This document shows, piece by piece, positions 1 through 64,000 of a DNA stretch of 64,000 nucleotides. Source of the stretch: Ophiosphaerella korrae (Eukaryota > Ascomycota > Dothideomycetes > Pleosporales > Phaeosphaeriaceae). Position numbers and translations under genes: made by a program. Numbering within the stretch: position 1 is the stretch's first letter; each line of letters opens with the position of its first letter. The stretch spans positions 186,001 to 250,000 of the forward strand of contig JALNQF010000029.1 of the NCBI GenBank assembly GCA_028456385.1, read 5' to 3'. Below the pieces are notes generated by a model. That model searched no databases. It saw nothing but the letters and a program-made list of their open reading frames with translations, and had not been told where the DNA came from.

Positions 1-194
1 CGCAGGTCCCAAGCTCTATCCTAGGAGTGCCCCGGAACCAGGCACACATGCTGCGGAAGCCGGGCCTAAAGAAACACATGATGCTACCAGGTAGTGGTGG
101 ACAGAAGAAGTAAGAAACGCAAAACGCTACATGGAACAAAAGATCAAGCCCTGGAGTTCCTAAAAGCGAAGACAATAAGATGCATTGACGCCGG

Positions 195-1482
195 TCAGTT
201 TTCAAGCAAATCAAACCACTCCGGAATATCCTGGATGAGATTCCACATGTGCTTCTCCAGCTCAGCTGCGCACTTGGAATAGACCGTTGTTGCATCGTTA
301 TACTTTTGACAATTACTGAAAACCAACTTAAGGTCATTGACAAGGCCCCCTGGGGAATTATAAAAATCTTGTTCCAATCTCTCTTCCATAGTGGTCAAAT
401 CCATTGGCGATGTAACGACATTGCAATAATCAGGGATTTCGTCTCTGTCGACTGGTTTGACAAAAGGCCGCGCTTGTTTGTAGCTTTGGATTTGATATAA
501 GAAAAGTCTGAGGACGTTGAAGTGGCGTCTTCGCCGTGGCTCTCGTGCTATCTCGTCCATTTTTGGAGACCAGCCAGTTTCCCGAATAGCTAGGATAGAG
601 TAGGGGTCAATTAGAGTGACAATGCCGTTGGCCCATTGTTTTGGGGGTTGGTGGATGACATGACTTTTGCTCAAATTACAAATTTGAGCTAGTACAGTTT
701 CCTTCTGCTTCTGAAGCATACGACCAACTTCAAGATAGCGTATTTGGGGAAGCATAATATATTGCATAAGTGTCCCTCCTTCGTAGTCTTTAATATAACC
801 CATCCATTCGGACTTTGGGAGAGTAATCTCTTTGGTAAAACCCCGTTTTTGGAAATACCCCGTGGCGAAATTGTCAGTGTAAGTCAGAAAGTGCACCACT
901 GGGGAAGTAGCTCGAACGTAATCCTTTAAGTGGGCCATGAGATGTGCCCCGTATCCTTTCACCTGTTGATCAGATGATACCGCCAAAAAGACAATCTCAG
1001 CGAACTTGTGGTTCCGGAACTCTCGGAACGATATTCCGCCAATGACCTCCAGAGGATGTTTATGGCCATAGATAAATGAGTGCGATCATAGACAAGACGT
1101 GCGATATAATCCTTAGGCATGTTCGGAAGCTGCTTTTGAAATAAGTTCTTCAAACCCATGAGGATAATAGTACTTTCTCTGCTGCCATTATTATTGACAA
1201 CCCGGAATTCGATTTCACTATTTCGTTGTTCTAAAACTGCAGGCTTTAGAAGAGTTAGAAAAATTTGCCGAAATCTTAAAGTCACTAGCATACCTTCTCA
1301 GGGAAAGGAACCCCCTTAGTTGCGTTTGGAGGCTGAATATCCGATTCGGTCAACCCATCATCACAGCCTTCAACTCTCTTTGCCTTGGGGGTAGTGTCCG
1401 GTTCCTCGGATAATGTGCGCTTCTTGCTAGGAAGATTTTGCTCGGAAATGCCTGAGACTGTGTTCGTATCTTCTTTATCCAT
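195..1482 (-). pseudogene. GCN5-like histone acetyltransferase with bromodomain, frameshifted
   Basis: Exon 1 is 1482-1294 and exon 2 is 1243-195; the 50-bp intron (GTATGC...TAAAG) joins PFPEK to [16 protein letters not shown] in frame. The order is GCN5-typical: N-terminal tail, GNAT acetyltransferase core with FAEIVF (catalytic Glu region) and the acetyl-CoA loop QVKGYGAHL, then a C-terminal bromodomain with [16 protein letters not shown] and the acetyl-lysine Asn region KYND. In SAGA, GCN5 acetylates histone H3 tails. The reading frame breaks near 1062: the upstream frame reads HLSMAI and the downstream frame resumes at KHPLEVIGG. No intron can explain a shift this small; four lost bases, or one base plus a codon, would restore family alignment. 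The bromodomain and linker are more divergent than usual for GCN5, so this looks like a second, decaying paralogue, although a sequencing error is possible. Confidence 0.75.
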
Positions 1483-2488
1483 CTGCGGTGAATGCTGTTG
1501 AACCTAGACTTTCGACAGGTGGTTCGAGCTAGAGGCTCCCCTTATCGTGGCCTTCCATCCTGAACAGTCGGAATAAATTGGATTTGATCGTTAATTTTAG
1601 TAGGGTCGTGAGGGTGAGTTGAGCCGTTGAGCACCGAGTCATTTATACGTTCAGGCTGTCTAACGATTGTTCTGGACCGTGGTTGTCTGTCATGGCTCAA
1701 GTTCGGCCCAAGACACGTGACTGTGAGCGGCACGAAATCTATGTACTAACAGCTTAGATTGCGGATAGCTATGGTGTTGTGCGTTCAACGTTGCAGCGAC
1801 GCTGCCTTGGCATTTCTACCTCACGCAAAGAGAAGGTCTCCTAGCAGCAGGTACTCTACCCACACGAAGAGAATGAACTTGTACGCTATATAGAGCGCTT
1901 GACAAGGCAAGGCCTGCCGTCTACGAGGGCTATTATTCAAAATTTTAGCTCGTAGGTTGCGCATAGGCAGCTGGGCAAAGGGTGAGCAGATCGTTTCGTC
2001 CATAAACACAACGTTGATCTTGTCATCAAATGGGCAACAGGGATTGATCGTAGCCGCTTCCAAGCCGACAGTCTCACCAAATATAAGGCCTGGTTCAATC
2101 AGCTAGTTATGGGGGCTGGGCTTTGCATAATATTGTTCGGGAACTCTGAGCCAATCTTTTGGCCATGTTTGTTATTCTATAAATACAAGCTTTGCCTTGA
2201 CTTCATACAAGTGACAACTTGTCGCTGAGCCTCATGATAACCACAGCGGTTACCAGGTCATGCAAACAGAATAACCTACATATAGTAGCTTTCTTCTAGG
2301 GGGCATTTTGGGGGTGAGTGGTATGTATCGAAATGGAAGAAAGCGTGTTAGGAGCCCAGGGGTGACTTAAAAAGCATGACCCGGGTATTAAAGCACCACC
2401 ACCACCACCACTGCAACATTTTCATTTAAGGACCTGTAATCGTTGCAAATACATCTCTGAAACTCCGGTAAAAAAAAAAAAATCAAAA
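1483..2488. other. Gene-free interval upstream of the GCN5-like copy
   Basis: I see no credible coding sequence here; open frames are short, unspliced and resemble no family. A (CCA)n microsatellite of about six units lies at 2394-2411, followed by AT-rich sequence leading into the 5S rRNA terminator. Confidence 0.5.
2471..2482 (-). terminator. RNA polymerase III T-run terminator of the 5S gene
   Basis: The plus strand has an uninterrupted A-run here, so the minus-strand transcript ends in a run of U seven bases after the 3' end of the 5S rRNA. This is the canonical pol III stop. Confidence 0.85.
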
Positions 2489-2607
2489 ACATACAACAGC
2501 GGGGATTCGCCAGTGGTCACCCACCTGACTACTAGTCCGCCGGTACGCTGCTTAAGTTCCGCTGAGCGAACGGGAAGCGCTGCATTTAGCGTCCTATGGT
2601 CGTATGT
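2489..2607 (-). rRNA. 5S ribosomal RNA
   Basis: Read on the minus strand, this 119-nt stretch begins ACATACGACCATAGG and ends CGAATCCCCGCTGTTGTATGT, whose ends pair to form helix I (ACATAC with GTATGT). The internal promoter region carries the expected A-box-like CGCTCAGCGGAACTTAAGC and C-box-like GTGGGTGACCACTGGCGAAT. A T-run follows. Length and ends match filamentous ascomycete 5S rRNA, which is dispersed in the genome as single genes instead of lying within the rDNA repeat. There are some differences from the common fungal type around the middle loop (AAATGCAGCGCTT), so a variant or weakly expressed copy is possible. Confidence 0.93.
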
Positions 2608-2711
2608 GAAAGACTATCACATTTACAATACAAAGATCCTCAAACTAAAAGCCCGCCAACTACTATGTCCCAGAACGTCACTAAATCCTCCCAAACACCC
2701 CCCGCCCCCCA

Positions 2712-3624
2712 CTAAAAATCCCCGCCAAAGTCCCCCCCACTATCCCCTCCAAAATCCCCACCATCATCCCCATAATTATTCTCAGTATAAATACCCCCAT
2801 GATCCCCCGCATCCGCCATGGCACTCCCTAAAAGTGCGCCTCCAAGCAATCCGCCACCGGCGCCCAAGGCCAACGCGCCGCCAGTACCTATGCCTGGCTT
2901 CTTGCCCGGGCGCCCCGGCTGCTGCTGTTGCTGCTGCTGGTAGTATCCCTGTTGTCCGTAGGGCGCGCCGTATCCCGGGGCGTAGTGCTGCTGGGGATAC
3001 TGGTTTTGTGGCGGGTAGTGGTTTTGCGACGACTTGCCCTGCGCCTTGCTCATGAGTTTGCCGAGAAGGCCGCCTTTGGCCTTGCCCTTGTCCTGCGTCT
3101 GTGTATGGTCGTACGGGGCTTGAGCTTGTGGGTAGGGACTTGCGGACTGCTGCGGGTATGCGTATGCGTTGGGCTGTGGTTGTTGGTTATAGTAGTCGCT
3201 TGAAGCTCCGCCGCCGCCGCCGCCGCCGCCGCCGACGCTGCGCGCCCGCGCTTCTTCCTCGTCTTGGAGTTTGCGCGCCAGCTTTTCGTCTTCGCTAATG
3301 TTGGCGTAGGGGTTGTTGGAGCTGAGGGCCGATTTCTCGGTTGTGCCTGTGGGATGGCTGGCGACGGCGCCGCCAGGCGCATAGGAGGGTGGAGGGCCCT
3401 CGGGGGGCGCTTCGCCGGCTGGGTAAACAGGCTCGGTAGGCTTATCCCATTGTGATTTCTTGGTGTATATGTTGACGAAGAACCACTCGCTATATTGGTC
3501 ATTCCAAACTGCTTTCCAGCCTTCGGGAACTTTAGGCGGGGGAGGGCCCTGTGGTATATTAGTTGGTGATCGCACAGCTTGTATTGGAATGTACCGATGG
3601 AGGCGCGAATCCTGCTGTGTTCAT
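2712..3624 (-). CDS. WW-domain protein with Q/G-rich low-complexity tail
   Basis: Exon 1 (3624-3595) encodes MNTAGFAPPS. A 47-bp intron (GTACAT...CTAATATACCACAG) joins it in phase 0 to exon 2 (3548-2712), giving 288 residues. A single WW domain lies at about residues 16-46: PEGWKAVWNDQYSEWFFVN...SQWDKPTEP, with both signature Trp and the terminal Pro; it would bind proline-rich ligands. Next come Pro-rich sequence, a polyglycine run encoded by a (GCC)n tract at about 3208-3234, a Q/Y/P-rich prion-like segment and a Gly/Ala-rich hydrophobic stretch (about 235-255). The tail repeats GGDFGGD-type units. Short unspliced fungal WW proteins of this kind are known but poorly characterised; I cannot name a pathway. 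Confidence 0.88.
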
Positions 3625-4123
3625 TGGCTCGGGTGTGTCGGAAATGAAGATCTAGTGCGACTCGATGAAAGAGTAAGAGTAGGCATCTGCGTTGTGAGGT
3701 AGTGGGGCGTGGTGAGCATAGATATAAGCTAGCTAGTACACGCGAACTGGAGCTCAGCCCGGCATCCGCGTCATTGTGGCGGCAACGACTTCTCCACGTG
3801 GGTGCTTAGCCACAATACCGGTTCCTTGACCAACGCTTGGTGCGGTAATGCATATGATTTGCTTTAAGACGAAGAGAAGATTCAATTAAAGCTAGCTGCA
3901 TCGTACATGCGGCGCCAAAATATCCATTATCACAACCCTCACCCACCAAATGCGAATATAAAAGAGGCTCAGACAAAAAAAGAGCAAGTGTCGCAGTGAT
4001 TCGCGCAGCCAGCAAAGCGCTCGGGTATGAAAGATAGAACACGCCATGCTCAAACTCGTACAATACAAATTAACACAAGACAACTGCGCGCTTGCGATTG
4101 GTGCAGAAAAAATGAATGATTGC
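3625..4123. other. Intergenic region between WW-protein gene and EDE1
   Basis: This is the 5' flank of the WW gene and the 3' flank of EDE1, both on the minus strand. No additional gene is supported. Confidence 0.5.
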
Positions 4124-7100
4124 CTAACGCTGCCCAGATGTCAAATGATCCGCCGCCTGTCCCAGGTCAGTCCCAAATCTGTGTCTCCGCAACAGCATCT
4201 AACCTACCTTATTAATATCGTAATCGAACTTCTCCAGGGCAGACAGCGCGTCGTTGCGTCCGTATCCCATGCCTGTCAATTTCTTCAGGATAGGATCGTC
4301 GTGCTCTGTGCCGGTGCTGATGGCACGTCCAAGTTGCGGCATCTGGGGTGGGGGCGATAGGCCTGATTTTGACGATGATGCCGCGGCTTCCTCCTTGTCG
4401 AGCGTGTCGAAGATAGAAGACTTGCCGAACTCGGTCGAGGCTTGCTGCGAATTTGCAGTCTGGGAGGACTCCAGATTCGAGAAGATGGCGTCCCAGTCCT
4501 GGTTCGAGGATCCAGGTTGCGGTGCCTGTGGCTGGTTGAAGCTGTGTGACAAGTGTTCAAAGTCGCTGAAGCTATCGTCTACACGCTTGCCTGTTGGTGT
4601 CTGTTGAGATGCCATGGTGTTGGATTTGGATGCCGTTGGCGAGTCAAAGACTGGGTTGAACTCATCAAGTCCCTCAGTTCGCTGCGACGAAAACATGAAG
4701 TCATCATCGACCTTGTCATCCTCTTTGGCATCAGTCAAGTCATCGAAACCGGCGTCGAAGTCATCGTTGAAAGCTGATCTCCCGAGCTGGGGAAGGTTGG
4801 TAGGTGGCGAGGGACCCTTGTTTGTTTCACTCGTTCCGTACGAGACGGCGGAGTGGTAGGCATCGGATGGTACAGTTGATGATGGCGTATCTAGAGGAGG
4901 TGGTGAAGTCGTTGTTGACTTGGAGGATGCTCCACCAAACAACGCAGCGCCGTGACCACCGGAGGAAGAAAAGGTCTTCTCTGGGCTCTGCGACTTAGGA
5001 GGCGAGTTGGGGACGTCACGGGAGGGGAGAAGACCACCAAATTCAGGAGAGAACTGATTCGAGCTGCTGCGTTGAGGAACGGTTGATTCATATGATGGAG
5101 GCGACTTTTGAGCGTTTGGTGTCGGCAAGTCACTCAAGTTTGAGTCCAAACGGGAGGCGGGTGGTGGCCTGCTGTACAGCTCGTCTGTAGTCGAGGCAGT
5201 GCCCGGTCGTTGCTGCAAGGATTGATGCTCAGCGCCAGCGCTAGTACGCTTTTGCTGCGGGGAGGGTGAGGTAAAGTTGTCGTCGAAGCCCCGTCCATCG
5301 TTGCTGTCACTGTCGTCATCATGGGCGAGAGTTTCGATTGGAGGAAACTCCTTGTTGAATCTCTTTGAGTTGTCGATGGGAGCATTTCCCGTAGATGCAC
5401 TGCTCGTGTTTTGTCGGTTGGGGCCAAAGCCAGCAAAGGCAGCGTCAAAATCGACCTTGCCGCCACCAGCGCGAGGCTGTTCAATGCTGGGCCCAAATGG
5501 CTCGACACGGTTGTTAGACTTGTTTTGGCCGCTCAGGTTGCTCTCCCCAGTCTGCATCTGCTGAAGTGGTGAGGCCGTGTCCCGAGGGAAGGCCCCGGGA
5601 ACTTCTTGGCCAACCTGCGATGGTGGTCCAAAACCAGGGAAATTGTCCTTGCGGTCTTCAAGCCTGGTTGATCGTTGAGCATCGCTAGTGACGCTGGCCA
5701 CTGGAGATGCAGTGGAGACATTCCTGTCAAACAGAGAGGGGCTGAAGTTATCTGTCTCTGTCCGCGTAGTGTCGGTTCGTTCGACGCTGGACTTCTCAGG
5801 AACAGGAGTGCCCGCAGGTGACGCCTTCGAGATGGTTGGCGTCTCATTTCCTGGAGGGCCATATCGACTGGCAGGCGTGGAGACCTTGACAGATGAGCTG
5901 AACGAATCAGAGCGAGGAACATCCCTGAGAGGCAGGAAAGAGGATGCAAATTGGCGCGACTCAGGAGGAGCTGGAAGGTCTGTAACACGGGGCGATTCTT
6001 GGTAAGAAGACAGAGGAGGCGAGGTTGACGGGGTAGGAACATCGGGGCCTTCAGATGAGCGAACAGACTGGCCAGAAGGCGCAGAAAATGTTGGCACCTG
6101 AGACTGGGAATCGGAACGGAATGAGACGGGCGGAGCGGTATTTTGCGGAGACGCAAAGGAGCCAAAGACACTATCGAAGTCCTTGTGCGGTGCTTCACGT
6201 GCGAAACCTGAAGGCGACATGGTGTTCTCATTGACAGGCTGGGAGGACTTGCGGAAGAACGGGTTTGTGTGGTGGCTTGCAGTGGATACTGCAGGGCTGG
6301 CCACGTTGGAGGCTTGACCTTGTGAGCTGCGGAAACTGTCTTCTGATGCCTTGCTGAGCTCATTCATCTCATTCTTCATCTTATCGCGCTCACTTTCATT
6401 AGTAGCAAATTGCTTCTTGTTGATCGCAACCATGCCCTTCTGTTGTCGTGCATCGTTCCTCATCTTGTCTAGTTGAGGTCGCAATTGTGCAATTTCGGCG
6501 TTGATTTGACGAATACGCTCCTTCAAGTTGTTGTTCTCGCGCTGGTCAGCCTCGAGTGCGCCACCAACTTGACGGTGTTGGTTCTGAAGGTCCTGAATAG
6601 TGCCTTCAACTATGGCGAGATCCTGTTGCAGTTTGCGGGTTTCCGTTCGTGAGCCGGCCAAACGTTCCTCCAACTCCTTGACTGCCTTGACTTCCTGCTC
6701 ATACTGAGCCTTGAATTGGGTCAGTCGAATCTCAAGATCACGCTTCTGGGTGTTGACGCTGTTCAAGTCACTCGCCGTGGTAGCCTTCTTGTTCTGCACG
6801 TCTTGCATCTGGTTGCGAAGTGTGGTCATCTGGTTTGACATATTGGCCAACTCGGTCGAATCCTGCGTCAGCTTCTTGTTCATCTCGGCATCATTTTCAC
6901 CACCGAGCAAATCGTCCATAGCTGAGGGTTGGTTGCTACGGTTCTGGATACCTGACGTCCCTGACTGGCCAGTGGAATGCGCAGTCAGAGTCTGTCCAAA
7001 CGACGAACTTGGCATGAACGGTTTAAAGGTAGAAGCAGGATTCCGCGGTGCTGGTTGGAATGGGTGTGGTGAAGTAGGTGAAGCGGCCTTGCTTGCGAAC

Positions 7101-8618
7101 GGGTCATTGTCGAAAGGACGGCTAAACGACGCGGAGCCGCCGGTAGACTGTGCAGCTTGTTGAGGAGCGGGCGGAGGGGCGGAGAAAGCATCCAGCCCAA
7201 ATAAATCGTCAGCGGCAGACTTGGGTTGAACAACAGGGGTCACAGTTTGTGGAAGTGCTGGGACAGACTGGTTGGCAGTAGTGCGCAGACTTGGTGGAAT
7301 CAGACTGGGCGGGAGTGTTGTAGGAAGCTGGTCGCCCTTCCGCTGCTGCCGGATCAAGTACATGGCCACGGCAAACTCGTCTCTTGAGAGTTGTCCCTCC
7401 GAGTTGATGTCTGCAAGATCCCAAATGCCGGCGAGAACGTCTTCTGGTAATCCCGAGTCGCTGAAAAAGCGCACCGCCTGGTCTCCTGTGATGAAACCAC
7501 GGCCCATTGTGTCGACGCCCTTGAACAGATTATCATAGGAGGCCTTCTCTTGGGGGCTGATTAGCCAGTCGCTGGTGGGAGCCTGCGCTGGTTGGGGCGG
7601 AGCACCAAAGGGCTGTCTGGATAGCGGGCTCTGTCGCCCTGGAACATTTTGGCCACTGAACTGGCGAGGAATTGTGGTGGATTGATCTGGGCGTCCTGGT
7701 GGAGGTGGAAGCTGCCCTCGTCGCGAAGCCGCCTCATACAAGCCCGGAGGCAGCGCATTCGGGAGCGCCTTCATGTTGCCCGTCCTGTATGAAGCCAGCA
7801 GATGCATGGCAATGATGAATTCCGTGACATTGAGAGCTCCTCGCTGCTCGGTATCTGACAGATTCCAGATACGGCCAAGGACCTCGTTAGGCAACCGCGC
7901 TTTCTCGAAAATCTCCTTTGCATTTTCGCCTGGGAAAGGTCAGCGAGGCACTCGCAGATGGAAAAGGGATGCAGTTACCAGAAAGAATGTTGTTGACGGC
8001 ACCAGACTTCTCGAACAAGCCAGCATATTCGGCAGCCTTGGCGGGGACAAGCGGGGGAACGCGGATGGGGCCGCTGCCACTCACTTGCGGCTGTAGCGAG
8101 CCGGTGGTCTGAGGAGAGAAGCTCGGGGCGGGCGCGGGGGCAGACGGAATGGACAGGCCCTCGAACTTGGGCAACGGGGCAGCTAGACCAACATCAGCGC
8201 GCAGAACAGCAACGGGCTGGGGGGAGAGCACGCACGCCTAAAGGCAAGCTCAGGAGCCGGGTCTCTGCCGGCCTGGTAGTGGCCGATGAGACGCAGGACC
8301 TGGCAGAAGCCAGACATGGTCAACAGACCACGGTTCTCCGTGTCTGCAATCTGCCATATCTCGCCCAGCACCGCAGGCGCGAGCTTGGTGCGCTCGAAGA
8401 ACTTGACGGCAATCTCGCCGGTGATGACGCCCAGCTTCTCCGTGTCGGCCTGCTGGAAGAGATACTGGAAGATGCGCTTCTCATCGGGGGTGAGGTTGAG
8501 GATGGGCTGGTCTGATATGGGGGCAGCAGAGGTTAGCTGGCAGCAGCTGGTGGCAGCCGTGGGCTGTTTTTGAGGGGACCAACATACTCAATTCGCCGCT
8601 CGCTGAGAGGTCGGCCAT
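4124..8618 (-). CDS. EDE1: EDE1-type EH-domain endocytic scaffold (Eps15 homologue) with UBA domain
   Basis: Exons are 8618-8588, 8511-8236, 8182-7979, 7929-4208 and 4156-4124 (4,266 nt; 1,421 residues). Every junction keeps frame and uses GT-AG. Three EH domains occupy roughly residues 10-105, 140-245 and 285-375, for example VLGEIWQIADTENRG, VLGRIWNLSDTEQRG and VLAGIWDLADINSEG, each followed by an EF-hand-like second half. A long coiled coil follows at about 510-700. The middle is a disordered Ser/Pro/Asn-rich region containing NPF (TNPFF). The C-terminus is a UBA domain (KLTGMGYGRNDALSALEKF...INKAADHLTS), completed only by the 10-codon last exon. Ede1 arrives early at clathrin endocytic sites, binds NPF adaptors and ubiquitinated cargo, and scaffolds the plasma-membrane coat. 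Length and order match the fungal family. Confidence 0.95.
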
Positions 8619-9194
8619 GGCGTGCAGCTTCGCAAGCTCGCAGAGTGGTGGTGGTGAGGCTAAAGCTCCAGTAGGCAGACACAGACAGACAGGCGAGGAG
8701 GCTGGTAGCAGCGGCAACGCGGCAACGCGGCACTGGGCACACGGCCACTCGACAATGGCACTCGACGACACACAGCAGGAGAGGACAACGATGAGGGCAG
8801 CGGATGGGCTGGTTGATCTACGGATCGAATGACGGACGGAACAGGCTGGCAAGCTGGCAATGGCATCGACATGTATTGCTGCCAGACGGCCAGTCCGCCG
8901 CGCTTGGCGGGCAGCAGTCGCACCGCAGCCGTCATGCATGGCTGGGCCCGGCGGCACACGTCTCATCCCGCGCCGTTCCACTGGCCGGCACATGACCCGT
9001 GGCGCACCAGAGCTGCACTCCCCGCACCCGCCTGCAGCCCGCGTCACCAATGAGGCATGCTTCTCACCAACTAGCCATTCGCTATCTCACCACACAAACA
9101 CGGCGCATCATGAGTCGTCGTACACGTTCTATACAGCAGCGAGTGTGTGCGCCGCACAGCATACAGGGAGTGAGGGGAGAGGGTAGTGCCGTAA
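8619..9194. other. EDE1 upstream region
   Basis: No gene is supported here. The interval is GC-rich in its centre and should hold the EDE1 promoter and the 3' untranslated region of the next minus-strand gene. Confidence 0.5.
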
Positions 9195-10133
9195 TCATGC
9201 TCGTTTGCCGCGGCTTCGCACGCACGCCAGGCTGGGGCTGCCCTCGTCGCGCCGGCCCCACGCCCGCCCCAGCAGCCAGTCTGTGACGCTGATGACCTTG
9301 GCCGTCTTGTCCCAGTGCTGCCCTTCTTCCGTGTGGTCGATGGTGTGGCTGAGGATGCGCCCCTGCTCGTCAAAGCCAAACACAAACAGGCCGGCAAACT
9401 CGTCGCTCGCCCGCCGCGACCCGGCCACAATGCTCGTGATCTTGTCCACCACGTCGCTGACCGGCCCATGGCCTCGCTCTGACCGGCCGCATGTCTCCCA
9501 CTTGACGATCAGCTTCTCGTTGCATGTCGGCGCCGGCGTCTGCGGCTGCGGCGGCGTGCATGTCCCGCCGTTCTTCACCATGCGCTCAGACAGGATCCTG
9601 AGCCTGACGTTGCCGACAAATGGCACGCGGCCCCAGGCCACCGGCGCCGTCCACAGCGCGGCCGTGTACGCGATCTTGCCGCTGACGGCGGGCAGGTGAG
9701 GGTGGGTCGAGGGAAAGAGGTGGAGGCTGATGTGCGGGGAGAGCATGTCCTGGGGAAGTGGCGACACCAGCAGCGTCGGAAGGCTCTCGTGCAGGACGCG
9801 AATAGCTGCAGACGCGTGAGCATACACACACACACACATACACACTATGGGCCAAACAAGGCAGCCCTCTGTGGTGCGCTTACTGTTACCCAGCTTCAGG
9901 TTGCGTTCAGCCAGCCGCTGCCGCTCGTGCTCATCCAGCTCAGGATAGAGACACGGCGACGAGCTGGTGAACCAATTGCGCGACACTGACGCCTGCCGCG
10001 CCCGCGCGTCCGTGAGGGTCCTCTGGCACAGCCCTGGGCCAAACACCCGGGGTGCAGTCAGCGAACGAGCGCTGGGTGCTGGGAAAAGCGTGCGTGCGGA
10101 GCTCGAAAACCGCCGCATGAGACCGTTGGTCAT
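9195..10133 (-). CDS. Conserved hypothetical protein, probable mitochondrial presequence
   Basis: Exon 1 is 10133-9884 and exon 2 is 9805-9195, joined across a 78-bp intron to encode 286 residues. The N-terminus (MTNGLMRRFSSSARTLFPA) is rich in Arg and Ser, lacks acidic residues and looks like a mitochondrial targeting sequence. The body has a compact alpha/beta pattern (TIRVLHESLPTLLVSPLP, then a SPHISLHLFPSTHPHLPAVSG stretch, then SERMVKNGG, KLIVKWETCG and DEFAGLFVFGFDEQGRI). This loosely recalls the DUF2358/C6orf136-type, SnoaL-like fold; I am not certain of that assignment. The intron contains a (TG)n/(AC)n run. It is divergent from the epimerase gene, with 381 bp between the two starts. 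Confidence 0.82.
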   Translation of the reverse strand: MTNGLMRRFSSSARTLFPAPSARSLTAPRVFGPGLCQRTLTDARARQASVSRNWFTSSSPCLYPELDEHERQRLAERNLKLGNSKRTTEGCLVWPIVCMCVCVYAHASAAIRVLHESLPTLLVSPLPQDMLSPHISLHLFPSTHPHLPAVSGKIAYTAALWTAPVAWGRVPFVGNVRLRILSERMVKNGGTCTPPQPQTPAPTCNEKLIVKWETCGRSERGHGPVSDVVDKITSIVAGSRRASDEFAGLFVFGFDEQGRILSHTIDHTEEGQHWDKTAKVISVTDWLLGRAWGRRDEGSPSLACVRSRGKRA

Positions 10134-10514
10134 ATGTGAGGATAGGGATGCGCAACCATAGAGAGTGCAGTGGGAGGAATTGGGTGGCTACGGCAGGGCA
10201 GACGGGTGAGGTTGAGGCAGACAGTCTAAGTTATGGCTTGCTAGTGACGTCGGCCGTTAGCCATCCTTGGCTCGACTACTACTACTTGCACTCAGCACCC
10301 TGCAATACTCCATACGGTATCCCGCTTCTGGAAATGCTCCGGCGGGACCATACCGCCTTATCCATGCTGATCTACATGTAGACATCATGACATTTACTCA
10401 CAACATGGCAGCCCTCGGTACAAGCCCACCACCCCTCCTCCCCCTCCGCCCTCTCCGCCCTCTCCGCCCTCTCCGCCCCCTCCGCCCCCTCCGCCCATTC
10501 TCTCCCAGCCCGCC
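10134..10514. promoter_or_regulatory. Shared divergent promoter region
   Basis: The interval separates the minus-strand mitochondrial-type gene from the plus-strand epimerase, so both promoters must lie within 381 bp. Its right end is a strong C/T-rich tract (see the repeat at 10444-10497) that runs almost to the epimerase start codon. Confidence 0.6.
10444..10497 (+). repeat. 9-bp pyrimidine-rich minisatellite, six units
   Basis: Six head-to-tail copies of CTCCGCCCT (last base T, T, T, C, C, A) end 17 bp before the epimerase ATG at 10515. They sit in the predicted 5' leader or core promoter. Confidence 0.9.
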
Positions 10515-11499
10515 ATGACCACCCCCAAACGCATCGTCTTCACCGGCGGCTCAGGCAAAGCCGGCCGCCATGTCATCCCCGAGCTGCTCAGACGCGGCCA
10601 CCAAGTCCTCAACCTCGACCTGACCGACTTCCCCGACCCCTCCGCCGGCGTCTTCACCCTCAAAACCGACCTCACGGACAGCGGCCAAGTATTCAACGCC
10701 CTCACCACAAACTTCTCCTTCGCCGACTACGACCGCCCGCACAACCCCAGTCCCCCCGATGCCGTCATCCACTTCGCCGCCTACGCCCGCAACATGCTCG
10801 TGCCGGTACGCCTTATCCCAGTCTCGTAGACAGACGCTTCCTTGGACTATGCGATCGCTGCTGATGTGCCCAAAGGACACGACCACCTTCGCGGCAAACA
10901 CCACAAGCACCTACAACGTCATCGACGCCGCCTGCAAACTCGGCGTGCGCAAAATCATCCTCGCAAGCAGCGAAACCACCTACGAAGTCTGCTTCGCGCA
11001 CGGCGACATCCCCTTCCCCTCCTTCCCCCTGCACGAAGCCCTCGACGTAAATCCCATGGACACATACGCGCTATCCAAGCTATGCGGCGAGCGCGTCGGC
11101 CGCGGTTTCGCCCGGCGCTTCGGCGCAGACATCTACGCGCTGCGTATCGCCAACGTGGTCGAGCCGCACGAGTACGCGCGGGATTTCCCCGCGTACATTG
11201 CGGATCCTAGCGTGCGGCGGCGCAACGCGTGGAGCTACATCGACGCAAGGGATTTGGGCCAGATTTGCGATTTGTGTGTGCGCAAGGACGGGCTGGGCTT
11301 TCAGGTGTTCAATGCGGTGAATGATCGCATTACGGCCAAGGTGCCCACGAGGGAGGTACTGGCCAAGTGGGGCGGTGGCGCTGAGGTGGGGGAGATGGGG
11401 GAGTGGGAGGCGCCGTTGTGTAATAGGAAGATTAGGGAGGTGTTGGGCTTTAGGGAGGAGCATGATTGGAGGAAGTATTATGATCCGGAGGGGTGGTAA
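10515..11499 (+). CDS. NAD-dependent epimerase/dehydratase (extended SDR)
   Basis: Exon 1 is 10515-10805 and exon 2 is 10876-11499; the 70-bp intron (GTACGC...GCTGATGTGCCCAAAG) joins NMLVP to DTTTFAANTTSTYNV in phase 0, giving 304 residues. The N-terminal Rossmann motif is TGGSGKAGRHV (residues 10-20). The catalytic Ser region is ILASSETTYE and the Tyr-Lys pair is YALSK, all in extended-SDR order. The C-terminal substrate domain is short (EHDWRKYYDPEGW end). Enzymes of this class interconvert or dehydrate nucleotide-sugar or other hydroxy substrates; the substrate cannot be read from the sequence. No signal peptide is visible, so it is probably cytosolic. Confidence 0.93.
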
Positions 11500-13138
11500 G
11501 GGGGGTGTGGGGGAGGTGTTGATCAGGGTGCTGAGAGTGTGCATGCATATGCATGTATGCGGACGGGGAAGATAATGATTGGTATGTATGCGTGGACTGA
11601 TATGCATGCATAAGTCCAATTCGAGACCTATCGAACGTCCATTTGGGCACAGAGCAAAAATGGTAAAGATCAACAAGATGAGCAAACTTGCTTGAGAGAC
11701 GACCCTTCTGAATGAAGCTAATTTGAGCAAGTACCATATCCCCAACACACACCAAGTAGATTTATGGCCACAAGACTACTCCCCCACTCCTTAGCACCTC
11801 ATAGTCTCTATCCAAGCCCCCACCGAATGGCCCAGCACATCGACTTCACTTTATCCTCCAGCATTCTTCACTAGAGGCCCTCCTTATCAGAGCGCACAAA
11901 TCGAGCTTGCAGCGCAGAAGCCCAGCCATCCGAACCAAAGTTCGCCGAAATCCCACGACAGCATTACTAGCAACGCCCCTCCCTCTCGCCACGCTTCCTC
12001 AACGTATTGACCAAAGGCATATTTCCTAGCGTTGCCATGGGCACATTATGAACGGGGTGTGGGAGCGTTATCCTGCTCGTCTGCAGAGAGTAGCGTAGGT
12101 CTCAAATGCAAGTGTGGGTTTGAAAATTAGATGTTGGCGAGTTTGTTTGGGGGGACAGGTTTGCATCTGCTGTGAGGTCTGCATGGGGGGGGGTGCCCTT
12201 TGCGTACTTCTTGCTGGAGGTCGGCAGCTGTCGATGAATTATCCATGGATGGACTTGGATAACGCCAAAGTAATACTAGGTCTTTGTATCTGATATTGGA
12301 ATGCGTCTTCTATGATGGTTAGAGACCTCTGCCCGTACTTGCAGCTTGGGCCCTTGCTTGGAGAACATTAGGATCGCCTGCACTACAGGGAAATGTGTCG
12401 AGCCTAGTTTTTGCTAGGCTGGGTGTCTAGTATGGCACCGGCGGCGCATAAAGCTGCATATCAACTTGGGGGTAAATGTCCGTCGCTTGTTCTGACTGCA
12501 ACCTGGTAGAAGTAACCTAAGCCGTCTATTGCGATAATGTAGTGTGCGTCCTGGATGGCGCTGGGGATGTCTGACTGCGTAGTGGGAGAGCATGCATCTT
12601 TGATTATCCATATATTGATTTCGGACATGCCCAGGATTGAGCGATTGTCACCTCATCCCTTTGGCAATTAATACAAAACGCAGCCAATAAGAATGCGATT
12701 ACAAGATCAGCGGTAGCGGTAGTGGGAGAGAGTGGTGATTAAGCAGTGACACTCAATAAACCAAACAGGAAGGCATTTTAATGCCGGACTCTCGGGAAGA
12801 CATAGGGGCATGAGTCTTCACACCAGTGAACTCCTTTTGAGGGTAGCAGTCAAGGTAAGCGCTCAGGCCTAACTGTAAAAGTACCCTACGCACATGCACT
12901 TTCTAATGCTGCCTAAAGAAATACAGTCGTCATCGAAGACAGCTGGGCTCAGCCTCAAGGTCTCGTGTTTTCCAATTCTGGTGTATCGTGATGTTGAGTT
13001 CCCACAGGCACGAAAGATTCAACAATGTTATCCAGGATAGAAGACAAATGCACGCCTACTGACCGCAATTGAGAAATTGGCATAGCTACCTAGGAGAGTT
13101 GCCGTCCTGCCTGCCCTTGCAATAACCTATCAGACACT
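11500..13138. other. Long interval without a defensible gene
   Basis: About 1.6 kb contains only short, stop-punctuated frames on both strands and no recognisable domain, tRNA or transposon ends. It contains a G-run at 12185-12194. It could hold untranslated regions or noncoding RNA, but I see no positive signal. Confidence 0.45.
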
Positions 13139-13743
13139 CTAAGATTTATTTTTTCCACAATCCTGCGTTCCTTTCCTCTTTTGGCAGCGACGTGGCACAG
13201 TAAGCAACATCTTCCCTGCATATTCTGTTGGATCGCTAGTAAAGGGCAGGAACGTATTTGCGTATTCTCCTGCGTCGTTGTCAATTTCGATGATGTTAAT
13301 CATCAATACTTCGGGACTCGAGTCGCTCTCAGGTACAAGGTGGTTGAACGTGACGCCATAGTAGTCGATGCGTCCAGAAGATGATAATTATTATTGGCTT
13401 TTACGACCGCTGCAACTGCCTATCTAGAGACAACATAATCTTACCTTGCAAGTCTTTCCTCTATCACCCGGCCTAAATACTCATCCCGTACTACTGCATC
13501 ACCTTCAACTTCTTGGCGAATGTTGCTGCTATACAGAGCCTTGTACGCCAGTCTTGCAAGCCCTAGACCTGCTGGTTGTGGGAACACAGTGGGATCAGGG
13601 TCCCACTCAACTTGTGGAAGAAGTCTTTCAATTGCTACTAGCGGCCCTTCAATTGAAATTCTTAATGGCTTCTCTAGTAATGGCAGGTGATCGATATGAT
13701 CAGGAGATCGAATACATGGCGGAATGCCAAGCTTGATGGCCAT
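13139..13743 (-). pseudogene. Possible gene relic, two coding-like segments
   Basis: Segment A (13743-13445) opens with ATG and reads MAIKLGIPPCIRSPDHIDHL...GRVIEERLAR, ending at a consensus donor AAG|GTAAGA. Segment B (about 13383-13139) is an 80-codon open stretch reading IDYYGVTFNHLVPE and ending TAG. Both have the composition of real protein. However, no AG acceptor joins them in frame: every candidate AG between them leads into TAA TAA or another stop. I do not recognise the family. It is either a decayed gene or one using a splice site I cannot identify. Confidence 0.35.
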
Positions 13744-13995
13744 GAAGAATAAGGGAAGATGAAGCACGATTTGTTCAAGTGAGCTCTTGTATCAAGTAGT
13801 GTATTGAAGAAAGAGATAAATAAATCTATACTAGGGCAAAAGATCGTCATTGAACACACCAGTCATAAATCCACATAACAATTATAATTAATTCGCTATG
13901 GTATCTAACGTCTATTAACGCACGCCACCTAAACGCCTCCAATTCCTAATCATAAAATAATGCATTTTGGCTCCTTCGGTTGAGGTATCGTCGAC

Positions 13996-15371
13996 TCATC
14001 GATACATCGCCCCGCCTGCGTACCCTCCATTCGTGAATCCGCTTTGCTGTCCGGGAGGGATGCTCGCGTAGCCATACTGTGGCGTCATCGGCGTCCCATA
14101 CTGCGGCATTGGTGCTCCGTATGCGAATGCGGTAGGAGCAGCATATGGCCTTGGCTGCATTGATGGTGGCGGGCAGCAGTTGTGCGGAACTCCAGGGTTT
14201 GAGGGGCAGCAGTTTTGATACTGCTGTTGTTGTTGTTGTGATTGTTGATAAGGTTGTTGATAAGGCTGTTGATAGGGCTGTTGATAAGGCTGTTGGTACT
14301 GGACTTGTGGCTGCATCATCGTTTGCTGTGGCATCATGGGCTGAGGTTGGGGAGGTTGGGGTTGGGGTTGGGGTTGGGGTTGGGGCTGTGAAGATTGCTG
14401 CTGGACAGGTTGCGGTACTGGTGGGATAGGTTGTATGCTTTGTGTAAATGTTGGTAATGCTGGAGAGATCTTGTTGTAATCGGCCCATGTAAATTCTGGC
14501 AGGTTTGAGAAGGTCTTGCCGGCAGTTGTGATGAGTATGTATGCATCCGGATGTGATGGGAAAAGTGTAAGGCCCTGTTATAATCAGCACTCTTGACTTC
14601 GAATCAGCGTCCCATATCAAAACAGACGTACTGCAATACCACTGAAGGTGCTACTATCCTCGAGGAATTTGTTTGTTCCTCTCAGGCCCGCCATACCATC
14701 AACGGCATTGAATGAAGGTGGCGCACTGCATTTCAGGTCCCAGCATCCACCTCCGCTAACTGTCCTCATCCAATAAGCTCCATCGGCACCTAGGCTCACA
14801 AAACTTGGCGCTTCGGCTCCGTTGGCTTTCCAGTTAGTTTTCCAACCATCTTGACTTTCCACACGGCTCAAAATTGACTTTTCTAGCTTGGGTGGAAGAT
14901 TTGACCACGATGCTGTTGACTTATCCCACGCATAGTACGAGTCGAATGGCCCAAGAGTAATACTCAGCGTTGATAAGTCACGGATAACGTTGGGTTGCGA
15001 GCTATAAAGCCATGAAGTCAAAGCATTGGGCAGATTGTAATGTTTGCAGAGGATTTGATCATCGTGATCTCTGTAGGAACAAAAGTAAGTCCCATTGTTG
15101 CCAAGAGCGAACTCGATAACGTCTTTTATAGCTGGTGTCTTTGTGAACAATGCCTCGACATCTGGAGGTAGATTGTGCCTATGTGCAGTCAGCTAGCCGT
15201 TCCATCTACATCTCCACCTGCGTTGATGCCTAGATTGGCCGATGCCGAGCCCCGTGATCTGGGACTTTGAGATGGCTGAGAGTGTTTAGACACTTACCAG
15301 GCCCAGTGCGTAGGCGTATTGAAGAAGTAGCTCTCTTTCTTACCCAACACAAACGTTGCGAAGATCGGCAT
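13996..15371 (-). CDS. Protein of unknown function with Q/P-rich repeat C-terminus
   Basis: Exons are 15371-15298, 15178-14632 and 14574-13996 (1,200 nt; 399 residues). Introns of 119 and 57 bp carry CTGAC/CTGAT branch points, and phases match. The first ~245 residues are a globular, aromatic-rich region (KKESYFFNTPTHWAWHNLPP, then SFVSLGADGAYWMRTVSGG) with no signal peptide. Repeated short strand-like units suggest a beta-rich or propeller-like fold, which is a guess. Residues ~270-330 are low complexity: QPQPQPQPQP encoded by TTGGGG-type repeats, four PYQQ repeats and polyQ. The end contains CCPSNPGVPHNCCPPP and is Gly/Tyr/Pro-rich. I recognise no named family. Confidence 0.82.
14221..14300 (-). 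repeat. 12-bp tandem repeat encoding PYQQ units
   Basis: On the plus strand, TTGATAAGGTTG/TTGATAAGGCTG-type units recur four to five times next to a (TTG)n run. They encode the PYQQ and polyQ segment of the unknown protein. Such arrays usually vary in copy number between strains. Confidence 0.8.
14347..14385 (+). repeat. (TTGGGG)n G-rich tract, five perfect tandem units plus one interrupted
   Basis: The plus strand has TTGGGG at 14347-14352, then five consecutive copies at 14356-14385. The tract lies inside the coding region of the minus-strand unknown gene, where it encodes Gln-Pro repeats. The G-rich strand is the template strand for that gene and meets the simple G-quadruplex pattern of four or more G-runs. 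Confidence 0.92.
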
Positions 15372-16224
15372 GTCAATCGTAGGGGACTTTCAGCCTGGTG
15401 CGCTCGCGTTTCCTCAAAGGCTAGTGTGCCGTGGCGTGTGAAATGAGTAGTTTTTGGTCTTCGCTACCAGTACTATGAACACTCAAACGTTTTAGAAGAG
15501 ACGATTTGAGACCAAATGATAAGTAGTGAGGATGGAGGTTGCCAGTTTTCGTAGTCGCTGGGTCCATATGAGAGTCTGGAGCTCAGCTCTAGCCCCTCAC
15601 ACCTCGTATTCGCTAAATCTTGCCGAAAGCACGGGTTTGAGAGGGAGTTGCAGGGCGCTTGCGCATCTCCCGCTGCAAGTATCTGCCACTTCATAAAATC
15701 AACAAAAGTAAAAATAAACATTCGACCAATAGGTTTCTATCATAAATGCGTCACGCCGGTGCGGTGATGTTTCAGCCATGGCCCGAGCCCGATCTCGGTT
15801 GAGATCACATGATCTTCTATGCCATTCATATCGCCAACTCATCTACTTCAATCCAACACGAAAAGCGCGATCTTGTAAACATCAACACATGTTTCGTGCT
15901 CATGTATACAGACAAGGTAGACGTTGAAGTTTCTATTTCTCAAAGGCTATGATGATGCCCAAGTCGTTCGCAGAGCTGTCCGTAGAGCAGACTACATACG
16001 CCAAACACCTATTTTCCACAGCCAACAGAACCCCATAATGCTTGCCAATAATGATATCCGAAATGAATCGTGGTCCAGAGTCCATACCATGCACGCGCCC
16101 GCACAGTTATTATAATCGTCGTAATATTCATGCCCAAGTTTGCGCTCATACAGACCTAAACGCCCTTAAGTACTCCATCCCCTCTTGATATTCAGTACGC
16201 ACTCAAACGAAGAGAAAGGATGAC
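15372..16224. other. Intergenic region
   Basis: This is the 5' flank of the unknown gene and the 3' flank of the ING/PHD gene. Open frames are short and unspliced; no gene is supported. Confidence 0.5.
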
Positions 16225-18752
16225 CTACCGATTACCACGCCTACCAGGGAGCGGAGGTGGGACTAACGGATTGCCATATGCATCAAAACCCAGTGACTCG
16301 CGGCAATCGGGACAATACCATTTGGACCGACGCGAAGGGATATCCCCATCGGTCATGTTGACGCATGGCATGTGAAACCATTCTTTGTCGCACTAGAATC
16401 AGTCAGTAAGAGCGTATGCTATTCTATGTCGTCGAGACCTACATTGTTGTCGCACGATATCATCGGCCCATAGCTGACATCATCACAGATGCAGTATTTA
16501 GGCTCATCAGGGTCGATGTCATCGACTGACTCGAGCTCCTCCTCGGCCCTCCTCTTCTTTTTGTTTTTGCTGCCCTGCGCGCGTTTGACATTTGTGACTG
16601 TTTTCTGCCCATCCTCTGCAGCAGTGACCTCGCCCTTCGGTGGTGGCTTTTTTCGTGTGCTCATACGGGTTGGTGTGGGGCCTGTTAATGCGGATTGACT
16701 GAATATACTATGACGGCGAGCCTCACGCGTCAATCTGGTAATCTCGTTCGGCTTCGGCTCCTCACTCTGTGCTTTAGGAGTGGGGACATGGCCACGAGCA
16801 GAACGTGGCCGCATTGCGTGAGCTGGTGCATCAGGTATAGGTTCAGGAATGGGAGTAGTGGCTTTCGACGTTTTCGAAGATGGAGCGGGCGCTGTTGGCG
16901 GGCTGGCCGTTTTCGGAGCAACAGACTCTCTACGAGGCCGCGAAGAGGCTGCTGTGGCGATAGGCTGAGTAGGCGGGGGCGGAGTTGGAGCAGCGGCAGC
17001 TTGTATGACTGCTGGAGATGGCTGTGACTCGGTTGGAGATGAAAGCGCGGGTGAAGATGGCTGGCTTGGATCATCTGGTACAGATCTGACTGTCTTTGGC
17101 GTACTTGGCCCCGCCGGAGCAAGGGGAACCTGTACAGTGATGCCATTATCAACCGGATTGTTGGATTCTGGTAGATGTATAGGACTGTCGGCAGTGGGAG
17201 GAGGCTCGACCGATTCCCGAGCCTCTTTGGGCGTAGAAAGTACGGAAGAGGGAGTTGGAACGGGCGACGTAGTATCATCAAGTGCTGCTTCACTAAGCTG
17301 TAATTGTAAACGAGGACGTTTTGCTTCAGGAAGCCTTATTCCACTATCCTGGGTTGTGACCGACGCTTCTCGCGGGCTATCGATAGCATCTTCAGCAGTC
17401 AGAGGCGGTGTGGTATCGCGTTTGCGCTTATTGAAGGGTCGAGAGGTAGATTTTTTCCTCTGAGACGCTGGTGATGTCACGGAGTGGGATGTAAACGTGA
17501 GTTCCTTCAGACTGTCAGCAGCCTGCTGAAGTTTGCTAGTAGCATTCTCCAACTCTAGTGCATCACGCATAGCTTGCTGCCGCTGCTGTGAGAGACGGTC
17601 GAGCTTCCTCCCTTCCTTTGCTGCTATTGGCTTCAGGCGAATGCTGATTGAACCTCCATCTTCTCGTGGTTCTTCTACTATAGCATCAGCAGGATCCGTC
17701 ATGGGTGCAGCAGGCGCTGCCTGCCCTGAGCCCGAGGCAGTGGTTGTGGTCATGAGGGTTTGTAGCGATTCAGGCTCCTCGTCTAGTACTTCCTCCCCTG
17801 CTTCCTCACAGCGAGCCTTTTCCTGTTCATAGTCCTCTCTTGTGCGGTGTTTGCGTTCTAGTTCACGATTTACCATGGTGAGACTTGGAGTCCACACGGC
17901 GTTTTTTTTCATCTGCTTCCTGAGTACAGCCATTTCCCACTCAGTCAGCTTCATCCATGGTGCCCACTTGCTGCCAGGCGGGGCGTCTGGAGGAGGAGGC
18001 GCAAGCTGGGCGAGGGCATTGCTGGTGGATATGCCTGCAATAGAGCTGTGGACGTTTGTACCCAGCACACCAGGCGGCCGTACACGCCCATGGCGCTCCC
18101 TGCCCTGCTTCAATTTCTTGGGCGGTACTGAAACGTCGATGTTGGATCTGAGATCCGATTCGCCATTGGATGAGGTGAGAGACGCACTGCGTACACGTGG
18201 GCGTCTCGACGAAGCGCCCGGCTTTCTGTGGCGGTCTCGGGGGCGCGCAGCGCTTGGGAGAGGTGGGTTCAAGCGTAGATGTTGGGGTCTTTGGTAATCA
18301 CGGTTGAACAAGCGCTGAGCTTGTGGAGAGACGGGTGGGGGCGTTGGGTCGCGTGACGGAGGCTGAGGCTGCGCCTGGAGCTTGCGCCTGATAATGGACG
18401 AGCGCTGGCAGTGACGCACTGTTACCTCGTACAGGCGCGAGGCCTCTGTGTATGCATACTCTCTCTGGTTGATTGCCTTTTGCAGGTTCTGGGCGATTTG
18501 CTTGCGTAGCAATACAGGATCGGTGCGCTCTTGTTGGGAGAGGGTGGGAAGCTGGCAGTAGCGCGCCGAGAGCTCGTGGACCTGCTGGATAGCATCGCGG
18601 TAATTCGAGTCGAGGTCGCCAATGAGGGTGAGGGAGCGCACCAGGTCCGAAGGAAAGAACTCAGTATAGTCGAGAAAGTCGTTGACCGTGGTCTGGGCGT
18701 CTGGATTGGGAGCTGGCAGTGCCATCTCGGGCGCATCCTCTGCTTCAGCCAT
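16225..18752 (-). CDS. ING-family chromatin protein with C-terminal PHD finger
   Basis: Exon 1 is 18752-16443 and exon 2 is 16392-16225, separated by a 50-bp intron that falls inside the PHD finger; the product is 825 residues. The ATG at 18752 is chosen because the ING N-terminal helical domain starts right after it (DFLDYTEFFPSDLVRSLTLI, DSNYRDAIQQVHELS); the frame stays open upstream but has no other plausible ATG. The long middle is basic, Ser/Pro-rich and disordered. The PHD finger reads YCICDDVSYGPMISCDNN, then CDKEWFHMPCV and WYCPDC, giving the C4HC3 ligands and the ING-type aromatic and Asp residues that read H3K4me3. ING proteins are subunits of NuA4/NuA3 acetyltransferase or Rpd3L deacetylase complexes; which one cannot be told here. 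It is divergent from the next gene. Confidence 0.93.
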
Positions 18753-19289
18753 GGCGCATCGCGGGGAGTTGTCGTGGTCGGAGACGGATGACGCGCGCGT
18801 CAGTCGCTCGAGCCACGCGTCAATGTGGTTGAAGGGGAGATTAATGGCGACGGCGACGGTGTGGAGGGAGAATGCGGATCCGTCAATAGAGGTTGCTGTT
18901 CCGTGGGTGTGGACGTGATGCTGTAGGGAGGCGCTAGGCTCGCCTAGGTAAGTCCACGGCAATCTCGCAGCTCTCTGGCCAATTGGCAGCAATCGCACTC
19001 CGCGAGACTGCTCCAGCAGAGAAACCTCCGCTGGGCTGCTGATAGGAGCTTTTGCAAGACAGGGCGGGCTATGCTGTGGCCCTACGAGGAGTATCCCATC
19101 TATCTCCGCCAAGCCCGCATGTATAGAGCAACTTGTCGTCGCATGGACGTGTTACCAAAAGAGATCTCAGCCTTCCTCAGTCTAGCCGACTTGGACGTGC
19201 CTTCATCTTGAGTGCCTTGCTTGCTGTTGTTGCCCTCACCATTCTAGCGGTGACACAAACTCTCTTCCTCTCACTTCCAGAACACAACC
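18753..19289. promoter_or_regulatory. Divergent intergenic region, ING gene / Gfd2-like gene
   Basis: This 537-bp interval lies between two start codons pointing away from each other and must contain both promoters. The minus-strand frame remains open through part of it but is not in a recognisable domain. Confidence 0.5.
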
Positions 19290-21246
19290 ATGCCGCCTCC
19301 AAAGCAACGTCTTGAGCGGCTACGCAAAATTGTTCAGGCGGATGTCGATGTAAAGTCACCACCATTGTTGTCACTGACCCATCTAACCCAAACAAGGCAC
19401 TGCCCGACAGAACGATTCATCCAAATCGAGCTACAATAATGGAGGATGAGAACCTTGGCGGTGTGTCGATTGAGACCGCCGAGCCCAGCAAGCAATCAAC
19501 GGCGGAGAATCCGGGTTCGACGCCCGTCGCTACTCCGGCTGAGGCGAACACTGAGCGCCAATACATATGGGTTCAGAATGCAGCAAGCTCGCACAACACA
19601 CGCACATTTCAGCCGCCTATGGCTACCCCAAAAGCAGCCTCCCCGCTCGATGCTACTAACCTGCAACGAGGTGAAGCTGTGTCAGGCTATTTCACTCCAA
19701 TTCAAGCCGTGGCCAAGTACCCCTACAAATTTTGCAACAAAAGTCATTATCAGGATATAGCCTCGGCTTTTTTTGATCAGGGAAAGTTCTGGCAACGTGA
19801 ATGGGATCTGTAAGTTTCACTCACTCCTCATATTGAGACGCTCAGACTCATCACCTTCACCTCGCCATAGTTATTATATCTGGGATGTGGAGCCAAAGAA
19901 GCCTCTGATTCTCGTTCGCGAGAGTCAATTCCAAGATCTTCTCAAAGAAATCAACACTCACCTCAAGCTCAACCTTGCCATCACAGACTCACAGCGCGAA
20001 GAAGGACTAGTTAGCCGCTTCCCAGATCACCCCGACTGCCTTCCTCGCTATCTTGGACGTTCTAGGTCTCGCGAGCAGTACGAAAACATGTTGAATAACG
20101 CTCCTGACAACAAGTTTCGGGCAAAAGGCGAAAAAGCTTGTGCACCGCCAAACAGCAGCACACTTGATGAGTTCAAGCAATCAATGCAAGATCTCTGGGA
20201 TTTACAGAAGGCTAAAAACAAATTACAGAAGGAGCGACGTTTGCAGGAGCGTTTGGCCAAGCAAATGTCCATGGTAGACCAACTTAAACGTGCGCAGCGT
20301 TATCTTGGTCTAAGAGCAAGCAACCCTACGGCCTCTGGCGTCCAACAAGCCGTTGATGCTTCGACCCCTGCTCCATTTACCTTTGATAAATCCGTCGTCT
20401 TTGTTTGTGTTGATGTTGAATCTTATGAGAGAGCTCATCACATGATTACCGAGGTTGGCATTGCTACCTTAGACACTCGAAACCTCATTGGTGTTGCCCC
20501 TGGTCAGGATGGAGAACATTGGAGGAGCAAGATCAAAGCTCGTCACTTTCGGATTAAAGAGTATCGCCACCTAGTGAACTCTCAATTTGTCACCGGGCAC
20601 CCAGACGGCTTCCAATTCGGCGATTCCACGTTTGTCACTCTCAAAGAGGCTCCAGCTCATGTTGCCGCTTGCTTTCGCTCTCCATTCGGCATCCATGTTT
20701 CCAACACAGCTGTGGAGGAGATCAACAGTATCTTGACTCAAGCTAGTCTCAACGAGAAACGAACAATCGTTTTTCTTGGCCATGACACTTTGAACGACAT
20801 CCGATATCTTCAACAGCTTGGCTTTGACCCCATGAAGTTGGAGAACATTATCGAAGCTATGGACACAGGAAAGATGTACCAAGCTTGGAGACGTGAGCAA
20901 CAGCAAACAAGTCTAGGCAGGATCATGTTCGACTTTGACATCGTTGCATGGAAACTTCACAATGCCGGTAACGACGCAATGTATACGGTAAGTGTTCATA
21001 TGTCGATGCCCGTGGGATTTGCTAATACACTTTCAGGTACAAGCTATGCTCGCTATATGTGTTCGTGAAGCCACCGTCCGCGGCTCTTCAGCGCTTGAGA
21101 CCCTGCGTAAAGATGAGAAAACTGAAAGGCTAGCTGCTGCGCACAATGCTGCTAGGGAGCGAGCAATGGAGGCGGCAGAGGGTTGGAGTGATCATGAGGC
21201 AAACGGAGATGGAGGCGCACCTGTCCCACTTGGTCAAATCAGATGA
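19290..21246 (+). CDS. Gfd2/YDR514C-like protein with DEDD exonuclease-type RNase H fold
   Basis: Exons are 19290-19349, 19397-19809, 19871-20987 and 21037-21246 (1,800 nt; 599 residues). The start at 19290 (MPPPKQRLERLRKIVQADVD) is preferred to the internal ATG at 19439, because a clean 47-bp intron joins it in frame. A middle segment (YIWDVEPKKPLILVRESQFQ) precedes a charged coiled-coil-like stretch (residues ~250-300). The C-terminal half has ribonuclease-H/DEDD exonuclease hallmarks: VFVCVDVESYE (first acidic pair), FLGHDTLNDIRYL and LHNAGNDAMYT. Yeast Gfd2 was found as a genetic partner of the mRNA-export helicase Dbp5; enzymatic activity of this subfamily is uncertain. The last intron falls just after NDAMYT, followed by VQAMLAICV. 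Confidence 0.9.
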
Positions 21247-21910
21247 ACAATCGTGCATGAAGTGGTAGGCTATCTTGGCTGAACTCGCAACGCAAGTATA
21301 CGGCATCAGAGATCACGAGTCGTGAACGAACCTCACCGTTTGCTCTATCAAATAAATAAATCATATATCGAATTGTGCAGAGACTCGCCTCATCATTGAT
21401 AGGAGGGCAGAAGACTATCGTGTCTATTGTCACGCCACATTATGGCCTCCAAGTAAACGCTCAGCGCTCTGGGAACTATCATATCTGTCGTCGCTGTTGC
21501 CTTCACAGATGCTGATAGCTGATGCGTCACGACCTAGCTCATCCTCCATCCCATTTTCTACCCAATCCGGCGTACCCGGTCTAGATCTATTGCCACCACA
21601 CAACCCAATGCCCAATGCTGCGCTTCATAGTGATGCACTTTTACTAATATGCGATTGAATTGCTGTGCATCCAGGGGCGGAGCACACAATGTTGGTGACG
21701 CTAGCCTCGAGTGGCTGCAGCATGCAACTACCATTCGTTCCAGTTACAGCGCCTCCATGCATGTAACAGTCCTCCACCATGCATATTAGCGACTGCGCCA
21801 GCATCAGGCTGAACATTGGCATAGAGCTTGTTGCCACTTCACCATTGCCCCGCGCTTTCCACACACGCTTTCCATCTCCCTAGTCGACACCATCCCTTCC
21901 TGTACCAGTA
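21247..21910. other. Upstream region of the B-box/P-loop/RING/patatin gene
   Basis: No gene is supported in these 664 bp. They include the 3' end of the Gfd2-like gene and the 5' flank of the 14-exon gene. Confidence 0.5.
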
Positions 21911-24900
21911 ATGGCATCTCCACCATTTTACAATTGCGATTCTCAAAGTTCAGGGTGTACTGGAGATACTGAACCGGTGTGGTACTGTGTTGATTGCCAA
22001 AGCTCGCTCTGTGAGCCATGCTGGGCACAATTACTCCCACATGCCGGCGGAAGAACAGGCCGCGATGGGCCGCACGAGAAAGTCAAGTATCCAATTTACA
22101 TGAAGCTCAAGGATATACTAGAGCCGAGCTACAATGAAGGTGATCTGGAAGACCTTCACCGACGCGATTTAGATACTACTTGGTTTGGTATGCGATGAAA
22201 CAAGTCTTAATTGTTCTTTGCACAAGATAGCTAATCAATTTTCCAAGGTATCCGAAGAGACAATACGGGCCAACCGCTACTTGCTGACTACGATGCGTAT
22301 TCCGCTTTGTTAGGCAGTCCGCTGAGCAACGGTAAAGAAAAATATCCACAGCTAGTTTCATTCATCGGCCAAACCAGTTAGACTCATCCCCATGGTAGTT
22401 TGTATCTTGCCTTCTGACTACGAGCTAGATGCCGGAAAAAGCACATTGATTAAGATGCTCATTGAGCTTCATGAACAGAATGAAGTCAGGAATGAATCAC
22501 CATTCCCGTCACCTATTGTTGGCTTGCCACACTTGGAGAGGCAAAGTAGATTTGAAGAGAATACCCGTATTCCAATGGAACATATTCCAACATCTGCCGA
22601 TGTTCATCTCTATGCAGATCCCGTGCGGTTCAGGAAACGGACCCCATTGCTCTATGCCGACTGTGAAGGGCTTGCAGGTGGCGAAAATCTTCCAGTTGGG
22701 GCACAGGAAAATCGCACCTCGTTATTTACAACAGAATCCTCCATCGCAAGGCTAACACCAGGGCGTCTACGACCGTTAGCTTGGGCTGATACAGAGAAAA
22801 AGAAGACGAGAGGATTCTTCGTGAGGCAAATGTATCCTCGTATTCTCTACACACTCTCAGATGTGGTCGTGTTCGTCGTCCCGGACGCAAATTCAAAGTA
22901 TGAGCATTACAATTCTGCATCGAACTTTAGCTAACCTAAAGCCAGAACATTTGAAGTCACTACGTTACGTCCGTTACTTGAATGGGCCGATACATCTCTG
23001 GAGACATCCATCAACCAGCCAACTCTTCCTCATGCCATCATTGCCCTGAACGGATCCGATCCAAGCATCCCTATAGATGCATGGGATAGCGATTCCGCCA
23101 CATGGAGTTTACTAGAAGCTAACAAACACTGTATTGAGCGAAGACGTGGCCATCACTACTTCACTAACCTTGTTGATGAGTGGGAAGCGAAGGGAAAACG
23201 TATCAACACTGTCCTTGATCTGATACATTGCTATTATTCTACATTCAAAGTTATCCGCATACCACGGAAAGGCAGATATCAGCTCTTGCATAACCAAATA
23301 GGAGCCCTACACGGAATGATTACCACCTCTTGCGGATCCTCCTTCAACTCTAAACGGCAGGCGAACATGCTCTCGAAATCGCATGAATTGCACGTGTACT
23401 TCCAATCCGCTTTCGATCATTTCGCAAATTATCTCGATAGACCGTTCAACTTTATCGCAGTCTCATTACTGAATAATCCAATTCCCAATGATTTTGGAGG
23501 TCACATCCTTCAGCTTGCCATCACTATCCAGGCTCGGGATCGAGAACGCCAACCATCGTGGATATTCGACCAATTATTAAGACTAGTTGCATCTAGCGTA
23601 TTACTGGATTGTGTACGCCATCGTAAAGGTATGAAGCTTGATATTTCGTTCTGCGACTCTAAATAGCGTTAGGTTCACCCGAAGATTTGTTTGTGCATTA
23701 CGAACACTATTGCGGCTATGCAATTGAGCAGTTTTGGCACCGAAGCGCTCCTTGTGAATTTCGCACTGGTCAGAACCAGTGCGTCAATGTTGCTTCTAAC
23801 CACAATCCAAAAGGACATCAGAATGCGAAAGGCAAGATTATAGCGGCTGGCACATTTATTTCGAGCTTTGATCCTGTGGAATACTGCCCTCGATGGAGAG
23901 ACAGAATAAAGAAGGCAATAAAAACCATATATTTGGATTTGCAGAGAGCTTCTCGTGGATCATTAGAATCATCGACAGAAAATTGCCTCCTCAGGATCCA
24001 CAGCAACATCATGCATCGTTTCTACATAGTTATTGGTCCGGCGGGCCATTTTCTGAGTCATTCGACATGCTTCTGTTGTTTGATGCAATCTCCCCAACAC
24101 GTACTCCGTTGTGGCCGTGAGTAGCCTCTTTCCTCGAGTTATCAAGACGTAAACTAACAAGTTATTGTTTGGTAGATGTACTATGTACGCAGTGCGTTCG
24201 AGCATATGGCAAATCAGTCAACAGGAATACCGACAGCAAGAACGTCCTCAGTCTCAGCTGTTGCCCACTGCATCCAGCTGAGACACAATGGCGAGCTCCC
24301 TGTATCATCAGATTCAAGCCAGACCAGGCTGGTGTCCGGCTCTTGTGCCTCGATGGGTAAGTGGGAATACTGGGAGTGAGCGACCACCTCTATAAAAAAC
24401 CACAACTGCTGCCGACTAGATTGATGCATTCAACCCAGTGTCAAAAGTTATATCAGCGGTCTCCGGCTACTTAAATGCTGGCCAGATTGTCAACTAAAAT
24501 CATTTCCATGTCTAGCCAACTTCCTCAGGCTTACAATCTAGCTTAATATCTCTAACATCTTAATAGGGGCGGTATGCGAGGGATTGTCGAATTGGAGGTG
24601 CTCCGAGCCATACAAAATCAAATTGGTAACCGCGTTCCTGTACAGGCCTTTTTTGATCTCATAGTCGGAACAAGGTAAGCTGTTCACTCCACAGAATGTT
24701 AACTCACTGACTATGTAAAGTACTGGAGGGATAATTGCTCTCGCATTTGGTGTTAAAAATTGGAGCATAAGGCGCTGCATTGACAAATTCAGGAAGCTCT
24801 GTGGAGCAGCATTTACACCAAGGCTAATGCAAGCTATTCCTATCCTCAAGTATGTCATTGCACTTAAGCTTGCGTCAAGGTACCAAACGAGTCCATTGAG

Positions 24901-27617
24901 GAAAGCGCTCAAATCAACACTTGGAGATCAACCTCTCTTCGGAAACAACGGTAGACGCCGTGCAAATCATAGTGCTAAAATTGCGGTGACGGCAACCGAC
25001 CAAGCCGGTACAAGAGCAATTATCATCGCCAATTATAGTCGGAAGGATGGGAATTCGATCGAACAGCGGCCAGGTGAATACGAGTTTCTACGGCCAGATG
25101 GTCCAGATCAAGAACTTTCGGTACGTGACCTAATAAAGAATCAGACTAAGACAAACCTCTCTCCCATATATAAAATATATTCCCCAAAGGCCTTTAAACT
25201 ATGGTTCAAACTAAAGTCACTGACAATATTGGATCTAGGTGTGGGAGGCAGCAGCAGCTACTTCCGCAGCTCCGTCTTACTTCAGGCCTTTTGAACATGC
25301 AACAACGAAACGTACATATCTAGACGGTGCTATCTACCACAACAACCCTATACGATTGGTGCATCGTGAAAGGAAACTACTATGGCCAGATGTTGCGCAC
25401 AGAGATCCCGATATCCTTTTGTCTATTGGTACGAGCCAGAATAGATCGAGTTTATTCAAAAGCCTCTCCAGTGAAAGTTCACCTGCTCGCCAAAATTCTG
25501 GGTTCGTAAATTACACAGGTGAGATGGGGCTTGGTTCGTTGACATTGTGTTCTAGGTCAGCCCTGGCAAAACATGGAAGCTCAACAAGGCCGCGAATCAG
25601 AGCCTTTCCAAATATGCGACAAATGTTTACCACAATGGTATGATATTTATCTAAAACTCTTCCTCACACGACACGTACATTTAGGGAGCGCTGATACAAG
25701 TTCTAGCAAAACCGAGTTGACAATATATTGGATGCCGAGCTCGCATGGAGGGATTTTTGTAAAGACGTTACCAACGTTGATAGTACCAATGGCGAAATTT
25801 CACGCTACGTTCGCATCAACCCGGACATTGGGCGCGACCCACCTAGTTTAGACGACATAGGCAAGTTCAGGCGTTTACAACAAGATGTACGGAGGGAACT
25901 AAGGTCAGCGGATAATAGAGCTCAAACCGCAAGGGTGGCACACATGCTTATCGCGAGCTCCTTTTACTATGAACGCATAGGCAACCCTAAACCTAACGCT
26001 GACGGGACACTCACATGTACTGGTAAGCTCAAGCTCTCCGTAGCTAAAAGTTTTCACTATTTGCTGACCTAAGTAGGTCAAATCTGTTGCAGGTTTGAAG
26101 ACGGTTCGCCCTATCTTCGTGGACTCGGCGAGTTCTTCATGAACCAACAGACTAGTAGCTTTCGACCCTATTTTGAAATTGAGAATGGCTCAGGTGGCAT
26201 GAGTACTGTTACGGTAAGTCATCATCCCTTGCTTAGAGACCAGCCTTATCGTCGAAAAGGATTGTCATGGCCATTTAGCCGTTTGACTCGAGTCATAGTT
26301 TTTATGGAGAGAAAGGAGAGTGCAATATGGTCGCACTAACATCAATTCATCAGAGCTCGCTAGATGCATCTAGTATGATGGAGACAGCCTCATTTCAAAT
26401 AGCTACACCTAACATTCGCACGCAAAAGAAGGATGAAGTAGTCACAGTGACACTACATCTCCGCAGCCACAATTTGCCACCATCAAAATACGATATTAGC
26501 GGATTTCCAAGGGTGATCATGGAAGATATTCAGGCCAAGAGCAAGTGATCTGGTTTGAATTCACGGCACATGGACTAACCGTATCTTAGCTTATATGAAG
26601 GAGACATCGGCTATCCTAACGAGCCCAACCTGGGAAGCGGAAGAATTACCAACCCTGAGTAATGTCCACGAGTTGGATGGAACAACTTCGCCCTCTATAC
26701 CCTCTAACCGTACTGTGTCTGAACATATACCCCGAATCGCAAGATCCAATGTTGATGATCGGCCAAGAAGAAGCTCCACGGGTACTTCAACTCAGATTGG
26801 CGTACACAAAGTGTCTAATTCTTCTGTGGGGCAATCAACTAAATCTAGGTTGTCTAATCGGAATCAATTTGATGCTGGACAGTCCAAACGTGCATCGGGT
26901 CTTGTGTCAGCACTCTCAGACGAGCCCAGCAGCACTGCATCGCCAGCAACAAATGGGTCGTTACTACACCATTCGAGAAGCCCATCATACCCCTCAAATT
27001 CCATGACATCAAATACTCGCAAGGCAGCGGAAGATGACAATTTACAGAAACCCTGGGCGTCGCTCACAGCAATTGAAGATAGCCCGGTCTCCGCGAGTCA
27101 CGGTTCAACCCAAGGTACTGATCACAGCTCAAACTTTGGGACAAGCTCATATGCATCCCCTACTCGTGTATCCGATCAAACAAATGCGCTAGGTTCACAA
27201 GGTTTAACCGCTGGCACCCCCCCTAACCGAACCAACAATATACTTGCATCTGGAACTCAAACTTCCATAGATTCGGAACAGAGAAGAGCAACCCCAATCA
27301 GCCACGCAGCCGAACAACGTGGTCGCATATTGCCACTCGCTTCCCATTATGGCACTCTTCCGTCCTTAAACCAACGCCTTCACGCCATGCCTTCAGATGT
27401 GTCTATGATGTCTGAAGCGCAGACGGTTGATACCAGTTCTACTTTATCAACAACTCCTGATCACTTTGAAACGCGTCCTATTCGAAGGGGTTTGAGACGG
27501 AGTCAGGGACTGCATGTCCGGCGCATACTCTCCGCTGCAACATTCAGTGATGTTGACGATGGGCAGAGTGAGATATCAGAGGCCTCTCAACTTGGGCGTA
27601 GGGCCGGGTGGTATTAG
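21911..27617 (+). CDS. B-box-like zinc finger / P-loop GTPase-like / RING-like / patatin phospholipase fusion protein
   Basis: Fourteen exons: 21911-22187, 22248-22376, 22429-22897, 22946-23628, 23673-24116, 24176-24356, 24567-24674, 24721-25120, 25239-25637, 25707-26022, 26077-26213, 26354-26544, 26590-26658 and 26744-27617 (4,677 nt; 1,558 residues). All are GT-AG and in phase. Domains: a B-box-like finger (C9, C16, C26, C29, C34, C37, H44, H55); a P-loop GQTNAGKST (133-141) with a Walker-B-like YADCEGL (D213, G216) and hydrophobic strand SDVVVFVVPD; a RING-like finger C652/C655, C666-G-H668, C671, C674, C696/C697; then patatin with oxyanion motif DGGGMRG (727-733), nucleophile motif GTSTGG (Ser764) and catalytic LDGA (Asp926). 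The last ~290 residues are Ser/Thr-rich and disordered. Patatins hydrolyse acyl lipids. Related multi-domain proteins are often annotated 'FabD/lysophospholipase-like' in fungi; the biological role is unknown and a sensor/effector function is my inference. Confidence 0.88.
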
Positions 27618-28363
27618 CTGGGGCTTGGAAAGACATGGCCTGTAGTATAGACAAGTGTGATTTTGCAATATTTCTCAAAGCTGGTCGCTCTTCGTGTTCG
27701 AGATACGATGAACAATACAATTTTCGTACTTGATTTAACTTGACTGAAAACAGGTCGTGGGTTTAGCAGAGCACGGAACTCTTTCGTGAGTTAATCAACT
27801 AGGAAAGTGTATCGAATCTTACGATAATATCAATAACCAGTCTTTTTCGCCTTTTTTGAAGTTTGTTACACCGGATGGAATAATCCACTATGCAATAGAG
27901 TACAACTTCTACGCGATAATTACATAGTCAAGCTTCGCGTCTATGTGATTTTATTTTATTTTTTCAAAAAAGGACCATCAAGTATAACTACATAGTACAA
28001 CCAATATATCAGAATCTTTAGCTCTGTTAAGAATTTCAGTGATAATTTTGCCTTCACACCTTCTGAAGTCAGGTAGCATGACGAGGCTCCGCGGATCGCT
28101 CTATCTGTGGTCAAGCAATCAAGGGCTGCCACAGACTTCGCTCGTCACCGCCCTTTGCAACGAACGCCTTATTGCCGATCCAAAGCCGGGGTAGCGATGG
28201 AACTAAACTGTTCTTTTCGCGACTACAGAAGCTTGTCATACGTCTAACATGTCAGCAAAACTCAATTCTCTCAAAGTTTCGCATGTGCTTTAATTGTTCT
28301 ACTCTTTGATTTATTTTGTTCGCGCTACCATTTGCGATAACCAATTTTCTCTGCAATGACGAC
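27618..28363. other. AT-rich intergenic region
   Basis: These 746 bp between two plus-strand genes are visibly AT-rich (especially 27840-28040, with T/A runs at 27950-27970). They should contain the terminator of the patatin gene and the promoter of the transporter. No gene is seen. Confidence 0.5.
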
Positions 28364-30157
28364 ATGGTCAATATGACGCTACCAGCAACAAGTACCCTCA
28401 CCAGCCCTGCCAACATTAAGAGCTTTAATATGCGAAAAAATCGCAGCGTTGCCTCGAATGATGCCACTTTAGATCGGCCTCGGACGTGCCAGTCGCAACG
28501 CACAATTTCATCGAAGAAGGCTGCCTGGTGGAAGACTCGGCTCTTCAGTGGCATGGTCAATGACATTCGGCGACGAGCACCATACTATCTCAGCGATTGG
28601 AAAGATGCATGGGATTACCGTGTCGTGCCTGCGACAGTCTACATGTACTTTGCAAACATCCTACCTGCACTAGCCTTCTCGCTCGATATGTTTGAGAAGA
28701 CAAACGAAAGTTTTGGTGTGAATGAGGTCCTCCTAGCTTCAGTACTGGCCTCGGTTGTCTTTTCCGTCGCAGCAGCGCAGCCACTCGTTATTGTGGGCGT
28801 AACGGGCCCTATCACTGTATTCAATTACACTGTATACGATATCATCACGCCTCGCGGAACTAATTACTTCGCTTTCATGTGTTGGATTGGCATATGGTCG
28901 TTGATTTTCCACTGGATTCTCGCCATCACCAACTCTTGCAACGGCCTAAGATACGTCACGAGATTCTCTTGCGATATTTTCGGCTTCTATGTTGCCTTCA
29001 TATATCTCCAAAAAGGCATTCAAGTGCTTACTCGGCAATGGGCAGTCAACGATACTTCTGCATATCTTTCTATTATGATCGCTCTGCTGGTTACTGCTGT
29101 CGCATACATTTGTGGTGTCATTGGTCAATCCTCGCTGTTCCAGCGTCACGTTCGGAAATTTATAGAGGATTATGGAACACCATTGACGGTCATCTTTTTC
29201 ACTGGTTTCGTGCATATTGGCAAAATGGCAGGTGTTGAGCTACTCAAGCTCCCAACATCAAAAGCGTTCTTCCCTACTTCTGATCGGGGCTGGTTTATAC
29301 ATTTCTGGGATATAAGCGTGGGTGATGTATTCCTCGCTATTCCATTTGCTATTCTTCTAACTATACTATTTTGGTTCGACCATAATGTCTCGAGTTTAAT
29401 CGCTCAGGGCACGGAATTTCCGCTCAAGAAGCCAGCAGGTTTTCACTGGGACATATTTCTCCTTGGGCTTACGACTGGCGTTGCCGGGCTTCTCGGTGTT
29501 CCATTTCCGAACGGCCTCATTCCTCAGGCACCTTTTCACACGACTTCACTCTGCGTCACACGAACTGTTTCTGACTCGGACGACGAAGCGAACAAAGGCC
29601 ACACACGCCGAGTTGTTGACCATGTCGTTGAGCAACGTGTGTCAAACTTAGCACAAGGAATCCTTACCTTGGGTACAATGACTGGCCCTCTTCTAATCGT
29701 TCTACATTTAATACCACAAGCCGTGTTGGCTGGTCTGTTCTTCGTGATGGGAGTACAAGCTCTCGAAGCAAATGGCATCACAGCTAAACTAATGTTTTTA
29801 GCTAAGGATAGGCATTTGACATCTCGCTCTGACCCATTGTCAAATATCAAGCGTCGATGGGCCATTTGGGCTTTTGTAGGACTTGAGTTAGTTGGTTTCG
29901 GCGCAACATTTGCGATTACGCAAACGATTGCGGCTATTGGATTCCCGGTTTTCATCTTCCTCTATATCCCTATGAGGACGTTTCTTATGCCTAATTTCTT
30001 CACGCCTGAAGAGTTGAGTATCCTCGATGCGCCGACAGCGAGCCCATTTACCATGGAATCAGTCGGCGGAAACCACAGTGAAATTGTGGAGCCGGCAGGC
30101 AACGATGTACTTGAGGAGTGCGACGAGGCTGAAAGAGGGAAGAGGAGAAGTGTATAG
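28364..30157 (+). CDS. Borate/bicarbonate (HCO3-) family anion transporter, Bor1-like
   Basis: This is a single exon of 597 residues. The first ATG in the open frame (28364) is used; a second ATG lies three codons on. A polar N-terminus of ~60 residues precedes RRAPYYLSDWKDAWDYRV, the conserved entry into the SLC4-type membrane domain. The core signatures are AAQPLVIVGVTGPITVFNYT and, later, GVPFPNGLIPQAPFHT. At least ten hydrophobic segments are visible, with the short acidic tail typical of fungal Bor1 (yeast Bor1 is 576 residues). Bor1 exports borate across the plasma membrane. Base composition is AT-richer than the housekeeping genes further right, as in the neighbouring patatin gene. Confidence 0.93.
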   Translation: MVNMTLPATSTLTSPANIKSFNMRKNRSVASNDATLDRPRTCQSQRTISSKKAAWWKTRLFSGMVNDIRRRAPYYLSDWKDAWDYRVVPATVYMYFANILPALAFSLDMFEKTNESFGVNEVLLASVLASVVFSVAAAQPLVIVGVTGPITVFNYTVYDIITPRGTNYFAFMCWIGIWSLIFHWILAITNSCNGLRYVTRFSCDIFGFYVAFIYLQKGIQVLTRQWAVNDTSAYLSIMIALLVTAVAYICGVIGQSSLFQRHVRKFIEDYGTPLTVIFFTGFVHIGKMAGVELLKLPTSKAFFPTSDRGWFIHFWDISVGDVFLAIPFAILLTILFWFDHNVSSLIAQGTEFPLKKPAGFHWDIFLLGLTTGVAGLLGVPFPNGLIPQAPFHTTSLCVTRTVSDSDDEANKGHTRRVVDHVVEQRVSNLAQGILTLGTMTGPLLIVLHLIPQAVLAGLFFVMGVQALEANGITAKLMFLAKDRHLTSRSDPLSNIKRRWAIWAFVGLELVGFGATFAITQTIAAIGFPVFIFLYIPMRTFLMPNFFTPEELSILDAPTASPFTMESVGGNHSEIVEPAGNDVLEECDEAERGKRRSV

Positions 30158-31171
30158 AATGTTTCGCACGAGAAGATAGTCAGTGATGTAGGCCCGAGCA
30201 GAAGGCTTAGCAGTTTCAAAGTATAGATGAGGTGGAGTCGAACAACATGGTGCATTAAACATCTCGTTTAACTGAGAAAGGGGATTAAACTATCATCAAT
30301 GGTAGTCTGTATAATGTACAATATGATTTACAAACTTTTCCTCAAAGGCATTCTTGTGATGAAAGCCTTCCTTACAATCATTGGTAGAAGATGCAAAGTA
30401 GTACGATACCTCACTCGATTTCTCTATTCCATTTTCATAAACGGTCATCAAAGATCTAATGACATGACTGTGAAGCGCAAGAAGTTGCAAACAAAGATGT
30501 AATAATTTTTTTTAGATGGCTTAAATAGATTCGCGTGAATGTATCAACACTTTGGAGATCAATGAGGCAATCCTCACCCCTACGCCATCTTCTACTAGAG
30601 GTCAAGGAAAGAGCACCAGAGCAGACAAATAAATCCCAGGTAGGCTTGTCTCCACAAACATTGAACCCTATCCCCCCACGCTACCGCGTAAATAGCCACC
30701 GAATGACATGCTCATCGATAAACTTAAATAATGGTGGCGCCGCGTGCAAAACAGGTAACCTACGCCACCACCAGAATGCTTCCAACGCTAGAAGGAATAA
30801 AGAAGAACAGGATTTGCTTCCATGGCGGCTGCGGGACCGTTATTGCCGCTCGAAGAAGATTTGATAGCGTATCCGCGGAGAGGCAACCGACTACCACACG
30901 CCAAACAACGCATACAGCGGATCCACAACAAATCACAGAACGCAGAAAGCTCGGAAAATAGAGTAGCTATGCATACGAAAATGCCGTATATAAAGAGGGG
31001 ATAAAATCGAGTTGCCCATGCCTCCGTACCCTAGCCCGTCTTTCCGAAAGAATTGATAGAGTAACGCCGTTGGTATGGATATCATAATGCCTTTCCGTCC
31101 CTTACAAATCGCAAATCATCAAGTGTGCAGCCAAAAACCGTCTATTTTCTCAACCCCACGGCCACGCGCCA
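30158..31171. other. Intergenic region between transporter and bHLH gene (convergent)
   Basis: Two genes converge on this 1-kb interval, so it should hold both 3' untranslated regions. Short open frames on the plus strand (30535-31004) have no family resemblance. No RNA gene is recognised. Confidence 0.45.
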
Positions 31172-32177
31172 TCACGTCACGTCCATTTGGTCAGAGGGCG
31201 TAGGCGCGGTTCTTAAATCCTCAATCTCCTTGCGTAACAGCTCGATCTCTTTTTCCTGCGCCTTCATCTTCTCGAGCGCCATTTCAATCAGCCGGGCCTT
31301 GTTCACAGTCCGCTTTTCCCCTGGCGCGGTTTTCTTCCCGTCGATTTCGCCCTTTTCACCGTCTTTGCCGGCGTCACCTCGCATCACGACGAAGCACGTG
31401 GTCCCGCTGCCAAAGGTGACTTCGCCGTCGAGTAGGAACTCGGCGAGATCGACCATGGCGGTTTTCATGCGGTCGCGGCGAGCTTGCTCGGCGGCGCGGT
31501 GGGTCGCGCGCTTCATCATTACGCCGGTGGCCATGGCGGTGCTGAAGTGCAGGCCCATTTCTAGGTGCTCGCCGGAGGAGATTAGTTCATAGTTTGATTT
31601 TGATGCCAGGAGGTCGGCTTGGGGTGTGGTTACGCCCCCTGCTCCTAAGGCATGTCAGCACGCAATCACAGGCGAGATTAGGATGTCACGGGACTTTGTG
31701 ACTCGTGGCGGATATGGTGGGACTGATAAGGTTGAAATGGTGCTTACCATTACTGCCGGCGGGAGCAATGCTGCTGCTCTTCCGGGAGATGGGGATTTTC
31801 TTAGGTGCTGGCGTTGATGCATGGGATATTGATGATATGGTACTCGCAGTGTCTGCTGCTATTGATGGCGAACGCAATGATGATACAGGTGACGCTATTG
31901 AGAGCGTCGCAAGAGATGGAGATTTAAAAGACTCTACGGCATGGATTGGGCTTTGCGCCTGGTGCGCTGGAAGGTATTGTTGCGGCACTTGGACAGATTG
32001 TGGTGGTGGTTGAGGTTGCTGTTGTTGCTGTGCTTGTTGCTGTGCGCTCTCTCTGACTGGACTATATCTCCTTCTCTTTTTGAACAATTGTGGCCATGTT
32101 CTACTGAGCGGACCCCGGTGACCACCCTCATTTCTGCTGTTATCGGGCGGTTGTGGTTGTTGTGGATACGGCTGCAT
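31172..32177 (-). CDS. Basic helix-loop-helix transcription factor
   Basis: Exon 1 is 32177-31748 and exon 2 is 31644-31172; the 103-bp intron joins in phase 1, giving 300 residues. The N-terminal half is low complexity (polyQ/QPQPPPQ, then Ser-rich with SPSLATLSIASP). The basic region plus helix 1 reads KRATHRAAEQARRDRMKTAM, with the His-Glu-Arg residues (H..E..RR) that recognise an E-box CANNTG. Helix 2 is VNKARLIEMALEKMKAQEKE, continuing as a leucine-zipper-like coiled coil to the C-terminus. The loop between helices is about 45 residues and rich in Gly/Lys/Asp. The pattern resembles fungal bHLH proteins of the Pho4/NUC-1 and allergen Fus c 3 type; the regulated pathway is not evident. Confidence 0.9.
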
Positions 32178-33125
32178 GGCTCATCGAATGATGCAATATC
32201 GAGGTAGCGAATCCCCAATAGCTACATGCGGGCAAAAGACCTCCCTAACCTGGGAAATGGCGTACTGTCAGATCCGCACGCAGGAAAATGGGATATGACG
32301 GGGGAAGAGTAAGAAAAGAGTGCCCAGAAGATGGGGCATCAAGCTTGATTAGCTAGATGGGCGGGCGTGCACTGTGTGTGGGCAGCGGGAACGGTATCTA
32401 GTCAGAGTTGGAGCCGTGGTCGCGCGGCCCCATCCATGGGTTCAGAAGGCAGCGGTTGAACGAGACGCCAACACGCGATCCAGAACGGAGGCTGCACATG
32501 CTGCCCTGCGCACCGTTAAAAGCAAAATACGGTGCCAGTGGAATCCAGCGAAGCTTTACTTGGCGGGCGTATGGAGTAGGCGTTGATAGGATGCCTCAAA
32601 GATGAATGTCCATTCGGACTGCGTCGTTTGTCCACGTGCCCTTGGCGATGCCTGGCGTGCGGTGCATCCGAGCAAGCCCCTGGCACCCACGTCGGCTGTC
32701 CGATTTCTTCATTTGCCACGACTTTGGTTCCATGGACTGCTGCCAAGCGTCATGAGAGCTCTGGGATTGGTAGCCCGCCGCCTGCACGCTGGTCTTCCGC
32801 CCAAATAGGTCCCAGGTGTAACCATTGCCGGAGAATGGCCAAGGTCACCTTCTATTTCAAGGCACAACGCCTTCTCGACCAACTTACTACCACCGTCGCT
32901 ATAGTTGTGGAGGGCTCAATAAGCTCTGCAGAGTGCAGCACGTGTGTGAGGAGATTGTCATCTTAGCTGAGTTGGGTGAGGAAGGATTCCCATACGACGG
33001 ATGCTGATGCGCAATCTACTAGCATTCAACGAGCTTCTCTGATAGGCTCAGGGGTCTGGTTTCCATCATAGAATTGAAATACCGCTAAGAAAAGCTACAG
33101 AAATGCATATATAAACCACGTGCCG
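32178..33125. other. bHLH gene upstream region
   Basis: About 950 bp separate the bHLH start from the stop of the MFS gene. I see only unspliced short frames and no domain. Confidence 0.45.
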
Positions 33126-34927
33126 TTATGAGCTCTCTGATTTGCTAACCATCGCATGGCTCTCGTGACTTCGTTTGTTGTGTACCTGATCACTTGGTAC
33201 ATACTCAAATTCTTCGTCTTCAAGATCAGTGTCCAAAGCCTCGTCACTGAGCATTGGAGGATTTAGTGCGAACGCGCCCTTAGGCACAAATGTCGCTGTT
33301 AGGATCAATACGGATATAATGGTATATTGCACACCGGCTACGTTGAAGATAGCCGACTGCACCTGGCTATTATTCTTGTCTGATACCCGGTCAATATACG
33401 TGCCGAGACACACAGATGCGATAGCGTAGGTGACGATGTACGAGCTGTAAAGGAAGGCCATCACAGCACCGAGGGCCGATACATTCTGGGTCTGAGACTC
33501 GATACGTGCGAGGGACGCTTGGATATAGGCTGCGAGCGAAACATCTCCAGCAGCCCAGCCGAAACTAATGGGTGCAAAGGTGACTGCAACAATCCAGGCC
33601 TGAGCGACGTCACCACTCCGTGGATGCCAGAATGGTAGGTACCAAACAATGAGTAGTGCAAGCGCATCTATACGAAGCCACGGCATAGGTGTATTGACCA
33701 GGTTGGTAAACATGAACACGAACAGTGCTCCTAAGAGCTCGCCAAAGTTGGAACCTCCAACTATGATCTGTGCCCAAGCAGAGTTGCCTAGGTATCGACG
33801 AGCTATTGCGGGTGCGATGGCATTTTCGAGGTATCGATGCCCATAGAGTGCGACGGCATATCCGGGCAGTAACCAAACAAACTTCCGGTGTGTGAATATG
33901 ATTTTTCCTCCTGTCCAAACCGATTCGAAGAATAGATAGAATCCCCCAACAACCGCCTTGACGTAGGCTGGCTGACTCTCTAGCACGAGTGCTCTTGTGT
34001 CTCGCTCTATGTCGTCTTGTATAAACCACCACAGGATCGATGCCACAGCAAAAAAAATGGGCGTTATGATGAAGGAGAAGTTGTTGCCAAAGTGTGGGAT
34101 GAGTGCTAGCGCGGTGGCGAAAGCACCAGCTGTGCCAGAGACTTCGTAGAAGATGTGAACTAAGGAGTCCATTCGGCGCAATTTCTGCACATTGCCTCCG
34201 ACGAGATCTCGCGGTATGACCCGTCGAATGAGTTCGACCATACCATACACAACACCACAGACACAAACTACTTACTGTCAGCAAAATTGTTGTGCAATCA
34301 TTGGAAGGACGGTTGCTTTGAATAAAGTCCACGATATCTGAATGAGACTTGACAGAGTAAGCTCCGCATGTAGTTGCTCCAAACTCTCCTCAATCCAAAC
34401 TGTACATGAAGCCAGCCCATGACTCACCATGCATGTCAAGGAAGACACTCTTGAAACACAAGATATGAAGTGAGGAACTTACATATAGGTATCATGCTGT
34501 CTGTGTTATAGTCGCCGTAGTAGCTGAAGTCGTCGTCTGGATGTCTCTTCGGCCTGAATTTCCCGCCAGTGGCTGCGTCCAAAATCAACAATAAGCTGCT
34601 CATTAGCCCAAAGATGAGAACTGCACAGGCCAGTACATTCTTCGTTGGATATCTCTTGATAAGAGGTGCAATAAGAATGGACCCTACACATTGGAAGGCC
34701 TGGTTTAACCCTGTTAAAATGCCAACACGTTGAAAGGTAATGGAGATGTGCGTCGTCCTCTCGAGTTCGTCGTACCGGTTTGTGGCAAGCGCAATAACAG
34801 ATCCGTTGAATGCTTCGAGACCGAATTTATACATCATTATCCCTGCGATGTATATAAAGATGTTCCGCCGCTCGAGGGACGTGTAGAGAGTCCATGTCTC
34901 ACGGACGACAGCGACTGGTCGGAGCAT
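33126..34927 (-). CDS. Major facilitator superfamily transporter
   Basis: Exon 1 is 34927-34483 and exon 2 is 34267-33126, giving 528 residues. The 215-bp intron is long for this locus but has a GTAAGT donor and a GCTGACAG...TAG end, and joins SMIPI to FCVCGVVYGMVELIRRVIPR in frame. About 12 hydrophobic segments are visible, with a polar loop in the first half (DAATGGKFRPKRHPDDDFSY) and an acidic C-terminal tail (ALDTDLEDEEFEYV). The motif TNRYDELERTTH and the helices NIFIYIAGIMMYKFGLEAFN and GTAGAFATALALIPHFGNN match a fungal MFS subfamily of unknown substrate. The start is the first ATG in frame (LRPVAVVRETW follows it); an undetected upstream exon is possible because the usual N-terminal extension is missing. 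Confidence 0.87.
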
Positions 34928-36501
34928 AGTGACATTCAAAATTGCGCAACAACGTGCGGTGGTGATGCACGAGAAGCAGCAGCGGGTTCAGAACTGCGGA
35001 TAGTCTGGTAATATAGGTGTAGTCCACGATGCCGGCCAGATTCCCTGGTGGTGGACCGATAATTGGCCAATGAGGATAAACGACTATTGCATGTGGGTTC
35101 CGACACACGCTACGACTCTCGCAGGAAAATCAAAAACTGCGATACCAACGTCGGTGAACGAAGAGGCATTTTCAAGAGCCCTGTCGTTCGTTTTCAGTGA
35201 AGAAGGCAGCGCACCGGTTCCACCGCCGAGATGTGCCACTTTGAACCCAGTCCCATCGCAGACTTGGCGGGCCTGTCCGTGCTGACCACTCAGATTTCCA
35301 GACGCTCCCACGCGGCCTGTCATGGGTCTGACAACTTCTGGCCCCGGGCAGGGTTAAGTAACCCGCCCATGTAAAATGCTCGTGCTGGGACACCATCCCC
35401 ATGAAATATAGCACTCAAAGAGGTAGGGCGTGCAGCTCCAACATATCTGCCCATCTCTTGGATACGACTGCCACAAGCTGGAAGTCTAGGCAGTGAGCCC
35501 GCTGCAACATTCGCTTCCCAAAACATGGATTGAGAGCTCCAAAAGATACCTCTGACACGGCTATCGTTAATAGTAGTCCCAGATACCGAAAGATAGAATA
35601 GTTTATGAGCCGTCACGTAGATGGGTCATGCTAAACGAAAAGCTCCATAACCTGGTTCCAATCTTTGCATCATGCAATCCTGAGCGCGCATCAGCCCCAG
35701 ACCAGGTTAAGCGGATTGAGGTAACTTGAGATAGTATGGTTGATCTCCATTTGTTGATGGGTTCCTGCGTTAGATGCTAACGACTGCTCTGTGATGGAGC
35801 AATGAGCGCATATTTTAAGTGGCCACACTCTAATACTTGATGTGTAATAAAAAGACAGGTGGAGGAAGTCTTATACGCTTGAGGCGGGAGAGTCCAGATG
35901 CTAATACCTCGTCATAGACAGAAGACTGAGTCTGTGTACGAAATAGTAATTGCGCCTTTCTTTGCAAGGCAAACCCGAGACAATATCGTAGATTGCGTGA
36001 GTACTTCGACTGAATTGGATGTTGAAAAACAATATGCAGAATTTTGCGTGAGGTGGCCGCTTTGAATGCTCAAGGACGATTCTAAATAGGGATCAGAGGG
36101 CATGATCATAGGTAGAGTCATGAAACTGATCAAGACACTGATAAAAATAGCTTGTAATTCGACTGGGAAGGGACATTTGTCACTCTTCTTGTGTTGCTCT
36201 GCGACTTTCAGATAAGCAAAGACGGAAGGTCGCGCTAAGGTATGCTTTCTAACGCCTGAAAACATCAGCGATTAGGCCCAGATTAACCACAGGAGTTGGT
36301 AGCTGACCTTCCTATGCTAAATTTGATGTGTTTGAAAGTGATTAGGAATCGCTCTGACAGCAGTTCTGATGGGTCGTTTTGATCAAGCGCAATGCTGCAG
36401 CAGCATGATCTTCGACCCGTCCGGCTAACGTGCAGCCTCTAAACATTCATGAATTTCTTCACGCTTTCATCAGTGAGCTTGGAATCCGCAGTAGCAGACA
36501 T
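34928..36501. other. 1.6-kb interval without a supported gene
   Basis: Several minus-strand frames of 70-120 codons occur (35084-35616, 35912-36265) but they lack splice-consistent extension, recognisable domains or coding-like amino-acid composition. This could be decayed sequence or untranslated regions. Confidence 0.4.
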
Positions 36502-37103
36502 TTAATCAGAATCCTCTTGATATCGCCTGGCTTCGACTGCCTTCTCAGTCCTAGCCTCATCCTCAGCTTCTCGCTTGGCAAGGCTCTCCCGTACCCTTTC
36601 TCCTTGCTTCCTCCAATGACTTCCTTCTTCATAGTCTTCGCTAATGCCCAAGGCCTTTCGTAGTCGCTCGCTCTCCTCAATCTTAGCCTTGGCGAGATCG
36701 TGCACTTGATGGGATTTGAGTCGCTTCGCGTTCGGGCCCAGGTCTTTACCCTCTGTACGTTCTTGGTCGAGCTTCCGGCGCAAGGCTTCACATTGATCAT
36801 CAATGTCGTCCTCGTCAACCCTGCAAGGCATTAGCGATGAGTGACCAGGCAGCGACACCGTTGCACTACATACCCTTCTTCTTCAAGCTTATCCCTTAGT
36901 TCGAAAACCTTGACTTCGATCTCGCGCTTTGCTTCATGCTCAAGGATTTCTGCATCCGGTTGTCGTGGGCGGTGTTTAGCATTCTCCCAGTCCTTAGGAT
37001 ATGGCGCGACTTTGTCGCGTGGGCGCAGAAGTGAACGGTTCTTTTGAACGTAACCAGAAGTGCCGCTGCCTCTGGGCGTGGTAAGGCCAACATTATCTGC
37101 CAT
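36502..37103 (-). CDS. CWC21: Pre-mRNA splicing factor CWC21
   Basis: Exon 1 is 37103-36874 and exon 2 is 36820-36502; a 53-bp intron with a GCTAAT branch joins in phase 2, giving 182 residues. The start MADNVGLTTPRGSGTSGYVQ is the invariant cwf21/SRRM2 N-terminus, followed by NRSLLRPRD. The cwf21 domain itself (EILEHEAKREIEVKVFELRD, then EEEG and VDEDDIDDQCEALRRKL) spans about residues 50-100. The tail is a charged helix. Cwc21 contacts Prp8 and Snu114 in the active spliceosome and is the yeast counterpart of the SRm300/SRRM2 N-terminus. It shares a 198-bp divergent promoter with CDC123. Confidence 0.95.
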
Positions 37104-37301
37104 TTTGGGTGTTGATAAGAACTGATAAGCTGTTGTTACTCCCTGTAATGATGGAAGAGGTGCATCACGTCGTATTGTCAAGTCGGGCGACTCTTGCTTC
37201 TTATCGATAAGCGTCACCTTGACCCCACCAAAACTTTCCCGCTGGTTCATGATGAGCACAACACACGGCAATGGAATCATCTTCTCATATAGCTTCTCGC
37301 C
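37104..37301. promoter_or_regulatory. Compact bidirectional promoter CWC21 / CDC123
   Basis: Only 198 bp separate the two oppositely directed start codons, so both genes must share core promoter and leader space. No strong TATA box is visible. Confidence 0.7.
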
Positions 37302-38522
37302 ATGACTACTCCAGAAGAATCAAGAAGCGATGAAGCAGATACCCGCTTAACTGAACTACCTTTCCCGCCAATAACCCAGGCACACATCCTGAACTGCTCA
37401 TATCACAACTGGCACCCAAGATATCGCGCGGTGACTCCCAAAGCACGTCTTGTTCCCCTTCCTCCCGCCTTCCTCGATTATTTGCGATCTGATGGCATTA
37501 TTCTGCCTCCTGAAGAAACCGATAACCCCACTTGGTCCGATAACGACAGCGGCATCTTCTCAGGCGACGATAACAACGACGATGACGAAGAGGAAGCCCT
37601 TGATCCCAGCATAAACTGGCGCGACACCCACGAATCTATCCAGCACACAATCGAAGAACTAGGCGGCAAAGTAGCGCCGAAGTTGAATTGGAGCGCTCCT
37701 AAAGATGCGACGTGGATAAATGCGACTAACAGCATGGAGTGCCGAACGCCCAACGACATTTACCTTCTTCTGAAGAGTAGCGACTTTGTCACACACGACT
37801 TAGCACACGCCTTTGACGACACCGCGGACCAAAGCCCTGAGGCAGATCATGATACACCATATTATCTAGTGCTACGAAAATGGATTACACTTAATCCAAG
37901 CGTTGAGTTTCGATGTTTCGTGCGCAATCGACAGTTGATTGCCCTCTGTCAGCGCGACCTAAACCACTTCGATTTTCTATTCAGCATGCAAGATCAACTA
38001 CGAGATACGATACAAGACTTCTTCGATGTCAGATTAAAGAACACATTCCCTGATGCGAATTTCACATTCGATGTATACGTGCCTCCTCCGCATGACAAGG
38101 TTTGGCTCATGGATGTTAATCCCTGGGCTATGCGAACAGATCCACTATTGTTTTCATGGATGGAACTACTTACTATGGACGTGCCTGACTTGGGCAAAGT
38201 CGAGTCGCAGGGAACTACGATTCAGCTCCAGATCGCTTCCCCTAGCCAAGTTCGCGACATGGGCGCAAAGGATATAATGGACGGAGAGGATTCAGATGAG
38301 GATGTGGAAGAGATCTGGCAACCGGAATTTCGCCTGGTGCGGCGCGACGATCCTGAAGCGCATGGCTTTGCGACGCCTCAATACAGTGCGCACAAACTGC
38401 CAAAGGACGTAGTTGATGCAGGCAGGGATGGTGGAGGAATGCGAGAATTCGCAATGCAGTGGCAAGAGGCACAGAAGCTTGCAGAACAACAACAACAAGC
38501 TGAAGATAGCGAGGACGTGTAA
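37302..38522 (+). CDS. CDC123: Cdc123/D123 family eIF2 assembly chaperone
   Basis: A single exon encodes 406 residues. The ATP-grasp-like D123 fold is evident: LPFPPITQAHILNCSYHNWH at the N-terminus; an acidic insert (SDNDSGIFSGDDNNDDDEEE, ~80-100); the nucleotide-site region KLNWSAPKDATWI; then YLVLRKWITLNPSVEFRCFV and DKVWLMDVNPWAMRTDPLLF, holding the metal- and ATP-binding D/N residues. Cdc123 binds eIF2 gamma and promotes assembly of the heterotrimeric initiation factor in the cytosol, linking nutrients to G1 progression. Length is close to the fungal norm (yeast 360) with an extra acidic, Q-rich C-terminus. The start is the first ATG and the D123 motif begins within 20 residues. Confidence 0.96.
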   Translation: MTTPEESRSDEADTRLTELPFPPITQAHILNCSYHNWHPRYRAVTPKARLVPLPPAFLDYLRSDGIILPPEETDNPTWSDNDSGIFSGDDNNDDDEEEALDPSINWRDTHESIQHTIEELGGKVAPKLNWSAPKDATWINATNSMECRTPNDIYLLLKSSDFVTHDLAHAFDDTADQSPEADHDTPYYLVLRKWITLNPSVEFRCFVRNRQLIALCQRDLNHFDFLFSMQDQLRDTIQDFFDVRLKNTFPDANFTFDVYVPPPHDKVWLMDVNPWAMRTDPLLFSWMELLTMDVPDLGKVESQGTTIQLQIASPSQVRDMGAKDIMDGEDSDEDVEEIWQPEFRLVRRDDPEAHGFATPQYSAHKLPKDVVDAGRDGGGMREFAMQWQEAQKLAEQQQQAEDSEDV

Positions 38523-38996
38523 TTTAGAAGCAAACAGATATCCTATTAGGATGGAAGAAGATCATCCATCCAAATCATGACACTCTCCAACTCACACTTC
38601 CAAGCAAGTGAAAAACAACAACCCAAACCCCAAACAACAACTTGATGCCTAACACTCTGTTCCTGCATACCAGTTGCCAACCACCATGTAAACAAACACG
38701 CCATGCCCAAACCCATGATTGGCAACCAAGCCCTCACCGCACCCGTATCGATGACTCCCACATCTCAAACCGGTAACGCCCCCCCAGCCACGACCCGCCG
38801 CCGCACCACACAATTCGTTTCACGCCTCGGCAGCGGGGCATCCAAACAACCATAACCACGACAACACGTCGCGCACACCATGCCGCCGTGTGCCATCATT
38901 GTCTATATATTGCAAATCGGTCCCTTGGGCAAGGCTGTATGAATAAAAAAAAATAAAAAAAAACTATTCCTACACACAATATTTCTAGTGCCCGCC
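38523..38996. other. Intergenic region with A-rich tract
   Basis: No gene is seen. An A-rich stretch (two A-runs of 8-9 bases separated by T, 38943-38964) sits about 35 bp before the next start codon and may exclude nucleosomes or serve as a leader element. Confidence 0.5.
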
Positions 38997-40148
38997 ATGA
39001 CTTCGCAGCGCGACTCGGCAGACTTGCACAGTCCGTTTTTGTCCCTTCCTACCGAGCTTCGATGCCATGTCTACGAGTACCTTTTTTCCGAGGCGCAGTG
39101 CGTTACCGTGAGCGCGTGCCCGGTCGCAAGCATGGGTGATCGCAAGCACCTCCACGGCGTGCCAGGCCTGCCGCTCGATCTTGTGCCTGTGGCGCGGCCG
39201 CGCTTCGACGCCACGTTGTTATCCGCTGCGGAGCGGCCGACGACCGCGATTGGCGACGATGGCGCGGGCGAGGTACGACATATGCTCTCGGTTATGGCGC
39301 TGCGATGGACGTGCCGCATGGTGAACGACGAGGTGGTGGATTACGTGCGGGCGAGACGGTGCATTGAGACTGCGCGGGCGTCGTCGAGGACCGTCGAGGA
39401 GGAGGATGGCGCTGGGGCACAGGAGGGATTGTCGTTGTATGTCTCGTATCCGTACGGCGTGCTCGTGCTCAAGAGCATGTATCCATATCTCCTCACGCAG
39501 GCACGACGTGTCTACGTCTCAGGATACTACACCAGCCCCGCGCGACCACCGACGCCACCTCTCTCCCCCGCGTCCCCGGACGCCGGCGACGAATTCGACG
39601 GCCAGCAACGCCTCTCCCCATCGAGCAGTCTGGCCATCTCACGCTCCTTTACAACCTCGTTTCCACGACGCAGACACGCACATGTTCCGCCCAACTCGAC
39701 ACCGCGTCCGCGCCTCCGTCTCGATCCACCGCTGCCCCGACAATCCACGATACAGACATCCTTCCCGCCTTTTACGCAGGAAACAAGTGCGCTCGCACCA
39801 GCGGTGTTGTCGCACTTGGCTCGCACACTCCTCCCGGCAACGGCCACACACCTTGACAAGTTCACAGTCCGCCTGCTGTACCCGGGCGAAGACTCGTACA
39901 ACATCGTCTGGACCGATGCTGATAGTCCCATCTCGCACATTCTGCGCAGTGTGTGCGGCGGCAGGATCGATATGAAGGTGCGGCGCGGGGCGCTGGGTAC
40001 CGGGCTGATTGTGCGTGCGCGGCCGAATCCCGAGGGCAGGATTATTAGCACGAGTTGGGAGAACTGGAAGAAGGTGACGGTGGCGCAGAGGAGGCAAAGG
40101 GATGTCGTTGGAGCGGTGCATTTTGATGCGTTTTTGCAGGGGAAGTAG
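38997..40148 (+). CDS. Hypothetical protein with F-box-like N-terminal motif
   Basis: A single exon encodes 383 residues from the ATG at 38997. Residues ~12-30 (SPFLSLPTELRCHVYEYLFS) match the LPxELRxxIYxYLF pattern of the many fungal F-box-like proteins of unknown target. The rest holds MALRWTCRMVNDEVVDYVRA, then a Pro/Ser/Arg-rich low-complexity stretch (~185-245), and a C-terminal beta-rich part (DKFTVRLLYPGEDSYNIVWT). GC content is high. It converges on COG1, with only 74 bp between the stops. No transmembrane or signal sequence is evident. A degenerate F-box would suggest SCF adaptor function, but this is not demonstrable here. Confidence 0.85.
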   Translation: MTSQRDSADLHSPFLSLPTELRCHVYEYLFSEAQCVTVSACPVASMGDRKHLHGVPGLPLDLVPVARPRFDATLLSAAERPTTAIGDDGAGEVRHMLSVMALRWTCRMVNDEVVDYVRARRCIETARASSRTVEEEDGAGAQEGLSLYVSYPYGVLVLKSMYPYLLTQARRVYVSGYYTSPARPPTPPLSPASPDAGDEFDGQQRLSPSSSLAISRSFTTSFPRRRHAHVPPNSTPRPRLRLDPPLPRQSTIQTSFPPFTQETSALAPAVLSHLARTLLPATATHLDKFTVRLLYPGEDSYNIVWTDADSPISHILRSVCGGRIDMKVRRGALGTGLIVRARPNPEGRIISTSWENWKKVTVAQRRQRDVVGAVHFDAFLQGK

Positions 40149-40195
40149 ATTGGAGAGGATACCGGCACGATGCAGTAAATTACTATTTTTATTCT

Positions 40196-40215
40196 GGATT
40201 GGATTGGATTGGATT
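40196..40215. repeat. (GGATT)4 microsatellite
   Basis: Four tandem GGATT units lie in the 74-bp space between the convergent stops of the F-box-like gene and COG1. Confidence 0.85.
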
Positions 40216-40222
40216 AAATTTT

Positions 40223-42687
40223 CTACGCTAGGAGTGCGAAGAGAAGGTATGTCTTCTTCGCATAGTCTGTAGCGTTTTTCTTGATCCTGGTCATGGCGGC
40301 GTCGTCCAGTTCAAAATCGAATCTGTCGGCTAGTTTGTCATTGTCTTCACCTACGAAGCGCTGCACGTATAGTGCGTCGAAAAGGACCTGCTTCAGTTTC
40401 TCGTTTCGACGCTCTTCTGCGCTGGGAGACGGTTCCTCATCTTTTGATTCGTCATTGGCGGTGTCATCAGTGCCATCGTCCTCCGGTTCGTCCTTAGCTT
40501 TCTTCTCCTCTGTGGTAGCACTTGCCTTGATTGCATCGACATGGGCTTTCACAACGCCCCTCACTTCCTTCGCGACCTGGGCTTTAAGCACACCCACGCA
40601 CTCTGGCGCCCAGACATCACTTCCAAGCTCGGTCATCTTAATGTTCAAGTCCCTCAGGAACCTGAATACAGTTGGCGACGGCTGGCTCGGAAGCGCCGGG
40701 TTGCCTTCCCACAGAATATGACTCGTTGTCTTGGTGTTCAGCGTAGCTTTCAACGAAGTCGAATAAGTTTGGAGCGTCGGCGATGCAATGTGTGCCGCGA
40801 GCGCAACATACAACGTATGCAGCGTACTCGATGGAAATGGTGAAGACAGTGGTGTCGATTTGTCGCTGAGTTTTAGGCGAGGTATGCGGTCGCATATTTC
40901 TCTGACGATGCGCAGTATGAATACAGCTTGATGGATCGCGTTGCCGTTGGTAATGCCAGTTGACTTATCAACTATCTCTGCGAAGCTCGTGGCCAGATGC
41001 TGTAGTGACTCACTCAATGCTGATTGCGTGACTTCTTCAAGTAATCGCGGATCATCGTCGCTGAGAAGTGTTTGCTTCGACTCACCCAGCTCATCATCCG
41101 ACTCCGAGTCCACGTCGTCGGCAAATGTATCGTCCCATCGCGCTTCCTTCATGCTTTTTACTATGCCTTTGACTTCCAACACCGACTCCATCCACTTATC
41201 GAATGTTGTTGTCAGCCGGATTATGGGTTCGTCGCGACCTTGGTAGGTGTTCAGGACAGAATTCTTGAAGACTTGCGCGCCATTGCTCAAATCTAAGCTC
41301 TTCGTCACACTTGTCCATAACGATAGGTTGGAGTTTCTTGAAGCGGGTAGATCGTTCAACTGCGCGGTCAATTCCACAACCATACCCTGCAGCCCCTGTG
41401 CGCGATCCTGGACGATGCCCTCCAACTTCTCATTCATCGTATCTCGCAAATCGTCTAGAACATTGGCTGACTTGACGCCCGCCATGCGCGAGCCAGACAA
41501 TATCCACGTCTCGATCAGCTCCTGTCGTAGTTCTGCGACTTCCTTGAGTCTCTTCTCGCCATCCAATGCTTTCTTGATACCTTTGAGAAAAGCGGCAATT
41601 GCATCTTTTGACCAACGATGTAAGATCTTCTCTGCTTCGGGACGTTGTAATTCATCATGGCGTGGCCAAGGCGTGTAGTTGCGCGCCTCGTCACCTATCC
41701 AGCGATCATGCACATCTAGATTAAGTTCATAAAGCCCCCGGACATCAGGGTCCTGGATTAATGGGTGAGCTTTTAGCTTGGTCAAAGCCTCTGCTAGGCG
41801 ACGAGGGAAAATAGTCTGCGTGTCAAGGCACGTCTGTATACAGAGCTTGAGCGCACTGACACCGTGTTTTGCAAGTTCGTCGTCGCCTCTTTTCAACTTG
41901 CTAGTCATCTCGTCCATCCGCACCTTGTGGAAATATTGCAGAACATGCGAAGGGGCGGAACTAGTGGCAAGCGCATACGCGCACATGCTCTCTACCAGGC
42001 TTGCAGTTTCGCTCGTCGCACTTCCGAGCCGCTTATCAATCCTGCGCAACAACCTCCTTCGCATAGACAGTAACTTCTCCCAGAGCTGATCCACGATGGG
42101 CGGCTTGTCCTTCGATTGACTGAGGGCCTTGTGTAGCAAGCGAGCTATTACCAGCACTTTGGCGATGAGAAGGTATGATCCATCCCTTTTCATCAGGCGC
42201 GCCATGACCGTTGGTGCGCTGCGCAGCACTGTTAACTGGGATGCGAATGTATATCGTTCCACGTCTGTACCGTCCGTCAACTGGCTGCCCTTCCTCAGCC
42301 TGGTGAGAAGGACTGACCGTGACTCCGTGTATGTGCCTCCATTTTAACTGCATTGCTCGATATCCTGTCCAGGCCTCGCGAGTTGCAGTTCTGCCCCACC
42401 CTTGATAGCTTAGACTCGACTTGTTCCATTCGCACTTCCATGTCTATGATTGTTTCGGCCGTGTCTAACAGACTGCGATAACTCGTCCTACACTATCATT
42501 AGAATCCGGAGGTTTCAGGTTTATTTTTCGTGGCCCAGCCATACCCAACGAGCGACCGTAGCTTCTCTCGATTGTCGTCGGCATTGTTGCGTAGCTGTTG
42601 TTCGAGTTTACGGACGACGGGAATGGGATATTGGAACGCATCCTCCCAGCTTTTGAATTTCCGCGGGTCTGGGGCTTCGGTCGCCAT
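40223..42687 (-). CDS. COG1: Conserved oligomeric Golgi complex subunit 1
   Basis: Exons are 42687-42545, 42487-42318 and 42264-40223 (2,355 nt; 784 residues). The second intron (53 bp, GTCAGT...GGTACAG) is needed to join KMEAHTRSH to DVERYTFASQLTVLR, because the two flanking frames do not otherwise meet. The N-terminus has the Vps51/Vps67 signature: SWEDAFQYPIPVVRKLEQQL, then SYRSLLDTAETIIDMEVRME, VGQNCNSRGL and SQLTVLRSAPTVMARLMK. The rest is all-helical with acidic, Lys-rich low-complexity near residues 700-730. Cog1 belongs to lobe A/B-bridging COG, the Golgi tether for retrograde intra-Golgi vesicles, and works with Ypt1. Length is within the family's range. Confidence 0.93.
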
Positions 42688-43045
42688 CGCAATTGCGAGC
42701 TCGGGTAGTGCGTTGTATAGATTGGAGGATGTTACACACCTTGACAATCCAACATGAGTCGGTGATACATTTTGCCGGCTTAGTCATACCATATATCTCA
42801 AGACTACACCTTCCTCTCCGCCTAAGGCCAGGATATAAACTGTTTTGGAGCTCGGAACTCAAATCAGTCTTCTAGAAGTTCTGGTATGTATAAATATACT
42901 GATATAGATATCTAGTTGGAGTCCATGCTACTACCAACCAATGCAAACAAAAACGCCAATTCGGTGTTGAAACCTAAGAGGGGTATGTCTAACAAGTCTA
43001 AACTAGCGGCATCAAGCTCTCATCCCATCTCAAAATTCCTTTCCC
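42688..43045. other. COG1 upstream / PABA synthase 3' region
   Basis: No gene is seen in these 358 bp. TATA-like AT-rich sequence (tgtataaatatactgatatagatatc) is present at about 42882-42911, roughly 200 bp upstream of the COG1 ATG. Confidence 0.45.
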
Positions 43046-45784
43046 TTACTCAGCCTCTGGCTCTTCCTCTGGCTCTTCTCGAATCCTCCTTCTAAGCTCC
43101 GCCTCCACAGCCCTGAGCATCATCTGCGCATCATCAATGCTCATTGTCTCGCCCACTCTGATACTCGCCAACAGTTCCGCAAACTCCGGGTTCTCGGGTT
43201 CCATGTCCTCGGGTCCTTTAGTCTTAGTGAAGGGCATAGGTGGCGGCTGGGGCCTGAAGGCGCGAGAAGTACTGTTGAATTTGCCTAACATTTCGTCAAA
43301 CTCGGCGTCAGGTTCGCTTTGACTGGTGATGGCGCCTCCGGCACCGAGGCTCCATACTTCCTCTTTATTATTGTTGTCTGGTGAGTCAATTTTGACAGCG
43401 GTGCGGATTATGACGCTGAAGTCGCCGCCGCCGCCAACGTCGAAGTAGCCGAGGACTCCAGAGTAAATGCCACGTCTCGCACCGTTCTCTTCTTTGTGTA
43501 GGATTTCGCAAGAGCGTTTCTTGGGCGCGCCGGTCATGCTTCCGGGCGGTAGACTCTCTACAAATGCCTGGAAGCCAAGATATGGCACTTTCTGTTTGCT
43601 AGGTGAAACCTTGTCTGCGGGCTCCTCCCACTCCTCGGGTGTGTTCGGTTTGTAGATTCCCCTGGGTACTGCATTGACGACTGAGACAAGCTGCCAGAGC
43701 GTCTCGTACTCTTCAACCTCCATAAGCTGGCTTACTCTGACGTTCTCAGAGCCATAGACCCCATGAAGTTGATGCCGAGTAAGATCAACAATCATCAGAT
43801 TTTCTGCGCGTTCTTTCGAAGATGAAAGTATAGCATGCGCCATCTCTTGCGTAACGCCAGGTTTCTTCTGGACGGTACCCTTGATTGGTCGGCACTGAGC
43901 AGTCTGTGACCTGTCCCAGCTGATGTAGCGTTCTGGTGACGAGCTAAGAATGTGTACGTTGTGCATCCTTATATAGGCGCTGAAGGGAGCAGGATTTTGG
44001 CCGGTCAAACGTTTATAGAGATTCCAAGAATGCTCATTGTTCTCCGACTGAGAAATCCTACAAGCCACTGAACTGCGAGCGTGAATCTCATTACGTGCTG
44101 TAAGGCAGAGCTCGTAGCTTTGTCCATCTGCTATGGCCCTTTGGCAGCTGCGCACTTTCGGAAGGTAGTCAACGCTATTGACAACTTTGGGTGTGCATGA
44201 GCTAATGTACTGGCTCATTGTGTCATGCTCATCGAACGGATTTCGCTTCGGCGCTGGTGTCGCATTTGGCGTCGATTCCAATGATTTGTACGCAGCAGCT
44301 TCATAAATCTTTTCTTGTACTTCTGAAACCCATGGTTGATCATGGGTGCCGCGAATACTCTGAATGTATACCTTCTTCACTTGGTGATCGAAGACAATGC
44401 TTCGCGTGATGTACGCAAAGCAAACATCTGGATACCCTGATTCTTCCTCGACTTTGATATCAATAGTTTCCAGCCCAGCTTCGTAGGATGCATAGCCCAT
44501 AAGTCCTCCCCAAAATGGTGCCCAGGTTGCGGTTTGAGGGGGCGTTGAGGGCTGAAGGCTCTTCATGACTTCTCTGACGTACGGCCAAGGATCCGCAACA
44601 GTCCACTCTGTGTGCACTTCATCATGGCCATCCCTGAGTTGCATTACTCTGGAACCAGCATAATAGTGTAATCGTAAGGTTTCCCCCGGAATTACAAGAC
44701 TAATGATGCTGTATCTGCCCGTGCCAACGGCCATTGGGAGGAGATTCGACTGAAGACCAGATTCCAGTACAATGGCTTCATGCCTCGGTATTTCTAGCAG
44801 CTCGCATATGTCTGCGACTGTAAGGCGCCCACTGCCTGTTGTAGCGCAGTGAACGATGCTAGGCGGGAGGTCAGGCAGTATCTGCCCGTCTCCATGAGCG
44901 ACTAACGAGGCCAGCTTATGTGGAGCAATGGTATCACTGTCTAGACCAAATTGTACCTTCGAGTTCTTGAGGCCCAGTTCACGATGGGAATCGTAAAAGG
45001 TAACCGGTGTCGGGACTGATGATATCGAGGTACCTTCCAACGTGCTGGCTCGAGGCATGCGCTCTTGCTGCCATGCCTGACTATCCTCCCACCAATTCCG
45101 GATGATGCGACTACCCTCTTCATTTGTGCAAATTGACTCAGGATGGAACTGGACACCCCAGAATGGTTTCTGCGTGTGCTTGACACCCATAAGGACAGCA
45201 CCATTTGCTTCGCAGTCAAAGTCCCAAGCCAGTGGTTCCAACAGCGGACATGTCCTCGTTGCCTCCCAGAGCTGAGAGGGGTACCGGACAGCACGTTGTG
45301 TTTGGATCGGGTGACGGAGCTTTACCTGCAGGGAATGATACTGAGTTGCTTGAAGTTGCGCTACATCCCGGAAGATATCCCGGCCCTTATGCAGGACTGC
45401 AGAAACTATGCCATGTTTCGGTTCAGCCAGCGTCTCGATGTCGGCGTCGAACGCAAGGCACAATGACTGAAATCCAAGACAGATTCCAAGAATCGGAACG
45501 ACATGTTCATCCTCGAGGTTCCAAAGCTCTTTCATAAGTCCGACATCGCTGTCGCATTTTGCCCAACCAGGCCCGGGACCGGCAATGACCGCATCGAAGC
45601 CCTTTACATATTTCCGGAACGTTATATCACCCTCGTTGCACAAGAAAGCCGGGTCGTCGATGAAGATTTTGGTAACGTCTGCATCCGTATTTTGCTCAAC
45701 CAGTGCAACAATATTATTTGAAAAAGAGTCGTAGGCGTCTAGGAATAAAATTCTTGGCCGCTGAGTCAAAATCGCGGGCGCCAT
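43046..45784 (-). CDS. ABZ1: Bifunctional para-aminobenzoate (aminodeoxychorismate) synthase
   Basis: A single exon encodes 912 residues. The N-terminal class I glutamine amidotransferase has ILFLDAYDSFSNNI, the nucleophile loop GICLGFQSL (Cys ~102) and the His/Glu pair VQFHPESI. The C-terminal chorismate-utilising domain shows AYIRMHNVHILSSSPERYIS, RPIKGTVQKKPG (the catalytic PIKGT Lys is the PabB hallmark), ENLMIVDLTRHQL, PGSMTGAPKKRSCEIL and GVLGYFDVGGGGDFSV. The enzyme converts chorismate and glutamine to 4-amino-4-deoxychorismate for folate synthesis in the cytosol. The fused order PabA-PabB, PIKGT instead of the anthranilate synthase PIAGT, and the length all fit fungal PABA synthase. 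Confidence 0.96.
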   Translation of the reverse strand: MAPAILTQRPRILFLDAYDSFSNNIVALVEQNTDADVTKIFIDDPAFLCNEGDITFRKYVKGFDAVIAGPGPGWAKCDSDVGLMKELWNLEDEHVVPILGICLGFQSLCLAFDADIETLAEPKHGIVSAVLHKGRDIFRDVAQLQATQYHSLQVKLRHPIQTQRAVRYPSQLWEATRTCPLLEPLAWDFDCEANGAVLMGVKHTQKPFWGVQFHPESICTNEEGSRIIRNWWEDSQAWQQERMPRASTLEGTSISSVPTPVTFYDSHRELGLKNSKVQFGLDSDTIAPHKLASLVAHGDGQILPDLPPSIVHCATTGSGRLTVADICELLEIPRHEAIVLESGLQSNLLPMAVGTGRYSIISLVIPGETLRLHYYAGSRVMQLRDGHDEVHTEWTVADPWPYVREVMKSLQPSTPPQTATWAPFWGGLMGYASYEAGLETIDIKVEEESGYPDVCFAYITRSIVFDHQVKKVYIQSIRGTHDQPWVSEVQEKIYEAAAYKSLESTPNATPAPKRNPFDEHDTMSQYISSCTPKVVNSVDYLPKVRSCQRAIADGQSYELCLTARNEIHARSSVACRISQSENNEHSWNLYKRLTGQNPAPFSAYIRMHNVHILSSSPERYISWDRSQTAQCRPIKGTVQKKPGVTQEMAHAILSSSKERAENLMIVDLTRHQLHGVYGSENVRVSQLMEVEEYETLWQLVSVVNAVPRGIYKPNTPEEWEEPADKVSPSKQKVPYLGFQAFVESLPPGSMTGAPKKRSCEILHKEENGARRGIYSGVLGYFDVGGGGDFSVIIRTAVKIDSPDNNNKEEVWSLGAGGAITSQSEPDAEFDEMLGKFNSTSRAFRPQPPPMPFTKTKGPEDMEPENPEFAELLASIRVGETMSIDDAQMMLRAVEAELRRRIREEPEEEPEAE

Positions 45785-46441
45785 CGGGTGGTGCGAGCAG
45801 AGTCCGATGTTATGAATTTTGGGAATGGCAAAGATTGTGATTGTTGAGAGACTGCTTTTGATGGACTGAATGCTCCTTGTAGGAGAAGCTGTGACGTTTG
45901 GGGCGTGACGCAGTCAGTCGCCAACGCTGATGGCCAAAAATCGGAGATAATAGTTATAGGGCTGAACGGAGCCAACGCCGTGATAAGGAAAAAAGATTGA
46001 AAGCCGAGGGGTCCGATGCATGCGTCAACGACGCTCAGTGTGCTCACCGTATTCAAATGAGTGGTGTGGAATGGTTGCGAGACCGCAGTATTATGGCCAA
46101 GGTTCTTGCACGTGTCAAGAAGAGAAAGACTGTGTTGGTAGATGTTGAGCGAGAGCCATACTTTATCGCAGCGCCCCTAGGGTCGGCGCGATCGAGTTGT
46201 GCAGGGTCTGAGGCTAAACCGCATGCGGCTCTCCGGATGAACCAATCCTCCCTTTTCTCATTCGGTCGACTGGTGCACTTTTCCAACTGAGGGAAGGTTA
46301 ACCACGTCGACTTGGGATTTCGGCCTGAAACGTTTGTTTGCCACCTCCTGCGTGGCCCAAGCAGGGGCTACACGCGATCGTGGGCGAGGTCTTCACACAC
46401 GGAACGGGGATGCAGGACCTGGAATTATTGGAATTCATGTG
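45785..46441. other. PABA synthase upstream region
   Basis: This is 657 bp between two minus-strand genes. It has plus-strand open frames without family resemblance; no gene is supported. Confidence 0.5.
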
Positions 46442-48165
46442 CTACCTAATAGCAGGGGCCAAATCCCCTGGGACCACATCTTGCCCAGTGTTGGAGGGGG
46501 CCTGGATTGGCCCTGCCAAGTGTGGGGAAGCCTGATTGGAAGAGTCACTGTCCACGTCATGTCTTCCTTCGCCAGCATCATCTTTCCGCGGATGCACCCT
46601 CCCACCAAAGAAAGCAAGCAGCATCAAGTCATATGCGGCTTTCAGTGAGCCTGCCACGACGAAAGCTACCCAAAATCGATCATGACCAGCCAAAACACCT
46701 GTCAAGGACGGGCCTGAGCTCTGTGCTAGAGTCTTGAGTATGTTGACAATACCCATGACTGCGGTTCGTTCTTCAGGCAGCACAATAATTGATAGAAACG
46801 CTGAGCGTGGAGCTTGATCCATGGAGTTGAGTACTGATCTGCCTACGAGCAAACAGATAGTTAATGGCAGTCCGGGAGGCACTGACAGTAATGCCAGAAA
46901 GACTGAACTTGGCAGATGAGTTATGACCATTGCTTGTATCAAACCTAGGCGTTTGGCAAGAGATGAAGCAAAGACGTTTCCAATAGTTGAGACAAACCTA
47001 ATCGATGTTACCAGGACATTCATTATGCAATATTCATCATAACATACCATGTGGCTGACATGATGCCACCAAGTTTGCCTTTTGGAAGCCCAAATTTCCT
47101 ATCCATATAGTAGTTGATCAAGGAGAAAGGGACCATGCCACTGCCCAGCGAGTCAAAGAAGAACAAGCTGCATAGCTTCAACAAAACCCCTCGGCTGGGT
47201 TTAGAGATAGCACTGATCGAACCCCATAGCTTCTTGGGTGCCTTTACAGCTGTATCGCTCTGTCGACCAGAGTTGCCATTTGTATCGCCGTCGCCATTGA
47301 GAAGTGGCTCTCTCTCACCATTGGCTGCAGATTGATGAGATTTGTGATCAGCATGTTCACAGTTCCGACTCAAGAACAACGCCAAAACAGCCTTGACACA
47401 TCCCACCCCAGTGTAAATCCAAAAGATCGCGCGGTACGCATCTAGATTCGAAAAGCCCAGCTTAGCCTGCAAATGGTCAACCGCCTGACCACCCACAACT
47501 AGCCCCGTCGAAGTCCCCAACACAGCCAACACCACATACCACGTATACACATCTGATCGCTGGCCCTCGGGTACTAATTGTGCCAACGTCGACTCTTCAA
47601 CCGCCCTAAACGGCCCAATCTCATTCCCACTAGGGCTAATCACGCCGATAATTGCAGCCATGAGTAGGGCAACGTAATTTCTCGTAGTAGCAAACACCGC
47701 CCCCGAGGCGGCCATCGCAACCGCCCCAAACAGCAATATCGTCCGCCGCCCAATAGAATCGGCAATAAGCGTCAAGAGCAGACTAATAATTACGTCGCCG
47801 AGTAGCGTCAACGTCATGAATAGGCCAATCTGTTCGTCTGAAAATCCCAGCTCTTGGAGGTACACGGCTAGGATGAGGGCGACAGAGCCGTAGGCGAATA
47901 GTCGCACATAGCGCATGAGGATGATGATGTGCACGTCTTTGCTGGCGGCTTTCATTGTTGCGAGGCCAAGTTCTGCTGCGAGCCAGTGTGATGCGCTGGA
48001 GACACCATTAAGAAGAGACATGTTTGATTGTCCGGGCTCGAATACAACTTTCAGAAGCTGCCATCCAGGAGGGGTGTGTAGCGAGCGTCGATGAAGCGAG
48101 CGAGTACGGAGCGGCCAGGTGATCGTACTGTGGATGGAAAGGCGGAATTCACCAAGCAACGGCAT
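46442..48165 (-). CDS. Major facilitator superfamily transporter
   Basis: Exon 1 is 48165-47048 and exon 2 is 46997-46442, joined by a 50-bp intron (SATW to FVSTIGNVF), giving 557 residues. From the internal ATG at 48021 (MSLLNGVSS) it would be 509; the first ~48 residues of the long form are basic and non-membrane, so the shorter start is a real alternative. MFS motif A is visible after TM2 (GDVIISLLLTLIADSIGRR), with the antiporter-like PSGNEIGPFRAVEESTLAQL. A central loop (~275-300) carries a polar Asn/Gly stretch. About 12 membrane segments are seen. The C-terminal tail is hydrophilic. It resembles the fungal YCR023C-like drug:H+ class, with substrate unknown. Confidence 0.88.
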
Positions 48166-48800
48166 CGGCTGCCAGCTGCTTTGAACGCTTTTGCACGGCC
48201 ATAGTGCAATGTTTAGGTTGGTGCCTAGCGAAGATGACTTACGTCATACGTCAGCACCAGGGCGTGCCTGCATTGGGAAGGAAGCATTAGTAGCAGGCCG
48301 CCTGAAGTACAAACGCGCGTAGTATGAAGTGAACATCAGATGACATATCAAGCAGACACATGACACTGTTCTAGCACCTCACATTACTCCACCAGCATTT
48401 GTCAATCCAGCAGTAAAGTCAGGAGAGAGACTAAGGTCACGCATGTAGTAAAAGATATATGATTTGCCCAGATAACACCCCGAGGAAAACAGGAAAGGAC
48501 AAAGCCCATCAGCCAGAACAAATTGCAGTCAGATGCAGATATTCTAGGAAATCCAACGAGAAGGGCCCTATCTAATTCGAGAACCGCGTCGCCATGCAAG
48601 TGTAACGGGGAGAGCGAGATGGGTTTGGACATGGGAGCATAGCGGAAGTCGTTTGAGAAGGAAGCCATAGCCATAACCATGAGCATTAAGTTACCGTTAC
48701 CAGATTCGCAGAACCGGAACACAAACGCCCACGCCGTATATCGCTCGTCTTGTCCGCGTGGACGAACCTCCAACACCCTACTATTCGACATTTCAAGACT
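48166..48800. other. Intergenic region between MFS gene and YPT1
   Basis: This contains the MFS promoter and the YPT1 3' untranslated region. Nothing else is recognised in 635 bp. Confidence 0.5.
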
Positions 48801-49747
48801 CTAGCAGCAGCCACCGCCGGATCCGCTTTGGACACCCTGGCCCTGACCAATCGGAACTGTTGGCTTAGTGTTGGCGGTTGTGGTTCCCATACGCTCCTTG
48901 ATCTGGCGGGCCATAGTAAGGAAAGCTTGTTCGACGTTGGTGGCGCTCTTTGCGGATGTCTCAAGGAACGGAATGCCGAGGCTGTCTGCAAACTCCTGTG
49001 ACGATTGTTAGATAATGTATCAGTGGCCAAAAATGGGTGTGCGTACTTTTGCTACAGTGTACTCGACGACCTTCTTATCTGCCATATCGGACTTGTTGCC
49101 CACCAACAGCTTGTTGACGCCCTCGGTTGCATAGCGGTCAATCTCCTGCAGCCACTGCTTCACATTGTTGAACGAGTCCATATCAGTGACGTCGTAAACG
49201 ACACAGATGCCGTGGGCGCCGCGGTAGTACGAGGATGTGATGGTTCGGAATCGTTCTTGGCCAGCGGTATCCCACTGTAGTCACGGTCAGCACTGTATGG
49301 CCTAGGCCGTCGAGCCTTGTGCCACTCACGATCTGCAGCTTCACAGTCTTGCCATCGAGCTCGATAGTCCTGATTTTCTAGCACGTGTTAGCGTACCGCA
49401 GATAACAAGCAGAAGCATACACGTCAGAGGTGCACATACGAAATCTACGCCGATGGTAGAGATGTAGCTCTCTGTGTATGTGTCGTCGGCAAAACGAAGC
49501 AGCAAGCACGACTTTCCGACACCCGAGTCGCCGATCAGGAGGAGCTTGAAGAGATAGTCGTATCTGTCGAGCGAGAGGTCAGTGGGAGGCTGCGCTGGCG
49601 GCGTCAAGAGCACCAGGCCGTCAATATAATGAGGGGCCACTCTGCAGAGACTCGGGTTAGCATAGCTCCGGCCGAAGGTACGATATCATGACCGCTTAGG
49701 CGTGGCGGTGGGACTCGCGCACAGGTTACGTACCACTCAGGATTCAT
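48801..49747 (-). CDS. YPT1: Rab1-type small GTPase
   Basis: Exons are 49747-49737 (11 bp), 49563-49440, 49377-49330, 49274-49047 and 48995-48801 (606 nt; 201 residues). All Rab motifs are present: P-loop GDSGVGKS, switch I/effector [27 protein letters not shown], and the C-terminal GGGCC that is doubly geranylgeranylated. The sequence follows fungal Ypt1 almost residue for residue. Ypt1 controls ER-to-Golgi and intra-Golgi traffic and early autophagy and is activated by TRAPP complexes. Exon 1 supplies only MNP plus two bases of Glu4. Its donor must be the weak GA|GTGGTA, since using the stronger GTACGT three bases on would create TGA at the junction. Confidence 0.97.
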
Positions 49748-50355
49748 TTTGGCGGCGTTGTAGAATGTGTGGTGGGCAAGGGTGTGGTATGTGTATAGCT
49801 AGGTGATGCCGGGGAGTATAAGACGGAGGTTATGGCGAGTCGCTGGGGCTGGTGGTGTAGAAGACAAAGGTCGATGGCTGTAGCCCTAGAGGTGCCTCTG
49901 CGCGCTTGGCGTTCAGCCCCAACGCAACGGAGGTCACAAGTCGGCCGTTGGTCCCGTCGCGCACCCAAGGAACATCATATCACCTTCATCTTCACATGTG
50001 CACAGTCCCCGAGGCTCATCTGGGCTTCGGCTAGATGGCTCATTCGCTGTCTGACGCACTATCTGTGACTTGTTTCTTGCTGCCTGTCTAGTACCACGAA
50101 CAAGACCAAGGAAGGCATGCGATATCTGCACGTGATCGTAAAGCGTCTGCCGCCTCAGGACGCACAATACGAACACAGGCACAGTTTAAAGTAGGAGACA
50201 AGTTCGTGGCTCTGATGGAATGGAGATTTTGACAGTATATGCTCCTCATGCGCCGTTTCCCCTAACGCTACCCGGCCATTGTCCCAAAAAGAGGATTCGT
50301 AAACCCACGTTCCCAGTATCATACAGACACGTCCCTCTCTCTCCAAGGCCCCAAA
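49748..50355. other. YPT1 upstream / GTP carrier 3' region
   Basis: No gene is seen in this 608-bp interval between two minus-strand genes. Confidence 0.5.
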
Positions 50356-51516
50356 TTACATAATCTTGCCGAATGCGGGAATAAGTGTTTGCGCCAGCCA
50401 GAAGGAGAAAACAAGCTTGGGCCCGGTCATGAGGAGTTTAGGTGTCAGGCCCTTGAAGAAGGCTGTGGGTCCCTCGTGCTTCATCATTTTGGACACAATC
50501 TTGAAGCCACTCTCTGGGTTGTCAAAGTTACGGTTCTGAATACGAGTCTTGATAACGTCTAGGGGAGCAGAGACGATGAGCGAGGCGCTGGCACCGGCGA
50601 TTGAGGCGACAAAGTTTTGCCCCCAGGTAGCAGCGTTGTAGTCGGTGAGTTTGTACAGGTATTCCTTGGCCGCAGCAGAACCACCAAATAGCTATTGCAC
50701 ATCAGTATTAGTCATAAATCCGCTGGGTAAACTGGACGCACTGCAAATGATCCAGGCGCATTACGTGCGGCTGTCCAGCCCCAGCCACGATACAATCCAA
50801 ACCCTTCATCAGCAATGATTCTAATAAGTCCACGTCCACGGAATGCCTCCGGGTTGGTCTGTCGCTTGATCTTGAGAACGTCCAATGGCAAGAGAACAAT
50901 CTCGCCGATGCCAACAAGGGAACCTGCGGTTGCGTGCATGATCGCCTTGCCGTTACCCTTGCCAAATGTGCGGTCGAAGCTATCACCATGGTGTTGCGCT
51001 AGATAGTCCCTGGCGAAGGGCTGGCCACCATACTTGTATATGCGTTGGAGAATCTAGCATCGTTAACAAAACGATTCTCTCTCTGCACCTGTCACAACAT
51101 ACTTTGTAAGCTGCAGCATATCCCAGACCGGGGAACAGCGAGAGGAATCGGGATGGGACTGAGGCCCCGGCCTTTTCCCTGAAGATAACCTGGTTCAAAT
51201 GGGATGCCGACTCAATCTGCAATGGTTATGTTAGATGTAGTCGCTCTCAAGATTGCACAGCTATGTTACCTTGCCGTGGTTGCTCATCAATCGCTTCGCT
51301 GTGGTGTCGACGGGGTGGAAGATCATGAGCTCCGCAATTCCCGCACATCCTTTGTTCGTCAGCCAAAAGCCCTGCAGGCGCGATCCTCTATTGAGTTGTA
51401 CCTGCGCCCAGAACTCTGGCTGTGGTTGATTCCCTCTTGAAGTCCTTTGCTGACGATTTGGTGCCGGCAGCGGCTTGCGCGACCTTTGCTACGGCTTCTG
51501 ATGGTGACGGCGTCAT
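50356..51516 (-). CDS. GGC1: Mitochondrial GTP/GDP carrier
   Basis: Exons are 51516-51402, 51349-51270, 51216-51103, 51053-50742 and 50691-50356 (957 nt; 318 residues). All four introns are 49-53 bp. Three mitochondrial carrier repeats are visible: GIAELMIFHPVDTTAKRL, VGIGEIVLLPLDVLKIKRQ and GASASLIVSAPLDVIKTRIQ. Each carries the Px(D/E)xx(K/R) signature. VLGAGCAGIAELMIFHPVDT is characteristic of Ggc1/Yhm1, which exchanges GTP for GDP across the inner membrane and affects mitochondrial iron balance. The ~30-residue N-terminus is polar and not a cleavable presequence, as usual for carriers. Phase agreement at every junction supports the model. Confidence 0.95.
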
Positions 51517-53133
51517 GATGGACAATTAAATGTGACAGTAACAATTACAATTTATGGAAATCAGACAGCGAGGAACAACAGCACAGGCGACTGTATTTTG
51601 GGTATCGACGAGCGGGAAATACGAGCTAGCGACAACATGTCAACGTCGAAAAAAGTTATGGTGGAGCTAGGACGAGGGCCGCCCGAGCTCGGAAGCCGCT
51701 AAACGTGGGTTGTCTTCACTCAGCCCGACCTCGCCCAAACATCTCAAATACCATCACCGGTCAATCGTATTTCATTCTGCAAGAAAACACTGTCCTGTCT
51801 TTTGATATCTGTACTGAATTAGGCTCAATATATTTCTAATTAGGCCTCGATATGTACAGAATACACCCGAATTACCTGGCCAGCGATCCAGTGATTTCCC
51901 TTTGGTTACAGGACATTTTTGAATTCTGAATATTCAAAGGCCCTAGATATCGATGTTTTTGTGCTGACGGAGATACATCCATATAGTGTACAATCTCACC
52001 TTGGACGCAACTATTTTCCTCATCCGCTTTCGCGCAGCTTGGATGTAAGCAGGTTGACAGCGGCCATTAAGAATCTAAACCCACTTCTCACGACATTGGC
52101 ATTCGGACAGAAATATCTTAGCCATGGGCAATGGCACAAGCGGCGTTGCTCGGTGTTGATTACTGATATTCATCGCATGACTCTTGAGGTCGCCGTCCAA
52201 GGTCCCTACTGCAGCTTAGTCAAGAGCAAATAATTCACAGCGCACCTATTTGCGAAGAACGGCGCAAAGAGCAAGCCACTTTATGTAGCAATTGTGAAAA
52301 AGACGTCATGTCACACACAGTCCAATGGATCGTTCCGGGGACAACAATGCGCATGGCTTTTGCCAAGAGATCGATATCGATCTCCACACCCGCAACTGCA
52401 ACAATGGCTGAGTTTCATCCGCACGAGCATGAACGTGTTCGTCATTTTAGCACGTGGAGGCTTGTTATGCGATTCTGCGCCCTCATGTCGGCTAACACGG
52501 AATAGACAAGTGGTGTCGCATTTGACCCCACATGCATATCAGCCGTCGAAAGGAGAAAAAAGCAACAACCGCCTTTGCCCCGTTCATGAACTTGAGATAG
52601 CTCACCTCGCGAATTTGACAACCGTGAGCCGCTCTTGCGTCAGCGCCGTCGATCTCAACTAAAGCCGTCACAAAGCTTTGACAAATCGTGAAGATAAGGC
52701 AATTCACTAGAAGCCTTTCTATTCTATAAGGATCTGCGATCGTACCTCAATTGATCGCTTTCCCCATCTTCAACGCCATCCAATCAATTGAAGCTAGGAA
52801 CATTGCGCTCACCCCATAGCGCCCCACTTGTATGGAATTCATGAATCATTGACTGCATTCAATATCCCACACAAAGTAGTAAATCTGATCCAAAAGAAAA
52901 TATCCTAAACCCAACACGCCCTGTGTCACCTCTTGGCATATCGGCGCCTATGCAGCTGATAGCAAATTCTAAGCCGGACCTATGAGTGTCAATGGACTGG
53001 TCTTGACGACCTGGCACGTCATAGTGATATTATATGGTCTGTTTCAGTCACTTCAATACTTGGGTGCCCACCTGTTTCATTCTATCCATCTTAAATTCAA
53101 GTCATTTGTGGTCTATTCACTTCAACCTCCGCC
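51517..53133. other. Divergent interval between GGC1 and the 7TM-RGS gene
   Basis: These 1.6 kb carry both promoters. One plus-strand frame (51919-52233) is open for about 100 codons but starts from TTG, matches no family and shows no splice support; another (52294-52662) is similar. I treat both as chance. Confidence 0.45.
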
Positions 53134-54968
53134 ATGGATACGCCAGGTCTCATCATCTACAACCTCCCGCCAATACCCCCGAAGTGGGATCAAGTGGGAG
53201 TCTTCTATGTTGCGTTTTGTGCAACATGGACAACTATTGTGCTGGCAGGGATGATCTTCTGTTGGTGCAATCGACACTTACCCATCATGAGAATTCGAGG
53301 ATTGCCGCTAGCCTTTGGGTCCGTGATATTCCTGCACTTGTACTGGTGCATAGCACAAATCACGTATCCTATCGGAGCGACGATGCCTATCGTCATCGCA
53401 TATAGTGTTCAATACTTTGTTATGGGGACCTGGTTTCCTCTTGGTATAGCACTATTTCATGCTTCCAATCTGCGGTTCCTCCGTGTCGCCAAGCTACAAA
53501 AGCGGTTTACGCATCCATGGCAGAGGAGAAAAAGAGGTTGTGATGGCGCGCACTCCTCTTGGTTGTGCAAGATTCGAAATATGGAATACACCACCAAGGT
53601 AATGGCGTTCATTATCATTGGGGTAGTTGTTCAGGTATGTCAGCTTTTCCAATCAAAGGATGCTATATCTGACGCCTTGTAGACTCTACTCACCACTGGA
53701 ATGTGGATCGCTTGTAGGAAATACCACCCAGCATTTGGCATTCCCGGCACTAAAATTCGAGGGGCAACACTTCCTGAACAACTAATCGATCTAGGCAGAG
53801 GTTGGGAATGGTGGCCGTCTGTTGTATGGCAATTCATCTGGACATGGGGCATTGCACCTGTCCTAATCTGGAGGGCTTGGGATATCCACGATACCATGGG
53901 ATGGCGAACACAGACTATTGGGGCTTGCCTCTCAGGGTACGTACACCCAATTCTATGATCACAACATTCTAACTCACAATTGGCAGCCTACATGCAACCC
54001 CCATGTTTCTAATCGCATCATATGTTCCTGCATTCAACAAAGTCAATGCGTATTTCCACCCAAGTCAATGTTAAGTGCGCTCCGTCTTGTTCGCAGTTGA
54101 ATTACATCTACTAATATCACACAGGATCCACCTCAATATAATGTTCATAGAAATTTTTACTGTATTTGTTCCCGTCTATCAAATAATCAAGTTATGGCAC
54201 ATGAATCGAAGAGTGACCTCTTCTAACGAGGAATGGGAAACAACCTCTCAAGGTCTCGTACCGCCAAGAAATGGATCTACCATAGAACTCGTGGAGAAAG
54301 ATGAAATCCTAGGTTACATCAGCAATGGCTATGCAGGCCGTCTAATTACCATAGCGGCACTCAACCGTGTTCTCCAACACCACCCCGGCCCTCTCCAGGA
54401 ATTCTCAGCCCACCATAACTTCTCCGGAGAAAACATCGCTTTCCTCACGCACCTATCCGAATGGAAATCAGATTGGTCTGACAACTCCGACGTCGGCCAA
54501 GGACAGTGTATAAACATGTTCAATGCTGCTCTACAGATCTACATCAACTTCATCAGCCCTCGTGACGCTGAATTTCCCCTCAACCTCTCGTGTGCACACC
54601 TCAAGAGACTCGAGGCTATCTTTGAACAACCAACACGTACCATTTGTGGTAAAGCACGCATCGATCCAGCTACGCCATTTGCGTTTGAGCCTCGACTTGA
54701 GCAACCTGGCAGCGAGTCTATTTCAAGAAGTGTCACATCGCAGACTAGATACACCGGGTTCATCTCGCGGGAATTTGGATTGGAAGTCTTCAGTGAGACG
54801 GAGGAGCATATCAAGGAGCTCGTCCTGAACAATACCTGGCCAAAGTTCGTGGACGAGATGCAAACAAGGGGACGACAGAGTGTAGCGTCAAGGGGAAGTG
54901 GCGCAACGGGTAGCAGTGGCGCAACGGCCATCAGCCGCGTGACGAAGTTTGTCAGAAGTCTAGTATGA
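53134..54968 (+). CDS. Seven-transmembrane protein with cytoplasmic RGS-like domain
   Basis: Exons are 53134-53634, 53683-53936, 53987-54049 or -54070, and 54125-54968. About seven hydrophobic segments occupy the first ~330 residues (FYVAFCATWTTIVLAGMIFC, AFGSVIFLHLYWCIAQITY, KVMAFIIIGVVVQTLLTTGM and so on). A C-terminal RGS-like helical domain follows (NFSGENIAFLTHLSEWKSDW, then NAALQIYINFISPRDAEFPL and FISREFGLEVFSETEEHIKE). RGS domains stimulate GTP hydrolysis by G-alpha; fungal 7TM-RGS proteins are thought to couple a membrane signal to this. The exon 3/4 junction is abnormal: the family sequence YFHPSQW-IHLNIMF needs exon 3 to end at 54070, where the intron would begin TT. A usable GT donor at 54050 stays in frame but drops seven residues (553 versus 560 residues). 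Confidence 0.86.
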
Positions 54969-55081
54969 ATATACGGACGAGCATATCTCCAAACAATTTT
55001 CCCGTGCTGTGACTCTCATCCAGTCCAAAAGAAAAACTCCGATTCAATTTATGACTTGACATCTCTATTACGTACACAACC

Positions 55082-58000
55082 CTACGCCCCTATACTCTCT
55101 AACAAAACCACACTCCCCTTCATATCCCCGATCCCAACCGTGCTACTGCATACATCTGGTACCACCATAATCGTCTCCCCATAGCTCAGATAGTCCGTCT
55201 CGCACACCAACACCTCCTCCTTATCCTTATCCTTGTCCGCATCTTTCGGCTTCCCAGGGCGCACCCGAATCTCGACATTTGGCAACAACGCTACCCCAGT
55301 TTTGAGCGGCACGAGCAAGACGGACCATTCACGCACCTCGTTTTCCAGCGCGGAGAAGTGCGCGCGGCGCTGGCCGGCGATGAGCCAGGTGTCGGGGTTG
55401 GCTTCGAGGGTGTAGATAAAGTCGAGGGGGTCTGATGGGGAGGATATGTCTGCTGCGGCGAGGAAGGAGGATGGCTGGGCCCATTTGCGGGTGTGGGAGA
55501 TGCGGAGGGTTGCGGGGACGGCTTGGCCTGCGGTTGCGATTGCGGGTGTTGGTGAGATGGGGTCGAGAGAGGCGGTGTGGAGGATGTGGGTTTGGGGGAT
55601 GGAGACTGTGATGGTTATGTGGCGGTGTGGGTAGGGCGATGGAGGGGCGGTGGTAGCTTTAGCTAAACCCGGGAGGAGCATGATGGTTTTGTTTGACTAT
55701 GTCAAATGTTAGCTTTGTTTTGAGAGGAGTAGTCGCATTGGGATACTTGCTTCATGCCACTTCTGTAGCCATGCTTTCGTATCATTACGGATGACTTCTG
55801 GTACACCCTCGAGACACTCTGCCCACCCTGTCTCTTCGAAATTGCCCATATCAACCTTCTCCAGTAACGCAATTCTCTCATACTGGTGTGGGAGAATTCT
55901 ATGCTCTAGCACGTCGGTGAACGTATGAATTAGTAATCGACTTAACCGATGAACTGAGCTCTCCAGAACGTTCGATGTGAACATCCTACAAATTCGATCT
56001 CGCACATCTTCATTCAAGCATCGATATTGCACTGAAAGTGCCAGGCTGCCAGTTGTAGGGAGTTTGCTTTGTCTCCGTTGAACAGCATTAACGTCTTTTT
56101 TCAAGATCTTGTACGTGATAGCAACGGGTTGCTTTGGAAAGACGTAGACAGACTTCTTTGGCCTTCTTGGAGCTTGAACATCAAATTCATTAGAACTCTC
56201 GAGCTCCACATCGAATAGCTCTAATGGCACCTGATTTGCGGTCTTGATGTTGAATTTTGAGAGTAAAGCATGCTGTTTGAAGTGGTCGTGCACGTTTACA
56301 TCCAACGGCAGTTCAACCGGAATCGTAAAAGACGAGAAGTATTGACATTGGCCGTTATCCGTGAAGTAGTCGACTTCGATCTTGATGACGAGATCTTGAA
56401 GTATAGATTCCACATCGTACGGTATTTTTAATGTGATTGAAGATCGAGCGGCCATGTGCCCAATTGCAAGAAGCCCGGGTGTTGTCTTGTCCGCAATGGT
56501 GGCCTCACCAGACGAAACACTGGCATTAGCTGTCCGAAGTCTAAGCCCGGCAGAAGCAGACTTCAACCGAATCTCTGCGCGAGTTATCTTATTCCAACCA
56601 CTATTGCACTCAACTTCTACATGACGTGGTTTGTCAATGTGTATATAATGCGACAGGTAGACCCGAGCATCGAAAGACTCCGTACGAGGAAAGCACAGTA
56701 TACGCGCTTTCTTTGCAGCCTTGAGCGAGTGTGCAGAGACAGAAGTGATAATACCCAGTGGTGTTGTTGCCTCTCTCTTTGTGAAAGGCTCATGAACAAA
56801 AAGTATGCGTTTTGCTTCTAGAACAATCTTGTCAACCATGTACTCCCCGATTGTGTTAATCTGCTACAGATTAGTGTGTAATCAATGGCCATAAGGGTAA
56901 AGAATCTTACGTTACAACCCAGCCAAATTCGATTCAATCCCTTTCTCAGTTGGGTCGGCCCAGAGCTTTCGAGCCAAATATCTTTACTTTGTGAAGGATC
57001 TGCACTGACCAGACGCACTTTGACTACCTTAATTTCGGCATTGTCTCCAAGTATATGCCGGAATTGAAATCTCAGCTGGAAGCCATCTTTATCATCATGA
57101 TGGCGGACATATGACTCCACTGAGATATCGCCGAAATATTTGGGCATCTGAACCGTGACATCATAAGGTAGCTGTTGTGAAAAGTCAACAAGCTCATTGA
57201 ATACGCCAGCCGTGTCAACTTTGTCATCGTTCAACCAATCGAGAGGCATGTCAGAGATATCATTCGCATCTGCCCGCTTAGATGTGGTTGAGAATGACAT
57301 CCTACTTGCCGCTGACTTGGCTAATAGATCTAGCAAAGTTCTGACGTATTCGTCTTTGCGGTTGAGTTTTTTTAGGCACTGGGCGTGCATTTTTAGCATG
57401 GTTGTTTCTACCGTATTCCATCGACTTTCCGCGAAAAGTGAAGCCATGCGTCCGAAGTACATAGCCGCTGCTCTAAAATCACCGAGTTCGCTAGAAATGA
57501 ATTAGAGATGCACAATGGAGGGGTTCGATACTTTTCTTACAAGCGTAGAGCAGCCAAGTCTCCTAGCACACTCTCTGCTGACTTGTTTTGACCCGCTGCC
57601 ATGTAGTGCTTTACTATCAGGTCACTCAATTCCTTCACTAGCATTAGTCCTAACTCTTTATACATGAAGTTACCCTTACCTCGTATACTTGACGGAATTG
57701 CTCAATAGACGAGATTGCGTTGATGAGAGTATCCGCAGACACACCCGTCATGGAAGCCCCAGATTTTTTGGCCTCTGTTTCTACCGCATTTCCTTCTTCT
57801 GAGGCTATCTCCTCATCATTATCTAAGCTAACATCGCTGAGCTCTTGGGGATGATCTAATGATGGAAGTACGGCAGCCCAACCGATACTCCAACCCAAAG
57901 CTTTCCCAACCTGCTCGAGCAGCCGACGTTGAACAACAACTAGCTGTGCTCTTGTACCAGCTAGTTCTTGTACACCATTCTTAGCCTGGGGTAATGAGCT

Positions 58001-60030
58001 TTCCTGATTTGGAGCTGGACGATCATTGTACTGTCCATTCTCGAAAACCACCTGTCCAGTTGCTGTACCTTGGGCATATGCAGGCTCACCTGAAGACTGT
58101 CTATTACTCAACGATGACGAGCGGGATGGGTGAATCATAGTTTTTTGCTCTGCAACACGGAGTTTCTGTTCTTTGCTTTGTCCTCCAAATGATAGGTTCT
58201 TGCCGGAAGAGCTTGTGGAATTATCTTTCAGATAGCGCGTGAATGGTAGCGATGAAGTGGCTGTTTCTTGCAGAATCTGCTCGACGGCAGCAAATGCCCA
58301 TGATCGAACTAAATTATCTGTCAAAATATCTGGGAAAGTGGTACCATGCGCTTTTGCGCTGTAGCTGAGGTTAGTAAACTTTTATTGTATTTTGAGATTG
58401 GCTTACCCATTGATCAAATCATCTCGCAATAAGCGTGCGGCGAAAGTGATGAAGTTGAGTGCCCGAGTACACAGTTCTGATAGGGAAAAGAGATCTTCAG
58501 CACTACTACCTGGGTCTATAGTCCCCGTCCCCGTGTTTATATTATCATTAAATCGTTGTTGCACATTAGCATTAGGTCGTGGTTGCAACTTAGCTGCAAG
58601 ATCAGATCGTGCAGACTGGGAGTTGCCAAGCCTCAAAAGCAGCGACATCTGGCGTGCGAATATGTACAACCTGAAGTCGAAGATTGAGATGTCATTCGCA
58701 AGGATCAGACCACGGTAATCCTTTTTCTGTGCATTGATTGGTTGTTCGTCGTGGAGGTGAGCTTCAGAAATCTTTTGCTCGCTCTCAGTCCCTTGCGATT
58801 GTTGTGATATTTCGTTAGCCTTGGTGTAAAGGCCCTCAGAGTAACTCAAGATCACTCCACCTTGCGTCTCATCTCTAGCTTGGTCTTGTAGCACTGTATC
58901 CAAACCAACAGACAGTTCGTCGTAGCCAAGGAGTGCGTCTTCCACTAGTCCCACGCTCTCGAAACCCCGTGCAAGGCCTTCTTTTAGAATGAAGAAAGTG
59001 TTAAAGTTCCACCCGGGAAACGATCGCTGAGCGTCATTCTTTCGAATATCTTCTTCGTATTGGCTAACGCGCAGATCAAAAGAGAGCAATATCAATATTT
59101 TGAATTTGGATATCACGTCTGACCACGCTCGCTCCTGCTCTTGGGGGCTCTCAGCAACAGGTGGCGATGTTATAGGCGCAGGCGCAGGCAGCAGATGCGA
59201 CGGTACGCTTTCCTTCTGCAGTCGTATCTGAGCAACACGATCAGGGGCAGACTTAGAAGAGATATTAAAGTCTGCGCGCAGTTTCTCAAGGAGTGTAGTT
59301 GTACCACGAGCCCATCGTGAGGTAGCCCCACTCTTCTCCTTCTCGCCAGTCGTGCTGGTCGATGACCAACGAGGCTGGCTGGCTGCTGGTGTATCCGGCA
59401 CTACAACATGGACAATCATCCACTCATAAGCATCGTGGTTTTCTTGCGTACTTGATGAGCTACTTTGGGAGGGTGGTGTGTGCTCCTTCACCCATTCTCG
59501 AACCTGTTTGCGCGCAGTTGATTTATATGCATCAGAATCATCACACCTCAATAAATAAACTTTGAGGTACGGTGTCTGCCTCAACCCGGGAATTTGATGC
59601 CTTCTTTGTTTCTCCTTGACAGGTGGACGAAGGATTTCTTCTGTTGTTCTTGTAGGCGCCCCTGAGGCTCCTTTGGGAGGTGCCAGCCCCGCATTGTGTG
59701 TCTCTGGAAGCCGAGAGTCCTTACTAGGGATCAAATCAACATGAAGGGAGTCAATGGATCTTAGGGGCCTAGTTGGCGCCTTCCAATGAAGATTTCGGAG
59801 CGGAAGCCGAGAAACAAGACCCTCTTGTACCAAGGCAAACACTCCTGAGGGGTCGTGGTATTCGACTACAGTATGTGAGAATCCGTTTATTTGCCATGTT
59901 CAGTCAGGAGATCCTCACCCGTGACCTTGGAACTAGAAAGCCCATCCATCACCGTAGGCGCAGCTTGTTTATGCAAAGAAACATCATCTGTGGCACCCAA
60001 GGCTGGCGCACCATTTCCAACCACACTCAT
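55082..60030 (-). CDS. TRS130: TRAPP II complex subunit TRS130 / TRAPPC10
   Basis: Exons are 60030-59919, 59865-58407, 58364-57680, 57632-57541, 57490-56911, 56860-55751 and 55696-55082 (4,653 nt; 1,550 residues). All phases agree. Hallmarks include KVTVEYHDPSGVFALVQEGL and SRLPLRNLHWKAPTRPLRSI near the N-terminus, YLKVYLLRCDDSDAYKS, and in the middle KELSDL-type helices joined as VYE-ELSDLIVKHYMAAGQ. The C-terminal half is beta-sandwich-like with DIWLESSGPTQLRKGLNRIW. The last intron (55750-55697) starts GCAAGT, a GC-AG intron. Trs130 is specific to TRAPPII, the late-Golgi GEF complex acting on Ypt31/32 and perhaps Ypt1. The start at 60030 gives MSVVGNGAPALGATDD; an in-frame ATG at about 59949 is an alternative. 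Confidence 0.93.
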
Positions 60031-60671
60031 CAAACGCACGCACAGGTATCGAGGTGGAGAGTTGGGTAATGAGGTATATTGTGACGTTTGTTAGGCTTGC
60101 GGGTATTGATGCCGCCGAAGTGAGATGAACGTGGCGGCTTGCAAGGTTGCTGCTAGCGTAAAACAGCTCGCTTAGTCTTTTCAACCAGTTCACGTGTGCT
60201 GCCCTTCCTCACTTCACGTCGATCAGGGTGTTCTAGGCGCCAATCAATGAGCAAATTCTCCTTCATGACTGAACTAGCATGCATTTCCGCCTTATGCGTT
60301 GCCTTGCCTCGCCTAAACGCCACCAAGGCTGACAGACCAAATACGGGTTCGCTTTGATCGTATTTATCTTTCCATCGAAATCATGAGGGATTTATCGTGT
60401 GATGTCCTGATCCAATCTGCAAGAACAAAAAGTCTCAATCATTTCATTGCACTGTACACTGCCTCACTGTGAACATTTACCTGTGGAACGGCGTATCGCC
60501 CTAGGCCTAACGCCTCGTGTTTTCGCTTCTCATGTGAGCCTTGTGACGCCGGTCTTGAGACAGACTTATATATATATATTGTATAATTTCATGGTCAATC
60601 ATTCTACTTGACTGCAGGTTTCCTAAGCCACTAACTTGCTTCTATCCTTATCACAACCACATTACTGTAAG
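60031..60671. promoter_or_regulatory. Divergent promoter region TRS130 / RTA1-like gene
   Basis: The 641-bp interval must serve both genes. A TATATATATATAT run at 60567-60579 lies about 93 bp upstream of the RTA1-like ATG and is the best TATA candidate in the window. Confidence 0.6.
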
Positions 60672-61874
60672 ATGAGCATGGGCAAATATTCCCCTGGAAG
60701 CGTATGGTTCTACGCTCCCAACAAAGCTGCTCCTATCCTTTTCATTGTACTGTTCTTCATCTCTGGCCTTATTCATGCATGGCAGACAATGTAAGCCATT
60801 TCCAATGGTACCACCAGAACGTCCAGTAACCCTCAATCTAGCAAGCACAGATCATGGCGAACAACGGTTCTTCTTCCCTGGGCTGCTCTGCTGATGATTG
60901 CTGGCTTTGGAGTACGATTAGCGGGAGCATATCATACTGACAACTTGGCCTATGTTATTGCCTCAACCGTGTTGATCATGTCAGGCCCACCCGTTTACGC
61001 ACTCATCAACTACTGTAAGTACACCTGCAACAATGGCTATGAACTTTGCTAATCTCAATCATCACTCTTAGTCACCCTTGGCCGCATTCTCTACTACATA
61101 CCATACCTATCCCCACTTCACCCCGGCCGTGTAGCTACGACATTCGTCGGGCTAGATGGCGTATGCGAAATCCTCATCGGCAACGGCGCATGGCGCATGG
61201 CGAACAGCAGTCTTACCGACAAGCAACGCAAAGTTGGCTCCCGCATGGTTACCGCCTCCCTATGCCTGCAAGCCACGCTCTTCAGTGCTTTCGGATTGTT
61301 AGCATTCCAATTCCAGCGTCGAGCAAGCAAAGCCGGTGTTCTCACAGCAGACCTGAAAATCGTATTATACGTCATGTACGTAAGCGCAACAATCGTAACA
61401 ATTCGATGCATCTACCGCTTGGTGGAGTTTATAGAGGGCTGGGAGTCTCCGATTTATCAGAACGAAGTGTATTTTTGGATCTTCGAGGCAACCATCATGT
61501 TCGTCAATACCGCTCTACTGAATCTGTTTCATCCGGGTAAGCGGCTGCCGACGTCGAACTCCGTCTTCTTGTCGCGCGACGGCGTTACTGAGCGCCGTGG
61601 GCCTGGATGGGCAGATGATCGCCCCTGGCTTGTGACGGTATTTGATCCATTCGATATTTGGGGATTAATCAAAGGCAAGGACAAAGAGACACAATTCTGG
61701 GACATGACGGATGCAGAGCTGGAGATCGCAAGACGAAATAAGAAGAAGGATAAACGAGGTATAGTTGCAGGATTGTTTGACCCTCTACGTCTGTGGGGTG
61801 AGAAAGGGTATATTGGGAAACACTTTACAAAGAACAAGAGAGGTGTGACATCGAATAGGAGTGAACCAAATTAG
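60672..61874 (+). CDS. RTA1-like lipid-translocating exporter family protein
   Basis: Exons are 60672-60790, 60851-61014 and 61072-61874 (1,086 nt; 361 residues). Introns of 60 and 57 bp join in frame (WQTI-SWRTTVLL and LINY-FTLGRIL). The protein opens with YSPGSVWFYAPNKAAPILFI and has seven membrane segments. Family motifs are GFGVRLAGAYHTDNLAYVIA, LDGVCEILIGNGAWRMANSS, then TIRCIYRLVEFIEGW and YFWIFEATIMFVNTALLNLF with HPGK just beyond the last helix. The ~110-residue tail is basic and hydrophilic. RTA1/RSB1-type proteins confer resistance to 7-aminocholesterol or export sphingoid bases at the plasma membrane; the fungal family is large and substrates are mostly unknown. Confidence 0.93.
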
Positions 61875-62443
61875 GCGGTAGTTGCTGAGGAATGCAAAAA
61901 TGCTGCACCAGTTTAGGGAGCTGTTGCGTTGTTAGCCATTTCGAAGACGTCTAGCAATTGGTTCGTTTTTGGTCATTGCGAGTTCTTCCATGTTGAATTG
62001 TCGACGCCACATAATAGTACTTAGTATAATTCTACTTATCTATTCTCACTCAATATTGCAGTAGTGTTCCATGGACTTGCACCAATTCTTTAGTGCTAAA
62101 AATCGTAACTGATAAGTATTCACTGGAAGTCAAAATAGCATGACACAGGGAAACGACAGTCAGACATTAAGACCGTAGAACATGATCAAGAGCTAGTAAT
62201 GTAATTGTATTCTACACTCTTTTACTAAAATGCCTATGATGAAGCCCCGCTAAAGTCTAATGCAACCATGCTGGTGATGTTTGTACCCATGAAGTTATGA
62301 TCTTGCCAATAAATAATGAACGTCGAGTCCAGACCGTAGTCGAACTCCGTTTGGTAACGCCTGCAATGCAACCTGAAATGCAATTCTTTTACCGACCCAA
62401 TTTACGATGTGGTACGGTTGGAATGAAACTCGTAAGTAACTGG
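61875..62443. other. Convergent intergenic region
   Basis: The RTA1-like and aspartic protease genes end facing each other. The 569 bp are AT-rich and hold no gene I can support. Confidence 0.5.
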
Positions 62444-64000
62444 TTAGAAGCCGTTTAGACCTATCAACGCTCCTGCGCCAAGTGCTGCGGCGCCGCCCAA
62501 CCACGGGTTGGCAGTGGCAGCGGCCTTCCCTGCGTTTGTGGTGGAAAAGGGTGGGCCGGTGACCATTGGACCGTTAACACGTGGTCCACCGGTTCCGACC
62601 GCTGCAGTAGAGACTGCGTTGGGCACTCCGGTCGCGTTGGGTACGCCATCAGTACCCTGTTGAATTTCTTGTATATTTTCGGTGGTGGAATTGAAATTAG
62701 TCGGAGCGATCGAGATCTCGTTATTAGCGAGATCATAAACGACATATGCGGACCGAAGAAATGTATCGCCGAGGACGGCAACGCTTTTCCCAGCAGGGGA
62801 GATGCCAAATATACACACAGGTTGGCCGCGAGAGACTGTAGCGACGAGAACAAGTTCGTCCATAGGCACCGAGATGTGAACGCCTGAAAAGACAAAGTCG
62901 AGGGAACCTGGCTTGTTTGCAAGGCCACAGTCCACGACTGCGGCACCCGTAGAGGCGTCATATTGTGCGTTGAACTTTTGATATAGTGAACGTACAACGG
63001 TATCGGGAAGGTACATCAGTGACGAGCCAGAGTCGAGCAAAACAGGGACGTTTTGATTCGCGAATAGTGATGTATTCTGCCCGTTCTGACCCATTCCAGT
63101 CATGGCAATGATGAACTCAGCATAGACTCCCTTCTCCTGAATGATTGGCAGTGTTTTGAGTTCGCCGTGGAATTTGTCGGTGTCTACGCCTCCGAAGAGT
63201 ATGCTTCCGGTTGAGGAGCCCAAGTCGTTGAGCCACAGCGAGTATGCGTTCGTCTTGATTTTGCCATCATCTACTAGCTTTTGGGGCAGATTGGGATAGG
63301 ATGGTAAGTTTGCTCGTCCCACGGCGACTTCGTTGATGGCATAGCCAATGCCCAAGATGCCTTCTTCGGATGTCGAGACATATCCAATGCCAAACTGCAA
63401 GTCTTTGATCGTTTGGCCACCAAAATAGAAAGTGTCTTTAGCGTAGTCCCCCGATGCGCCAGAGCCATCCACATAACTAATGTTGAAGACGCTATTCACG
63501 TATTTGTAAGTCGATGAATCGTTTGCGTTGTAGGAGCCGGAGGGGCCACATGGGTTACCCCCTCTCCGGCACTGTTGTGAGCTCCTCGCGTTGACCCATA
63601 GGTCACTGCTGCCAGTGTCGATGTGCAGTCGGAAGTTTTGCTTAGGAGTGCCCAGGCTGGCGTTGGCGAAGTAGAGGGTTTCGAGGTTGTCGAGGGTCTG
63701 TTGTACAGTCCCTTGCCGCCTGCGGAGTCGGTCGTGTGCGATGGGATTTGAGACATGGCGGCGCTGAATATCGAGGCCAACTACTTGGGGGTTCTGGCAG
63801 ATAGGATTAGTAAAAGCCCAAAAAGCGCATGTGCATATTGCCTTATCTCCAGGAATGGAGATGGCGAGGCGCCGGCGGGAGGATTCGGTTCCGGTTCCAG
63901 ATTGTTCCTGGGAGGCCAAGGATTACGCTTACCTGGCGCGGTACCAGCTTAACCGCAGTTGTCGATGTCACCAAACAGGCTGTCAAGGAGAGGAGGGTCG
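62444..64000 (-). CDS. Secreted GPI-type aspartic protease (yapsin/candidapepsin-like), 5' end beyond window
   Basis: Exon 2 is 63793-62444. The visible part of exon 1 is 64000-63933 and continues past the right edge. The 139-bp intron ends CTAATCCTATCTGCCAG and joins LVPRQ to NPQVVGLDIQRR. Visible exon 1 is a signal-peptide end (TLLSLTACLVTSTTAVKLVP). A propeptide with basic RLRRRQGT follows, then the pepsin fold with both catalytic motifs, HIDTGSSDLW and VLLDSGSSLMYL, plus the flap YVDGSGASGDY. After the catalytic domain come a Thr/Gly/Pro-rich spacer and a hydrophobic C-terminus (WLGGAAALGAGALIGLNGF), typical of a GPI attachment signal. Yapsins cleave at basic residues and remodel cell-wall proteins. 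About 471 residues are visible. Confidence 0.93.

Follow-up and report, generated by a model that had tools for sequence, protein, structure and literature searches.

A candidate switch-controlled patatin lipase with a GBP/atlastin-like GTPase domain and two zinc-finger-like modules in Ophiosphaerella korrae

Gene structure and splicing

The window, a stretch of 64,000 nucleotides of Ophiosphaerella korrae DNA, contains a gene whose features are summarized in Table 1. The coding sequence starts with the ATG at 21911, and no in-frame stop was found in the spliced 1,592-aa product before the stop codon ending at 27617. Among the introns, 12 were of the GT-AG type and one of the GC-AG type (26541-26589, donor GCAAGT). 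We assembled the model manually from splice signals, then corrected it against the predicted homologues P0001-P0007. This comparison favoured the 14-exon version over a 13-exon one (1,612 aa) with two different junctions, and selected the acceptor at 23672 and a 54-nt intron with a weak donor (25502-25555, GTTCGT); an alternative intron at 25519-25555 broke the frame. The junction of the intron 26214-26278 is unsure, the window protein having ~22 extra residues there relative to the homologues compared. The search for relatives and the tree (see below) used the 13-exon translation, the numbering of which is shifted by +2 after residue 520 and by +20 after residue ~990.

Table 1. Coordinates of the gene and its features in the window
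Feature	Position	Strand	Remarks
Whole gene	21911..27617	+	14 exons, 1,592 aa; single open frame; junctions checked against relatives P0001-P0007
Exons 1-5	21911-22187, 22248-22376, 22429-22897, 22946-23628, 23673-24116	+	
Exons 6-10	24176-24356, 24567-24674, 24721-25120, 25239-25501, 25556-25637	+	
Exons 11-14	25707-26022, 26077-26213, 26279-26540, 26590-27617	+	
B-box-like zinc finger, residues 9-55	21935..22075	+	Pfam zf-B_box E 0.0085; C16-H55 ligands conserved
GBP/atlastin-like GTPase domain, ~residues 88-450	22172..23420	+	Limits by eye from P0003 model
P-loop GQTNAGKST, residues 133-141	22367..22445	+	Interrupted by intron 22377-22428
Switch II motif DCEG, residues 213-216	22659..22670	+	D213, E215 and G216 in 53/53 rows
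G4-position motif NGSD, residues 327-330	23049..23060	+	N in 53/53 rows
RING-like finger, residues 652-700	24068..24273	+	Ligands conserved; interrupted by intron 24117-24175
Patatin lipase domain, residues 724-937	24343..25358	+	Pfam PF01734 84.7 bits, cut-off 27.7
Conserved C-terminal region, ~residues 1040-1245	25788..26524	+	Ends near ISGFPR
Ser/Thr-rich tail, ~residues 1253-1592	26590..27617	+	S 18%, T 10% of 340 residues

The 362-residue C-terminal piece matched P0002 in two stretches: residues 2-89 across the GC-AG junction (40% identity over 88 residues, E 1e-7) and residues 256-361 in the tail (54% identity over 106 residues, E 4e-19). Therefore, both the GC-AG intron and the tail are very likely real. 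The tail, which the earlier note had given as 290 residues, was indeed coding and rich in Ser and Thr, but its length was ~340 residues. The gene is long, its 13 short introns were positioned manually, and the homologues are likewise gene predictions, which leaves some room for two adjoining genes joined as one or for a decayed gene. However, the predicted homologues span all of the domains, the tail matches P0002, and the frame is free of stops, making such an artefact very improbable; at the level of predicted sequences, we rejected a two-gene or frameshift origin on the full-span homologues and the open frame. As the earlier note had proposed (one protein in one frame across 14 exons), we appear to be dealing with a single genuine fungal gene encoding a four-part protein: finger, GTPase, RING-like finger, and patatin.

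Conserved domains of the predicted protein

Relatives were collected at E <= 0.001 from 7,840 candidates, yielding 384 proteins, of which the best 120 were listed. The nearest among those listed came from Ophiobolus disseminans, a partial protein with 80% identity over 88% of the query and 83% over 1,020 shared tree columns. The organism names that we recognised in the list are those of filamentous ascomycetes, except for one row filed under Quercus suber. Annotations were generic (FabD/lysophospholipase-like, calcium-independent phospholipase A2-gamma), and included the FabD-type label mentioned in the earlier note. Conservation was counted in 53 aligned rows, consisting of the window protein and 52 relatives chosen by hand from the 120 listed, and motif conservation in these rows exceeds chance.

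The sole domain of the window protein above a curated Pfam cut-off was patatin (PF01734), with its motifs, like the P-loop, at the positions claimed earlier: DGGGMRG (residues 727-733), GTSTGG (762-767, including Ser764), and LDGA (925-928, including Asp926). The Ser764 codon is split by the intron 24675-24720, and the Asp926 codon lies at 25323-25325. GGGxRG and the catalytic Asp were identical in 53/53 rows, and the position of Ser764 was occupied by Ser in 46 and Gly in 7; the GGGxRG pattern was found in 118/120 listed relatives. In Foldseek, CapV structures were the best matches (E 5e-13), followed by patatin, iPLA2-beta, and CapE, while VIA-align values were 29 for plant patatin and iPLA2-beta and 28 for CapV. 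These results bear out the proposed patatin domain with CapV-type likeness: the Ser-Asp dyad is intact in the window gene, and the product is a putative lipase.

In the GTPase region, G133, G138, K139, and S140 of the P-loop were identical in 53/53 rows, and the P-loop and DxEG patterns were each present in 119/120 listed relatives; the last residue of NxxD at the G4 position was D in 35/53 and E in 11/53. Evidence for the fold came from predicted structures of the relatives P0126 and P0003, not of the window protein. Using Foldseek and VIA-align, the G domain of these models was assigned to the GBP/atlastin/RNF112/SMG9 group, with identities of 9-15% and low Foldseek TM-scores (0.21-0.41 of query and 0.25-0.57 of target; 50 rows). 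Good superposition was limited to the G domain proper: helices are predicted after it, and alignments extending there mostly showed rmsd values of ~5-20 Å against GBP/atlastin (up to ~20 Å in the long alignments with helices). GIMAP7 (3zjc) was found at rank 48 (E 1e-4), and septins and dynamins were absent from the Foldseek rows shown for the G domain, which excludes neither. A profile of the relatives matched smg-9 in the PDB (E 0.023), the remainder being of P-loop size, and the repeat proteins (Cake) at the top of this search were chance matches; Pfam scans of 43 relatives likewise gave GTPase-region matches of P-loop size only. The earlier note had made its proposal depend on a nucleotide-binding fold near residue 135, and a nucleotide switch of the GBP/atlastin type is supported there in this family by the models of the relatives. 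The DxEG switch II is a feature of the GBP/atlastin group, and GBP and atlastin have an RD motif at the G4 position. Since this family has NxxD in place of RD, we did not file it as GBP or atlastin. It also differs in its GQTxAGKS P-loop and in the fusion of the GTPase to a lipase; we know of no GBP or atlastin with such a fusion.

The N-terminal finger scored 16.7 bits with Pfam zf-B_box, below the cut-off of 24.1. Among the eight Cys/His residues previously proposed at residues 9-55, the ligands from C16 to H55 held up, each being kept in 48-52/53 rows, but C9 was aligned with Cys in just 3/53. Since two N-terminal Cys residues are 90% conserved among the 52 aligned relatives, the finger spacing at the N-terminus of the window protein differs. 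A strict finger pattern matched 56/120 listed relatives, and was judged too strict in comparison with the alignment. The second finger, noticed earlier from residue 652, has a C3HC3H arrangement (C652, C655, C666, H668, C671, C674, C697, and H700) with spacing that suits an eight-ligand cross-brace. Seven ligands and a Pro after the seventh were found in 53/53 rows, the last ligand was His in 48/53, and the pattern was present in 119/120 listed relatives. It is referred to as RING-like because no Pfam RING model exceeded its cut-off in the window protein (zf-RING_UBOX: 14.2 vs 25.2 bits). The profile of a sister family (see below) matched the RING of BIRC7 at E 0.009 and those of TRIM proteins at E 0.08-0.96.

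A region similar to the conserved C-terminal region also closes the sister-family proteins. Extra C-terminal domains were assigned to 5/120 listed relatives in precomputed Pfam data: SPRY in P0039, P0099, P0102, and P0110, additionally ankyrin in P0039 and P0110, and SH3 in P0106; a separate Pfam scan confirmed those of P0039, P0106, and P0110. PF28431 was assigned to many of the listed relatives in the same precomputed column.

Phylogeny, sister family, and genomic context

The tree was constructed with FastTree (with long-branch warnings and the trait column kept in) from 123 rows: 119 of the 120 listed relatives (>1,000 aa; P0028, with 918 aa, was left out), the window protein, and three sister-family rows. 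The nucleophile position was Gly in 61, Ser in 60, and unscored in two, these row counts being inflated by near-copies from metagenomes. Sixty of the Gly rows formed one branch with SH-like local support of 100, in which the P-loop and DCEGF were intact in 60/60; the remaining one was P0106 from Geoglossum. Outside this clade, 60/61 scored rows, including the window protein, have Ser. From the combination of a Gly nucleophile and intact GTPase motifs, lipase catalysis is apparently not needed for every function of the family.

The opposite loss was found in the sister family, identified with the gene L041 of the same genome (60 matches among 7,997 candidates scored). Ser occupied the nucleophile column in 19/19 aligned members, with GxSxG disturbed in one (P0242), and, by eye, the GKS/T P-loop and DxEG were absent from all 19. 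The two families aligned across the G-domain and RING region with an hhalign probability of 100 (E 5.6e-44). Thus, the lipase can probably persist without a working switch, and the loss of the residues of one activity by whole clades that keep the rest argues that each domain has its own role.

In the same genome, a second copy on contig C2 was detected as tblastn pieces over residues 16-1290 (31-42% identity), and an eroded N-terminal piece with an in-frame stop on C24. RING-patatin genes were found on C35, C556, and C13, the first two with a GTPase-like region without a P-loop. Some other species also have more than one copy, such as Polyplosphaeria fusca, to which three of the 120 listed rows belong. 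Around the window gene, 20 of the 27 listed frames of at least 230 aa were scanned, and a Pfam family was matched at E <= 0.001 in 15 but not in the other five. The neighbours scanned were ordinary genes (EH domain, MMU163, ING, DEDDh exonuclease, HCO3 transporter, D123, chorismate-binding/GATase, MFS, TRAPP subunits, RTA1, aspartyl protease, and others), and no partner cyclase gene of the CBASS type was among the 20.

Possible function and comparison with known systems

Its sequence and the models of its relatives make the window protein a good candidate lipase under the control of a switch. We give roughly even chances to an intracellular patatin phospholipase that is controlled within the chain by the GBP/atlastin-like GTPase, and favour this reading because it uses all of the conserved parts. 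GBPs and atlastins pair or oligomerise through their G domains on GTP loading, and the G domains of this protein may behave similarly. By analogy with CapV and CapE, whose cyclic-nucleotide-bound filaments (named in the titles of the matched structures) are thought to activate the lipase, this assembly would cluster the patatin domains into an active form that cuts membrane phospholipids. The likeliest task of the two fingers would be to bind or ubiquitinate either partners or their own protein, and in this way to determine how readily the active state is reached or how long it lasts. As for the trigger, a response to non-self, infection, or membrane damage seems the likeliest class, this being the weakest step of the model. 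Against the model stand the Gly clade, the sister family that keeps the lipase without the switch, the low TM-scores and the P-loop-sized profile matches of the G domain, and the ordinary neighbours scanned. A simple effector, on the other hand, is disfavoured by the Gly nucleophile in 61 of the 121 scored tree rows and by the ordinary neighbours scanned.

An account without immunity, in which the protein is a housekeeping, GTPase-linked and iPLA2-like remodeller of membranes or lipids at the ER or lipid droplets, can be likened to the membrane role of atlastin/Sey1. We regard this as possible but rather unlikely: multiple copies in some species, an eroded copy in the same genome, and swapped C-terminal modules are less usual for such a gene, and the fingers are left unexplained. 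Somewhat more doubtful is a protein that acts mainly as a GTP-regulated ubiquitin ligase or scaffold, with the patatin fold as a binding or sensing module and catalysis secondary. The Gly clade with its intact GTPase motifs and the nearly universal RING pattern in the listed relatives speak for this, as does RNF112, a fold match which carries RING beside a GBP-like GTPase in animals. However, the window gene and nearly all scored rows outside that clade retain Ser, the RING scores are under the Pfam cut-offs, and the last ligand is His in 48/53 rows.

The GTP-switched phospholipase resembles known systems in part. CapV and CapE of CBASS are bacterial and activated by cyclic nucleotides, whereas the window protein has a GTPase and two fingers ahead of the lipase in one chain. 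iPLA2-beta (PLA2G6) has ankyrin repeats where the window protein has the GTPase and fingers. TRIM proteins have the order RING, B-box, and coiled coil, which the order in the window protein (finger, GTPase, RING-like finger, and patatin) does not fit. Fungal NLRs of the PLP-1 type similarly combine a patatin effector and an NTPase switch in one protein, but with the lipase first and an NB-ARC/NACHT switch; in this family, the lipase follows a GBP-like switch. Pfam scans at E <= 1 revealed neither NB-ARC/NACHT in the window protein nor C-terminal repeat families in its 13-exon translation, both being features of fungal NLRs; NB-ARC was weak in 4/43 relatives (best E 0.027).

Cell death by PLP-1 requires both an active patatin and the nucleotide motif of NB-ARC (PMC12881547). 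Studies on Podospora describe a rise of 6/9 patatin genes in incompatibility (PMC3689799) and, for non-NLR patatin genes, of 5/9 with either bacterium and 3/9 in incompatibility (PMC4835503). An immune role may be suggested by analogy with PLP-1 and CapV, and by this rise of patatin genes as a class. Reviews describe fungal immunity chiefly through NLR-type STAND proteins. The authors of another study excluded from NLRs an orthogroup matching MMR_HSR1, Septin, AIG1, and Dynamin_N (PMC12258605). In the open-access literature searched, we recognised neither a chain that joins patatin to a GBP-like switch and to both RING-like and B-box-like fingers nor a functional study of GTPase-RING-patatin relatives. 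A patatin domain with an NTPase switch is already known; the GBP-like switch with both types of finger in the chain appears to be new. A widespread family that couples a GBP/atlastin-like GTPase to a CapV-like lipase would add to NLRs a second way of combining switch and lipase, with links to the biology of animal GBPs, to the lipases of bacterial defence, and to cell death in fungi. Natural comparison with the Ser-less clade and with the sister family, which lacks the GTPase motifs, offers a test of what each activity does.

A bolder proposal, which we consider unlikely, is a fungal family for cell-autonomous defence in which a GBP-like GTPase replaces the STAND switch and GTP-driven assembly activates a RING-controlled lipase, within a network of three member types. 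These types would be, with similarly low probability, members with both enzymes intact, those with a dead lipase and an intact GTPase, and those with a dead GTPase and an intact lipase; it is just as conjectural that members with a dead enzyme would serve the intact members as sensors, decoys, or regulators.

Ten candidates for proteins with the finger and GTPase only were read individually. Two of them, P0138 and P0162, break off at the LDG/GG exon junction, look like cut gene models, and were rejected as stand-alone proteins. P0127, P0134, and P0144, apparent finger/GTPase proteins without patatin, end before this junction.

Relatives with a substituted patatin nucleophile

The catalytic Ser of the patatin motif was replaced by Gly throughout a clade of 60 rows in the tree of relatives (including P0016, P0018, P0042, and P0044), mostly in the form GTGTGG, and the GTPase motifs were intact in this clade. 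The clade is conserved and probably lipase-dead. The same Ser-to-Gly change was found separately in another relative, P0106. P0016, a fungal-type family member, is recorded under the name Quercus suber, and is probably a contaminating fungal sequence within a plant assembly.

C-terminal modules and the sister family

SPRY, ankyrin, or SH3 domains were located C-terminal to the lipase in P0039, P0099, P0102, P0110, and P0106; judging from this domain content, the C-terminal part of the family proteins is exchanged between lineages. In the sister family, a GTPase-like region without the P-loop and DxEG was followed by RING and a patatin domain retaining the nucleophile Ser. One member, P0280 (a Pyrenophora tritici-repentis record), combined ferric-reductase-type domains with the sister-family patatin, representing either a fusion or joined gene models. 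Repeat frames close to the sister-family gene in L043 resembled, by eye, the repeat part of NLR.

Genomic features

GC content over the gene (window 22001-28000) was 45.5-45.8%, among the lowest of 32 two-kilobase windows (45.5-63.9% in the remainder).

Features in the window, the same genome (L-numbered loci), and the sister family
Feature	Location or members	Strand	Remark
5S rRNA gene	window 2488-2607	-	77.5 bits
Partial, eroded copy of finger and P-loop part	L039 4530-5118 (G000 C24)		in-frame stop, pieces missing
Sister family members	L041, L043, P0241-P0294		mostly ~930-1,000 aa
Tetratricopeptide-like repeat frames	L043 6324-8019	-	by eye
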